From: Arbacia lixula
Taxonomy: Eukaryota > Echinodermata > Echinoidea > Arbacioida > Arbaciidae
Reading direction: 5' to 3'
DNA: 64,000 nucleotides
NCBI GenBank assembly: GCA_963669155.1
Contig: OZ022597.1
Span: 9,821,605-9,885,604, forward strand
The stretch's first letter is position 1. The number at the start of each line of letters is the position of its first letter. Positions 1 to 64,000 of the stretch are shown here, piece by piece. The notes under the pieces were generated by a model. That model saw only the letters and a program-made list of their open reading frames with translations, searched no databases and had not been told where the DNA came from. The translations under genes were made by a program, and so were the position numbers.

Positions 1-2054
1 AATTCTGGGTCAATTGATAAGAATCATATTCATTTCTCAATTTTTCACACAATGTAATTGGGGTATAGGCCTACTGCCAGAGTATCGATCAGCACACTAG
101 TGTCACTACTTAAAAAACTCTCTAGAAATTCTGAACAATGCCTCTTATAATGTGTGTAAAAATAGTGTTGCAATTCGCATTGATTTTCTGCATTGATACA
201 CGTTGAACTTGTTAATATTAATATTAATATTTTCACAAGTACATTTGAGCCTAAACAAATTTAGTACTGTTGTTGCCTAATTGTTACTGTTAGTGTTACT
301 GTGAATTAGAAAGAGACAGTGCCCACTGGCTAGTAATTCTGTGAATGAAATTTGAGCTATCCCTTTATTCGGGTTAAGATCACACTTGCATGTACATTTC
401 AGGGAGATGACGAGCTCTGTTTCGAGTCATCTTTCGTGCCTTCCCTGCATAGAAAATTTGTCAAAATTCATCAAAATGCAGTGAAGAAAATAATTGTACT
501 CACCAAGGCCATGCACCATGGCGTGAGCACACTGAATTATACCACTAGGCACTACGTAGCTAGTTCAGTGCATGAGCAGTGGCGAATTCTGCCTTCACAA
601 GTTCCGTTTCCTCTTATTCTCTGGACTTGACAACCCACCATCGATCATCTTCCATCATGGATCCAAACAACCACACCAGCTAAGAAGCACAAAAGCCGAC
701 TTTTGTCCAAAATTAGTAAATTTCCTGGAGTATAATATCACAAGCAGCTACAGTGAAAACGGATGCGAGCGTAGCGATCGTGCATGCATGTTATGCATGC
801 TACTTCCGCTCGCTTAGCTCTGTGCGTATAAATCGCTCACTCGCGGACAAAATATCGTCAGCTTGTATTTCAACAGCGAGAAATTGTGATCCTGCAAACT
901 TCATATTTGACTATCCTTATTTCAAATATCTCGCTTGTTATGAATATGTAGGCTGTCAGCTATGATTAATGACGAGAATGATTCCATATACAGTTCAAAA
1001 TTTAGACACTTCCATAATAGGTCTACTTTTGCTCCAAATATGCAAGTCAGATCTAGTATAGCCTATACCGAATACCCCCGCACACACCATTCGTTTCCAA
1101 TCCTAAACAAAAATATATTTCACGGTATAAAAAGAATATTGTGATTATATAACATGTTTCAATTATTTATTTATTAAAACTGAGTAAGAAGAAATCAAAT
1201 AGATTGACTCATAATAACAATATAAGCTCTGAAACAACTGTGTATTTACGTCGACTTTCTACACAACACATCACTCCCCATCACTTTCCCGACAAATGAA
1301 TGCATTACGTGACGTCATGTCAAAGGTACCGAATTCACTGCGTGAAAGTCGGCGATCAACGACTTCCAGATTCAGTAAAGTTTAATCAGTTATTGTAATA
1401 TTTTCATTTCGTTCTGTTGTATTTGAGTCTCATATCCATGTTAATTAGGTTGAAAGCTTTCTAATGATGTAAAGATCTCAATTTTTGTGATCGTGCTCTT
1501 ATGTCTTCTTTAAGAAAACATAATTGTTCTCCACATTTTCAGCGCCTTCGCAACCTCTAATATTGCTATTATATAAATGTATACTGCATATATAAAAATT
1601 TAAACAAAATATTTATCCAAGTGTGCTTTAAAATCGTGCAAAGGAGCCGGTCTCAAATATATCCTGCTATAGAGAAAGAAAAGCTTTGAATATGGTGAAA
1701 TGGACTTGATGTAATATAACCATGCTCGGTTTTGTATGTACTGTAAGTTTATTACAAATAAGAACGCTGTATTGAGTTATTTACCTCAATGAGAAAAACG
1801 CTAAATGGAGCAGCTGTCATAATTAGTAATAAACAACATCGCTCTAAATATTATAATCATTACTTTTATTAATATCATTAGTAAGAATAGTATAATTATG
1901 TAGTATAGGCTTTGTCGATAAATAATGTTTATTCTCATGAGATTTATCGTTATCATCATATTCATTGGCCGGTATTCTGAAGTCGGGTTTAACTAAGCCG
2001 GGACCAAAGTTAGAATCGAGTTTAGTTAGTCCTGGCCTAAACGCGACTTCGGGC
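1..2054. other. AT-rich non-coding stretch
   Basis: Only short open frames occur, none longer than about 90 codons, and none shows a recognisable domain or a convincing splice-site pair. The last 100 bases (about 1970-2054) contain spaced inverted words (gaagtcggg / cgacttcggg) abutting the TTAA where a MITE begins. I see nothing else. Confidence 0.6.
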
Positions 2055-2066
2055 TTAAAGACAGCC

Positions 2067-2210
2067 TGTTGCACCACAAATTGTCGTCCCTGCACAAATT
2101 GACGTCGACGACAATTTGTGCAGAACCCTGACACCACAAATTGTCGTCCCTGCACAAATTGACGTCGACGACAATTTGTGCAGGGGGCTGACACCACAAA
2201 TTGTCGTCCC
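2067..2210. repeat. Terminal inverted-word array of the foldback, left end
   Basis: The words caccacaaattgtcgtcc and gcacaaattgacgtcgacg alternate with their reverse complements, giving nested short hairpins. The mirror array is at 7590-7832. These are the outermost sequences of the foldback element and probably its subterminal transposase-binding repeats (inference). Confidence 0.65.
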
Positions 2211-2360
2211 CCCTCGAAACACTTTCAATATGACGTTGAAGCCTTCAAGGCCATTAGGGGCTTACATTTTTGTTAATATAATGATTCCTGACAAACATAA
2301 TACATGAAAATCAACACATAACTCAAGTGCACACAAACCAAAATAAAAGGTCACGTTAAA

Positions 2361-2735
2361 GTGTGTGTGTGTGTGTGTGTGTGTACGTGTGTGCGTGAGT
2401 GTGTGTGTTTGCGCGCGTGCATGTGTGAGTGTGTGCGTGAGTGGGTGTGTGTGTGAGTGTGTGCGTGCGGGTGTGTGTGTGTGCGTGTGTGTGAGTGTGT
2501 GTGTGTGTGTGTGCGTGCATGTGTGTGTGATTGTGTGTGTGTGTGTAATTGTGTGTGTGCGTGTGTGTGTGAGTGTGTGTGTGTGTGTGTGTGTGGGGGT
2601 GGGTGGGTGTATGTGTGTATGTGTGTGCGTATGTGTGTGGGTGTGTGTGTGGGTGGGTGCATGTGTGTGTGTATGTGTGTGTGTGTGTGTGTGTGTGCGT
2701 GTGTGTTGCGCGCGTGCTGGCGTATGGGCTAGGTT
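2361..2735. repeat. GT microsatellite
   Basis: A (GT)n tract of about 370 bp with scattered GC, GA and GG interruptions. Long open frames across it are low-complexity artefacts. It lies in the left arm of the foldback and pairs with the CA tract at 7391-7531. Confidence 0.95.
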
Positions 2736-3370
2736 GTTTGCGTGTGCGTGTGTTAGCGATGAGTGTTGAGCTGGTATGTATGTGTACGTGATAGGGATGT
2801 TGAGGTGGGTGTGTGCAATATATTATGTGTGCAAGTACGGAATATTACGTGTGGGTGCATGGTGATGGTGGTGGTTGTGTGATTGTGTGTGTGTGGAGGG
2901 GGGGGGGGGCGAGCGCGCGTGTATGTGTACATTGTGTAGATGTGAAGTCGTGTATTTGTGTTGAGGAATTAGCCAATGGGTTTTGCATCGCCCTCTGTTT
3001 CATTGTTCTAAAAATATAATAAAAATTACACAGTGACGATGGTCATCGGGGTTACTATATTGGTGTGATTACAAAAAAGAAATGTCATGATAGTGAATGT
3101 AATTATAAACAAATATCAAAATATGATCACCCTTATGATCGTGCCAATAAGGCAAAATGAAAATAATTGACAATGCTCTAGAGTAAAGACAGCGAGTCAG
3201 TTAAAGTCAAATTTCATTATCTCCTTCTAGGAATAATACGAAAGCAGGGGAAACAGTTTATGAATTGTTTGTTCTGGTATTGCCCCACTTTTATGTGTTA
3301 GAACTCAAAACTTGACTGTGTTAACTGTCTTTATTCTCTTAGAGCAGTATTTGTGTTAACTGCACGTACA

Positions 3371-3425
3371 CCCCCCACACACACATACACAAAAACACAC
3401 ACGCACACCACCATACAGACAGACA
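3371..3425. repeat. CA-rich simple repeat
   Basis: A short imperfect CACA tract within the left arm of the foldback, preceded by a run of C. Confidence 0.8.
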
Positions 3426-3649
3426 TCCACACCCATACACTTACCAACCCACACTAGTGGAGTGGATAAGGTGAATAATTGTGCACTTTTGTGTACAAGC
3501 ACCAAATTTGGCACACATGTTCAAAATCATATTTCGGACAATATTAGATATAGAGGTATCTCAAAATGTTTCCAGGGACACCTGGGTGCAGCCCCCAAAT
3601 TGCCACAGGGGCACTTATATGTTATTATCTTCTATTCGAAAACTCACGG

Positions 3650-4270
3650 CCGGACTTGAAAAAAAAACCTTGATAGGAATCATCCTTAGGCAATAGGTAC
3701 CTTACCTTTTTTTTCAAATGTGTGGTCGTAAATGGCAAGAAGGCCGGGGGATAGCCCCCAAACTCCCCTGGGGGCATTTTTATCTTATTTTGGGACATAT
3801 TCTCAAGAATAAATAACTGGATTTTAACCAAACTAGATAGGAATCATCCTGTGGTAATAGGGAACATTAGGTGTTAGATTTGGGGTACACAAGTGGCAAG
3901 GGGCTGGGGAAGGGGGGGGGGGTATCCCCCAAAACGCCCCAGGGGGAAGTTTTCTTTTATTTTTCTAATACTTTTTCTCAAGAATAAATAACTGGAACCA
4001 CCCTTAGGTATTAGGGACCTTAAGTTGTTAGAATGGGGGGACACAAATTGCAAGGAACTGGGAGGGGGTAGCCCCCCGCCAAAAAAATGCCTCCAGTTCC
4101 TCTTATTCTTTACTTTTTCAGAAGAATACATAATAAATAAAAAAGAAACGGTACCTAAGTTATCAAGATGATGCTATGCAAGTGGCGAGGGGGGGGGGGG
4201 GACAAATGCTCCCAGGGGGCAAAGTCCACTGGTTTTGTTACCTTTTCGCAAAGGTACATGACTGTCTTTT
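3650..4270. repeat. G-rich subrepeats, left foldback arm
   Basis: About four degenerate units of roughly 120-160 bp. Each contains 'aggaatcatccttaggtaatagg', 'ggcaaggggctgggg', a G homopolymer, a block ending 'cccccagggggc', and 'ttctcaagaataaataactgg'. The inverted counterpart lies at 5930-6660. The homopolymer G or C runs are part of these units. Confidence 0.75.
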
Positions 4271-5337
4271 AACCAAGTTGAAAGAAGTCACCTCGGAAAA
4301 GAGGACCTAATTAGGTTGTAAAAAGTGGATACATATCTAAAAATGAATGTTAGATTTCATCAAAACTCGACAGATTATTCTGACGCAATGGGAGAATTTG
4401 TTACAAATGGGGATCCCATCTGTCATGAACTAGCCACCCTCCCCCTTCTCCCTCGCCCACCACCTCAGAAATGCGCCTTGCGGTCCAAAATGTTAAGAAA
4501 AAAGGAGTGTTTTCTCAAATTTATCCAAACTGTGCAGTAACCAAGGATAATCTAACATACACATGTAGTCGCGTACTCATTTGATGAGGGGACAAGGAGG
4601 ACCCCCCCCCCCCACCCTCGAAATTAATATAGCGCCTTACATGTCAATTACTATCTTGTTTTCATGGGGGGGGGGGGGGACTTCGTTCACTCCCTCAGTG
4701 CATGTCTTAACTTTTTTCTTTCGTCCTGCTAACTTTTTTCGACAAGCACCAAATTTTGAACATATGTTTAAAATACTATCTGGAATGATATGAGATATCG
4801 TTTTGAGGCATTTAAAAATGTTATCAATTTCGCCATCCTTCAGTATCATGACATAATAATACTTATAAATGTTTTAAGACTCTTTTTATAACCATATATA
4901 AGATAGTTAGCAATGAACATGGTGAAAGAACAATCGGTAATGCTCAGAATATGAAAGAACAGTGGTGTAATTACTATTTCCATAGAAAATAACTATAATG
5001 GAAAATATAAACAAATTAAATGTAGTCAATCAGTTTTGAAGATGGCCACCACAATTTGAATAAACAAAACACAAATTGTCACATCACTCAATGGTGCATG
5101 ATAGTTGATTGTGAAAAGGCTAGATAGAATAGAAATCCGTAAAAAAATCAGTGTCAACGGGAAGATAAAATTGATGCGCTAATTACTTAACTAAGAAACA
5201 TAATGTTTGCTACATTAAGTGATGTAAATAAATGCTCTTTATTTATCTATTTTTTTGATAGATTCATGGTGACATTCTTTTCACACAATGCAATGTCATG
5301 TTCCTCTTCAGGAGCTGCTCATTCCATCATCTGTATA

Positions 5338-5411
5338 AACTCTTGGTCCATCGCCTTTCCATGGACCGTCCCACGTGATAGGGTCCATGGTATGGCGGTA
5401 GACCAAGAGTT
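5338..5411. repeat. Short palindrome with CACGTG near its centre
   Basis: aactcttggtc (5338-5348) is the reverse complement of gaccaagagtt (5401-5411). The inner parts (ccatggacc / ggtccatgg) also pair, leaving cacgtg in the middle. It lies off the symmetry centre of the surrounding foldback (about 5.0-5.15 kb), so it is a separate small hairpin. Confidence 0.7.
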
Positions 5412-5929
5412 CTGACAGAAATTTCCAGCCATTATGGATATAGCCACCAGTTCTGAGGCCTCAAAAACTACAAAGCTATAAACATTGTTTTGGTAGCTAA
5501 TTTAGACGCCTACTTGAAAAATGGCGTCTCAAGGACATATGTTTAGGCGCCTCTATATCTAATTTTGTTTAGTTCATAATCATGAACCTATGTACCAAAT
5601 TTGATGCTTGTAGGTAAAAGTGGAACAGAATAAAGCTAAATACTTGGCTTTGGCAGCCATTTTGGACTCAATCTTTGATCCTTCTTGTCTCCTCCTCAGA
5701 TGTGTACGTTAGATTATCCTTGTTTCCTGTGCAGTTTGGATACATTCGAGAAAACATTCCGTTTTTCTTGAAATAATGGACCGCAAGGCGCATTTCTGAG
5801 GTGGTGGGGGAGGGGCTGTGCTGTCAGATGGGGTACAATTGTCTGAGAATAATCTGTGGAGCTTTGATGAAATCCAACATTCATTTTTTAGATATGTATC
5901 CCATTTTTACAACCTTAAGTCCACTTTTT

Positions 5930-6660
5930 AGAGGTGACTTCTTTCAAGTTTGATTAAAATCCAGTCATTTACCTTTGAGTAAAAAGGAAAACATAAGTGG
6001 AATTTACCCGCTTGGGGAACTTTTGGGGCAAGCCCCCCCCCCCCCTCCCGTCCCTTGCCACTTGCATACCACCATTTTAAGAACTTAAGGTCCCTTATAC
6101 CTAAGGATGGTTCCTATCAAGTTTGGTTAAAAAGTTATTCATTCTTCTGAAAAAGTAGAAAAATAAGAAGAAGTTGCCCCATGGGGGCATCGGTTTTATT
6201 TTTCTCTCTCACTCCTTTTTTTTTTTTTTTTTTTTTTTTTTTTGGGGGGGGGGGGCTACCCCCTCCCGGCACCTTGCGATTTGTGCCCCCCCCCCCCCCC
6301 CATTCTAACAACTTAAGGTCCCTAATACCTAAGGATGATTCTACTTATTTATTCTTGAGAAAAAGTATTTAAAAAATTTAAAGAAAGTTTCCCCCGCCGC
6401 GTTTTGGGGGCTACCCCCCCCCCTTCCCCAGCCACTTGCTTCTTGTTGTATCCCAAGTTTAACAATTAAAGTTTGCTATTACCTAAGGATGATTCCTATC
6501 AAGTTTGGTTAAAATCAAGTTATTTTTTCTTGAGGAAATGTCCTAAAACAAGAGAAAAATGCCCCCGGGGGCGTTTGGGGGCTATCCACCTGCCCCCTTG
6601 CCCCTTATGACCACACATTTTAACAAGGTAAGGTCCCTATTATCCAAGGATGATTCATAT
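5930..6660. repeat. C-rich subrepeats, right foldback arm
   Basis: The inverted counterpart of the subrepeats at 3650-4270, with long T and G runs at 6217-6255 and several C runs (6030, 6285, 6414). The repeated anchor words are 'cttaaggtccctaatacctaaggatgattcc' split by homopolymers, and 'ccttgccacttg'. Confidence 0.75.
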
Positions 6661-6984
6661 CATTTTTTTTTCAAGTCAGGGCGTGCGTTTTCAAAAAGAA
6701 GTAAAAATAACAAATGAGGGCCCCTAGGGCACTTTGGTGGCTGCTCCCAGGCGCCCCTAAAAATGCCTCTATATCTAATATTGTTCCAAATATGATTTTG
6801 AACATGTGTGCCAAATTTGGTGCTGGTAGACAAAAGTGCACAATTCACCTCATATTTGTTGCTTAACCGCCCCACTATATGACTGATTCACACAATTCTA
6901 GTCGACTAAATGGGGACTATTTCGGGCACAATACACACAAACCTTGATTCAATCCGTTGACCCTGTACCGCTACCCCATAACCC

Positions 6985-7015
<31 letters not shown>

Positions 7016-7390
7016 ACACACTTTTTTTTTCAATAATTTTTATTATGTTCCATATCAAATAATACATACAGCCACAAATACAAAATAACATTACATGATT
7101 TCTCTTCACATAATTTAAAACAAACAAAAGAAAGTATATTCTTTTCATACATACACTTTAGTTTTCCTTTGTTCTATGATTATGTCAAGGAATAAGACAA
7201 AATAAAGGAAAGAAATAATCATCTTATTATTTTTTTTGTTTATACTAATATATTCACAATGAACTTTAATGTAAATAATTAAGACACATGCATTCATTTA
7301 CTCGACTTAAAGAAAGAAAAATCTCAATAAAAGTACAAATAAATAAATGGAACCATGCAATATATAAAAGGCGACCCCCTCCCCCTCCCT

Positions 7391-7540
7391 TTCCCCTCCC
7401 CCTCCCGACACACACACAGACACAGACACACACACACTCACACACACACACTCACACACACGCACACACTCACAATCACACACACATGCACGCACACACA
7501 CACATACACACACACACACACATACACACACCTTACGTAC
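7391..7540. repeat. CA microsatellite
   Basis: A (CA)n tract of about 140 bp with CT, CG and AT interruptions in the right arm of the foldback, paired with the GT tract of the left arm. Open frames across it are artefacts. Confidence 0.95.
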
Positions 7541-8433
7541 ACATCACAGGCACAACCACACATGGCAATATTTTGAAGACAGGGACTGGTGACAATTTGT
7601 GCAAGGGGTGACAATTTGTGCAAGGGGTGACAATTTGTGCAACGAGCTATTAGTTTGCCTGCACAAATTGTCGTCCGTGAGGGTGAAAAATGGGAACAGC
7701 ACCTGCAGCACAAATTGACGCCGACGACAATTTGTGCAGGGGACGACAATTTGTGGTGTCAGGTTTTGTCAAATTTTGCACAAATTGTCGCCGACGACAA
7801 TTTGTGCAGGGACGACAATTTGTGGTGCAACAACAGCCCGTCCATTTTTCAGATCACCACAAAACCATCGAAACATTGGCAAACATATAGAAAAGTGCTA
7901 GCGAGCTGTATATTCATAATTTGAAACTGATACGTAGTGTAAAATTCAAATAATGCACGTAAACAACGTCTGATTAATAGTCTTTACCTCAGGCTCTTAG
8001 CAGTTTGTGTTGAACTATCTGCTTTATTGATTAATCTGTTTATTAAATTATAAAAAGCATTATGAAAAAAAAAAATGTTCTATAGAAGGTATCATCTACA
8101 AAGTTTAGAAATTGCTCATAAAATTAGGATTTCACACATGCATAATATCCACATAGATACTGTACCAAAGACTAATACTTTTTTTCGTAGGACGAAAAAA
8201 GTCGATTTGAAATTTAACGGCTGCAATTTTTACATATACAGAAAGCTTCAACATGCTATATTCTTAGAAATGGTCTTGAATCACACTTTCTTCAATTTGC
8301 GATCGTGATAGACGATTTCAAATTTTAAGCTTGCAAAAGGGACGGACAATCTTTAAGTCATGTTTATGATTCTGAAAGTCGAGTTCGATTCTAGACTAGT
8401 TGAACTCGAGTCCAATTTTAGACTCGACTTTAA

Positions 8434-8950
8434 AGAGAGCCCGTCCCTTTTTCAGATCACCACAAAACCATCGAAACATTGGCAAAACTTATAGAGAAGT
8501 GTTAGCAAGCTGTATATTCAGAATTTGAAACTGATACGTAGTGTAAAATTCAAATAATGCACGTAAACAACGTCTGATTAATAGTCTTTACCCCAGGCTC
8601 TTAGCAGTTTGTGATGAAATATCTGCTTTATTGATTAATCTGTTGATTAAATTATGAAACGAATTATGAAAAAAAAAGTTCTATAGAAGAAATCATCACC
8701 AAAGTTTGGTAAGTACTTATAAAATTGGGATTTCAGACATGCATAATAACCACATAAATACTGTAACAAAGACTAATACTTTTCGTTGTACGAAAAAAGT
8801 CGGTTTGAAATTTAAAGGCTGAAATTTTTACATATACAGAAAGCTTCAACATGCTATATTCTTAGAAATGGTCTTGAATCACACTTTCTTCAATTTGCGA
8901 TCGTGATAGACGATTTCACATTTGAAGCTTGCAAAAGGGACGGACAATCT
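8434..8950 (+). mobile_element. TTAA-flanked MITE family 1, copy B
   Basis: An intact copy, 517 bp between TTAA at 8430-8433 and 8951-8954. The left end reads AAGAGAGCCCGTCCCTTTTTC and the right end GCAAAAGGGACGGACAATCT, forming the inverted termini. It matches copy A closely over its whole length and starts about 80 bp after copy A ends. No coding capacity. Confidence 0.8.
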
Positions 8951-8954
8951 TTAA

Positions 8955-10560
8955 CTTCCATGGTGATGTCGTCTGCTCCACCTGCGCATGCGCACTAGCC
9001 AATTTTGGCATAATTTCTGCTATATTCAGTACTGCGCATGCCCATTTGCGCGCTTAATACTGTATTCGATAACGGCAATTCACGTAACAAAGTTACATTA
9101 ACTGGACGAATATTCTATGATAATGATTATGTTATAAAGAGAAGAAGGCGGAAAAGTTAACGATTTGTTTAATTTGATGTAAGTAAAATAGAAGTTGTTA
9201 TTTTTGTTCAGTAAAATTGAGTATATCTGCCAAAAATGAATGATTAATCGTACTGCTTGTAACACGTGTTATGATAATCCCTCCCTTTCCGTCTATGTCG
9301 CTGGTTGTCTCTCTATAATACACAGATGTACGCACATACGTATACACCCACACGCACTCGTATCTTAGAACGACTAAAAGATTTGTTTCCTTAGATGATC
9401 TGTAACAAAACAAAACATAGTCACCGCTCACATTTCCTCCTCTCTACATCCGTTCCCTGTTTCTCTTTAACATTCTCTCGCCTTCTCCCTTTCTACCAAC
9501 GAATTCCACATTCTTTCCGTCTCTCTGTTGACCCATCTCCCTTTCTCTCTCTTTATGTCATATTGTATGCCCTCTCGCTTTCCCTGTAGTACTGGCTATA
9601 TCTCCAAAATGTCATCATCATTATCAGGAAACTAATCATTCACATTTATATTTTGGAACATACCATTTGAAGTTGTTAGATACTAAAAGGAACAAGTTCT
9701 TCTGACAAAATTAAATTCCTCTTGAAAACGTTTTTACAATATTTCTTTGAAATATCTATTTCGAGAATGACCTTTACAATTTCGGAACTTAAATGAGCCA
9801 ATCGTGTCATTGCATGTAGTATCGACATATGTCACATTGTTCAACGATAACTGATATAAATGTACCACTATTTTGTGCCAGCTGCCCTAGCGTCATAGCA
9901 AGGCAAAATCATTGCACAATACTTGTCAGAAATAGAAAGTCTACTAGCATCAGTTCTACTGAAGTGTTTACTACGTATGCTCAGTACAAGCCAGTTTGGT
10001 AGTCAGGAAAATGTTTAAACCAAAAATAATAGTTCTTCAATTTTTGAGTGAAATACCCCTACAATCAGAACTAATACATTTTCCATACTGATGGAATCTC
10101 ATATCAAATTTAATGTTTAATTTTCCACCTGGCTGTAACAATGATGAACATAATTCGTTAATACATGTATAAGAGGTATAACATACCCACTCTTACTTCC
10201 CGTAATGATACATATTTAATTAAACATACAAGAAAGACTGAAAAGGGAGTGGGCTATATTTTATAAGTTGATAGTAGATACATATTAGGTATACCAGTGT
10301 CTGAATCAGAACAATAATATTTCAGCATATGAAAACAATAAGAAATGAATCTTAAGTCTTATATTTAGATAAGTTAGCGCACTGTACATGCATGATAGGG
10401 AAAGGGATAGAAGGATGTAGCTTGCACACGTGAAGTTATAGTTATAATGTTCTTTACTGATGAGGACCTTCTCACAACACAGCTTGCCAATATAATACTA
10501 GAATACTACAATTTTGCAATTCCAATATGTTATACATACATTCATATTTGATAGAATCAT
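8955..10560. other. Non-coding stretch, possible 5' flank or intron of gene 1
   Basis: No domain-bearing frame or splice-site pair I would defend. 9430-9590 is pyrimidine-rich (ctctct/ttctct runs). The first exons of gene 1 must lie here or further upstream, but I cannot locate them. Confidence 0.5.
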
Positions 10561-10962
10561 TTAATGGAGCATTTACACTGGACGTGAAAGAAATGTAGCA
10601 CTGGGCAGGCCGGGATGCAAACATTAAAAATTCTATAGTTCTTGCTTTGCGTGAACATTTTACTGAAACTACTGCACAGTATGTTGCACAATTATCGAGA
10701 GAAATTTGCTTTATAGCCTCATTAACTTGTCAAGCCCTAACGTATCACACTGATGAGTTATCAGAATTACTTTTTTCATAGTTTAATTCTCACTATAAAT
10801 TCACAAAGAGGACATCCAGGGACGGTCTAGACCACAGGGCCGTATTTCCGAGGTAGTAGGACGAATGGAAGTCATTGCATCTTACGTAGTGTAATGATAT
10901 TGAAATGGTTATTAAGTCGAAACTTAAATGTTGTATTTTTTGCCACCAATACATCTTTTGAT

Positions 10963-10994
10963 GGGGCTACCAACGCCAGCATCACTGCTACGAG
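10963..10994 (+). pseudogene. Decayed linker exon of gene 1
   Basis: This aligns with the intact exon at 12861-12893: both have a run of 'ctaccaacgcca..' and end in 'ctacgag'. Here the acceptor AG has become TG (atg|ggg) and the donor has changed from gtaagt to gtttaa. It therefore looks like a duplicate exon that has lost both splice sites. Confidence 0.55.
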
Positions 10995-12178
10995 GTTTAA
11001 TATACATTTGCATTTACAGAACTAAAAACTATACTCAGCTGTCACACGTTACGTGTAATACAGTAGTAATGTTCATTACTTATTAGGACTTTATCACAAC
11101 TCAGCTTGAAAAATGTAATATTAGTATACTATATTTTGCAATTCCAGTATGTATTACATACATTCACATTTGTTGGAATCATTTAATGGAGCATTTACGC
11201 TAGTCCACTGCCTGGACAATTTTAGTTGAAGCGCTGTATACGTACATAGATGTATTTGTCTGCCCTCCACTTTCTCAGCTACTAAAACCGGGCGGACAGA
11301 TTCGTGGAGTCGCGCAATCAGTGGTCTGGCGCGGTGTGCGTACTATGTGATTCAGTGGCGTAATGTGTGTGGGAGAAGAGGCGGACGATAAAATACGGCC
11401 AGTATCTGGACTACATTTACACTGAACTTGATACACATGTATTGCAAATGGCGCTTTAATCAATATGAAATGCACTAATGTGCTGTACGCTCCTGTTATA
11501 CATGGCCAATTTAAAAAATACTGACCGTAATAAGATATTTCCATGCTGCTACTGATTATTAAAGCACCTTGCAGTAATGCTTTATAAAACCTCAATATGC
11601 AGCTGTCTAGTCAAAGGTAGCACTGGATTAAAACGTACAAAGTGGTATTTGTCTTGCTTTGTTTCATTACTTCACGGAAACTACTGCACAATACTGTATA
11701 ATGATTGAGACAAAGTTGCTTAATGACATCAGCTCGTCAAGCACCAACGGTTCACATTTCTGAGTTATTATAACCTCTCTTTCTTATAATTTTCGCCATT
11801 TCGAGACAGTACAGTTGAGTTATGCCCAACAAACGTTAGTTCCTACTGCTCCTTCTGTTATATTCGAAAGGATATGATTTAAAGTCTTGTTGAGACTTGA
11901 ACTGCTCGTCGAGCTTTACATCAATCAATTGGGGATTTATTTCCATGTCGAAGGCATTCTTGTATTTTGTCAATGTGTATTTTATGATGCCCAAATATGA
12001 GTTATGATATTCATAAATGATTTTTAGTAATTACTATACACTTAGCTGAACAATTTTGCATAGTGGACGAGACATATCTTTTAAAAGGTAGGGCGTATCA
12101 AAGGCATTATATCTTACGCAGTCAAATTACCTTCTACAGGTGATCAGGTCGAAACTTCTTTCCCCGTGCTACCAACAG

Positions 12179-12202
12179 AGGTAGTGTCAGAAACCACACC
12201 AG
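12179..12202 (+). CDS. Gene 1 linker micro-exon (8 codons)
   Basis: A pyrimidine-rich tract and accaacag acceptor precede it, and a gtatgt donor follows. It is 24 bp and phase 1 on both sides, adding EVVSETTP. The phase agrees with the next linker exons. The composition (Thr, Pro, Glu) suits a flexible linker. It is the most 5' exon I can support; whether it is used needs transcript data. Confidence 0.45.
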
Positions 12203-12860
12203 GTATGTATTTAATCGCATTCCCATGAATACAACTATTGCTAATCGGCTACAATGCGTGAACGTACATTCATATGTGCTAGCATCATTTAATGGAGCAT
12301 TTACACTAAACTTGAAACAAATGTATTGTAAATGGTGCTTTAAATCAATATGAAAATCACCAGTGTGCTATATGCTCCTGTTATACGTGGCGAATTAAAT
12401 ATACTACAGAACGTAATAAGGTATTCCAATCTGCTACTGATACGAGTAAGCACCTTGCAGTAATGCTCTATGCACCTCAATATGCAGCTGCCTAGTCAAA
12501 GGTAGCACTGGACAGGCCGGGATGCAATCATGCAAATTGCTATAGTTCTTGCTTTGGGTGACCATTTCACGGAAACTGAAACACCATATTGCACAATGAT
12601 CGAGAAAAGTGTGCTTTATAGCCACATCAACTCGTGAAGCTGTAACGTATCACACTGATGAGTTATCAGAATCTCTTTTTTCATATTTCAATTCTCACTA
12701 TAAATTCACAAAGGAGACATCCAGGGACAGTCTAGATCACAGGGCCGTATTTTCTAGATTTTCTAGGAAGGCTTATCTTACGTATTGTAATGACATTCTA
12801 ATTTTAATTAAGTTGAACCTTAAATGTTGTATTTTTTGCCACCAATACTCCTAGAACTAG

Positions 12861-12893
12861 ATCTACCAACGCCACCAACACCGCCACTACGAG
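12861..12893 (+). CDS. Gene 1 Pro/Thr linker exon (11 codons)
   Basis: It has a ctagaactag acceptor and a strong gtaagt donor. It is 33 bp, symmetric phase 1, and encodes DLPTPPTPPLR. A decayed paralogue lies at 10963-10994. The proline/threonine repeat fits an extended stalk between upstream domains and ZU5. The acceptor pyrimidine tract is weak. Confidence 0.5.
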
Positions 12894-13150
12894 GTAAGTA
12901 TACATTTTCATTTACAGAAATACAACCATTCATACTCAGCTGTCAAACGTGAAGTTACAGTTATAATGTTTATAACTTAGTAGGACCTTCTCACATCTCA
13001 GCTTGAACAATGTGATACTAGTATACTACATTTTTGCCATACCAAAATGTATTACAAACATTAATGTTTTGTAGTGTATTAAACTACATGATTGCTTTGA
13101 GATATTTTGCACATCCATATTACATGTATATTTGTGTTATTCTCCTTTAA

Positions 13151-13974
13151 CTCTTAGCCTGCCCCAACGCATAGAGCTCAGTGCCATGCTGCTAATCCCC
13201 ATTGTGCCAGCCCCAAATCCGCCCTATGCCAAGTTTATTTTGAGTCCTCGTTAGTTGCGCTTCATTTTCTGTGTTGGCATTTTCGAATCACTATATTTTG
13301 AAACTTATACACTTTTACAGAAAAATGTGTACACAAAAGTTGTAGAAAATCTTATCAGCTTCATTATAATATCACATTCGTACAGAGATCTTACTTTCTT
13401 ATTTTGTTATAAACTAATAATAAACATTTAGCTGTATACTTTTCAAGTCATTTCTGTGCTATATTCGTTAAACTGCATACATGCTTCTTTATTTTCAGAT
13501 CTTATTCATAATGTTGTATGTTTATATGGTAACTTCCATTTGGCATTTTGTGACAAATACCCCCCTTGGACCCCACAAATAGGCTATGCCTTGACTAGAA
13601 ACGATTGGGTACACAATATACATCCTGTCTTTTATTCCTTTATTTGCACGAGGGAGTGATAAGGTACATCCTGTATATCAAATACAAAACACTAAATTAC
13701 TCAAGAAAATTCAATCTGAAAGGTGTAAACAAACATGCGTAATCCAAAGCCGATTAGCTGGTGCGTGCGATGCGATGAACAATAGCGTGTGCGAAGCATT
13801 AAGTACAAGTGCAATGAGCATGAACAATGACTGCTATGACGAATGCGAGCAAGCGCGCTTCTGGCACTCGAACGGTAGCGCCCTTGCTTGAACAAAGCAG
13901 TCAAGCGATAGCGCGCTTGCGTGTATGAAGCACCGTAGCAATAGCGTGTTTGCAGCGCTATGGCACTTTAAGAG
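13151..13974 (-). mobile_element. TTAA-flanked element family 2, copy 1
   Basis: 824 bp between TTAA at 13147-13150 and 13975-13978. The terminal inverted word is CTCTTA / TAAGAG. It is nearly identical to 15476-16298 (opposite orientation) and 39971-40800. One end is rich in gcgct / agcgc words built on '(c)gctatcgcttgactgc'. The short frames inside recur in all copies but show no transposase motif, so it is a non-autonomous piggyBac-like element (superfamily inferred from TTAA). Confidence 0.8.
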
Positions 13975-14844
13975 TTAAGGTTCAACCATGCCTTGCATCT
14001 AACACTTTCACTTTGTACTTCGCTCCGTCTCAAAGCCTCAGTTCTTATCTTATTCTCACATTCCAATATATTCATTATTCCAATATATTCATTATATATT
14101 CATCGATATATTCATTTGGCCACAGCATCCTGTCACTGGTCGATCCCCATATGACTCACTTCTCTAACCCAATAATATTATTGTACCAACCAGTTCCAAT
14201 CATGACTAATGATGGAAATATTATACCCCTGTATATATAAGCAAAAGTATTCCAGAATTAAAACACTTTTAGTTTATACACCAAGCAGACAAGTCACTCT
14301 TGCTCTCTGTTCGTGTCTTATGTATTATCTTTTTGTACCTTACCCAATACATAAAATATTTGTTATAATCATTTAATGTAGCATTTACACTACACTTGAT
14401 ACAAAAGTGTATTGCAAATAATGCTTTGAAACAATTTGAAATGCACTAATGTGCTCTACGCTCCTGTGATACATGGCCAATTAAATAAACTACTGAACGT
14501 AATAAGGTATGACCATGCTGCTACTGATACGATTAAGCACCTTACAATAATGCTCTATACACCTCAATATGCAACTGTCCAGACAGAGGTAGCATTGGAA
14601 ACAAATGTACAATATTGAATTGTTCTTGCTTTGTGTGATTACTTTACGGTAACTGCTGCACAATATTGTACAAAGATTGAGAAAAAAATGCTTAATGACA
14701 TTAGCTCGTCAAGCACTATAAACGCTTCACATTGCTGAGTTAGTATAACCTCTCTTTCTTATAATTTCCGCCGGACGAATTAATACAGTTGAGTTATGCC
14801 AAACAAACGTTTATTCCTACTGCTCGTTCTGTTATATTCGATAT

Positions 14845-16850
14845 AACACAAGATGACACTAACTTAATTCGACTCAACCCCACAAAACTGTGGTAAGAAA
14901 ATCAAAAAGACTTGATACAGATTGTGCATTTCAAGTCTACAACTATCATTCTGTAAACAGCAGAATGCTGCTTTCAATATTTTAAGTTTATATATGGGTG
15001 ATTCCACAGGGTTAGGGCAATGTGACTTCTGAAAATGTCTCGTCCATGTAAAAGCAATATGATGTTCATGTAATTGTGGTAGATTTTATGCCTGTTGCTT
15101 TAAATCCATAAAAGATTTCAAATTTCAATGTCCATTACTGAGAAAAGATAACAATTTGTCATTGATAGCTCAAAACCACATCTGAATTGATCTTCATGCT
15201 GAACTGCAAAGGTTGATACCTCCGTTACATGGACATTGCATGGAAACTTTGCCCCAACCCCATGGAATGACCCATATCTCTATATAGCCCGGGCTATTTT
15301 GAAATCGTATAGCCGGGGGGGGGGGGGGGGGGGGGGCTAAGATCTCGACCGTTGATCGCGCGATCGCGACGAAAATTGCCATGTACGTCACCGATGACGT
15401 TATCTCCACAATTCAATTGTCAATTGCATCAAAATTATTCAAATTTATTTTTAATTAATTAATTATGCTAATTAACTCTTAAAGTGCCATAGCGCTGCAA
15501 ACACGCTATTGTTACGGTGCTTCGTACACGCTAGCGCGCTATCGCTTGACTGCTTTGTTCAAGCAAGGGCGCTACCGTTCGAGTGCCAGAAGCGCGCTTG
15601 CTCGCATTCGTCATAGCAGTCATTGTTCATGCTCATTGCACTTGTACTTAATGCTTCGCACACGCTATTGTTCATCGCATCGCACGCACCAGCTAATCGG
15701 CTTTGGATTACGCATGTTTGTTTACACCTTTCAGATTGAATTTTCTTGAGTAATTTAGTGTTTTGTATTTCATATACAGGATGTACCTTATCACTCCCTC
15801 ATGCAAATAAAGGAATAAAAGACAGGATGTACATTGTGTACCCAATCGTTTCTAGTCAAGGCATAGCCTATTTGTGGGGTCCAAGGGGGATATTTGTCAC
15901 AAAATGCCAAATGGAAGTTACCATATAAACATACAACATTATGAATAAGATCTGAAAATAAAGAAGCATGTATGCAGTTCAACCGAATATAGCACAGAAA
16001 TGACTTGAAAAGTACAACTTAATGTTTATTATTAGTTTATAACAAAAAAAGAAAGTCAGATCTCTGTACGAATGTGATATTATAATGAAGCTGATAAGAT
16101 TTTCTACAACTTTTGTGTACACATTTTTCTGTAAAAGTGTATAAGTTTCAAAATATAGTGGTTCGAAAATGCCAACACAGAAAATGAAGCGCAACTAACG
16201 AGGACTCAAAATAAACTTGGCACAGGGCGGATTTGGGGCTGGCACAATGGGGATTAGCAGCGTGGCACTGGGCTCTATGCGTTGGGGCAGGCTAAGAGTT
16301 AAATGCATAAAATCATAATTTGGTTGTAAATCTTTAATTATAGCCCCAAAACTGCTAGATTTCAGTCCAGACACTCTTCTTAGGATTATTATCAAATAAG
16401 GATTAAAAAAATGGCAATATGATTTTTTTTCTTATGTATTTTATTGTTTTTTCGACTTTTTGTTTTTCATTGTTTTTTTCGATGGAAATCATTGCAAACA
16501 CTATTTCAGTCATAAATAACATGAAATCTATTGTTTTTCATCAGTAAAAATGAAAATAATGATACATTTATGAATTTCGGCTAGTTACAGAATTTGCATT
16601 GGATTTGTACATGAAATCACGTTTTTGAGCAATTTTTGGTCTGACATGCACGTACAAAATGTAACTGTGGAACCGCATACCCCCGCATCGCAAATTTGGT
16701 CTTTAAAGTTGCGTTAGACTTGAAGGAAAAAAGTCATGAAACATCTCGGCATGATCTTTTCGCGTTACAAATTTATCGCGAAAAATGTCGAGGGGGGGGG
16801 GGGTGGCTGTTTTTGCCCCCCCCCCCCCCCTCCCCCGGGCTAGATAGGGT
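14845..16850. mobile_element. Composite insertion in a duplicated intron block
   Basis: The block copy at 11430-12030 runs straight from 'tctgttatattcga' to 'gtcttgttgaga', but in the second copy these words are separated by about 2 kb (14843 to about 16851). The insert contains family-2 copy 2, a G run at 15317-15337 beside 'atagccgg', and G and C runs at 16790-16835 beside 'cccgggctagat', so its outer part may be an inverted-repeat element. Termini were not resolved. Confidence 0.5.
15476..16298 (+). mobile_element. TTAA-flanked element family 2, copy 2
   Basis: 823 bp between TTAA at 15472-15475 and 16299-16302, inverted relative to copy 1, with the same CTCTTA / TAAGAG ends. It lies within a larger insertion (about 14845-16850) that interrupts a duplicated intron block of gene 1, next to G and C homopolymers at 15317-15337 and 16790-16835. 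Confidence 0.8.
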
Positions 16851-17519
16851 TAACTCTTGTTGAGGCTTCACCTGCTCGTCGAGCTTTACATCAATCACTC
16901 GGGGATTCATTTCTATGTGGAAGGTATTGTATTTTATCAATGTGTATTTTATTATGTCCAAATATAAGTTATGATATTCATAAATGATTTGAAATAAGTA
17001 GATTGTATACTATGTTATATGTACATGAAACAAAATGAAAGATACAAAAATAGGGGCATCGAAATAGCCTGTCCCTCCAAAGTCGCCAGGAGACAATTTG
17101 TCGATGGTTCTATTTATATTTTTTAGTTCTCACAACGTAGCTTGGTACATGTGTTTGTATATTTTTACTTCATTGTGGACTTGACAAAAGCTACCAGAAA
17201 GTGAAATTGCAAAAAGAAGATCTTGGTTATTATGTTCAATTGAAGGCGTATTGATATTATACTTCATAGGGTAGGGCGTATAGAGTGCATTTGCCTCGCG
17301 TCTAGAATCAAGGAAAAATATGTTAAACACTTTCATGTAACGGTCAGGTAAGAATCTGTGTCAAAAAGTTTTTATAATTTCCCGACGTAGAGTACTGTTT
17401 ATCTTTGCCTAGCCGCTCACCAAAATTTTCAAATGAATCAGAGATTATTGTATTTGTCAGTGGAGCGTGGATATATAAGTATTATAGTGATAAATGGGAT
17501 TATTTTGTTGTTGTTTCAG

Positions 17520-17597
17520 ACCGTATTGGGCAGTTGGACGTTGTTGCGTCGAAAACGCAGACAGCCGAGATTGTCTCCACAAGTGGCAGCCCTGAAG
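17520..17597 (+). CDS. Gene 1 linker exon (26 codons)
   Basis: Acceptor ttgttgtttcag, donor gtgaga; 78 bp, phase 1 at both ends. It encodes a Ser/Thr/Glu-rich stretch (DRIGQLDVVASKTQTAE, then IVSTSGSPE). No domain is recognised. The phase fits both 12893 before it and 18347 after it. Confidence 0.6.
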
Positions 17598-17973
17598 GTG
17601 AGATAACACATTCAGATGCCTAACGACAAGTCTGACAATTGTCAATGATTGTAAGCATCGCTAAACCAGTGATAATCGTTTGTCTCGCAATGTATGGTCA
17701 ACTACAGATCTAAGATTGCGACGTTTCGTGTGCCTCTGCAACGCTTCGTAAGGTGATACAAAATTGTAGTGAGTATTTATTTTCCTTTGTTGCTAGCATA
17801 TTACCGCCCGATGCAGTCGTATCAGTGGCCTATTGTTTGATCAAGCATCCGGGTACGCCGGCCAATAGCATTGGGCTTCGTCCTTTGACCGTTTAGGAGC
17901 GGGTTTTCGGTCATTGCGCTGCACTGACCAAAGGGTATTTAAGCCCCTACCCACTACAATAATTGTTTTTGTA

Positions 17974-18019
17974 TCACACCTGACGAAGTGTTGCAGCCGC
18001 GAACGAAACGTCGTGATCC
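17974..18019 (+). ncRNA. Hammerhead-like motif, copy 1
   Basis: It has the core CTGACGA (17980-17986), a helix GT(G)TTGC / GCGAAC closing loop AGCC, then GAAACGTC (18005-18012), followed by GTG that can pair with the CAC just before CTGACGA. C3-U-G-A-N-G-A9, GAAA and the UC cleavage dinucleotide match the hammerhead ribozyme core, and the ACGT would give a very short stem III. One extra A sits between the core and helix II, so activity is doubtful. Penelope-like elements are known to carry hammerheads, so this may be a Penelope fragment. Confidence 0.4.
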
Positions 18020-18346
18020 TAGATCCCTTGCTGACCATGCATTGCGACACAACGGTTATCACAGTCGATTTATCCGCAATGAGTAACTTATTGAGCATGA
18101 TTGTAAATATGTTGCTTCACTTTTAACGTTCAGAAGAGGGTTCGGAGAAACCAACATAAATAACATATTAAGCCACAATTGTGATTGTCTCGTTGTGGCG
18201 TTAATTACGCCCTATCAATTTTTCCAGATAGTTAATGTTATGATTGATGTTATTTTTACCATGTTTACCAGTGTATTATATTGTGATAATTTCACATTTA
18301 AGGGATTATACATGTATATATATTTTGTATGTTGATATACACTCAG

Positions 18347-18412
18347 ATGACAACTGGTATCTTCCTCTATTGTTTGGTGATCACTCGGACACAGAGGTGG
18401 AACACGCTCAAG
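18347..18412 (+). CDS. Gene 1 linker exon, copy 1 (22 codons)
   Basis: Acceptor tatacactcag, donor gtgagg; 66 bp, phase 1 both sides, encoding DDNWYLPLLFGDHSDTEV followed by EHAQ. It is identical to the exon at 19125-19190. No domain recognised. Confidence 0.65.
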
Positions 18413-18754
18413 GTGAGGAAGGATACGTATTTTTTTACCCGCTCAATGGATAGCCTCAGTTTATTAATGCAATTTACAACAAAGCAATGTTAAATATGTA
18501 GACAAAACAGCACTGAGCTTGAAAGTAGTACACCACTATCTGGTCGATTTCACCACCATACTTACATTAAACCTATTTATACTTCTAATTACTTACGAAA
18601 CACACCTGGCTACCGCTTGGCTTATGATAATGGCACGATACCTAGGAATCCATACACAGGACATCTGTTCTACTGGTTAGGAGCGGGTTTTCGGTTACAG
18701 CGCTGCACTGACCAAAGGGTATTTCAACCCCTACTCACTACAATAATTGTTTTT

Positions 18755-18803
18755 GTATCACACCTGACGAAGTGTTGCAGCGGCGAACGAAACGTCGTGA
18801 TCC
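18755..18803 (+). ncRNA. Hammerhead-like motif, copy 2
   Basis: The duplicated version: CTGACGA (18764-18770), helix GT(G)TTGC / GCGAAC closing loop AGCG, GAAACGTC (18789-18796) and the flanking GTG. The single difference in the helix loop (C to G) does not break pairing. Confidence 0.4.
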
Positions 18804-19124
18804 TAGATCCCTTGCTGACCATGCATTGCGACACAACGGTTATCACTGGCGATTTATCCGCAATGAGTAACATATTGAGCATGATTGTAAATCTGTTGCT
18901 TCACTTTTAAAGTTCAGAAGAGGGTTTAGAGTAACCAGCATAAATAACATATTAAGCCACAATTGTGATTGTCTCGTTGTGGTGTCTCGTTGTGGCGTTA
19001 ATTACGCCCTATGAAATTTCACATAGTTTATGTTATGTTTGATGTTATTTGTACCAGTGTATTATTTTGTGATAATTTCTCATTTAAGGGATTCTATATA
19101 TTTTCTGTATGTTGACATACTCAG

Positions 19125-19190
19125 ATGACAACTGGTATCTTCCTCTATTGTTTGGTGATCACTCGGACACAGAGGTGGAACACGCTCAAG
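19125..19190 (+). CDS. Gene 1 linker exon, copy 2 (22 codons)
   Basis: Sequence-identical duplicate of 18347-18412 with the same acceptor (acatactcag) and donor (gtgagg). Because both are phase-1 symmetric, either or both can be spliced in without a frame change. The exact identity suggests recent duplication or gene conversion. Confidence 0.65.
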
Positions 19191-19815
19191 GTGAGGAAGG
19201 ATACGTAGTTTGTCACCCGCTCAATGGAGAGCCTCAGTTTATTAATACAATTTACAAGAAAGCAATGTTGAACATATAGACAAAACAGCACGGAGCATGA
19301 GAATAATATGAGAATATGAGAATGAGAGCAGAGGAGACGGAAAAGAGGGGATCGAAGGGAGTCAACATGTGCATGGTGTACGTGTATGAAGACATATTGT
19401 GGGTACGCATGCACAACTGGCAGACTGCAAATTATGCTCACGCATGAAATCCTTTTGCAAGCACCGGATACATACCATGGTAAAGCATGCAAAATAAGCA
19501 CCCTGGATAGAGAATATGATGTAATGGACTTGGTGCAAGTGTTTGTTCTTGTCTGGTGCTCTCTCCACATCTAGTTACTTGGAATTGCAGATTGTAAAAG
19601 TCCAAGCTTATGAAGATTTTGCCTCACTGAGATAGTGAAAAGCCATTTTATCACAAGAACGTATGATACCACCAATATCAGTGAAACGGGTGTGACTTGA
19701 TTGTGTTTGCATGCGGTGCACAGAAAGCCCAACGAAACGTACCGAATTTCAATACCTGACATTTAAAACAGTCTACTTTCTCTTCCTCTTTCCTCTTCTA
19801 CGTTTTCATTCAAAG

Positions 19816-20160
19816 CTGTGGATCAGCCTCCTAACACTAGCAATGCTGAAATGAGTAGAGTTATCACTAAAGAAGGAGGGGAACTACACCTAGAAAGATA
19901 CGGAGTGAAAGTCATCATTCCCCCAAAAGCCGTCGAGTGGCCGGTAGAAGTCAGCATCAAACTCTTGACTGACACCAGCAAGCTTGATATTAGAGAAGGG
20001 GAAATAGTAACTACCTTTGGTGTGCAATGCAGTCCTGATGGTCAGACGTTCGAGAAACCGGTTTGCGTTATTCTTCCTCACTCTGCCGTCTTCACAAGAC
20101 CATCCAGTGTGCAAGCCGTATTGCACTATGTCAGTGAAAACAAACACGATCAAATCGAGG
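19816..20160 (+). CDS. Gene 1 ZU5 domain exon
   Basis: 115 codons, phase 1 in and out, with acceptor ttcattcaaag and donor gtaagc. After about 17 linker residues the ZU5 pattern begins: EGGELHLERYGVKVIIPPKA, then VEVSIKLL, FGVQCSPDGQTFEKPVCVIL and VLHYVSENKHD. ZU5 is the beta-sandwich shared by ZO-1, UNC5, ankyrin, PIDD1 and the FIIND of NLRP1/CARD8. The 'G-G-x-L, V-x-V-I-I-P-P-x-A, F-x-x-x-V-x-x-x-P-D-G-x-x-F-x-x-P-V' series is clear. The next exon, in the same phase, completes the domain and starts UPA, so this is a ZU5-UPA-Death protein and not a tight-junction protein. Confidence 0.88.
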
Positions 20161-20429
20161 GTAAGCCCATTTCCACTTTCTGCATTGCATGGATCAGAGA
20201 AAATATTATTATTTGTCTGTTTTGTAAGAAAAGGCTAATTTCAATGGTGCTCGATATCAGCGTCAGCACAATATAAAAAAAGATTGATATGAGAATAGTG
20301 GGATAATATGACAATATTTAAAAGAAAAAAAGTGATGTGATAGACTAGGTAGTGCGTCAAGGTCGCAAAAAAGTTACCAGCCATGTGCATACTGGACATT
20401 TAACGAAAATATAACCGTTTGAAGAAAGT

Positions 20430-21692
20430 TATTATATACTCTTCAATGTTTATATCACTCCTGTGTCAACTATAATTCGTAAGCACAATCTTTTCTATCT
20501 TATCTATGCCGATGATATTCAACTATATGATGCGTTTGATCCTCGTTCACCATCAAGTATGCAAGAAGTGTTAGAAAGAATTTCGTTATGTATTGCTGAA
20601 ATAAACACGTGGAAGACTTCAAATTTCCTCAAACTAAATGTTTCTAAAACTGAATTCACTATACTATGTCGGAAAAACCAATTCAATGAAAATCTATCCA
20701 ACGTAAAACTCAATGTATGTGATAATGAAATTGCACTATCCTATAAAGTTAAGAATCTTGGCATATGTATTGACTCGTGCTTTACACTCTCATCTCACGT
20801 CAGTAATACTGTACGTACCTGTAATTTCCATCTTAAGAATCTATGGCGCATTAGAAGATTTATCAATGAGAAAACTTGCCATCATGCAGTTAGGGCACTT
20901 GTACTTTCTCGACTTGACTATTGTAACAGTCTCTTTTCAGTTCTTTGTGTTAAAGATCAGAAAAAACTTCAGAGTGTTCAGAATCGTGCCGCACGTTTAG
21001 TGTTTTCAGTTGGTCGCAATATACATACGTCTCCTTTGATTAGGGAACTCCATTGGCTCCCTTTTTCTCAACGTGTCAAGTTCAAACTTTGTCTGTACAT
21101 TTATAAATTGATTAACAGTACTGGTCCTTCATATCTTGTAAACACAATTGCTCATTACACACCTGCTCGTAATCTACGTTCCCAAAATGATACCACCAAA
21201 CTTGTTATTCCGAGAACAAACCTCTCCATAGCAGAAAAACGTTTTATTATAGCTGGATCTAGAGTTTGGAATACACTCCCCTCTTCCATCCGAACAACAC
21301 CGACCATATCATCTTTCAAACGACAACTCAAGTCATATCTTTTTCCAAATATATAGTTTTATATTTTCATTTATTTAATGTGTATTTGTTTTGATGATTT
21401 TTGCTATCACTATTTGGTTTGACTTGGCTAACCCATCTGGGGCCTGGTGGCCTCAAGTGCTATACTAGAGCTTCTGTGAATAATGTGCTGACCGGGCTTG
21501 TCCCTTAAATTGTTGGTGAACGAAGCAGCAAGCAAGAGGCCACCAGGCCTCATCTGGCACAGTTGAGAACTCCAATGGTTGATGCAATTTAATGTATATA
21601 TTTATATTTTATATCTGATTGTAAGCGCTGTGATACTTTTTGTGTATAGCGCAGATAAATAACCATTATTATTATTATTATTATTATTATTA
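20430..21692 (+). mobile_element. 5'-truncated CR1/L2-type LINE in gene 1 intron
   Basis: One open frame from about 20439 to 21356 encodes the C-terminal half of a LINE reverse transcriptase: the YADD catalytic box, the LNVSKTEFTI block, LDYCNSLF, KLQSVQNRAARLV, LHWLPFSQRVKFK and a C-terminal TISSFKRQLKSYLF. These are typical of CR1/L2-group ORF2. About 310 bp of 3' UTR follow and end in an (ATT)n tail at 21664-21692. Fingers and endonuclease are absent, as in common 5' truncation. It is the same strand as gene 1, between the ZU5 and UPA exons. The frame is undamaged, so the insertion is fairly young. Confidence 0.88.
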
Positions 21693-22090
21693 CTTAAAGT
21701 ATTTATCCGCTTCATCGGCAGGAGCTATTGTATTATGTTCTCATGCTGCTATTATAATCAAACTGTTGATACTCTGTTCATTGTATGAAACTTTCACATA
21801 GTGAACGAGTTTTATCTTAAAGTAATAATTATACTACCACACATCGATTGAATTGTGTAAGGATGGCCATCCAGTAAATTTCAATGTTCGTCCTTCACGC
21901 TTTCTTTACATTTTTGTGAATGTCGGTGGTAGTGTAATTTGTTATGAATTTAATGTGCAATTTCTGAGCCCAACCACATGAAATCATATGGCATGTTTGA
22001 GTATGGGATTTACTCTGTATATATTTCTCACAACGCACTACAATCTGTATGCTTGTTTATGGAATACAGGCCTTGATTTTCTTAATGCAG

Positions 22091-22335
22091 ATGTGACCAC
22101 TAGAATACCACTTTCAACAGCCTCTGAGGGCGTACTTTTCTGCAAGGTGACGAGACATGAACTTCAAATCCACATCGACCACTTCAGTGGTATTTGGGCA
22201 TCTTTATGGTCGGTCATATTTGGAAGTTCCAAGACCATTATGTGTTGGCCATTCAGCAACGTGTGTGGAATCGGAGAGACTCAGTACCTGCGACTCCGCC
22301 TATTCGATAAAACACAGGCACCTGGTTTGAAGGAG
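22091..22335 (+). CDS. Gene 1 exon: end of ZU5 and start of UPA, with HFS motif
   Basis: 245 bp, phase 1 in and phase 0 out, acceptor tcttaatgcag, donor gtaagc. It reads VTTRIPLSTASEGVLFCKVT, then HELQIHIDHFSGIWASLW (last ZU5 strands), then the UPA start VIFGSSKTIMCWPFSNVCG and TQYLRLRLFDKTQAPGLKE. The H-F-S triplet at 22180-22188 sits where PIDD1 and FIIND proteins cleave themselves between Phe and Ser. UPA follows ZU5 in UNC5, ankyrin, PIDD1 and NLRP1. The join with 20160 rebuilds GAT (Asp). Cleavage is inference. Confidence 0.85.
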
Positions 22336-22389
22336 GTAAGCTTTGCGAACCCCCCGTTCATCCACACTATATGGTTAGTAGCCCATTCT

Positions 22390-22985
22390 CACCGCGGTCT
22401 CCTAACTAGCAAAAATGCGTATTAGAACGCAATGGTAAACGTATCACGCGTTGGACTACAGACTCACCGTCGGCGCAACGGTTTCGAGCAAGCTACGTAA
22501 TTACGAGTAAAAAAAACCGCAAGTTACATCAAAGCAACAAAAAATCCCATTCTTCGGCAAATGTCAAAATCATATGCCGACCAGAAACCCGGGCCAGAAA
22601 CTCCGTTTTCTCCAGAATTCCTGTTGTGCACTCGCTCAGTGATTGCTTCGGTCGCCGACTGGGAGAGTCAATTTGATTGCGATGTGCATGCCTTCAGTAC
22701 TACATCATGCGCGTTCCGAGAAATTATGATCGAAATGAAGACACTGTTTTTATGGCAGTCTGCTTTTTTCGGACCTAGTTCCAAAAGATCTAGGGTAGCC
22801 TAAAAGAAAAGAATTTGTTTTCTTAGAAGAGTCAATTTCAAACATAATTCACATGAACAAGCAAATTACAAATTTCTTTCTTCCACCCCCCCCCCCCCCC
22901 CAATCACCAAGTCATACAAATCGAACACGAATTCGATGAGGAAAAGCCCATTGGTAATACAGGTAAACACTGCGGTGTTTAAGGA
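22390..22985 (+). repeat. Dispersed repeat, copy 1
   Basis: It matches 41620-42695 in the same orientation, sharing 'cattctcaccgcgg', 'actagcaaaaatgcgtatta', 'ctaggtagcc'-type words and 'gaaaagcccattg'. The other copy contains a family-1 MITE between 'tagcct' and 'agaaaa'. Here the site is uninterrupted (22795-22812). A C run lies at 22887-22901. No coding function evident. Confidence 0.65.
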
Positions 22986-24132
22986 GGCACACATTTTCGG
23001 CGATAAATATTGACAGGCTGATAGTTTTGCCATGAAAAATACTTATTTTCGGAAGTGTTTATTCAAAATGTTTTAGAAATTACAGTTTGAAAATATATAG
23101 CATTAAATATTAAAAAGCTTTTTCGTTTTCGTCTCAAATCGCATGTGCGGTGAAAATGGCCCCCTATCAAATATGTTTGTATAGGTCAATGGAGGCTTGA
23201 TCATTTGAGACATTTCTATGTCTCTCTTTTTGTTTTTTTACCTACACCGTATCGGTTAATTAGGTAGGCGATATTAGTGGTGGTAATTGCGAGAATCGTA
23301 ATGCTAATGGAATAGTTCTACCGTGACCTAAGTTCCACATATTAGTTGGTAACAGGATTTTGATACAATTTTCTGTGAAAGATAAATTCGTTGAAATAAA
23401 ACGTGACGGCGTTGTGATTTGATTATTGGTCCTTTAATCATCACCTATACTACCACTTTATTTGATGACATGAACGATTTAAAGAGTTTGATATCCCGGG
23501 TGGATCTAAGGGGGGGGGGGGGGGGCAGCAGGGGGTGACCCATTAACGATGTTTTGGGGGTTTCTTTTAAGGCCCCATAATCAATGTTCCTGGCATCAAC
23601 TAACACGACGGAGACCATCTAAACATAGTGGTTCGCGAACCACGAGTGTCGTCTGATTTCGCGATCAATAAACGTGCAGAAATATAACAAAAAGAGGAGC
23701 AAGTTAAATCAAAACTTCCAGAAAAATGACGCACATGGCTAAATATGATTTGAACTTTTAACCCCTAGATGCTTTTGAACTCAACATCCTCATCAATATG
23801 TATGTGGTTTTACCCAAGGCTCATTTATATCAAGAATGAACACAACTGATGCAGAAAGAAAGAAATGAAAGCAAGTTAAACTAAATTTTTAACATGTTCG
23901 TAACAGACTAACAGACCAACAAACTCATAGACTAACATAACAGAAAAAGTAGGTCTCAACCGGTCAGGCGAGACAAAAACATGCTCATGTGAGTCTGGCC
24001 TCTGGACACATGAAAGCGTTGCTCTGTGATTATAAAGCATACATTTATTTAGTAGACCCAAAAGGCGTAATCTCTGTTAACATTTTGACATATTTGTATT
24101 TTTCCCCATGCATGTGCAATCTTTCATTTCAG

Positions 24133-24267
24133 GATATTGAGCAAAGTGAGGAGAGGATGGGTTACAAACCACGACACTGTGGACGATCAGTAATGGTGAA
24201 GCGTGGCAGTGGTTCGGTCCTTGTCTGTTGTGAAATTCCGGCTGAAAAACTTCCTGTAATGAAAAAG
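24133..24267 (+). CDS. Gene 1 UPA domain exon
   Basis: Acceptor tttcatttcag. It enters in phase 0, exactly matching the 22335 donor, and continues GLKE with DIEQSEERMGYKPRHCGRSV, the UPA pattern seen in UNC5 ('..LKEV..E...GG.LL..P..L'), then a beta-rich GSGSVLVCCEIPAEKLPVMKK. The 3' end is uncertain. The listed donor (AAG|gttgag) keeps phase 0 for the next exon, as does an alternative 12 bp earlier (T|gtaatg). If neither is used, the frame runs on to a stop at 24342, giving a shorter protein that ends within UPA. Confidence 0.7.
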
Positions 24268-24821
24268 GTTGAGATTTTCGATTATTTCCCTTCATGCCCT
24301 TGTGATACCTCACGTGGTAATTTCTATGATGACGAGATGTAATTCCATAGTTATGACTGCACACCTGTAATGCAATATACTAAGGATGACAATAAAAGTA
24401 AAAAATGTAATGTTTGATAAATATATATGTGTATATCCCTTCTATGAATATTCATGAGTATTCTAGGAACGTGATTGGTCAATTGATGCTCGAAGAGCTC
24501 CGGATAGTTTTCTCTATTTTTTCCTGGGGAGGAATGCGCATGCTTTATTTACTATTTTCTTCCTTGGGACTACTGCGCATGCTCTCTACCTGAGCGGGCG
24601 TAAATTAGTGCGCGCATGAATGCAGTGCGCGGCGTGTTGCGCATTTACCTGAGATGAACGGATATCGAGACAGAGAAAAAAAAGGCGACATACAACCACA
24701 TGGTGATACCGAAAGTTTTACTATTTTCTATATAGTATTTATTAGTATTTTTGTTCTGTTATTGTTTTACAAAAGGGATATAAAACATTGTAAAACAAAT
24801 ATACTAAGCATTGAGTTCGAA

Positions 24822-24948
24822 AGTGTAGTGAAAATTATCCATCTTTGGAGGGACTGGCATAAGTTACTATTTTTTCCTCGGGGGCTTCGCCCCTCGGAAA
24901 AAATAGTTCTATGCCACTCCCTCCTCAGATAGATAATTTCCACTATAC
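24822..24948. mobile_element. 127-bp hairpin repeat (mini-MITE)
   Basis: An imperfect inverted repeat over its whole length: gtgtagtgaaaattatc at the left and gataatttccactatac at the right. The centre is ctcgggggcttcgcccctcgg, flanked by tttttt / aaaaaa. As RNA it would form one long stem-loop. Outer ends abut AA on both sides. It lies in the intron before the last UPA exon. Confidence 0.65.
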
Positions 24949-24979
24949 AATCTCTCAGCTTGGTATGTTTGTATAATAT

Positions 24980-24982
<3 letters not shown>

Positions 24983-25013
<31 letters not shown>

Positions 25014-25046
25014 GGAGGGGGAGAGAGAGAGAGAGAGAGAGAGATT
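24983..25046. repeat. GA microsatellite
   Basis: (GA)n of about 60 bp interrupted by cggaggggg. It lies next to the 127-bp hairpin. Confidence 0.9.
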
Positions 25047-25451
25047 GAGAGACGGGGTGGGGGTAAACCGAACAAATTAAATAAAACGCCGGATAAGATT
25101 TTAGATAAATTTCGATAAAGAAAATTATCCTTGCGTCCTATAATTAACTAGCTTTGAGTAAAGTGTGCACAACCTCATTATTACTACTTGTTTTTTTAGT
25201 TATTTTATGGTAACAGACTTACAGGCAAATGTCCATAATCTCTTGCATTGGAGCACTAAGGAATAATTATGAGAGTTTTCTGAATATGTACGGGTACTAA
25301 ACTGTTATCTGTCTCACTGGGTAGCCCTCTATAGCATTATTTCCTCCCATGTGTCCCTGAAAAAGCAACAAACGACAGGACATACTCCTTGAAGGTCAAG
25401 CTAAGAAGAAAACATACTTGATATAAATATTGTATATTCACTGCCCCACAG

Positions 25452-25584
25452 ATGGTTACTGAGCAGGAGGTATTTAGCATTAATGACATACCACTGGACT
25501 TCGATTGGGTTCGAGGAACCATAAAAAACGATGTTCAGATGACGGTTGGTGGCATGACGAACCAAATGAAATTCCCTATACCCA
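25452..25584 (+). CDS. Gene 1 last UPA exon
   Basis: Acceptor ctgccccacag, donor gtaagt; 133 bp, entering in phase 0 and leaving in phase 1. It encodes MVTEQEVFSINDIPLDFDWV, then RGTIKNDVQMTVGGMTNQM and KFPIP. The position and the hydrophobic/aspartate pattern suit the C-terminal part of UPA, but similarity is weaker than in the two preceding exons, and an intervening short exon could be missed. Phase 1 at its end agrees with every exon of the following repeat array. Confidence 0.65.
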
Positions 25585-26082
25585 GTAAGTACATTGTTGA
25601 TGTGTGTTTATGCCTCTAACCAAAACACTTTTGTATTGTCTTGATGCTGAATGTGGAAAATGGGAAGTTAATGTATTAGGCTAAACCATATTGCGGCACT
25701 TTCAGTGTGTTAACAAATTACTTGTAGACCTGATATGATCAACTAAGGCTGATAAAGACGAGTGGTTTATTTTGAATGACTCTGTTGTGTTAAACTTAGG
25801 TGTTTCTGCACTCGTTTCGTCAGTAAGGTATATCTAATCCATCTTTCATGATGTACCGATGTTGTAACTGTTAGAATTGAAAAGGTTTTCTGAATCTAAC
25901 TCAATACTTAATGTAATTTGAACTATTCCTGTTCTGGTATGATAAATTGTCAATAACAGCCTTGCACGGCGACGAGTCATTTTCGTGTAGTGCCCTTTTC
26001 TAATTGTGTGGCTTGTTTGGGGAGCTTTGGGGAGAAATCATGTTTATGAATATTGTACCTTGCAAATCTTTCTGAATTTCAG

Positions 26083-26142
26083 TCAAGACCAACCTATCAT
26101 CATGTGGCCACCATGAAACATCACAGGACACAGTGACTGCAG
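26083..26142 (+). CDS. Gene 1 array exon 1 (20 codons)
   Basis: Acceptor ttctgaatttcag, donor gtatgt. 60 bp, symmetric phase 1, encoding KTNLSSCGHHETSQDTVTA after a split Ile codon. Frame and phase join directly to 25584. Cys, His and Ser/Thr-rich; no named domain. Confidence 0.75.
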
Positions 26143-27306
26143 GTATGTGAAGGATGAGGGAAAGGGAATGGGTATTCGGTTACCCGGTTAGTGATGTTAA
26201 CCCCATTATGTATATATATTCCTATTACAAATTAGAGTGTCACGATTCTTATAATTATGTGCTTGCTTGGACTGCGAAATCTGTATCATCATGCACATGT
26301 ATGATAGGGAAAAATGTATCAATTGTACGTAGTATTTATTTGGTCCATTTGCACATAATACATATATGAAAACTCATTTCGTTCATATATAAAAACATGT
26401 AAAATTAAACTAAAAGCAAACAAAATTTTGCTGGTTAACGGATAACATATACACAGTACTACAACACTAATTTTACTGAGCAAGTCATGCTGAAAATACA
26501 TTAACATACAAGGCTACAACATGTGAAAGAATCACTATACACGAGAGTGAATAGCAATTATATCATTGAGTTGAATTAATGTCGTACATTTGACTGTTCA
26601 TTGGGTAAGAAAAAAATGTAAGTATGCATTAAGATATTTGTGATATAGAAACCAATTACAGGTCAACACAACAGCCTTTAACAAAAAACAAATATTGACA
26701 GGCTTACATGAAAACAGGTGTTTTACCCTACATATTATAATGGTATAATGTTAGATTGAAAGTATGTGTAACTAAATTTAACTTTTTATTGTGCAGTAAA
26801 ATGTAAATTAAGTCCAATTAAAAGTGCGAAATGAACTGATACATCTTGATATATATTCTAACTGAACTCGGTATTGAAGTCTAAAAATTGATGTATTAGA
26901 CCAAACCATATTGCGGCACTTTCAGTGTGTTATCAAAACACTTACAGTCCTGATTCGATCTACCAAGGCTGTTGAAGACGAGCGGTTTATTTTGTATGAC
27001 TCTGCTTGTGTTAAACTTGGGTGTTTCTGCACTCGTTTTGTCAGTAGGGTATATCTAATCCATCTTTCATGATATACCGATGTTGTAACTGTTAGAATTG
27101 AAAAGGTTTTCTGAATCTAACTCAATACTTAATGTAATTTGAACTATCCTTCCTGTTCTGGTATGATAAATTGTCAATAACAGCCTTGCACGGCGACGAG
27201 TCATTTTCGAGTAGTGCCCTTTCCCAATTGTGTGGCTTGTTTGGGTAGCTTTGGGAAGAAATCATGTTTACGGATATTGTACTTTGCACATCTTTCTGAA
27301 CTTCAG

Positions 27307-27366
27307 TGAAGACCAACCTATCGTCATGCGGCCACCATGCTACGTCACGGGACACAGTGACTGCAG
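27307..27366 (+). CDS. Gene 1 array exon 2 (20 codons)
   Basis: Same splice sites and length as array exon 1, encoding KTNLSSCGHHATSRDTVTA after a split Val codon. It differs from exon 1 by E to A and Q to R, each in a CpG-rich or wobble-adjacent codon. Open and symmetric in phase 1. Confidence 0.75.
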
Positions 27367-28532
27367 GTATGTGGAGGATGAGGGAAAGGGAATGGGCATT
27401 CGGTTACCCGGTTAGTGATGTTAACATTATGTATATATTCATATTACAAATTAGAGCGTCACGATTATGTGCTTGCTTGGACTGCGAAATTTGTATCATC
27501 ATGCACATGTATGATGGGGAAAAATGTATCAATTGGAAATTGTATTTATTCGGTCCATTTGCACATAACAATACATAGCTGGAAATTCATTTCGCTCACA
27601 TTTTAAAAAAGCATGTAACATTAAACATAAACGCGTAAACACAATTTTGATGGTTACCTCATGACATCATATACACAGTGCTACAATACTAATTCTACTG
27701 AGCAAGTTATGCTAAAAAAAATACCATAAAATGCAAAGCTACAGTATGTGAAAGACTCACTATACACGAGAGTGAATAGCAATATATCATTGATTTGAAT
27801 TAATTTCGTACGTTTGACTGTTCATTGGGTAAGAAAAAAAATGTATGTATGCATTAAGATATTTGTGATATAGATACCAATTACAGGTCAACCCAACAGC
27901 CTTGGACAAAATGGCAAATATTGACAGGCTTACATGGAAACAGGTGTTTTAGCCTACATACTATAATGCCATAATGTTGTATTGAAAGTATGTGTAACTG
28001 AGTTGAACTATTTATTGTGCAATAAAATGTCAATTAAGTCCAATTGAAAGTGCGAAATGCACTGATACATCGTGATAGATATTCTAAGTGAATTCAGTAA
28101 GTCTAAAAGTTAATGTATAAGACCAAACCATATTGCGGCACTTTCAGTGTGTTAACAAAACACTTACTGTCCTGATACAATCTACCAAGGCTGTTGCAGA
28201 CGAGCGGTTTATTTTGAATGACTCTGCTTGTGTTAAACTTGTGTGTTTCTGCACTCGTTTCGTCAGTCGGGTATATCTAATCCATATTTCATAATAAATT
28301 ATAACGATGTTGTAACTGCTAGAATTGAAAAGCTTTCTGAATCTAAGACAATACTTAATGTAATTTGAACTATCATTCCTGTTCTGGTATGATAAATCGT
28401 CAATAACAGCCTTGTACGGCAACGAGTCATTTTCGAGTAGTGCTCTTTTGCAATCGTGTGGCTTTTTCCGGTAGCTTTGGGAAGAAATCATGTTTATGAA
28501 TATTGTACCTTGCACAAATTTCTGAATTTCAG

Positions 28533-28592
28533 TGAAGACCAACCTATCGTCATGCGGCCACCATGAAACATCAGGGGACACAGTAACTGCGG
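28533..28592 (+). CDS. Gene 1 array exon 3 (20 codons)
   Basis: 60 bp, symmetric phase 1, encoding KTNLSSCGHHETSGDTVTA. The last exon bases are gcgg instead of gcag but the gtatgt donor is intact. Conservation of frame, cysteine and His-His across three copies suggests the exons are still translated. Confidence 0.75.
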
Positions 28593-28892
28593 GTATGTGG
28601 AGGATGAGGGAAAGGGAATGGGTATTCGGTTACCCGGTTAATGATGTTAACCCCATTATGTATATATTAATATTACAAATTAGAGTGTCACGATTCTTAT
28701 AATTATGTGCTTGCTTGGACTGCGAAATCTGTATCATCATGCACATGTATGATGGAAAAAATGTATCAAATATAAATTGTATTTATTCGGTCCATTTGCA
28801 CACATTAATACATATATGGAAATTTATTTCGATCAAACGTAAAAAAAGCATGTAACATTAGATATAAAAGCGTACACAATTTTGCTCGTTAA

Positions 28893-29258
28893 AGGGCATA
28901 TACTCTACTGGGAAGGCAATAAAAGCCTTCAACATGTAATTGTTAGCAATCTTCTGGCCAATGGTTTTATATTCATGTATTGTCTATTTTAGAAGCTTGC
29001 TGAAAGTTATTTTCCCTCAAATGATCTATTTGCCCTCAAATAAGTGATTAAATCACAACTCCTCAAAATGTTCGTGCCAAACATTTTAAAGATTTAATCA
29101 TTAATAATTAATTACTCCATATGCGGATCATTTGAGGGCAAATAATTTTCAGCAAGATTATAAAATGGTCAATACATGAATTTTAGACCATTGGCAAGTA
29201 GATTGCTAACAATTACCTTTTGAAGGCTTTTTTGCCTTCCTAGTACAGTATATGCCCT
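28893..29258. mobile_element. 366-bp TIR element in array unit 3 (TSD taa)
   Basis: Terminal inverted repeats of about 60 bp: left agggcatatactctactggg, right ccTAGTACAGTATATGCCCT, continuing inward through 'aaggca..aagccttc' and 'taattgttagcaatct'. A 3-bp duplication taa flanks it (28890-28892 and 29259-29261), and the paralogous units lack it. Three-base TWA-type duplications suggest a PIF/Harbinger-like MITE (inference). Confidence 0.75.
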
Positions 29259-29276
29259 TAAACTTATGACATCATA

Positions 29277-29631
29277 GGCCGTGTTTATCATTTTTTCAGA
29301 AATTTAAACGCGTTTCCAAAGGCCTTTACGAACGCGTTTAAATTTCGGTGCGTTTATCAACTCGATCGCCCAAGTCGAAAACCGGCCTTGTCACCGAAAA
29401 CACGTGGTTTAAACGCGTTTTAAAACAGCTTTGCGTTTATCTCGCTTCTTTAAATGCGTTAAAAATTTAAACGCGTCTAGGATCGTACAAATTTGCGTGT
29501 TTCAAAACAGCTTTCTAAACCCCGTAATCAAAACACCTTTGCGTTTATCAACGCGTTTAAACGCGTTTAAAAAAAAATAAACGCGTTTGGAGACCTTAAT
29601 TCTACCCCAAAAAGAGTTGATAAACACGCCC
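29277..29631. mobile_element. 355-bp TIR element rich in aaacgcgttt (TSD ata)
   Basis: The termini are ggccgtgtttatca and tgataaacacgccc. A 3-bp ata duplication (29274-29276 and 29632-29634) is confirmed by the uninterrupted catcatatacac of unit 2. The inside is dominated by at least seven copies of the self-complementary word aaacgcgttt or close variants, a striking composition for a MITE. It lies only 15 bp from the preceding element. Confidence 0.78.
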
Positions 29632-30489
29632 ATATACACAGTACCACAACAGTAATTGTGCTGAGCAAGTCATGCTAAAAATACATCAAAATGCAAGGCT
29701 ACAACATGTGAAAGAATCACTATACATGAGAGTGAAGAGCAATATATAATTGAGTTGAATTAACTCCGTACATTTGACTGTTCATTGGGTAAGAAAAACA
29801 ATGTATGTATGATTAAGATATTTGTGATATAGATACCAATTACAGGTCAACCCAACAACCTTAGACAAAATGGCAAATATTGACAGGCTTACATGCAAAC
29901 AGGTGTTTTAGCCTACATATTAAAATGACATAATGTTGTATTGAAAGTATGTGTAACTGATTTTTTTTTATTTATTGTGCAGTAAAATGTCAATTAAGTG
30001 CAATTAAAAAAGCGAAATGCACTGATACATCGTGATAGATGTTCTAAGTGAACTCGGTAAGTCTAAAAGTTCATGTATTAGACCAAACCATATTGCGGCA
30101 CTTTTAGTGTGTTAACAAAACACTTACAGTCCTGATACGATCTACCAAGGCTTTTGAAGACGAGCGGTTTATTTTGAATGCCTCTGCTTGTGTTAAACTT
30201 TCCGCACTGTTTCTGCACTCGTTTCGTCAGTAGGGTATATATAATCCATCTTTCATGAGATAATGATGTTGTTGTAACTGCTAGAAAGGAAAGGCTTCCT
30301 GAATGTAACTCAATACTTAATGTAATTTGAACTATCTTTCCTGTTTTGGTATGATAAATCGTCAATAACAGCCTTGTACGGCGACAGGTCATTTTGGAGT
30401 AGTGCACTTTTCCTATTTGTGACTTGTTCAGGTAGTTTTTGGGAGAAATCATGTTTATGTTGTACCTTGCACATCTTTCTCAATTTCAG

Positions 30490-30537
30490 TGAAGCCAAGC
30501 AGTCAGCTTGAAACATTAAGGGACACAGTGACTGCAG
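30490..30537 (+). CDS. Gene 1 array exon 4 (16 codons)
   Basis: Acceptor tctcaatttcag, donor gtatgt. 48 bp, still phase-1 symmetric, encoding VKPSSQLETLRDTVTA. It lacks the CGHH segment of the other three, with a net in-frame loss of four codons, and its first half is diverged while TVTA is kept. It can splice straight to the Death domain exon. Confidence 0.72.
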
Positions 30538-31069
30538 GTATGTGGAGGATGAGGGAAAGGGAATGGGTATTCGGTTACCCGGTTAATGATGTTAAACCCA
30601 TTATGTATATATTCCTATTACAAATTAGAGCGTCACGACTATTATAATTATGTGCTAGCTTGGACTGCGAAATGTGTATTATCATGTCGATGTATGATGT
30701 GAAAAATGTATCAAATAGTATTTTTTCGGTCCATTTGCACATAACAAAACATTTATGAAAACTCACTTCGTTCACATATATAAACATGTAACATAAAACA
30801 TATGGTTAACAACATATATACAGTACTACAATGATAATTATTCTGAGCAGGCCATGCTAAAAATACATTAACATACAAGGCTACAACATGTGAAGGACTC
30901 AGTATACACGGGAGTGATAGCAATGTATCATTGCGTTGAATTAATTTTGCACATTTGCCTGTTCATTAGGTAAGAAAAAATGTATCTATGCATTAAGATA
31001 TTTGTGATATAGATAACTACAGGTCAACCCAACAGCCCTGGACAAAATTGAAAATATTGACAGGCTTAC

Positions 31070-32160
31070 TAGTCCAGGCATTATTTGATATGACCTCCCA
31101 CTAATTGCAACAGAAAGTCTGTCAACTGTTTTATACCCAGAAAAATGTCCTCTATAACATATCAAAACTCTTAAGGAATCCTGATTGGGGAAAGTTCCAT
31201 GGCGGCCATTTTTCAAAATGGCCGCCATAAATCTGATATTTCCCTATATCTCTGTTTCTGAATGAAATAGATCTTGGATTTTAAGTGCTAAACATACATT
31301 TTCAGGGACAAGGAATCAAATAAAATACATTTCAGTATGCTGAACCTGGCAGAAAATGCCGAAAATGTATTTCAATAAGTCAGTTCTAGCTTATTATATG
31401 TATTTTATTGGATTCCTGACCCCATACAATGTACGTCTAGCACTTAAAATCAAATCTCTGTTTTATTTGTAAGCGGAGATTGAGGAAAATGTCAGTTTTA
31501 TTGCAGCCATTTTGGAAAATGGCTGCTATTTTGGCTTTGTAGCCAGGTTTAGCATACCGAAACGTGTTTCATTTGATTCTTTGTCATTGAAAAAGTATGT
31601 TTAGCACTTTACATCAAATCTCCATGCCACTTGGAAGCGTAGTTATAGGAAAAAAGTGTGTTTATGGCGGCCATTTTGGAAAATGGCTGCTATTTCGGCT
31701 TTGTGGTCAGGTTTAGAATACTGAAATGTGTTTCATTTTATTTCTCGTCACTGAAATAGTATATTTAGCACTTCACATCAAATCTCCATTCCATTTAGAA
31801 GCTGAGATATAGGAAAATAAGTGTTTATGGCGTCCATTTTGAAAAATGGCTGCCATTTCGGCATTTTGTGCCAAATTCAGCATACCGAAATGTGTTTCAT
31901 TTGATTCCTTGTCCCTGAAAATGTATGATCAGCACTTAAAATTAAAGTTCTACGCTATTTAGAAACAGAGTCATGGGGAAATATGAGATTTATGGCGGCC
32001 ATTTTGAAAAAATGGCTGCCACGAAACTTTCACCCACCAGGATTCCTTAAGAGTTTTGATATGTTATAGAGGACTTTTTTCTGGGTACAAAACACTTGAC
32101 AGAATTTCTGTTGCAATTAGTGGGAGGTTGACCCCTTTTTTTCACAAAATGCCTGGACTA
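31070..32160. mobile_element. 1091-bp TIR element in array unit 4 (TSD tac)
   Basis: Long imperfect inverted termini of about 175 bp start tagtccaggca and end tgcctggacta. The 3-bp duplication tac (31067-31069 and 32161-32163) is confirmed by the uninterrupted 'ggcttacatg' in the other units. The interior has about four tandem subunits of 140-160 bp, each with a short palindrome around ggcggccat / atggccgcc or a decayed form, and the words 'gcataccgaaatgtgtttcat' and 'gcacttaaaatcaaatctc'. No protein-coding frame. Confidence 0.8.
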
Positions 32161-32589
32161 TACATGAAAACAGGTGTTTTACCATACATACTATAATGCC
32201 ATAATGTTATATAATACTTGTGTATAACTGAAATAAATATTTGTTGTACAGTGAACAATTAATTAGGCCCATTTGGAATTGTGAAATGCACTGATATACC
32301 GAGATATTTCCTCTAGGTGAACTCGACAAATCTGAAAAGTTATTAATCAAATTGCATTTGATAACGTGACTGGAACGGTACATGTTATATGAATATCAAT
32401 CTTAGTTGATACTGATTGGTAATTAATTTATCGTTATTTTACCATGAATTATGCAACATTAAAATTGTCAATTTTGCGAACGTAGCTACGACATATTGAA
32501 TACCCTTTTAATATTTCAAAGTGATGAGAAGGTCATAGCACAAAAACAGCAGAAGGCAACCAACAACTATTCGTTTGTTCCACCCATCG

Positions 32590-32655
32590 CCACGCTCTAC
32601 CCCCCCCCCCCCCCCTCAACACACACACACCCATCTTTACCCACCCCTCACGTCA
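32590..32655. repeat. C-run and CA-rich simple sequence
   Basis: A C homopolymer followed by cacacacac and cacccctc words near the end of a degenerate LINE. Non-coding. Confidence 0.8.
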
Positions 32656-32679
32656 CCCCTTTATATTGCACTCGTGCTA

Positions 32680-33780
32680 CATTTCTTTTACCATTATACA
32701 CACGAATTTAATACGGAACAAAAGAATCCAGAAAACGTTTAGGACGGCATAGCAGTGACCTAGCCCGTCTTTCAGATCGCGACAATGTGTTTGATCTTTA
32801 TTGCCGAGTATCTTGTTGCCGATGATGTTCTCACATTCCTTCCTAAGATGCCGTCCTTTTCGAATGATTTTACTGGCCCGTTTCACAATAGCTTCTAGCT
32901 TTCTAAGATCTTCCTTTTTGCAGGCCCCGGAATTAAGTACACAGTTAAAGACCAATATACTCTCTACAATGAATTTGGAGAACCTACTCATAATTTGTTT
33001 ATCAACATGCAACTATCATAGTTTACGTAAGAACCACATTTCTTTTTGAAGTTTAGAATCAATAGACATACATTCTTTAGCCCAAGTGATTTTGTTGCAT
33101 CTTGTTGTCCCAATGTTTTACATTGTATTTAAATTGGGTCGTGTCGTGGTGCAGTTGTCTTGAAATCAAATATAATTTCTTTGGTTTTGGAAGGATTCAA
33201 CTCAAGAAAATTATCATTACACCAAAGGGTAAACTGATCCACATTTCAATGATATCCAATTTCGTTATGTCTAATCAGTCCCATAATTACAGTATCGTCC
33301 GCGCATTTGAATAATGTGATGCTATCCCCTTCATCCCTGCACCCATTAATGTACACAATGAACAATACAGCAGACAAAACACATGGTTGTGGGGCATCGG
33401 TATAGGTAGTGTTGATATGGTTGCTGTCATGTTTAAGGATTACAAGGGAGAACCGTCTGAAACTGACATAAAAATTAGATAAATGATTTGCGGCTCTGTG
33501 GTGATGGCAGACGAGTACGCATATTATAATTTTTCTTACGAATATCACTTACAGCGCATACTTCGCCACGTGGTACACGTGACATACAGACTCACTTGAA
33601 TCGGGAATATTGACCATGTGCAGATCTCCTGTGAGGATTATCGTTCGCGATCTATTTTTGCGAACACTTGTTATTGTTTGTATTGAACTGATATTCAATA
33701 TAATCAAGTTGTTAATGGGGTTGAACACATTTCTCCAGCATTTGAGTTTTAACTCATCAAATATCAATTTTTAACATTGG
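32680..33780 (-). pseudogene. Degenerate LINE reverse transcriptase remnant
   Basis: On the minus strand, broken frames give PQPCVLSAVLFIVYINGCRD and KCADDTVIMGLI (RT motifs B and C, the Y of YADD changed), then across a stop QFTLWCNDNFLELNPSKT, and further 3' CKKEDLRKLEAIVKRASKII. The order matches the palm and C-terminus of a non-LTR retrotransposon ORF2 of the Rex/L2-like kind. Several stops and frame changes show it is dead. It lies antisense in the intron before the Death domain exon, and its RT family differs from the LINE at 20.4 kb. Confidence 0.75.
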
Positions 33781-34069
33781 TGTTGATTTGCAATGACTTC
33801 AACATGCACTAAATACTTCAACATTTTGTTCACTTTGTAGTACGATTAATATAAAAGTAAAAATATATCATAATTGACTCCAAATACATTATGTGTAAAC
33901 TCCAAAGATACTATTGCATTTCTCGCTTATTGGTCCATGATTATGTTCTTGCCTTAATGACCCAAATCCTTCGTTCAAGCTCTTTTTTGTCATGACAATT
34001 AAAATTATATTGCGGAACATGACGCTCTTCAGACTTTAATTTGTAGTACTTTTCATATTTTTCGTTCAG

Positions 34070-34338
34070 AACGTAACCGACTCGATGAGAAGATATGCAA
34101 GTTGGCGAAACAGTTTCCTCCGGGAAAGTTTCCTGACCTTTGCTGTCATCCAGACGTCAAGATTGGCCACGACACACAAAGCCACATTCTCATCAGGCAC
34201 AACCAAGACTATGAGGCTGCTGTCAGAGATGTGCTGCATATATGGAAGAATAAGACGGAAGGTGCAAATGTAGAAGGTCTTAAACGTATTCTAAGAGATA
34301 TTGAGCTAGGTGGGCTGATTGATATCTTGAGGAATTAG
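34070..34338 (+). CDS. Gene 1 terminal Death domain exon
   Basis: Acceptor tttttcgttcag, phase 1 in, 88 codons then TAG at 34336-34338. It encodes RNRLDEKICKLAKQFPPGKF, then DLCCHPDVKIG, the helix AAVRDVLHIWKNKTEGANVE and GLKRILRDIELGGLIDILRN. The six-helix Death fold signature W-x-x-x-x-x-x-x-x-x-x-L-x-x-x-L-x-x-I/L is visible around the single Trp. Death domains at the C-terminus after ZU5-UPA recruit other Death-fold adaptors or RIP-like kinases in UNC5 and PIDD1. Phase 1 lets any array exon join directly. AATAAA signals follow at 35103 and nearby. Confidence 0.85.
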
Positions 34339-35120
34339 TAACTTTCCATCCCTTCATTCCTATCAATGGAAAATGGCCCAAGTTTATCTCACGAGTTGTT
34401 TTTATGCATTTGCAGATGTATCCATTTTGTGTATTGATAATGATTAGTGTTAGCAAACAGGTTGAAACTTGTCGTGAAAGATATTTTGAGAACTAGAAGC
34501 AAAGGACGACAATTAATCACATGTAAGAATCTTCTAATGGTGAGCCCTGCCCAACCAAGGGTGTATGAAGCGCAGCGTCGTACATCCTTCTCCGAACAAA
34601 TCATCACAGCCTCTACCAGGTCTACTAATTTTTGCAAATATTACAAATGTCCAGCTTGCTATTCTTTTTAAATTTAAACTCTGTGCGAATCAATCTCTGT
34701 TTATTGTTATTGACATTTGTTTTGAACTTAGTGACCTCTTCATGCAATTGTTTTGCGATGTATGTTTTTTTTTTTTTTTTTATTTAAAGAGAGGTATTTT
34801 GCCGGTCTAAATAATACAATCATGACAATTGTGGAGAAAAAAACACAGACACTGGATGACAATACTGTCTTAGAACTTCCCTCACAATATTGATCTTGAA
34901 ATTGACGTTTAGAGGAAGGATATTAATTACTCACTTTCCCTTCATACATGTCATCGTTAGGGTTCACTCATACATTTGATTGAATGTATTTATTTTGTCT
35001 TTAATTAAATTGTAATATAATATTCATATATCTCATACAGGGCACCGTTGTAAATCTGTTTCTCAACTGAACGGCCTGCCCTGTACTTTCAAAGAAAACA
35101 TGAATAAATAAAATGAAATA
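34339..35120 (+). other. Probable 3' UTR of gene 1, ending in AATAAA-rich tail
   Basis: No further open frame. Overlapping AATAAA words lie at 35103-35113 after 'ggcctgccctgtactttcaaag'. The tail of AAATA units could equally be the 3' end of a LINE or SINE fragment beginning near 34980. A T run lies at 34764-34781. Confidence 0.45.
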
Positions 35121-38100
35121 AAATAAGATCAATACCAATGCTATGCATTTATAGCCCAAATATGTTGCTATGGGGTTCTACTATCGTCTTGTGTACCAAT
35201 GTAGCCTACATACATTGCATAATAGAACATGTGCTTTGAAATGTTTTCTGTTTGACTATGCGCTGGATGTTTTATTACAATGCAGGATACATATTATGTT
35301 TTATTTTGTTGTGTTTGAGAACCTGATTTTCTTATAGAAATTCCGTTCAGGTTAAATGTCTTCCACTATAACTTCTTCTGCTTGAAGGGGCATAAGGAGA
35401 CAACGTAAATGCTGTGAAATCGAAATAATGATATTTCTATACGCTTTGCAAGAAGCTATTGCTGATATCTAATAAAGTATGGACGTGTGCATTGAATAAA
35501 CTACTCTTCAGTCTTTCAGTAGTTCATTGTAACAAAATAATACACAAAAATGGCTTTAAACTTTGAGATGAAATACTTTACTTTGTTTCAATGCTTGTTT
35601 CACTACGACATGAGCATAGTGAGCAACGTGTTACATATTGCTTTGCATAATAAATGTTTATTTCATGTATGGGTAACGTGTGCCAAAATTATCCTGCAAA
35701 GAACACATACCAGATTAAACAAGTATGTGGTATTTTTTATATTACGAGCATGGCAATATATGACTAGAAAACTGTAAGATATGCATGTTCAGTGCTCTCA
35801 AAAAATATGTGTGTATTTCCTTTTATGAAAGTCATATATAACTTCGACACGAGTTTAAGTTTAATGAGAATCGCACATATGACATGTGAAATCGTGAAAT
35901 TTAGCTCAATTTGAATATACATTTCTTATTCATATTTTTTGTTCATATATATCTGTGGTGTGAGGGACAATTTCATCTTTACTCTTAGACTTTCTTTGTG
36001 AAATAAGTCCTGATGTTTATTGATGTATGATGAACGACGTGAAATTTGAATGATTTGTGTGAGTTCTTATCAAATAATCTGCTTCAGTACTAGCTTCATG
36101 GCTGCTACAGAGCTGCCAAGTAGTACTGATTATCAGTATTTCAGACTGAAATTTGAGAAGAATACTGGAAGTTTCATACACAATACTGATTTCATAAGTT
36201 CTAGTTCATGCATTGATTTAATGTCTTTATTTGGAAATACTGATTTCTTCCATCAAAATACTGATTTTTATCCTTCAGTATAATGAAATGATTTGCTGAA
36301 GAGTGGCAGCCCTGATGTTGTTGTATTGACTATCAAGTAACTAAACATGGGATATTTCATGCATTGAGCACAATCCTGATTTAGTCACGGAAATATCACA
36401 TGCCATACGGATTATATGCTCGCAGTTGATACAATCGTTAACAATCAAAGAGTAATAATGCTGTGAGAAGGTATGAAAATATGAAAGCTGAAACAACCCC
36501 TCGGCATCACTATTACGTTTGCGTTAATGTGTTTTCTTTGATGTGAAATACGGAACCGACGTCATAACAAATACTGTACAGTATGTTTTATGTTTACACT
36601 GCACACCATGTTTTATGTTTTGCAGAATCTTTATCACTATCAGTATTTTACAGTACAGTCAAATCTGTAAACTATGTGGTGAAAATCTGGGCTGCGATTT
36701 TACACCTTATATTGTCTTTCATTGACGTGTTTAAGATATATTTTTGTATGAAAAATGTGATCGAAATTTCAAATATATTTAATTGTACATATAACATTCA
36801 CCAAGAGCTGAAGGATTAAAGAAAAGCAGCACCAATAATTCCATACGTCATAAAGATATCTAGCATTTGTTTAATGATGAAGTTTGCAGTAGAAGTATGG
36901 GAATTGTACATTTCCCATGTTGTTAACAATTATTTTTATTGTTTACAACAGTTCATTAAAATGCATAAAACTTGTAACACAGTGCATATCATTCTGTGAC
37001 TTTTTGACCAAACGTGTTGTGAGCTCATTGACATTAAATAGATGTGAAACACCGAAATACCGTTAACGGTGTTTTAATTCACTTTAACTATTATGATCAT
37101 GATGATCACTGTTTATAGATACACAGACTCTCAGATTTTACGCAGATTTAACTGAAAGAAGTATGATCAATGATATATGGCATATATTCATAGTAATTAT
37201 GTGCCTCATAAACCCAAACACCTACCATTCTCATGTCAATCTTTTTAGGTGTAAATTGTGTGTAGAATCTCATCACAACTTGTACTGTGAAAATACTTGA
37301 GGTCACTGATTGTACATGTTATTATATTGTCTATTTTGTATTTGATCACTTAATTTTACTGGTTTTACAGCTAGGTAGTAGCAACATTGATAAAAACAAT
37401 GCGCAAGCACAGGGTAAGTTTAGTATGAATGCAGTTATACTTTTTGTAAACAAGGACTAATTTTGACTTTACATGCTGCATTATGTGTAAGTTGTTCGCA
37501 CGCTATTGGAAATGAGATAACTACAAGTTCTTATCTGTGCATAAGTCACCAAGAATATTGTGTATTTATGCAGACATGGAAGAGTGTGTTGTCATAATTA
37601 TTGTCACGATTGTGTATTGTGTGTGTCACGTCATCAATAAAACATGAAAGGGCAATGCAATCTTGTTGAAAAGAGGTAGATTGGAGTAAGCCATATGCGT
37701 CTCCGATGTAGACTAGTGAAAGTGAAAGCAGAATCTGACATAGTACCAGCAAACGATGTTTATTATGAAACTGTGTCCGTAGAACCATGAAAATTAGTCA
37801 ATATATGAGCTGTCTTTTGTCATGGGCCACAGTGATACTTTAAGAGGTCAAATTGACAATGCAAAAACTTACTGAGGTTTTGATTCAAGATATAAGAACA
37901 TTAATGTCGCGAATTTCTGATAACTATCATACTATCCCCCCCCCCAACCCTGCAACCTGTTTTTTGTGATCTACCCCAAAACACTGGTTTACAGGTATTT
38001 CAAGTTTTCATCGTACTTCAATAATCTATATCACAGAAGATTGTATACATAAGTGGTGTAAAGCACGACCCAATGATTACTTCACAAACAGATTACACAT

Positions 38101-39545
38101 GCTGAACTGATTGAATACTTGTTTAATCTTATTGGTCATTTTTGCATAATCGTGAAAAACATGTATAAGCTTGATGAGTTATGGTAAAACATGTTACATT
38201 ACTGCAAGTTCACTAAGCATTTTGAAATGAAAATATCTCTTAGTTTAGTGTGTTGTGTATAGGCACAATCTTGAAGTGCTTGCCTATGCAATGTTTCAGC
38301 TGAAATTGTAAATTATACGTAATATGTGCAATGATAATTGCACATGAGTCTAACTTGATATTATGCTACATTTTTGCTATCAAATTTTAAGTTGCCCAAT
38401 CTGTGTTGCATTCCCATGTTTGATCAATGTGTCCATTCTGAAATGTAAGTCAATAATGTTATATCTTTATGTATTTAATTATTTATATTAAAAGTGACAA
38501 AGGACATCATTCTATTTCTCGTGCTTTTGTTATTCTTATCTCCTTTGATAATAACAATAACTAGACTTTGCTGATACATGTATCACCATAATACTGAATG
38601 TAAAAAAAAAATGTGTAGACATGTTCATGCGTTTGCACGCCTTCGCCATTCGAAGCAGCCCAATTTATTACGTGCAGCCGTACTAAACGTAGACTTTTTC
38701 TATGGAGCGCAAAATGTATCATCTGATGCTATCCAAAAAGCATCAATTTTCAACATAGAATCACTACCAGTTGATAATTTTAATTAGTTTTACATGTACA
38801 TGTATTATGTGGACAAAAATCAAATCTGCACATAATTATAAACGAAAAAAAAAACATATCAAATCAATAACAGTGTGTCATGTTGTTTTATGTGGACTCC
38901 CAGGAAGTAAATCCAGGTTGATTGCACCGCGTTTAATCGCTGTTCAGAATACGGCAAGTGTTCAGTGTTCGCGCAACAGGGAATACCACTGGCATACCAC
39001 TGGCCTGCAATCTGTCTAGTTTGACTTTTATAGCCCTCTCAATTTTGTTTCACACTCGGTGAATTGAATCATGAATAACAACAAAGCTTGACCCTGCACA
39101 AAACTACAAAAAAAATACTTTGAAATTTTACCCGAGTTAGGTATCCAGATTATTCAACGAAGCCAGAAGTGACAATGACAGCCTTCAAAGCAAATCTCTT
39201 TTTCTTTACTAACGATGTGACTAGTTCAGAATTTGTATTAACACCCTCCCCTGCTAATTTCAGATCATTTCATTTATTTTATTTTTCTACACCGCAGACT
39301 GAAGCTAAAATCAGTCCTGTGTGCGTCATGAAAATTTAAAAAATAATCTTTCTTCTTTTTTTCTCTTTCCTTTCCATTTTTCACCCCTAAAGTGAGTCAC
39401 ATGACCTGACAGAATACAACCACACAATGTTACCAAAAGTGTTACGATTTTATCAATAATGTGTATTCGAAATATAGCTTTTAAATTGATAACACTAATT
39501 TTGTTACAAATTAAATCTAGTTATCTTTGTGTCCCCCATTGCTCA
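35120..39545. other. AT-rich intergenic stretch
   Basis: Short frames only, none with a domain. A C run lies at 37937. A possible tiny exon near 37371-37413 was judged too weak to call. Words of the type 'aatactgattt' recur at 36125-36270. I see no RNA gene. Confidence 0.5.
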
Positions 39546-39837
39546 CACACATTACTGATCAGACACCATTTATAATGTGGATTACATCACCCATTCACTG
39601 CGACGATTGGCACACTTCACAAAGTACCCTTTAACAACTCTTTTTAAGAGCTACCCCTATCTATCTGAATAAACCACAACATTCAGCGAAACTTAAGGGT
39701 TTTATATCAGAGCAACATTACTGATCAGATACCATTCATATGTGCTTTGCATCATGCATTCACAACTCACAATGGTCATATGTTTTCTGTAATGTTTTGG
39801 CACTCTTCATAAACTTCCTTTGAAAACTACATTTTAA

Positions 39838-40948
39838 AGATTGTCCGTCCCTTTTGCAAGCTTAAAATTTTAAATCGTCTATTATGATCGTAAATTGAAG
39901 AAAGTGTGATTCAAGACCATTTCTAAGAATATAGCATGTTGAAGCTTTCTGTATATGTAAAGACTATTAACTCTTAAAGTGCCATAGCCCTGCAAACACG
40001 CTATTGTTACAGTGCTTCATACACGCTAGCGCGCTATCGCTTGACTGCTTTGTTCAAGCAAGGGCGCTACCGTTCGAGTGCCAGAAGCGCGCTTGCTCGC
40101 ATTCGTCATAGCACTTAGCAGTCATTGTTCATGCTCATTGCACTTGTACTTAATGCTTCGCACACGCTATTGTTCATCGCATCGCACGAACCAGCTAATC
40201 GGCTTTGGATTACGCATGTTTGTTTACACCTTTCAGATTACATTTTCTTGAGTAATTTAGTGTTTTGTATTTGATATACAGGATGTACCTTATCACTCCC
40301 TCACGCAAATAAAGGAATAAAAGACAGGATGTACATTGTGTACCCAATCGTTTGTAGTCGAGACATAGCCTATTTGTGGGGTCCAAGGGGGATATTTGTC
40401 ACAAAATGCCAAATGGAAGTTACCATATAAACATACAACATTTTGAATATGATCTGAAAATAAAGAAGCATGTATGCAGTTCAACCGAATATAGCACAGA
40501 AATGACTTGAAAAATACAGCTAAATGTTTATTATTAGTTTATAACGAAATAAGAAAGTCAAATCTATGTACGAATGTGATATTATAATGAAGCTGATAAG
40601 ATTTTCTACAACTTTTGTGTACACATTTTTCTGTAAAAGTGTACAAGTTTCAAAATATAGTGGTTCGAAAATGCCAACACAGAAAATGAAGCGCAACTAA
40701 CGAGGCCTCAAAATAAACTTGGCACAGGGCGGATTTGGGGCTGGCACAATGGGGATTAGCAGCGTGGCACTGGGCTCTATGCGTTGGGGCAGGCTAAGAG
40801 TTAATCAGACGTTGTTTACGTGCATTATTTGAATTTTACACTACGTATCAGTTTCAAATTGTGAACATAGAGCTTGCTAACACTTCTCTATATGTTTTGC
40901 CAATGTTTCGATGGTTTTGTGGTGATCTGAAAAAGGGACTGGCTGTCT
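39838..40948 (-). mobile_element. TTAA-flanked MITE family 1, copy C, carrying a nested element
   Basis: Reverse orientation relative to copies A, B and D. It runs from gattgtccgtcccttttgc to cagtccc..ggctgtct, between TTAA at 39834-39837 and 40949-40952. Removing the nested family-2 element leaves about 280 bp: its middle part (the poly-A and 'gcataataaccac' section) is missing, so this copy is internally deleted. The unbroken TTAA of the neighbouring tandem unit is its empty site. Confidence 0.78.
39971..40800 (+). mobile_element. TTAA-flanked element family 2, copy 3, nested in MITE family 1
   Basis: 830 bp between TTAA at 39967-39970 and 40801-40804, with CTCTTA / TAAGAG ends. The interrupted host sequence reads agactattaa | ttaatcagacg. 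Intact family-1 copies A and B have agactattaatcag with a single TTAA, which proves a 4-bp TTAA duplication on insertion. Confidence 0.85.
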
Positions 40949-41619
40949 TTAAGAGCCATCCCTAACTATCTGAATACACCACAACATTCAGTGCCCTTTC
41001 AGTAAAACTTGGGCTTTGATATCAGAGTGATATTTCACGATCAAAATTGTTTACCTTGGTAAATTTTGTCAAGATATTGATATTGCTGCAACACAGCCAG
41101 ACAGGGTTGGGTGAAAGCTTGGAACTCTCCAATTCGCTACGATCTCCAATTCCATACGCTTTCCTTATTTATGAAATAATAGTTTACATTTCACCCTAAG
41201 AACTGTTCCTACCAGCAATATGCGTACTATCAACATGTTCACATTTTTTTTTTTTTTTTTATTGTTAGATTTTACTCATACTCGATATGTTTTTTAGAAG
41301 ACCTTATTTTGGGACCAGCCATGCCCATTCACAATTAAACTTCAGTTCTCCCATTAATTCACGGAAAACATGACCAATACGGCTATTAGAGATGAACCTT
41401 GTGGCTTGTGCAATGACTACACGCATTCGTCTTCTACCCCGTTCCTGTTCATGTACGTTGCAAGTATTGAGACCACGAGACGCGTGATCTTAATAGTGTT
41501 CATGGGCTCAGTCAACGTAGGTGGCGTGCAAGTAGTCCACCAGACAGATTCCTTCAATAATCGAAGAATCTATTTGCTCCCGAGGTGAAGTTGAGGGCGT
41601 GTGGCATGGCTTGTGGTCC

Positions 41620-42700
41620 ATTCTCACCGCGGGGCCCTTAATCGACGCACTAGCAAAAATGCGTATTAGAATGAAATGGTAAGCGTATCACACGTGAGAC
41701 TACAGAATCACCGTCGGCACAACAGTTTCTGTCAAGCTACGTAATTACTAGTAAATAAAAACGCAAGTGTCATCAAATTATCGTCTTTTGAAATTCTAAG
41801 CTACAAAAAATCTCATTATTCGGTAACTGTCAAAATTATATGCCGACCAGAAAGTCCGTTTTCTCCAAAATTCATGCCGTGCGCACCCGCTGTATATAGG
41901 ATCGCTTCGGTCGCCGACCGGAGTAGTCAGTTTGATCGTGATGTGCGTGCTTTCGGCACTTTGGACCTCGTTCCATTAAACATCTAGGGTAGCCTTAAAG
42001 ACACCCAGTCCCTTTTTCAGATCACCACAAAACTATCGAAACATTGGCAAAACATATAGAGAAGTGTTAGCAAGCTCTATATTCACAATTTGAAACTGAT
42101 ACGTAGTGTAAAATTCAAATGATGCACGTAAACAACGTCCGATGAATAGTCTTTACCTCAGGCTCTTAGCAGTTTGTGTTGAAATATCTGCTTTATTGAT
42201 TAATCTGTTTATTTAATTATAAAATGCATTATCAAAAAAAATTGTTCAATGGAAGGAATCATCTCCAAAGTTTGGTAGTTACTCATAAAAATTAGGATTT
42301 CACGCATGCATAATAACCACATAGATACTGTAACAAAGACTAATACTTTTTTCGTGGTACGAAAAAAGTCGGTTTGAAATTTAACGGCTGAAATTTGTTT
42401 CATGTACAGAAAGCTTCAACATGCTATATTCTTAGAAATGGTCTTGAATCACACTCTCTTCAATTTACGATCGTGATAGACGATTTCAAATTTTAAGCTT
42501 GCAAAAGGGACGGACAATCTTTAAAGAAAATATAATTGTTCTATTAAGAGTCCACTTCAAACGTAGCCTAAATCACATGAACAAGCAAACTACAAATTTC
42601 TTTTTTTTTTTTAAATCACCAAGTCACTATAAAATCGAACACATAATCGATCAGGAAAAGCCCATTGACAGTACACGTAAGCGGTGCGGTGTTTAAGGGC
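41620..42700 (+). repeat. Dispersed repeat, copy 2, split by a MITE
   Basis: Matches 22390-22985. The match runs to 41995, resumes at 42525 after the family-1 MITE, and ends near 42700 with 'gcggtgtttaag'. Coding potential is not apparent. Confidence 0.65.
41999..42520 (+). mobile_element. TTAA-flanked MITE family 1, copy D
   Basis: 522 bp between TTAA at 41995-41998 and 42521-42524. Ends are AGACACCCAGTCCCTTTTTC and GGGACGGACAATCT. Full length, moderately diverged from copies A and B. The corresponding site in the other dispersed-repeat copy (about 22797) is uninterrupted. Confidence 0.8.
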
Positions 42701-45430
42701 CACAACTTTATGGTCGACAAGTATTGACAGGCTAACAGTTTTGCACTGAAAATACAATATTCGTAAGTGTCTACTCAAAATGTCTCTGTAATATGATTTT
42801 GAAAATATAAGGCATGAGAGTAAATGTGGTGTAGTTTAAGAGTGTATCGGAATGCGTATTTGTTTTCGTCTCAAATCGTAAGTGCGGCGAGAATGGCCCA
42901 CCCATCATACTATTTTTCCGAGACCGCAGGTGACTGGTCTATTAAAACTCCTGTCTTGAACTCCCGTCACCCTTCCATTTATATTCAGTTTTATATATTT
43001 TTGGCCGGGTTAAACACTGAACAATTCACTCGTCTCGTTCAGTCTTATTACGGACACGATACAAATTTGTTTCTACCCAGAATCGCGTTGGACCAATATT
43101 GTACTGATTTGTACATGACATGCAGAAATAATTATATAATATTCGATGCATTTAAGTGGTATATCACAGATATTGAATCTGATATACCACGAAAGAAATC
43201 CAATATTTTTATTATTAATATTATCATTATTATTATTTTTATTATACATACGAACCGCTTTAAACCAAAAAGAAAAAGAAAAAAGAGAAACAGGGAATTA
43301 CTCACCTGTATGAAATCTGCCTCGCGCATGTTAAAAAATGCGTGCGCGCAATCAAACCCATGCGCAATCGCCACAATGTGGCGAGAGTCCAATAGTAGGG
43401 CCATTCTCATTTTCTCAAATTGCGAAGTTAGGGTGAAAGTTGCTTAGCAACCGTATCAACAGCCGTCCGAAAGTTCGCATGAAACTTCGCAACTCAGAGC
43501 GCGATTTTTATGACTTCACACACAACAGAAAAATCTTGATTTTATTCACGTGACTTGCTCCGTCTGCTTTTCCAGTAGCGCGCGATCGAGCTAGCTAGCT
43601 ATACTAGCTGCTATGCTGCAGTACATTACGGGCTAGGCTCCTGACATATGCGGAGCGTCGTACTCGTACTAATTCTACTGTGTATAGTTTTTTTCATCTA
43701 TCAACGTCAAAGCAAAACTGTATGAACTGCAGCTGCAGTCACTAAACTAGATCAATTCAGTGACGACTACACTACGCTGCATACTATACAACTAAGAGAA
43801 ACTGATAAATGAGGTCTGAAAATGTTGGTCTAGTGGAGAGTCGCGCTGCGTTTTCATCTTGACGCGCTTAACGTTGGTTGTTATGCACTGCATGTAGCAG
43901 TACTGCGCAGCTAGCTATTGCTGTTACTAGTCACGAAAAAATGAATAAACATGCCGGTAACCTAACGTTAGGTCTGATCGTAGTCACAGATGAACTTTGG
44001 ACTAACCTTATTTAGGATAAGTACGTCATTGGCGGTATTTGTGTCGATAGGGGGCGTTTGTCGCCAACCGAAAAAAACACAGACCAGGACATTTGTTGCC
44101 AGTCATTTATGTAGGTAAATTCACGGCAATCGGAACAAGTCCACTCTCGTGAGTATTACAAAGCCTTGATTTCTGTAGATGAAAGTTCGAGATAATGTAT
44201 GAGCCCAAAGATCGTTTGAAAATCATTGCATAATGCGGTATTTTAGGCAGAAAAGTTTGATAATTTATCTTGAGCGCACATATCACACGTATGTTGTAAT
44301 AATGGCAAGTCATTAATGTACAGCGGACAATAGGTTAATGTTGCATTATCAAATACACTGGCAACAGTACATTATTAAATTAAGTGCTTAGAGTAATGAA
44401 GACGCAGGTAAAGAGTATCTTCATTGAATGTGGATAATTTGTAAAAGTGCAAAAAATAAGCATTGATTTGATTCAGGAAACAAATACTTGGTCACACAGA
44501 ATTTAGTTACATTTCTCGTATGATAGGCGAATATTATCAAGTGTAGTCGAAAAGCAGGATTTGATACATTTGATTATTCGTAATGATTACTGGGGGATGA
44601 TGCGATGCAACATTAATATATCACTCATGGTAGAATGATTACTTGAGTATAAATGTAGCTGAAGAGTAGAAGAATTACGATAAATCATAAGACAGGTGAG
44701 ACAGTGATACTGTATTAGTTTAGACATAAGAATCATATGAAGTTTATCGATAGTTTTCCTAAACATGAAAAATAAAGCCGGGTGTACTATTTGACAATGA
44801 CACTCATTTACAGACAAAGGGAAATTGTCAAGGGTACAAAAGAACTCAATTCTGTCGATGTAAATGTATTCATTTTTTTCATGCAAATCCATTATGTATA
44901 CTTTTTGTGTACAAATAATGCTTATTATTGTTAATTCATATTTTTATATCACAAATTGAATAGGTGTGTGTGGTCACCAGTGAACCAGTAAACCAGTAAA
45001 GTACAGTACATCGTATCAATATCAGGTCTATAGACTAATGTGCCGATATCGAAGATCGCTATTATGGGTAGCCATACGTCACAGTATAAGTCAAGGGAAT
45101 GTACATGTAAAAGATTTAAATACACCAATGCGCATTGTGTTCTGAATGGCATACTTGCCCATTTTAACAAAACTGACCTCGTATTTGGTTGTAGCCCTTT
45201 ACTTTAACAAGAAGGACACTTTTTCGCCTAACTGCAAAAGTAGGAACTGCAACTTTAATACCAAGATATACGAGACATACTTGTGGACAAGTTTGAGGTG
45301 GTCTGATTGGCAAACTAATACACAGACATTGGATGGCAAATGCATGGTGGCACTATGGACCTTCAATTGCGACACCATCTATTCATAAGAAATCAGAGAC
45401 ACCGCTCAAGAAAGCTCATAGCGCGCCTAC
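42700..45430. other. Unannotated stretch
   Basis: It holds a 207-codon frame (42824-43447) without any recognisable domain, whose middle is a run of Ile codons made from tta/att simple sequence. 43320-43700 is richer in CG dinucleotides than its surroundings (cgcgcgatcgag, tgcgtgcgcgc) and could be a promoter region, but I cannot tie it to a gene. Confidence 0.4.
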
Positions 45431-45439
45431 AATATACTA

Positions 45440-46302
45440 ACATTTCAGAGACTTGACTTAGGCACAACATACTGAAATCTGGGAGAAAATTGATGAAGGA
45501 TTACCGAGATACGCAAAAACGGGTTGAAAAATCATCACCTCATACATGAAATGTCATTTTTTAAATCCATATGGCAATATGATGTTCTCACGTTGTACGT
45601 GACGATAAAATGACACATGGAATCACATCTACATTACATACTCTTTCCGAATATTAGAAAAATAGGGGTTCACCATCCATTCTGAGGAGCTATGGCCAAT
45701 TGAAGGTAGTTATGTGTTTTGCTATTACACACAGAAACGTATTGACGGACGCGCAGACTTTCAACTTTGACGCACCCGCACGACTTTGTTATTGCATGGA
45801 AATGAGTCAAAATTGCAGGATGTAATGTGTGTAGTGTCAAAAACATGAAACAAGGAAAAAGCGGAATTTTGACGCTGCTGCTTGAAATGGCCTGAAACAT
45901 ATGCAAAACAATTTCTAGTTGATTTAGAGCATTTTACAATTTGGTGCACCCGTTATTGTATAAACGTACGCGTACGCGCGCGTTTTTATTTATTGAAATT
46001 AATTGTCTTATTATTAATTGTATGCATGTACATTTTCATTAGCTGTAAATGATAAGTTCTAGAGATATATAAGTTAAAAGTTTTTCATTAAATTGCTTGT
46101 AGATGACGTCACGATCATGTCATGACCATGAAAATTATTGCAATGACAAGTTCACTTGTCTGCCTATACATGGTCCAAATATGATGAATCATGACGTGTG
46201 CATTGTTGAGATATAGATTACACAAATAACTGGGGGGGGGGGGGGAATAAAGAAAATTGTAACGAAATTAGAAGGTGATCTGTCGATTACGACAGACCTC
46301 CT
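45440..46302 (-). repeat. Dispersed repeat with alternating CG/TA tract, left copy
   Basis: In inverted order it matches 52903-53860, sharing 'ttgacgcacccgcacgac', 'tgaaatttgggagaaaatt' and 'aaggtgatctgtcg..cgaca'. One end is a short hairpin around ggtgatctgtcgattacgacagacctcc. It contains a purine-pyrimidine alternating tract cgtacgcgtacgcgcgcg (45966-45983). A G run lies at 46232-46245. Likely a DNA element; superfamily unknown. Confidence 0.65.
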
Positions 46303-49300
46303 AAATATTTCTTAATTTATCATAACAAGGGACATTTTGTGGGTGCAAGGTAATATTTTCAGCCAAAGGACCATGTCATCGGCAGAAGAGACATGTTTGT
46401 GGTAACATTTCATTTGTGCCAATAATACAAAATGTCTCGTGTACCGGCAAACTTCTATCGACGCCACCATTGGGAGGGGGAAACAGCCCTCTGCTCGCCC
46501 CCCCCCCCCCACCCCCACCCCCTCTGGCTACACTAGTACACATACTCTCTAAATCACTTGGGTGTACATACCTTATTCATGTAAGCCAAAATATGTGAAC
46601 TTGTCAGAGCAATATTTGACCTTCAGGTGGGCACAAGGTTGCTGCTGCGCAGCACGAACAGAAACAAAAACATGATATCACGTTGAAGATGGTACTCTGC
46701 GAGGGAAAGTCCCAACAGCGGCCATGCCGTCATGTCAGCCAGTCCACCACTCCTCACCTTCTTTACTAGAACCTGGACGGCGCCCCGCCACGCCCAATAA
46801 CCAATTACCAGCAAGCGTACAAACACATCCCGACACTCATACATTGTTTTATGTCGTTTTATTCATCATTTAATCAAAATCGATATTACATTAACATTGT
46901 ATAAAGATACAATTAAAAAAGAAAGAAAAAGAAGGAAGCAGTTTGGTAACTCTGTCAGCATGTATGTTTCAGCCATTAGTTCCTACTTGCGTGCAATGCC
47001 ATTACCAGAGTACAAACACTGATATCGGGTTCGTAAATCCCCCCCCCCCCAAAGAATCACCATGACAATGCATTATATTGACCTTACGCGATGATCCTGA
47101 GAACAACGCGCATTCACTTTATGCAGTAGACCTCGACATGTGGAAGCCTCTACCCACAGAAACATATCAACAATGTTGATCGACACGTCCACTGACAAAC
47201 GAATACGCCTCTGCACCAATGATGGGATAAGGCATTCCATTTTCAAATTTTTCACAGCCTTGTTCAAACCTGATCCACACCAAGACCGAGCTGGTTCACA
47301 CTCTGACACTATCAGCAAAAATTGCAATACGTATCAGAGGCATAAGGAAATAAGATGCATATTTTAAAGTCTCGTAAAACAATTACCACCTAGAATGGTG
47401 GCATAGTTTCTTGTAAAGTATTACCAATGACTACCTCAAGGCTTGTCCGAGGCGTAATTTCCGATAAAGCATCGTAATAGCCGATCATGCAAACACTGCG
47501 AATACTGGCGATATCAACAGCAATTCGTACCATTCACATGAATTATCAAAACGATCATTTTTGCCTTATCATGGAGGAACTACTTTCCTTGCGCCAGATA
47601 TCGGCACTGATATGCCCCGCTTTGTTAGAGCAGATTGATGTTGTTTATAGTACAATTATTAGATGGTGAATACGAATCTGTATAGCACCTCTCACTTCAC
47701 TGCTGTCTGATCGCAATTATTTACAATACAGGACCCAGGTATCCAATATTTTTACTCCATAGGTCCACCAATAGGTTAAAGCTGGTGATTTCATACACAC
47801 TTAACTACGCTTTAACTATAAAAAAAAAAAGGTTCCCCTATTTTCTGTTCTGTGTTCTTATTCGTCACAAAATATCTTACGTTCCCTCTTTCGGCGGCTT
47901 ATTCGATTTCTTAATTGTGTTGTGGCTGAAATTATTTGGATGCGCTAAATGTACAATTGCACTGGTTGTTCATAATCTACTCTTATGATTGTATGAAATC
48001 AGTGATCCAGTGACCCAGAGCACCGAACTACATTACGTGTGGCGTAGTATGATTCAGTACGCATTCCAGCTCCCTGTGTGTAGCTGTATAGTGTGGGCTA
48101 CTGCGTGGATTAATATAACGAGCAACACGTAGCGCTCCATCTTTGGGTTTAGCTCCGTATCGACCACAAAACTTTATCTATAGTAGCATGTAAAGATGGA
48201 AACCATGGAATGGAAAACGGTGTTTTTCATGTGATTCGTATCAAACTCGTGGAATTCTCGTGTAGAAGTGCAAATGTATAAGATATAGTCCCTGGTACAG
48301 GAACGATTGGAGTACTTTGAGAGACTGACCTGTTTGATTAAAAAGCAGCTTCCTGGATGTTCAGACTGATCTATGGTGGACTGATATTCACAGAAGTCAC
48401 TAGACTGCTCCATATCAGGTGAGAATAACTTGAATGTAATAGAAACAGAAAACAAAGATTAGCCTAGGTCTTTATCTGTTGTCTCTGCGGAAAAAAAAAT
48501 ATTTGAATAAACACCTGTCCTACTAGTGACTTATGAAGACAAATCGGCAATAGGATTGGAGGCATTTTGTACTGGTTTCTAAGTGTCGTGTCATTATCAT
48601 AATCCAAGTGGTTGGCCTGGTGGATTGTGTGGCACCCTGGCAAGCTGTATGATTTATGCAGGCTAGAGTCCTGCTTTGTCCTCTATTTATTTCCGTATCT
48701 GAATTGATCAATAAAGTCCATTGCTATATAGAGTAGGAGCACAATAAAGATTACATGAAGAAGAACTTATTTGCCACATGTTATCTGTACTTAGGACATG
48801 CTGGAGGAAAGAGATATACTAACATCATCAACTAAAAATTTAACTGGTTTATCACTTGTTTACTTATGTCAACGTACATGTAGGTCAGGATGCCCCTTAC
48901 CCAAACGTGGTCCCGCACAGTGCAATGCTGTAAACACTTGACATGAGATTTGAATAACATTTAAAAACGCATTTGATGTAACTAGGAAATTATTGTGTCC
49001 GTCATATGATATTATGAATATTAACATTATAATGAAGATGTTTGTATCCGAAGTAGAATGTTCATATCAAAATCAAAGCTCATGTCAAAATATTCAGGAT
49101 TATTTTTGCGAACTAGATGGTCGGAGTAGTCCTTTAAATGGGTTCTGTGACGGAGCAGCAAATGACACTGTATAGATTATTCCCAGCTTCATATTCATGA
49201 AATAAAAGCAATACAAAGCGATCTTGAAAGGAAAGAACATTTGAGTATCTCGCTACCCCACTTTCGAGATCGGCTCATATATGCATCGCGATGCTATACA

Positions 49301-51010
49301 TTTCGGCATGATATTACATGAGACGCAGACCTGTCTGTTTTGGAAAAACAGTTTTTCATTTCGAAAGCGGGAATATTTTCTCGAGTGGGCCATTTCTGTC
49401 GGTCAAAAAAACATTAAGTCTCTGTCCCTCTCTACTCCAACAATGCTACTGGATGATTAATGATATTTCTATCTATTTGGCTCCCATATATCTTTTCACT
49501 TTAAAATTGAAATTGAATGATTACTACAACAATTGCAATTCCGCCTTAACGATGTTTACATTGTGTGTGTGTGTGTGTGGGGGGGGGGGGGGGAGGTATT
49601 GTGATGGTAAAAGAGTTTCAGGATTTGAGGCCGGTATAAACAAAGGTTCAATGTTCACATATTCTTAATACAAGACGTCTACCTGTCTTGCAGGATAATT
49701 GATGAATTAAATTTGTATTGCTAGCCAAAAATGTGAAAGGACAAATTAGGAAAGTAAAAGTCCACCCTGAAGGTGAATTGTATTAATGAAAGCAGAAGCA
49801 TTACGAAGAAATTCGTAAAAGCTGGATGAAAATCCGTTGCAGGAAAATAAATTTATGAGTTGTTGAAACGTTCATTTCATGACGTCACTTGCGAGGTGCT
49901 CCCTTTTATCGGCCGTTATAAGGCAGAATACCTTAACCTGAAATATCATGTTCTGAGAAAAACGAGATTAAAAGTTCCATCCTGTCCAATTTTTTTGTCT
50001 TTTGATTGTGAAGTTCTAAAAACGGAAGGCTTGTAAAGACATTCATTTAATACATTTTTACAAAATTTCAGCAAAAATAGATTTATTGTCTTAGAGTAAA
50101 AGAGAGACAGCTTTCTGCCACATGAAGGCTGTCTTTGGAGGACCGGTTCTAATTTGCTATGAAAAGAACGTATCCCACATTACTTACGTCGCACAAGTAT
50201 TCTCCAGCGGTGACATATCAATTCGGCAAAAGAAATTAAGTCAAGAAAAAATGCTACTATGAGCCTATACTGTTTTTAAACGTCTGCTTTCTTTCTACCA
50301 AGGAAAATTGGAGTAATTCACAACGTTCATGTTGTCCTACATATATTTGAATATTAGTATACAGGAGAAAGCAATTGCCTCTGGGAACAGAATTGATTTA
50401 ATCGAGTCACACAGGTCGTTATGTTAATGATTCCTGTATTATGTAAACGTCTGCAAGTACAACACTGTGTTTCAAGATAGCCATAATCGTGTAAACCACA
50501 AAATATAAATATAAGCTAAATAAAAGTGATTTCAATAACTTAATTTACATTGGTTTTGCTAAATATGATGTGGTCTTCTTGTATTTATAGTATACCGTTT
50601 GACCATACATGCAAATGAACACGCAAATTAAAGGCAATGGCTACTACTATGTAGGTTTGAAATCATTTTGTTATATGAACACTTACACACATGAACACAC
50701 GAAACAAATTTCAATTTCACGGATTGTTCATGGGGGTACAGACAACGCTCGCAGACTGAGAACGTTGCCAGCATTTATTTCCCGCCGTACATACATGTAC
50801 GCAGGGTCAAGAGTTCGTCAGCAAAGTCTTTCTAAAGACATTGTGAGTTCATGCGTAATGTTTGCCTCGCTCTTTTATGACAATAACGCATATTCATTCT
50901 GCGCACTTGACTTTGGAATAGCAATCTGCTAGTTCGTGCTAACAAAATGATATATGCAGCTCACGATGGTGGTATGTTGTGCCCAGTACAAACTGCGATG
51001 GCGGCTATAG
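46303..51010. other. AT-rich stretch with no supportable gene
   Basis: It contains C runs (46500-46522, 47040), a GT tract joined to a G run (49561-49592) and many short frames without domains. No splice-linked set of exons could be built here. Introns or far-upstream exons of gene 2 may lie in it. Confidence 0.45.
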
Positions 51011-51129
51011 AAGGGATTGTGTGGTAACTTTGATGGTAACCAATACTTCCAATGCTGTACCCAGAACGGATTAAATTCCGATATTATAACTGATGTTTGT
51101 TCAACAACAGTTGAACACACTGGAAGTTT

Positions 51130-52820
51130 CTATCTTCATATCATCACAGTAAAATATGTGCTTAAAGAACTGAAGTTACTTAACTGTAATAAAGCTGTTG
51201 GAATCGATAAATTACACCCGAAACTATTGAAATTTGCTGCTGATTACATTGCGAGGCCATTAAGTTTCCTGTATAATGTATAATGAGATCCCCAATGACT
51301 TTACAATTGCAAAAATAATACCACTTTACAAAGGGAGAAGGGAATTACATATTAACAACTATCGTCAAATATCTTTATTGCCCATACCTGCAAAAATATT
51401 GGAAAGGGCTGTTCATGCACAACTTTATAAATACTTCATGAAAATTCTTTGTTCTCTTCTGTTCAATCAGGTTTTAGACCGATGCATTCAACTTAAACAT
51501 GTGTTACTGATATTTCAAAATATATTCTGCGTAATATGAATTCTGGTAATACTACTGGTGCAGTGTTTCTTGACTTGCGAAAAGTATTCGATGATTTTCT
51601 CATACTCGTCCTTAAAAAGAAACTATCGATGCATGGAACACGCAATTTTTAATTAGAATGGTTTAAATCTTATATTACTGATCGAGTGCATTGTTGTTCA
51701 ATAGAAAGAACATTAAGCAAGTACTAAAAGGTGAAATCTGGTGTTGCTCAAGGTTCGACCCTAGGAACCCTCATGTTCATTTTAGTCATTAATGACATAT
51801 GTAATTAAATGTTAGACGAATCCTGTAGATTACTTTATACGCAGATGACACAGTATATTTTGTACAGATGAAAATAAGCATGATGTTCAATTGAAACTCC
51901 AGTCACTATTTTGTAATGATCTAACTTTAAACTTGGAAAAGACGAACACTATGCCGTTTAGTTCAAACCATAAATCAACAGGTAAAAAGCTGTCAATAGT
52001 GTACAGAAATGATATCCTTGGGCACGTCAACGAATTAAAAAAAATGTTGGTGTTGCGTTCTTAATTGGACTTGTCACAGATATCACAAACAACTGGCTGC
52101 ATACGTAGAGTGAAGTGTTACCTTACAAAAGAAATAATGATAGTTCTATTTTATTCTCTTATTTTACCACACATTGATTTTTCTGGTACAGTATTGGGAA
52201 GCTGTGCCCAAACAAATATCTTGTGTATCCAACGATTGCAAAACAAAAATGGTTCTTGGCATGGATTTATTCAGATCGACAAGTTTTCCATTAAGCACTT
52301 TTAATTGACAATCAGTTAAATAAAGAATCCGGTATCAAGAAACGGCACTTGTACTCAAAATCATCCATGGGCAAGCTCCTTGTTACCTAAAGAATACAAC
52401 GCAGAGATGTTAACTATGCAACCCGTTACGCAACCAGCAACCCGTTATTTGTCTCCCACACCAAGAACTGAATACATGAAAAGATCAATCTGCTAATGTG
52501 GTAGTAAACTCTTTAACAGCCTCCCAATCACTGTTCACAGTTGTAATACTCAATACTCACAAAATTTAAATCAAAAGTGCGTCGTCTAAGCTACACCTGG
52601 ACACTGCATTTGTTCTAACTTTTTGGCCAATTGTGTTTGTCTTTGTTATTTTTATCTTCTATTAATAATGTTAATTGTATTTGAATGCTACCTATGTGGT
52701 TATGTTTACGTGATGATTATCACAGAGCTCCTTTGGAAAGCAGTCCTCGACGCTTAAAGGACTACCCAGTCTAAATAAAATGTGAAATAAATAAACAAAT
52801 CAATCAATCAATCAAATGCT
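51130..52820 (+). pseudogene. Degenerate LINE (CR1/jockey-like ORF2 remnant)
   Basis: Broken frames on the plus strand follow the RT order: ELKLLNCNKAVGIDKLHPKL, then IPLYKGRRELHINNYRQISL (finger motifs), GAVFLDLRKVFDDF near 51556 (motif A), SGVAQGSTLGTLMFIL near 51740 (motif B), ADDTVYF near 51841 (motif C), and later IDFSGTVLGSC..IQRLQNK. At least five frameshifts or stops separate them. The 3' end is AT-rich and closes with an (AATAAATC)n-type tail at 52785-52817. The motif order and tail indicate a non-LTR element; no intact protein. Confidence 0.8.
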
Positions 52821-52902
52821 GTACAGGGGGTGAGAAATAAAAAGGAGGAATTAAAGAGACGATTCTGATTATATATAAAGATAACTTATGTAATGAATTA
52901 TT

Positions 52903-53860
52903 AGGTGGTCCGTCGCCAACGACAGATCACCTCTTAATTTCGTTAGAATTTTCTTTATCTTCTTCTTCTTCTTCTTTATTTTTATTCTTTCACCCCCACT
53001 TTTTTGTGCCGCGCATAACTCATAATTGCCTACATCATTTTTATTGAAACTTTTATTACTTCTTGGTATTAATGTAATCTTTTAGGAATAAGCTTTTCAA
53101 GGTCATCACATGATCATGACGTCATCAACGAGCAATTTATTGAAAAACTATTACTTCATCCTACTCCAGAATGGATAATTGGATCAAAATGAAATTTGAC
53201 ATGAATAGATTTAACAAGTAGGCAATTGATTTCATTTAAGAAAAACGCGCACGTACGCGTACGTTAATGCATTTACAAGCGTGCAAAATTTAAAAATGCT
53301 CCAAATCAGCTAAAACTTTCTTTGCATATGTTCTAGGCCATTTCGAGCATTTCAAAAATTTCCGCGCGTGCGCGCGCGTTCGCGCGTTTTTCCATGCGTA
53401 ACGCAAACGCAGGGTCAAAATTCCGTTTTTTTACTGGTTTCATGTTTCTGACACTCCATAGATCACATCCTGCAATTTTGAGCTATTTCCATGCAAGAAC
53501 AAGGTCATGCGGGTGCGTCAAAGTTGAAAGTCTGCGCGTGCGTCAATACGTTTTTGTGTGCAAATATTGTAAAAAACATGACAACCTTCAATCGGCCATA
53601 GGTCTTCAGAATGGCTGGTGACCCCCAATTTTTTTTTTTCGATATCCCAAAAGAGTGGGAAATGTAAATGTGATTTCATGTCCAATCTAGCCCTTAAATT
53701 TAGTTTAACGTCATTGTATTGCCATAAGAATCGAAAAGATGGTTTTGCATGTATGACGTCATGAACTTTTTTACCCGCTTTTGTGTATCTCAGTAATCGA
53801 TGGTCAATTTTCTCCCAAATTTCAGTATGATGTAGCTGAGACCTCGCTCCATAGTAGCAG
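52903..53860 (+). repeat. Dispersed repeat with alternating CG/TA tract, right copy
   Basis: Inverted counterpart of 45440-46302. It begins with the hairpin aggtggtccgtcgccaacgac..atcacct and includes CG-rich alternating tracts at 53245-53262 and 53360-53400 (gcgcgtgcgcgcgcgttcgcgcg). A CTT microsatellite lies at 52960-52985. Similarity may extend to about 54110, since the phrase 'aaatttcagta(t/c)g(a/t)tgtagctgag' occurs twice (53818 and 54030). Confidence 0.65.
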
Positions 53861-54760
53861 TTGCCTTCATTTTTCATTTTGATGACGTCTTCACGGTGTA
53901 AATTTCATTATACGCATGAATGTCAAAATCGCACTTCCGTGTTATGTCAATGGAAGGGGTATTTATGAAATGACATGACGAGCTTCTAGGGGCTGTATCT
54001 CACTAATATGTCAAGCTTTCACTCTGAAATTTCAGTACGTTGTAGCTGAGTCTACTAGCTTTCGGGATGACTGCCTCCGTTTTTTAATCAGATGTCGGGA
54101 TCATGCCGAAATTTCCATTGAAACTTGAAATTGTGGTATCAAAATCGAAACGAGATAAACACGTAAGCTTTCGTAGAATAACGCCATCTACAGTTTAAAG
54201 CATTATAGTTATAATAAAAACGTTGACAGAATCCATAATGAAAATTTCACAGTATCTTTGTTTCATAGACTTGTACAAAATGATTTGATTTTAACGTGAA
54301 CAGTCAGTCGTGACGTCATCTAGGTGGCATTTTGTGTTTTTGCCATGAAAAGATGTTATCAACGATGGTGCAAATCATTTTCATGGTATTTTCTGGAGTG
54401 GGTAGGGTCATTACTTCATTCCTTTTGCAGAGTGGTTTTTGCCTCCTTCTCATATTCTTTACTTTACTTTGTCCTTCTCTTTAATAGTCTCTTCACCATT
54501 TTTTTTTTTCTGACGAACTTTTTTTTTTATAAGTGACTATTATTAACATGTTGTTAGCACATTAAACGTGACCATTTCAGACAAATCTCTGACATGTTAG
54601 TATGTTGCAGGTGCTCTTTGACCTTTCTTCATCGTTGCCCCTGAATTTTAATGGCTAGATAATATCACCGTACATCTGTCAGAAGTTAGCATGAATTTGC
54701 ATTGACAGACCACCTCATACTTGTACACAAGTATTTCTCGTTCTTTTGCGTTCCTCACAG

Positions 54761-55314
54761 GGGCCACGACAGCCGCCAGGATGCCTATTTCGCTTGGGGA
54801 GTGGCGTCTGCGCATAGGCAAATTCGTGCCGAGGAGGAGACGTGAAGAAATAAACTGGTCCAAGGTTGGAACAAACCTTGATAAAGCAACGCACTCTGAC
54901 GAGAAGACACCGTGCAGTGACGGTAATAGTGGTGATACCCCGTCATCAACTGAGACTCATACTTGCTCATCGTCGAGCTCTGCCACGACTACTGCACACG
55001 TCGATCCCTCGCACGCTGGTGAGGCAACGGGACTAGGACACCGCGGTGAGGGCAGTGCCTCGTCGTCGAGTACATCCACCGACATTACCAGTGCTGCAAA
55101 ACCTACCTACTCCTCACCCCAGCCGCAGGTGGTGGGGCATCCCGAGGGGTGTAGTCACTTACCCCGCTCTGCTGACGACATCCCGGAGAAGGCCGCGTCA
55201 TCTTTACAGGACGATGCCTCGGGAAATGTCCCGAAACCACAGTCCGGAGACTGTCTAGAAGATCAAATAGAGAAGTGTGGTGATCCCGATACGAAAGTGA
55301 CAGAGAAAACAGGG
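54761..55314 (+). CDS. Gene 2 exon: Ser/Thr-rich N-terminal region
   Basis: Acceptor gcgttcctcacag, donor gtaaga; phase 0 at its end. The first Met in frame is at 54781, giving 178 codons, but the frame is open back to the acceptor, so an upstream exon may exist and the start is uncertain. The N-terminus has MPISLGEWRLRIGKFVPRRR, a basic segment with a W-R-x-R-I-G core. It is followed by about 130 residues rich in Ser, Thr, Gly, His and Pro with no fold expected. GC content is clearly above the flanks, as expected for coding sequence. The next exon carries a 2A-like motif, so this segment would be released as a separate polypeptide. Confidence 0.7.
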
Positions 55315-55955
55315 GTAAGAACAAAAGTCACCGTTAGTACTTCAAGAGTATATTTATGTCTACATAGGTTAATTACAGACATGTCTTTAATAGGAGTTAC
55401 GCATACGCTCCTCTGCATCTCAATGTTCTTCTCGGTTCGCCACACCACTCCTGCTCACTGTTGGACACAGGATATCCCTCTGGGGTTGAAGTCCTCCATG
55501 TCCACATGGGTGAAGTGTCCTGGCTGGTGGGGATGGACCAGCAAGTGGTCACATGTTTGTATGGCACCGCAGTCACATTTTGCTTAATCATCCTATAATT
55601 GCATCCCTATTTCTACATCAGGACTTTGCAGCGTCCGGTCCCTGTCCTCAAAAGACCATGTGGGTCATTTCTCAGTTGAATCTGCTGCTAAGGATTCATT
55701 GGATCTGAATCAGAGTTTGTGCTGCGCTGTCTGGAAGTGATCAGACCAGAGGCCTAGCATCACCTAGACGCACACCATATCCAATTTGTGTGTACAACAC
55801 AACCGTGTAAAATATAATTCTGAGTCTACTTCATCCGAAGAGGAGATTGAGTGCAATTAATTCTTTAAGCCAATACTAGTTCTAAAAGGTGAGTGTCATA
55901 GATATGTAATCAGGTAAACGATGTATTTATCTGCAATTTGATTTTTGTTCTCTAG
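55315..55955 (+). other. Gene 2 intron 1
   Basis: gtaaga at the 5' end and ttttgttctctag at the 3' end. The frame happens to stay open to 55587, so intron retention would add about 90 codons before a stop. Confidence 0.6.
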
Positions 55956-56128
55956 GACGGCTCAAGGTGTGACACAAGCCATGATAGCACTGCTGAAAAG
56001 AGCAGGGAGGATCATTCGTCATATGACCTTACCTCGGAGCTAGAAGCGCCGCAGCTCAGTGTGAATATCACGCAGACATTGATTCTACAGTCGGGTGACG
56101 TAGAGCGGAATCCTGGCCCCATTGATCG
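55956..56128 (+). CDS. Gene 2 exon with 2A-like ribosome-skipping motif
   Basis: 173 bp, phase 0 in and phase 2 out, donor gtaggc. It encodes DGSRCDTSHDSTAEKSRED, an acidic stretch, then NITQTLILQSGDVERNPGP and ID. D-V-E-x-N-P-G-P is the complete 2A consensus. The preceding hydrophobic and Ser-Gly residues (LILQSG) fit the helix that acts in the ribosome exit tunnel. In known 2A sequences the ribosome fails to join Gly to Pro and continues, making two proteins from one frame. The break would follow residue 232 counted from Met54781. 2A-like sequences are known in sea urchin NLR genes and in some non-LTR retrotransposons. Here the motif lies in a spliced host exon upstream of a Death domain. 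Confidence 0.85.
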
Positions 56129-56937
56129 GTAGGCTTATTTTAATACTTGAAGTGGTGTTCATGATCGTGGTGTACTCTCCCGTCTTCCATTGCTGTATTT
56201 TACCTTTTGCTGTCCAGTCATGTGCATTGTCTTAGTACGCCATGTAGGTCAGGGCAGGTCTACCAGGTCTCCATTTCCATGTTTGGGTATATAATGAACT
56301 AGTTAAGATACGGGCCGGTAACTTTGTTGTATCACTTCGTTGTATTTTAAATTGGTAGTGCACCCTGAAAATACTTTTGCTTCAATAAAAGGAGACACAT
56401 GAAAAAAAAAATATTAGTGAAGGTTTGACGAAAATAAGTCAAAGGAAAAGACATTTTTTATTTGAATTTAAAGTATTGATTTTGTGACGCCACGTGCGAG
56501 GTGCTCTCCCATATGTTGTGTACAAATTGTTCTAAAATGTGCATTTTCTCAAAAGGATATTTTCCATTTCACCTGTGCGTTTGACATATCATTAGACACA
56601 TATTTTTTTTACACACACAGTTATGAAAACTATGTATTTCTTCATTTAAGAACATAAACAAGCAGTTTATGGAAAAAGTAGTACACATCATATGAGAGAG
56701 CATCTCACACGTGAATTCACAAAATCTAGATTTTAAAATCATAAAACTTTCCGCTTGAACGATTTTAATCAAACCTTCACTATCCTTTTTTGTGTCTCTT
56801 TTCCCTGAAACGCAAATAATTTCATGGTAATCAAAATATCTCTTTAAGGCTTGGGGGGGGGGGGGAGGGGGGAATTAGTTATGCAAGTTTAGTTCACAAG
56901 AGGGATGCAGAGCATTGTCTGTCGTATGGTAAATTGG

Positions 56938-57385
56938 TCTACAGTCATTTCGTCCAATGCCATTTTGTCCATCAACATTTCGTCTACCACCCATTTCGTC
57001 CAGTCATCATTTCGTCCAATAGCCATTTCGTCTATTCACCAGTTGGTCTATAACCAATTCGTCTACAACCATTTCGTCTACCAACCATTTGGTCTAACCC
57101 CATTTCGTCTAATGCCAAATCGTCCATTAATCAGTTCGTCCAACTTCACTTGGTCCAATAGCCATGTCGGCTAATTTCAGTTGGTCCAATATCCACATCG
57201 TCTACTTATCAACTCGTCCACTTCCCATTTCGTCTACTAATCATTTCGTCCATCAACCATTAGGTCCAATGATCAGTTCGTCTAACAACCAAATCGTCTA
57301 ATAACCATTTCGTCCATTTCCCAAATCGTCCAATACCCATTTCGTCTAATAGCCATTCGGTCCATTAGCCAGTTCGTCTACTGAT
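56938..57385. repeat. Minisatellite of about 17 bp (TTCGTC/TGGTC words), left array
   Basis: About 27 degenerate units of the form 'catttcgtccaatagc', varying ttcgtc with tggtc and cca with cta. The complementary array lies at 58612-59122, inverted. Confidence 0.9.
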
Positions 57386-58611
57386 ACAAATAGGAGGGGT
57401 GCGAAATTACTTTTATACCTTGAAATTATTGATGATAATGGTTAAAAAAAAATTATGATTGGCTCCCCCCCCCCTCTCTCTCTCTCTCTCTCACCCACTC
57501 ATACACACACACACTAAAAAAGATAAAACTGGACAGTTTAAGCACATTTTCAATAAAGAGCAAGGTATGTATGTATTGTGTACTCTGATACAAAACACAT
57601 GCTTTGGAGTCCAGATCGAGAGCATTCTTTATTCATCAAATTTTCTACATCAGCATAATATCTGTCTCAGGGTAGTATCCCTGGATATACATAGGAATGG
57701 CAGTGCATGTTGGTGGTCAAGCAGGTGGTCATTGTTTATATGAAGTCTGATGGATAGAGGTGGATAATAGTATACTGGGAATGGAGGTCAATAATGGGGG
57801 GTAATGGTCGTGGGGAGTTCGTGGAGATACGAGCGGATGAAAGTGATAGAGTGATGGAATGGGAGGATAGTTGGTGAAGAATGTAGTGTGTGTATGAACA
57901 CAATATGGCAGGATGGTATCTACTGAAAGAACTTATGCAAACTTAAATGACGAAATTCCGACACTACAAACTATAAGCACATTGTCAATAAAGAACAAGG
58001 TATGTACGTATCTCAATAAATCATATCTGCGAGTGCGGAGCGTGAGCTGAAATGATTTAATTTACTGTAATGGAACCTGCCATTTACCAATTCTCTTCCT
58101 CTCATTTTCGTCACTGTTCTTCCTTCCTGTTTCCCCTTCCTCTTCTTTATATTTTATTTCATGTCCTTCTTAATTTCGTCACCGCTCCCCCCCTTTTTTT
58201 AAGGGGGGGGGGGGGGGGGGGGCCTTCAAAAAAATGTTGAATCTAGGAGCCTGAAAGCAATTGCCTCTCTGTATTTTTTTTTCTCTCTCCCTTCTTTTTC
58301 TCTTCCCTGTAACTCTCCCTTCCTTCTTTCTCATCTTCCTTTATTCCTTCCATTTCCTTTATGTTTCTCTCAATATACCTTTCCTTTCCGTCCTTCCTTC
58401 CTCCCTTTTCCTTCTCCTTTTCTCTTTCCTTCTTTCTTTTCCTCACTCTCTCCTTCCCCTCTCTTTTTCTTTTTTTTCACTCGTTCCCCCTTATTTTCCC
58501 CTTCCTTTTCTTTTTCCTCTTCTCTTCCTTTATTTTCCTGAGACCACAAATCAGGAAAAGAGTCGAGTCGGCATGCACTACATGTGTACCAGAGAGGGCA
58601 CTATAGTGTCT
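57386..58611. other. Spacer between inverted minisatellites, with pyrimidine tract
   Basis: It includes a CT/CA simple tract (57467-57515) and a word 'caataaagagcaaggtatgta' variant at 57551 and 57990. A G run lies at 58202-58222 and a 270-bp C/T-rich tract at 58270-58540, where open frames are low-complexity artefacts. No gene seen. Confidence 0.6.
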
Positions 58612-59122
58612 ATTAGACAAATATGCTTATTAGACGAAATGAATATTAGACGAAATGAATATTAGACGAAATGGTGGATAGACGAAATGGCAATTGGACC
58701 AATTGGTCATTAGACCAAATGGCAATTAGACCAAATGATTGTTAGCCGAAATGGGTTTAGACCAAGTGATAATGGACCAAATGCAGATAGACCAAATGGA
58801 ACATGGACGAAATGAAAGTAGACCAAGTGGCTATTAGACCATTTGCCTTTAGACCAGTTGGCTATTGGACCAAATGGGGATAGACGAAATGATAGTGGAC
58901 GAAGTGGCTATTGGACCAATTGGCACGAAAATACCATTAGACCAAATGGTTATTTGACCAAATGATAATAGACGAAATGGCTATTAGACCAAATGGCTAT
59001 TAGACGAAATGGCTATTGGACGAAATGGTAATTGGACTATGTGGGTAGTGGACCAACTGATGGTAGACGAAATGACATTAGACCAAATGGCTATTAGACG
59101 AAATGGCATTGGACGAAATGGC
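58612..59122. repeat. Minisatellite of about 17 bp (GACGAAATGG words), right array
   Basis: About 30 degenerate units of 'attagacgaaatggct', alternating gacgaa with gaccaa. It is the reverse complement of the array at 56938-57385, so the pair with its spacer forms a 2.2-kb foldback structure like FB transposons, whose arms are also built of short subrepeats. Confidence 0.9.
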
Positions 59123-59139
59123 AATAAACCTGAATAATT

Positions 59140-59215
59140 AAATGACTGAGCTTCAACCAACCTTGAATTGTAGAGGGCAAGCTTTCGTCCTCTCCTGAGG
59201 ACTTTCTCAAGCCTA
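59140..59215 (-). ncRNA. Degenerate hammerhead-like segment in 3' pLTR
   Basis: On the minus strand the pLTR contains cttgagaaaGTCCTC, loop AGGA, GAGGAC, GAAAGC. The helix and GAAA match hammerhead stem II and core, but the first core half reads TTGAGAA where CTGANGA is needed, so cleavage is not expected. The same segment is repeated in the other pLTR at 61671-61746. Active hammerheads are known in the terminal repeats of Penelope-like elements. Confidence 0.35.
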
Positions 59216-61741
59216 ATGCAGTGGAGTGTTGTCTTGCTGCCGTTGCCTGTCTTTATTAATCACTGGACCATAGATTGGTGAAAGGGTATATCCCGAGTCT
59301 CTGTTGAGAGCTGGATTGACCCTTCTGATCCAAAGTGCTTCCTTTATTTTTCTTTTCAACCAGTTGCTTTCAAAGTCAATGATGCGCGCCTCATCCCATT
59401 TAATGTTGTGTCCTGTGTTGTGAGAGTGCTCAGCTATCGCCGATTGTGATGGATTGTTTAGTCTCAGTGCCCTTTTGTGTTCCTTGAGTCTCTCGTTCAA
59501 GGTTCTGCTGGTTTCCCCAATGTAACAATCATGGCAATCAGCACAAGTGATCTTATATACAATGCCTGATCTTATTTGCCTTGGGACTTTGTCTTTAGCA
59601 CGGACTAGTCTACTTCTCAGGGTATTAGAGCTCTTGAATGCAATGTCAATGTCCTTGTTGTGGAATGCTCTTTTCAGACGGGAGGATATGGTGTTTACGA
59701 AGGGGAGGACTACCCTAATGCTAGCCTCCTTTCTTTCCTTTGTGGGTGACTTAGTTCTTGTTCTGTCCTTGGCTTTTTGTCTCATCCAAGCTGGGTATCC
59801 ACATGCTGCAAGGGCCTTGTCAATATGGTGGAATTCACTCCGTAGTGCATCATTGTCAGAGGTTACATTTCGAGCTCTCAAATACAAAGATCTAGCAACT
59901 CCCTCCTTTGTGTTGAGTGGATGATCCGAGTCGAAGTTTAAATAGGAGTCAGTGTGGGTTGGTTTCCTGTACACAGTGATAGAAACTGAAAGGTCGTGGT
60001 TGACAGAGACCTTTGTGTCTAGGAAATTCAATGACCTTTGAACTTCTTGCTCAACAGTGAATTCAATATGTTGGTCTATACTATTGATGTACTTAGTGAA
60101 TTCGTCAATATGGTCTCTGTCAATGATAACAAAAGTGTCATCCACGTATCTCCACCAGATTCTAGGGGGGTGGGGGGCATTCGAAAAGATCTCTTCTTCC
60201 AGATGTTCTAGATACAAGTTACAAACGACCGGTGAGATAGGTGATCCCATAGGTGTTCCATGAGTTTGTTGATATAACTTGCCATTGTAAGTGAAGTAGG
60301 TATTTTCAAGACAAATACTCAACAGCTGACCAATTTCATTCGGGCTTAAACCTGTTCTATCATCAAGTGTTTGGTCTTCTTGTAGATGCTCTATCACAAT
60401 TTCCACAGCCCGTTTTACCGGAACACTTGTGAAAAGGGAACTGACATCATAGCTCACCAGTTTCTCATTGGCTGTAACTTTGCAAGATGTCACCTTCTCA
60501 ACAAAATCTGTTGTGTTCACAATATGTCTATCTGTGCGACCAACAATTGGTTGAATTATCTCAGCAAGGTGTTTGGCAAGATTATATGTGGCTGAGTCAA
60601 CAGAGGAGACAATAGGCCGCAGTGGAACGTTGACTTTGTGAATCTTGGGAAGACCATACAGTCTAGGGACAGTGCATGGGCACGAAACAGAAGGAGAGAC
60701 ACGATAATAAGTTTTCTCTTCGATATGACCTTTGTCCTTGAGCTCCCTCAAAGTTTTTGATAAGGAGGATTTCAACTTACTTGTGGGATCCCTCTTGAGA
60801 CTGGAGTAGGTATTGGTGTCCGAAAGTAATTGTTCCACTTTCTCTTGATAGTTAGACTTGTCCAAAATAACTGTAGCCCTTCCTTTGTCGGCTGGAAGAA
60901 TAATTAGATCTTTATCTTTTGCCAAACTGTTGAGTGCTGCATTTTCGGATCTAGAGACATTAGGTCTGGGGGGTTTAGCAGATTTCAAAATGCTGGCAAC
61001 CTCAGACCGAAGGTTGTTAGCCTCATTTACCGGTAATTTGTGACATACCTGTTCAGTACTTGCAATAATGTCATCGTATGGAATGGACGGGTGAGTGATA
61101 GCAAAGTTCAATCCCTTTTCAAGAACACGGGATTGCTCTTCACTTAGTGCCTTAGAGGATAGGTTCACGACAAGTCGCTGATCCCTGGTGTTGGTTTCGC
61201 GGGCGGTCGACTTCAACTTCCGCGTTCTTGATTCCAGAAGATGTAATTTCTTGATGTGTCGTTCCTTGGTCTTCAGAAAGGTACGCTCCTGTCTTGCTTT
61301 GCACTGGATCTCCAATTCCTTGTAGAGGTCTTGTGTGATGGTGTTTTTAAGTGATGAGGAAAGAAATTCAATGCTTTGATTTAATCCATGGATCTTGTTG
61401 TGTATTTCCTGGATACGCTGGTGAAGAAGTTTACGTTCAGTGTTCTTGATGAGTAGTTTACACGACGCGTTCTTGATGGGGCAACGTAGTTTCAAACTGG
61501 GAGGTGTTAAATCCAAGTCAAGACAACGATGTGTATACCGAAGATGGTTGCGGTAATTGGCGAGAGTGAGCAAGGTTTGTTCGTATTCCCTCGCTAGATG
61601 GAGGCCATCCAGGCCAAATAGTTCACGAATGATACTAAAAACTTTCATCGGCTGGGGATGATGAATAATTAAATGACTGAGCTTCAACCAACCTTGAATT
61701 GTAGAGGGCAAGCTTTCGTCCTCTCCTGAGGACTTTCTCAA
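59213..61741 (-). CDS. Penelope-type reverse transcriptase with GIY-YIG endonuclease
   Basis: 842 codons without interruption, within the usual 750-900 for these elements. The N-terminal third is basic and predicted helical (about 100-200). RT motifs follow: LPADKGRATVIL (282-293), RLYGLPKIHK (360-369), SYDVSSLFTSVP (430-441) with the first catalytic Asp, QTHGTPMGSPISP (492-504), YVDD (532-535) with the catalytic Asp pair, and the Penelope-specific YRKPTHTDSYLN (591-602). The C-terminal GIY-YIG nuclease has GIVY (726-729), CYIG (739-742), Arg746, His772/774/778 and Glu801, with CADC (733-736) plus the His residues as a likely zinc-binding set. The first 27 codons or so lie in the pLTR. All catalytic residues appear present, so the enzyme could be active. 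Confidence 0.93.
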   Translation of the reverse strand: MRKSSGEDESLPSTIQGWLKLSHLIIHHPQPMKVFSIIRELFGLDGLHLAREYEQTLLTLANYRNHLRYTHRCLDLDLTPPSLKLRCPIKNASCKLLIKNTERKLLHQRIQEIHNKIHGLNQSIEFLSSSLKNTITQDLYKELEIQCKARQERTFLKTKERHIKKLHLLESRTRKLKSTARETNTRDQRLVVNLSSKALSEEQSRVLEKGLNFAITHPSIPYDDIIASTEQVCHKLPVNEANNLRSEVASILKSAKPPRPNVSRSENAALNSLAKDKDLIILPADKGRATVILDKSNYQEKVEQLLSDTNTYSSLKRDPTSKLKSSLSKTLRELKDKGHIEEKTYYRVSPSVSCPCTVPRLYGLPKIHKVNVPLRPIVSSVDSATYNLAKHLAEIIQPIVGRTDRHIVNTTDFVEKVTSCKVTANEKLVSYDVSSLFTSVPVKRAVEIVIEHLQEDQTLDDRTGLSPNEIGQLLSICLENTYFTYNGKLYQQTHGTPMGSPISPVVCNLYLEHLEEEIFSNAPHPPRIWWRYVDDTFVIIDRDHIDEFTKYINSIDQHIEFTVEQEVQRSLNFLDTKVSVNHDLSVSITVYRKPTHTDSYLNFDSDHPLNTKEGVARSLYLRARNVTSDNDALRSEFHHIDKALAACGYPAWMRQKAKDRTRTKSPTKERKEASIRVVLPFVNTISSRLKRAFHNKDIDIAFKSSNTLRSRLVRAKDKVPRQIRSGIVYKITCADCHDCYIGETSRTLNERLKEHKRALRLNNPSQSAIAEHSHNTGHNIKWDEARIIDFESNWLKRKIKEALWIRRVNPALNRDSGYTLSPIYGPVINKDRQRQQDNTPLH

Positions 61742-61743
61742 GC

Positions 61744-62100
61744 CTAATGCAGTGGAGTGTTGTCTTGCTGCCGTTGCCTGTCTTTATTAATCACTGGACC
61801 ATAGATTGGTGAAAGGGTATATCCCGAGTCTCTGTTGAGAGCTGGATTGACCCTTCTGATCCAAAGTGCTTCCTTTATTTTTCTTTTCAACCAGTTGCTT
61901 TCAAAGTCAATGATGCGCGCCTCATCCCATTTAATGTTGTGTCCTGTGTTGTGAGAGTGCTCAGCTATCGCCGATTGTGATGGATTGTTTAGTCTCAGTG
62001 CCCTTTTGTGTTCCTTGAGTCTCTCGTTCAAGGTTCTGCTGGTTTCCCCAATGTAACAATCATGGCAATCAGCACAATAAACCTGTAGTATTGGGTGCAA
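61744..62100 (-). pseudogene. Partial upstream Penelope copy (GIY-YIG only)
   Basis: It encodes the last 112 residues of the neighbouring Penelope ORF without change, beginning at CADCHDCYIGET, and shares its stop codon position. It is the 5' pLTR of the element. The first eight codons of the open frame come from flanking DNA. With no RT it cannot act alone, but it supplies the sequence upstream of the main ORF, where promoter activity is expected in this class. Confidence 0.85.
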
Positions 62101-62420
62101 TCATAACTACTCGGAAATGTGAAGCAATAAATCAATGACGGTTCTGCTGTGATTGCTTAAGGGCACAACAAAGCTTAACAATTGATTGCATCGTTGTAGA
62201 CACTTTGTTACACTTTAATGTATTTGGGATCCTAAGAATTGACAATATAAAAAAAAATGGCACTGTATTAATGTTTTCCGGCTATTAGAATAACGACAAT
62301 TTTTTGTATGATTAGTGACAAAAAAAGGAACATTTAAAAAATCTAGGAAGACTCATTCATGTAACAGTGTAGGACATATTTTTGTACATCTTCTTTACTC
62401 ATTATATGCACGCGTAATAG

Positions 62421-62641
62421 GGAGGTGTTGGAGTCTGTGGCTCGCAGTGTTCCATCGGACAAATTCAGCTCTTTGGCGGATGCATTGGGTTTCCAGAAAC
62501 ACGAAACAGCTCAATACCAGTCCAAGAACCGTGTGGCTGAGATGCTCACAGATTGGTCCAAGAGGACGACAGAGGGTGCTGCCTATGAGGAGTTGGTGAC
62601 TGCTCTGCAGAAGTGTGGACTACACGGAGTTCCAGGAACAA
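62421..62641 (+). CDS. Gene 2 Death domain exon
   Basis: 221 bp, acceptor ending cgcgtaatag, donor gtaaga. The exon enters in phase 2: CG from 56128 plus G rebuilds Arg. It reads VLESVARSVPSDKFSSLADA, then LGFQKHETAQYQSKNRVAEM and LTDWSKRTTEGAAYEELVTA, and LQKCGLHGVPGT. The pattern of six helices with L-x-x-V-A, W-x-x-L-A-x-x-L-G-F-like start and the conserved L-x-x-W before the last helices is a Death domain. Placed directly after a 2A motif, it would start near the N-terminus of the second product, as in NLR proteins with Death-NACHT-LRR order. NACHT is not in the window. Confidence 0.82.
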
Positions 62642-63275
62642 GTAAGAAAAAAAAATGGCATCAAAAGGTCGTTTTCCGGAATAATGCTGAAACTTTGTAT
62701 TACTGTAATCAATTTTGACTGGATAGCATGATAAAAAAATGTACGGAATACGTTATGAGTTGACCATGTAAACAATTTCCGGTTGTAAGGTTGGGCAATT
62801 CCACGATTACTCCGTTTAACTTAATGGTACTTTTTCCAATACACTTTAGTGCTGTACGAAGATGCATTGAACTTTTCATGTTTATAATGTCAATTTATTA
62901 AGGATATCCAGAAAATATTCGATTTCAGGGATTACGAGAACCTGAATTCCCGTCACTGGATTTACATCAAAAGAACAGAAACAAAAATGGCTGGTCTTTG
63001 ACCTAATAGTTTGCTCAAAATATGTTCATTTAAAAAAATGTGTGCCAACCGTATCATAAGCGTGTCATGCCAATTGATGAAAGTTTCAACTGTGGGAACA
63101 GAAATACCGGTACCTACTATTAGTTACAGTAAACTTTGTCCATTGTTTAAAAAAAAAAACCTGCTGCTCATTTATTTGCTGTCCATTAAATTGTTTTCAT
63201 ATTAAACACAGGTTATATAGTTTTAGAGTTCAACAGTTACACATCTGGAATTATTTCATATCTATCTCATTACAG

Positions 63276-63337
63276 CAAAGAGCGCGAGAGTTCATGAAGA
63301 TGAGGGCTTAGAGGATTTCGCCTCTAATCTAACACAG
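63276..63337 (+). CDS. Gene 2 exon after the Death domain (partial gene)
   Basis: Acceptor tctcattacag, donor gtacag. 62 bp, phase 1 in and phase 0 out, encoding KSARVHEDEGLEDFASNLTQ after a split Thr codon. Acidic linker without a known domain. The gene continues beyond the window. Confidence 0.6.
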
Positions 63338-64000
63338 GTACAGTTATTAAAACACGTCGGTGATAATTGTTTACATATGTGGTATAATTCTGGTTACGTA
63401 ATATTGCAAATGCTCTTCAGAATCGCAAATATGCACGTCAATTCTCATCCTTATTCATGGCAATAGAATGACTGTTAGATGTCGATCTTAATTTTGAAGA
63501 GAAAGATCTTTGTGATCGATCGACATGATTATTTACGTGTTCATTTTCAAACCTCGGCTTCTCAAAAGTATTTCTTCGTAATTTCACTTATTCGCTACCT
63601 CTCTCTCTTTGGTAGTTCATAGTCTATAGTTTAGTTCATAGTTTATTGTTTTCACACCTCATAAAATAATGCTAACAGAAATCTAACAAAATACATTCAT
63701 TAAATGTTGCAATAATGGATATATTAGAGCAATACAATGATCAGAATGATGATGAGACTATGGGGAAGTAAGAAGAAAGCTTTTGAGCTGGGCCCCTTTG
63801 AAAATATAATGAAGAACGATTATCAATTAATTATAAACACAATAAAGGTGATACAAAATCACCGTTAATGAATCAAAAACACTTCATCGGGGATATGGGA
63901 AGGGGAAGGAAGAAGGGATGGATGGGGATCGACGTGACATGAAGCACTGCATAACTTAGATGATTATCGTCTTTTTATGTTTGTTTAGAACTATGTAGAA
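63338..64000. other. Gene 2 intron, continuing past the window
   Basis: Starts with a gtacag donor. No exon was recognised before the window end. Confidence 0.5.

Follow-up and report, generated by a model that had tools for sequence, protein, structure and literature searches.

The stretch of Arbacia lixula DNA analysed here (64,000 nucleotides, hereafter the window; C22:9821605-9885604 of the 607 Mb genome) probably carries an NLR-type family gene in which skipping at a 2A (StopGo) sequence separates a 232-residue protein, named here the EWR protein after a motif in its N-terminal tip, from a Death domain product. Judged from its predicted splicing, the locus would be the 5' part of a multi-exon gene of this family.

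Gene model around the 2A exon

The exon at 55956-56128 (+) carries LILQSGDVERNPGP and reads in its own frame as DGSRCDTSHDSTAEKSREDHSSYDLTSELEAPQLSVNITQTLILQSGDVERNPGPID followed by two bases. Its open frame exactly fills the space between the splice sites, running from a phase-0 acceptor (tctTAG|GAC, 55956) to a TAG just beyond a phase-2 donor (CG|GTAGGC at 56129). An 18-codon 2A-like (StopGo) peptide ending in GDVERNPG|P is encoded at 56067-56120 (+), as assigned from its motif and a chance estimate. The full 2A consensus match SGDVERNPGP that the initial annotation reported for this exon was located at 56091-56120; its further statement that the exon ends with this match is correct as to a position near the 3' end, but eight more nucleotides (Ile, Asp and two bases of Arg) precede the donor, and the open frame stops three codons past NPGP, at the splice donor.

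Exon 1 begins with a short untranslated leader (54761-54780, +) directly preceded by the acceptor cctcacag|GGG, which implies an untranslated exon further upstream; this acceptor lies in the top 0.16% of 3164 AGs, and the ATG context is GCCAGGATG. The coding part of exon 1 (54781-55314, +) comprises 178 Ser/Thr-rich codons up to a phase-0 donor (GGG|GTAAGA), a structure shared with the tandem copy L012 and with paralogues. The conserved N-terminal tip contains the motif EWRxRIxxF (MPISLGEWRLRIGKF), encoded at 54799-54825 (+) and found by a genome pattern match (C22:9876403-9876429) and in an alignment of 11 chosen N-termini. Downstream of the 2A exon, the Death domain exon (62421-62641, +) has a phase-2 acceptor and a phase-1 donor (ACAA|GTAAGA) and matches Pfam Death, while a putative fourth exon (TKSARVHEDEGLEDFASNLTQ; 63276-63337, +) has a phase-1 acceptor, is open in phase and has a counterpart in the tandem copy.

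The exon phases are established and fit at every predicted join, with phase 0 between exon 1 and the 2A exon, phase 2 between the 2A and Death exons, and phase 1 between the Death exon and the fourth exon; the 0/0 and 2/2 pairs agree with the earlier proposal that splicing places the 2A just ahead of the Death exon. Omission of the 2A exon from the predicted mRNA would shift the frame. The first three exons would encode 309 residues, predicted to be divided into a Ser/Thr-rich product and a Death domain protein starting with Pro-Ile-Asp-Arg; the spliced model thus reproduces the two products put forward in the initial annotation, one of about 232 residues (232 as computed) and one beginning with Pro. 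Acceptors were scored with consensus weights, and by this measure the acceptor of the Death exon was only in the top 19.5% of window AGs, whereas the other three were in the top 0.13-2.7%. An alternative in-frame AG upstream of the Death exon would add about 16 residues and would leave the conclusion unchanged.

Intron 2 of the window gene is 6,292 bases long. It contains a transposon ORF on the opposite strand (59213-61783, -), which is not part of the gene, with reverse transcriptase (Pfam RVT_1, 6.1e-10) and GIY-YIG (0.001, below its cut-off), and which we take to be a Penelope-like element; its C-terminal end is present twice, also at 61744-62100 (-). The same intron holds two minisatellites (56946-57378 and 58610-59122) with units (CATTTCGTCTA and TAGACGAAATG) of about 15-16 bases, one nearly the reverse complement of the other. 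Elsewhere in the window, truncated LINE-type reverse transcriptase fragments were observed at 20415-21356 and 51440-51823 (+). A ZU5 domain exon at 19854-20099 (+, 2.2e-14) is followed 14 kb on by a Death-like stretch at 34195-34335 (+), just below the Pfam cut-off, and the two perhaps form one ZU5-Death gene upstream of the 2A gene; the AlphaFold model of the Death-like stretch (34075-34335) had a pLDDT of 45.9 and was too poor for use.

The Death domain and the downstream part of the gene

The spliced protein matched Pfam Death (PF00531) at 2.9e-8 and 34.1 bits (cut-off 22.6), with the match stopping at profile position 77 of 86. A single-sequence AlphaFold model of the Death exon (pLDDT 82.7) contained five helices of at least four residues, and the best Foldseek matches were the Death domains of TNFR1, ankyrin G, FADD and p75NTR, with none of 61 at E ≤ 0.001. 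A phmmer search of the PDB with this exon gave no match at E 10 or less, and no relative emerged from scans of viral contigs in which the Death exon and part of exon 1 served as queries. In the predicted spliced model, the Death domain lies directly downstream of the 2A.

Neither the window gene nor its tandem copy had a NACHT in the genome family search, which gives lower bounds, and two paralogue NACHTs used as tblastn queries (E 1) found nothing in the window, in the 30 kb beyond it or in 30 kb at the tandem copy. The Pfam read-through of frames covered the plus strand from position 4001, with the minus strand and positions 1-4000 covered by single ORFs. Since NACHT, a defining NLR feature, was looked for and not found, we do not call the window gene an NLR; it is a NACHT-less relative, which may be decayed or specialised. 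Both tandem copies have a repeated LRR-like exon unit beyond the Death exon (L009:5809-6084; L010:3635-3910 and 4505-4780; L013:3806-7151; L014:5495-5770); two tested units had no Pfam match, and some copies contain stops.

The tandem copy L012 lies 129 kb upstream and has the four exons in the same phases with no stop across the joins. Its intron between the 2A and Death exons is 1,567 bases long, and the middle of window intron 2, the Penelope-like stretch, had no match in L012 over 150 bases. The Death exon is 96% identical between the two, and the putative fourth exon is 85% identical over 20 residues in the same phase. Exon 1 differs by six replacement changes and one silent change, and no differences occur in exon 2 as far as NPGP; from the 6:1 changes in exon 1, no purifying selection is evident on the short branch between the window gene and L012.

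We consider it unlikely that this NLR-family locus has become a non-functional pseudogene, even though the searches of the window, the 30 kb beyond it and the tandem copy found no NACHT nearby, intron 2 has received a Penelope-like insertion, some of the downstream LRR-like exon copies have stops, and replacement changes outnumber silent ones in the comparison with the tandem copy. Against this reading, both the window gene and the tandem copy have all four 5' exons open and in phase.

The 2A motif and the EWR protein across the genome

For our preferred reading, that of an NLR-type family gene yielding two proteins by 2A skipping, the motif itself is established. NPGP occurs once in the six frames of the window, and under a first-order model built on the composition of the window the core D[VI]ExNPGP is expected 3e-5 times on both strands, or 9e-10 times once the hydrophobic-[SAC]G upstream context is added; a chance origin is excluded. 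The core D[V/I]ExNPGP that defines StopGo/2A sequences is present, the upstream context LILQSG is hydrophobic and L-rich with [ASC]G before Asp, as described for StopGo, and the 2A stands in frame between two coding regions in the predicted spliced model. On the strength of its canonical core and L-rich, SG-ending context, we assign the motif to the LLLLSG-like class, which shows a strong preference for Gly before Asp (PMC12846837).

It has been reported that activity depends strongly on upstream context, and the Gln in LILQSG and the Arg at the variable core position stand where the most frequent forms have Leu and Ser (PMC12846837), which would fit a transcribed 2A with weak or absent skipping and a fusion of EWR tail and Death domain as the main product. 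We regard this as improbable. GDVERNPGP appears among the 2A-like sequences tabulated for two viruses, although with no activity stated there (PMC8623073), and the C19 and C22 paralogues retain LLLQAGDVERNPGP. In a full-text literature search, DVERNPGP occurred in two papers. Tests of a single representative of each of motifs 1, 3, 4 and 6 gave from 92.7% to nearly 100% separation (PMC12846837), and skipping at a sea urchin NLR 2A was put at about 80% in a qualitative estimate (PMC4981915). We infer that skipping at the window 2A would be high, perhaps incomplete.

Across the 607 Mb genome we found 74 D[VI]ExNPGP sites (63 D-V and 11 D-I; none in backward controls), against about 0.3 expected when the window rate is scaled to the genome. 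Because sites were collected by way of the core, its conservation is partly built in, which does not hold for the flanking context or the EWR-based count. A Death and/or NACHT match lay within 30 kb downstream on the same strand at 48 of the 74 sites (NACHT at 46, Death at 39; opposite-strand control 0 in each case), although same-strand clustering of genes makes this control lenient and a few 30 kb pairings may reach a neighbouring gene. The matches used, at least 78 NACHT (all above cut-off) and at least 87 Death, are lower bounds; in control genomes the NACHT profile had matches in 11 of 14, three above cut-off, and the Death profile in 0 of 14. Death and NACHT were both present within 30 kb at 29 of 29 2A sites in C17 (18.0-21.0 Mb). 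The cluster there (L015, L016, L017, L046) includes near-identical copies about 6 kb apart, with an orientation flip near 20.5 Mb.

Six of the 26 sites with neither domain match were still classed as gene-like, three with an EWR exon upstream and three in a C12 cluster (1.06-1.75 Mb), one fetched member of which (L019) has a Death match; together with the 48 sites above this makes 54 gene-like sites. A good phase-2 donor follows soon after NPGP in 24 of the 25 gene-like 2A exons examined (of 54), at +8 nt in 17 cases, +17 in four, and +2, +14 and +35 once each, the 25th (L037) having only a poor phase-2 GT. The core D[VI]ExNPGP was present at the 24 other gene-like sites examined with a variable upstream context, and the phases of both introns were kept in the subfamilies examined. 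We regard family membership as established at the level of sequence, where the window 2A belongs to a family of 2A-Death-NACHT (NLR) genes of the kind reported in sea urchin. The initial annotation had suggested a search for the same exon order, and this order recurs within the genome itself: in the tandem copy, as Death then NACHT downstream of 37 of the 74 2A sites, and as EWR exon, 2A, Death and NACHT in order at 27 loci (limits of 22 + 30 kb), 15 of them within 6 + 8 kb.

The typical long first exon begins M-P-[IV]-x-x-x-E-W-R-x-R-I-x-x-F. The pattern E-W-[RS]-x-[RS]-I-x-x-F occurs at 34 places in the genome (backward control 0), each followed by a same-strand 2A no more than 22 kb away, a limit chosen after one distance of 21.4 kb had been seen, and in 31 cases within 6 kb (opposite-strand control 0); 29 of the 34 are followed by a NACHT match within 60 kb. 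Two of the matches (C17:19349255 and C17:20028920) read E-W-S, not E-W-R. A looser pattern anchored at the start codon gave 37 matches (backward control 1), 34 followed by a 2A and three away from any. The residues M1, E7, W8, R9, I12 and F15 are common to the 11 chosen N-termini. In five between-subfamily pairs, dN was lower over the first 50 columns of exon 1 (0.32-0.65) than over its remainder (0.99-1.97), and lower in the last 20 codons, the 2A (0.20-0.36), than in the 2A exon before these (0.60-1.02). This conservation pattern is established for ten aligned genes, in which the linker has diverged more than the tip and the 2A on either side of it; the contrast is smaller within the C19/C22 group. 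dS is mostly saturated, with 0.43 in the last 20 codons for two pairs, and a dN/dS of about 0.47 in these codons (C17 against C19 or C22) indicates only moderate constraint.

The released 232-residue protein would be polar (16% Ser, 10% Thr), and its Ser/Thr-rich tail is probably disordered; its most hydrophobic 19-residue segment reaches 0.43, and none in the first 40 residues rises above 0. In another subfamily (L049 and L051, C12), the EWR exon continues not with Ser/Thr-rich sequence but with a very basic stretch rich in Arg/Lys. The exon 1 product of L018 matched no Pfam family at E 0.1, the EWR tip gave eight weak phmmer matches in the PDB (best E 0.5), EWRARIG was absent in a full-text literature search, and topical searches returned no title or abstract opening on such an N-terminal module among the matches listed. 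The earlier suggestion that the released peptide could have a role of its own gains some support, as its tip is common to divergent subfamilies and the peptide has no signal-like stretch. We judge that the EWR protein would most likely be made together with the receptor as its partner or regulator.

Short, very hydrophobic 2A exons similar to the signal-sequence type of sea urchin were also observed, at L027 (C22:4.21 Mb) and L033 (C10:0.46 Mb). At L027, 30 Leu-rich residues precede DVETNPGP, a phase-2 donor follows, and a NACHT match lies 2.7 kb downstream with a putative Death-like ORF between it and the 2A. The signal-sequence role reported for sea urchin NLRs (PMC4981915), together with these two N-terminal exons ahead of NACHT matches in the same genome, raised the question of a similar role in the window gene, by which an unskipped product would be secretory and a skipped one cytosolic. 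We rejected this role as highly improbable, given the low hydrophobicity noted above and the 232 residues ahead of the skipping point; over 15 residues, the 2A exon reaches 0.57, against 3.28 in L027.

Among the remaining 20 sites, ten were viewed in sequence, and eight of these (L001, L002, L003, L004, L006, L007, L041, L043) run into Cys-rich stretches like those of L023 or L001; we take these as probable LINEs, L002 alone having been domain-tested, as the longer fetch L023, where a 1,111-codon open frame contains endonuclease (3.6e-10) and reverse transcriptase (7.8e-35) matches downstream of the 2A. Two sites (L038, L042) were assigned to neither the gene-like nor the LINE set. That the window 2A and exon 1 are a 5' remnant of a non-LTR retrotransposon lying by chance upstream of the Death exon is scarcely credible despite L023 and the LINE fragments in the window, since the open frame ends at a splice donor, both intron phases are constant in the subfamilies examined, and the genome distribution of the EWR motif, in copy number and in its setting ahead of a 2A and mostly also of a NACHT match, is unlike that of a LINE and led us to reject a LINE origin of exon 1.

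Proposed mechanism and comparison with known systems

We propose that exon 1 and most of exon 2 would be translated into the 232-residue protein, consisting of the tip MP[IV]xxxEWRxRIxxF, a variable Ser/Thr-rich tail and the 2A end. At NPG|P, no Gly-Pro bond is predicted to form, so that the ribosome would release this first protein and go on to make a second one, starting with Pro-Ile-Asp-Arg and continuing into the Death domain, which in many relatives is followed by NACHT. A minor unskipped fusion may also be made. The likely purpose would be to provide one separate EWR protein per receptor mRNA together with a free N-terminus for the Death domain. Extended to the family, this would mean that dozens of NLR-type genes make two proteins per mRNA, a Death(-NACHT) receptor and an EWR protein, as a built-in pair of receptor and partner. 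The short signal-like 2A of other NACHT genes in this genome would then put the skipping site to another use, and the window gene would be a NACHT-less member that has kept the pairing; we give this wider picture an even chance of being right.

Natural StopGo use in cellular genes is described as rare (PMC12846837). The genome studied here has 2A sequences at 48 loci with Death and/or NACHT, many of which are predicted to separate a receptor from a conserved, undescribed protein. If this is true, the output of receptor and partner would be locked in step, and the effect of skipping efficiency on immune signalling would be directly testable. The presence of long-upstream and short signal-like 2A designs in one genome also allows the question of conversion of one into the other to be asked. 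Rao 2025 is reportedly a survey of cellular proteomes and may include members of the 2A-Death-NACHT family.

The window motif resembles viral StopGo/2A sequences in its core, (D/G/C/N)(V/I)ExNPGP, and in the LLLLSG-like motif upstream (PMC12846837), but it is found in an animal gene, in a coding region split by introns and with a Death domain downstream. The same core and L-rich context occur in 2A-bearing non-LTR retrotransposons, including L023 in the same genome; there, however, the 2A lies inside a long endonuclease/RT ORF, whereas the window 2A lies in a short spliced exon. Among Death domain proteins (PF00531), the window exon scores above the curated cut-off, with five modelled helices compared to the six-helix bundle. 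In Strongylocentrotus purpuratus, 85 of 241 NLRs carry a 2A (Roulston 2016, PMC4981915), likewise placed N-terminally in Death-NACHT receptors that belong to a large immune family. The 2As characterised there are 26-residue N-terminal sequences, 12 of 14 being predicted signal sequences, in contrast to the 232-residue polar protein with an EWR tip in the window gene, for which no NACHT was found; since some S. purpuratus 2As are described as 'within the N-terminal region', longer ones may exist there too (PMC4981915). As far as the literature could be searched, both the long EWR protein and its link with a 2A are new.
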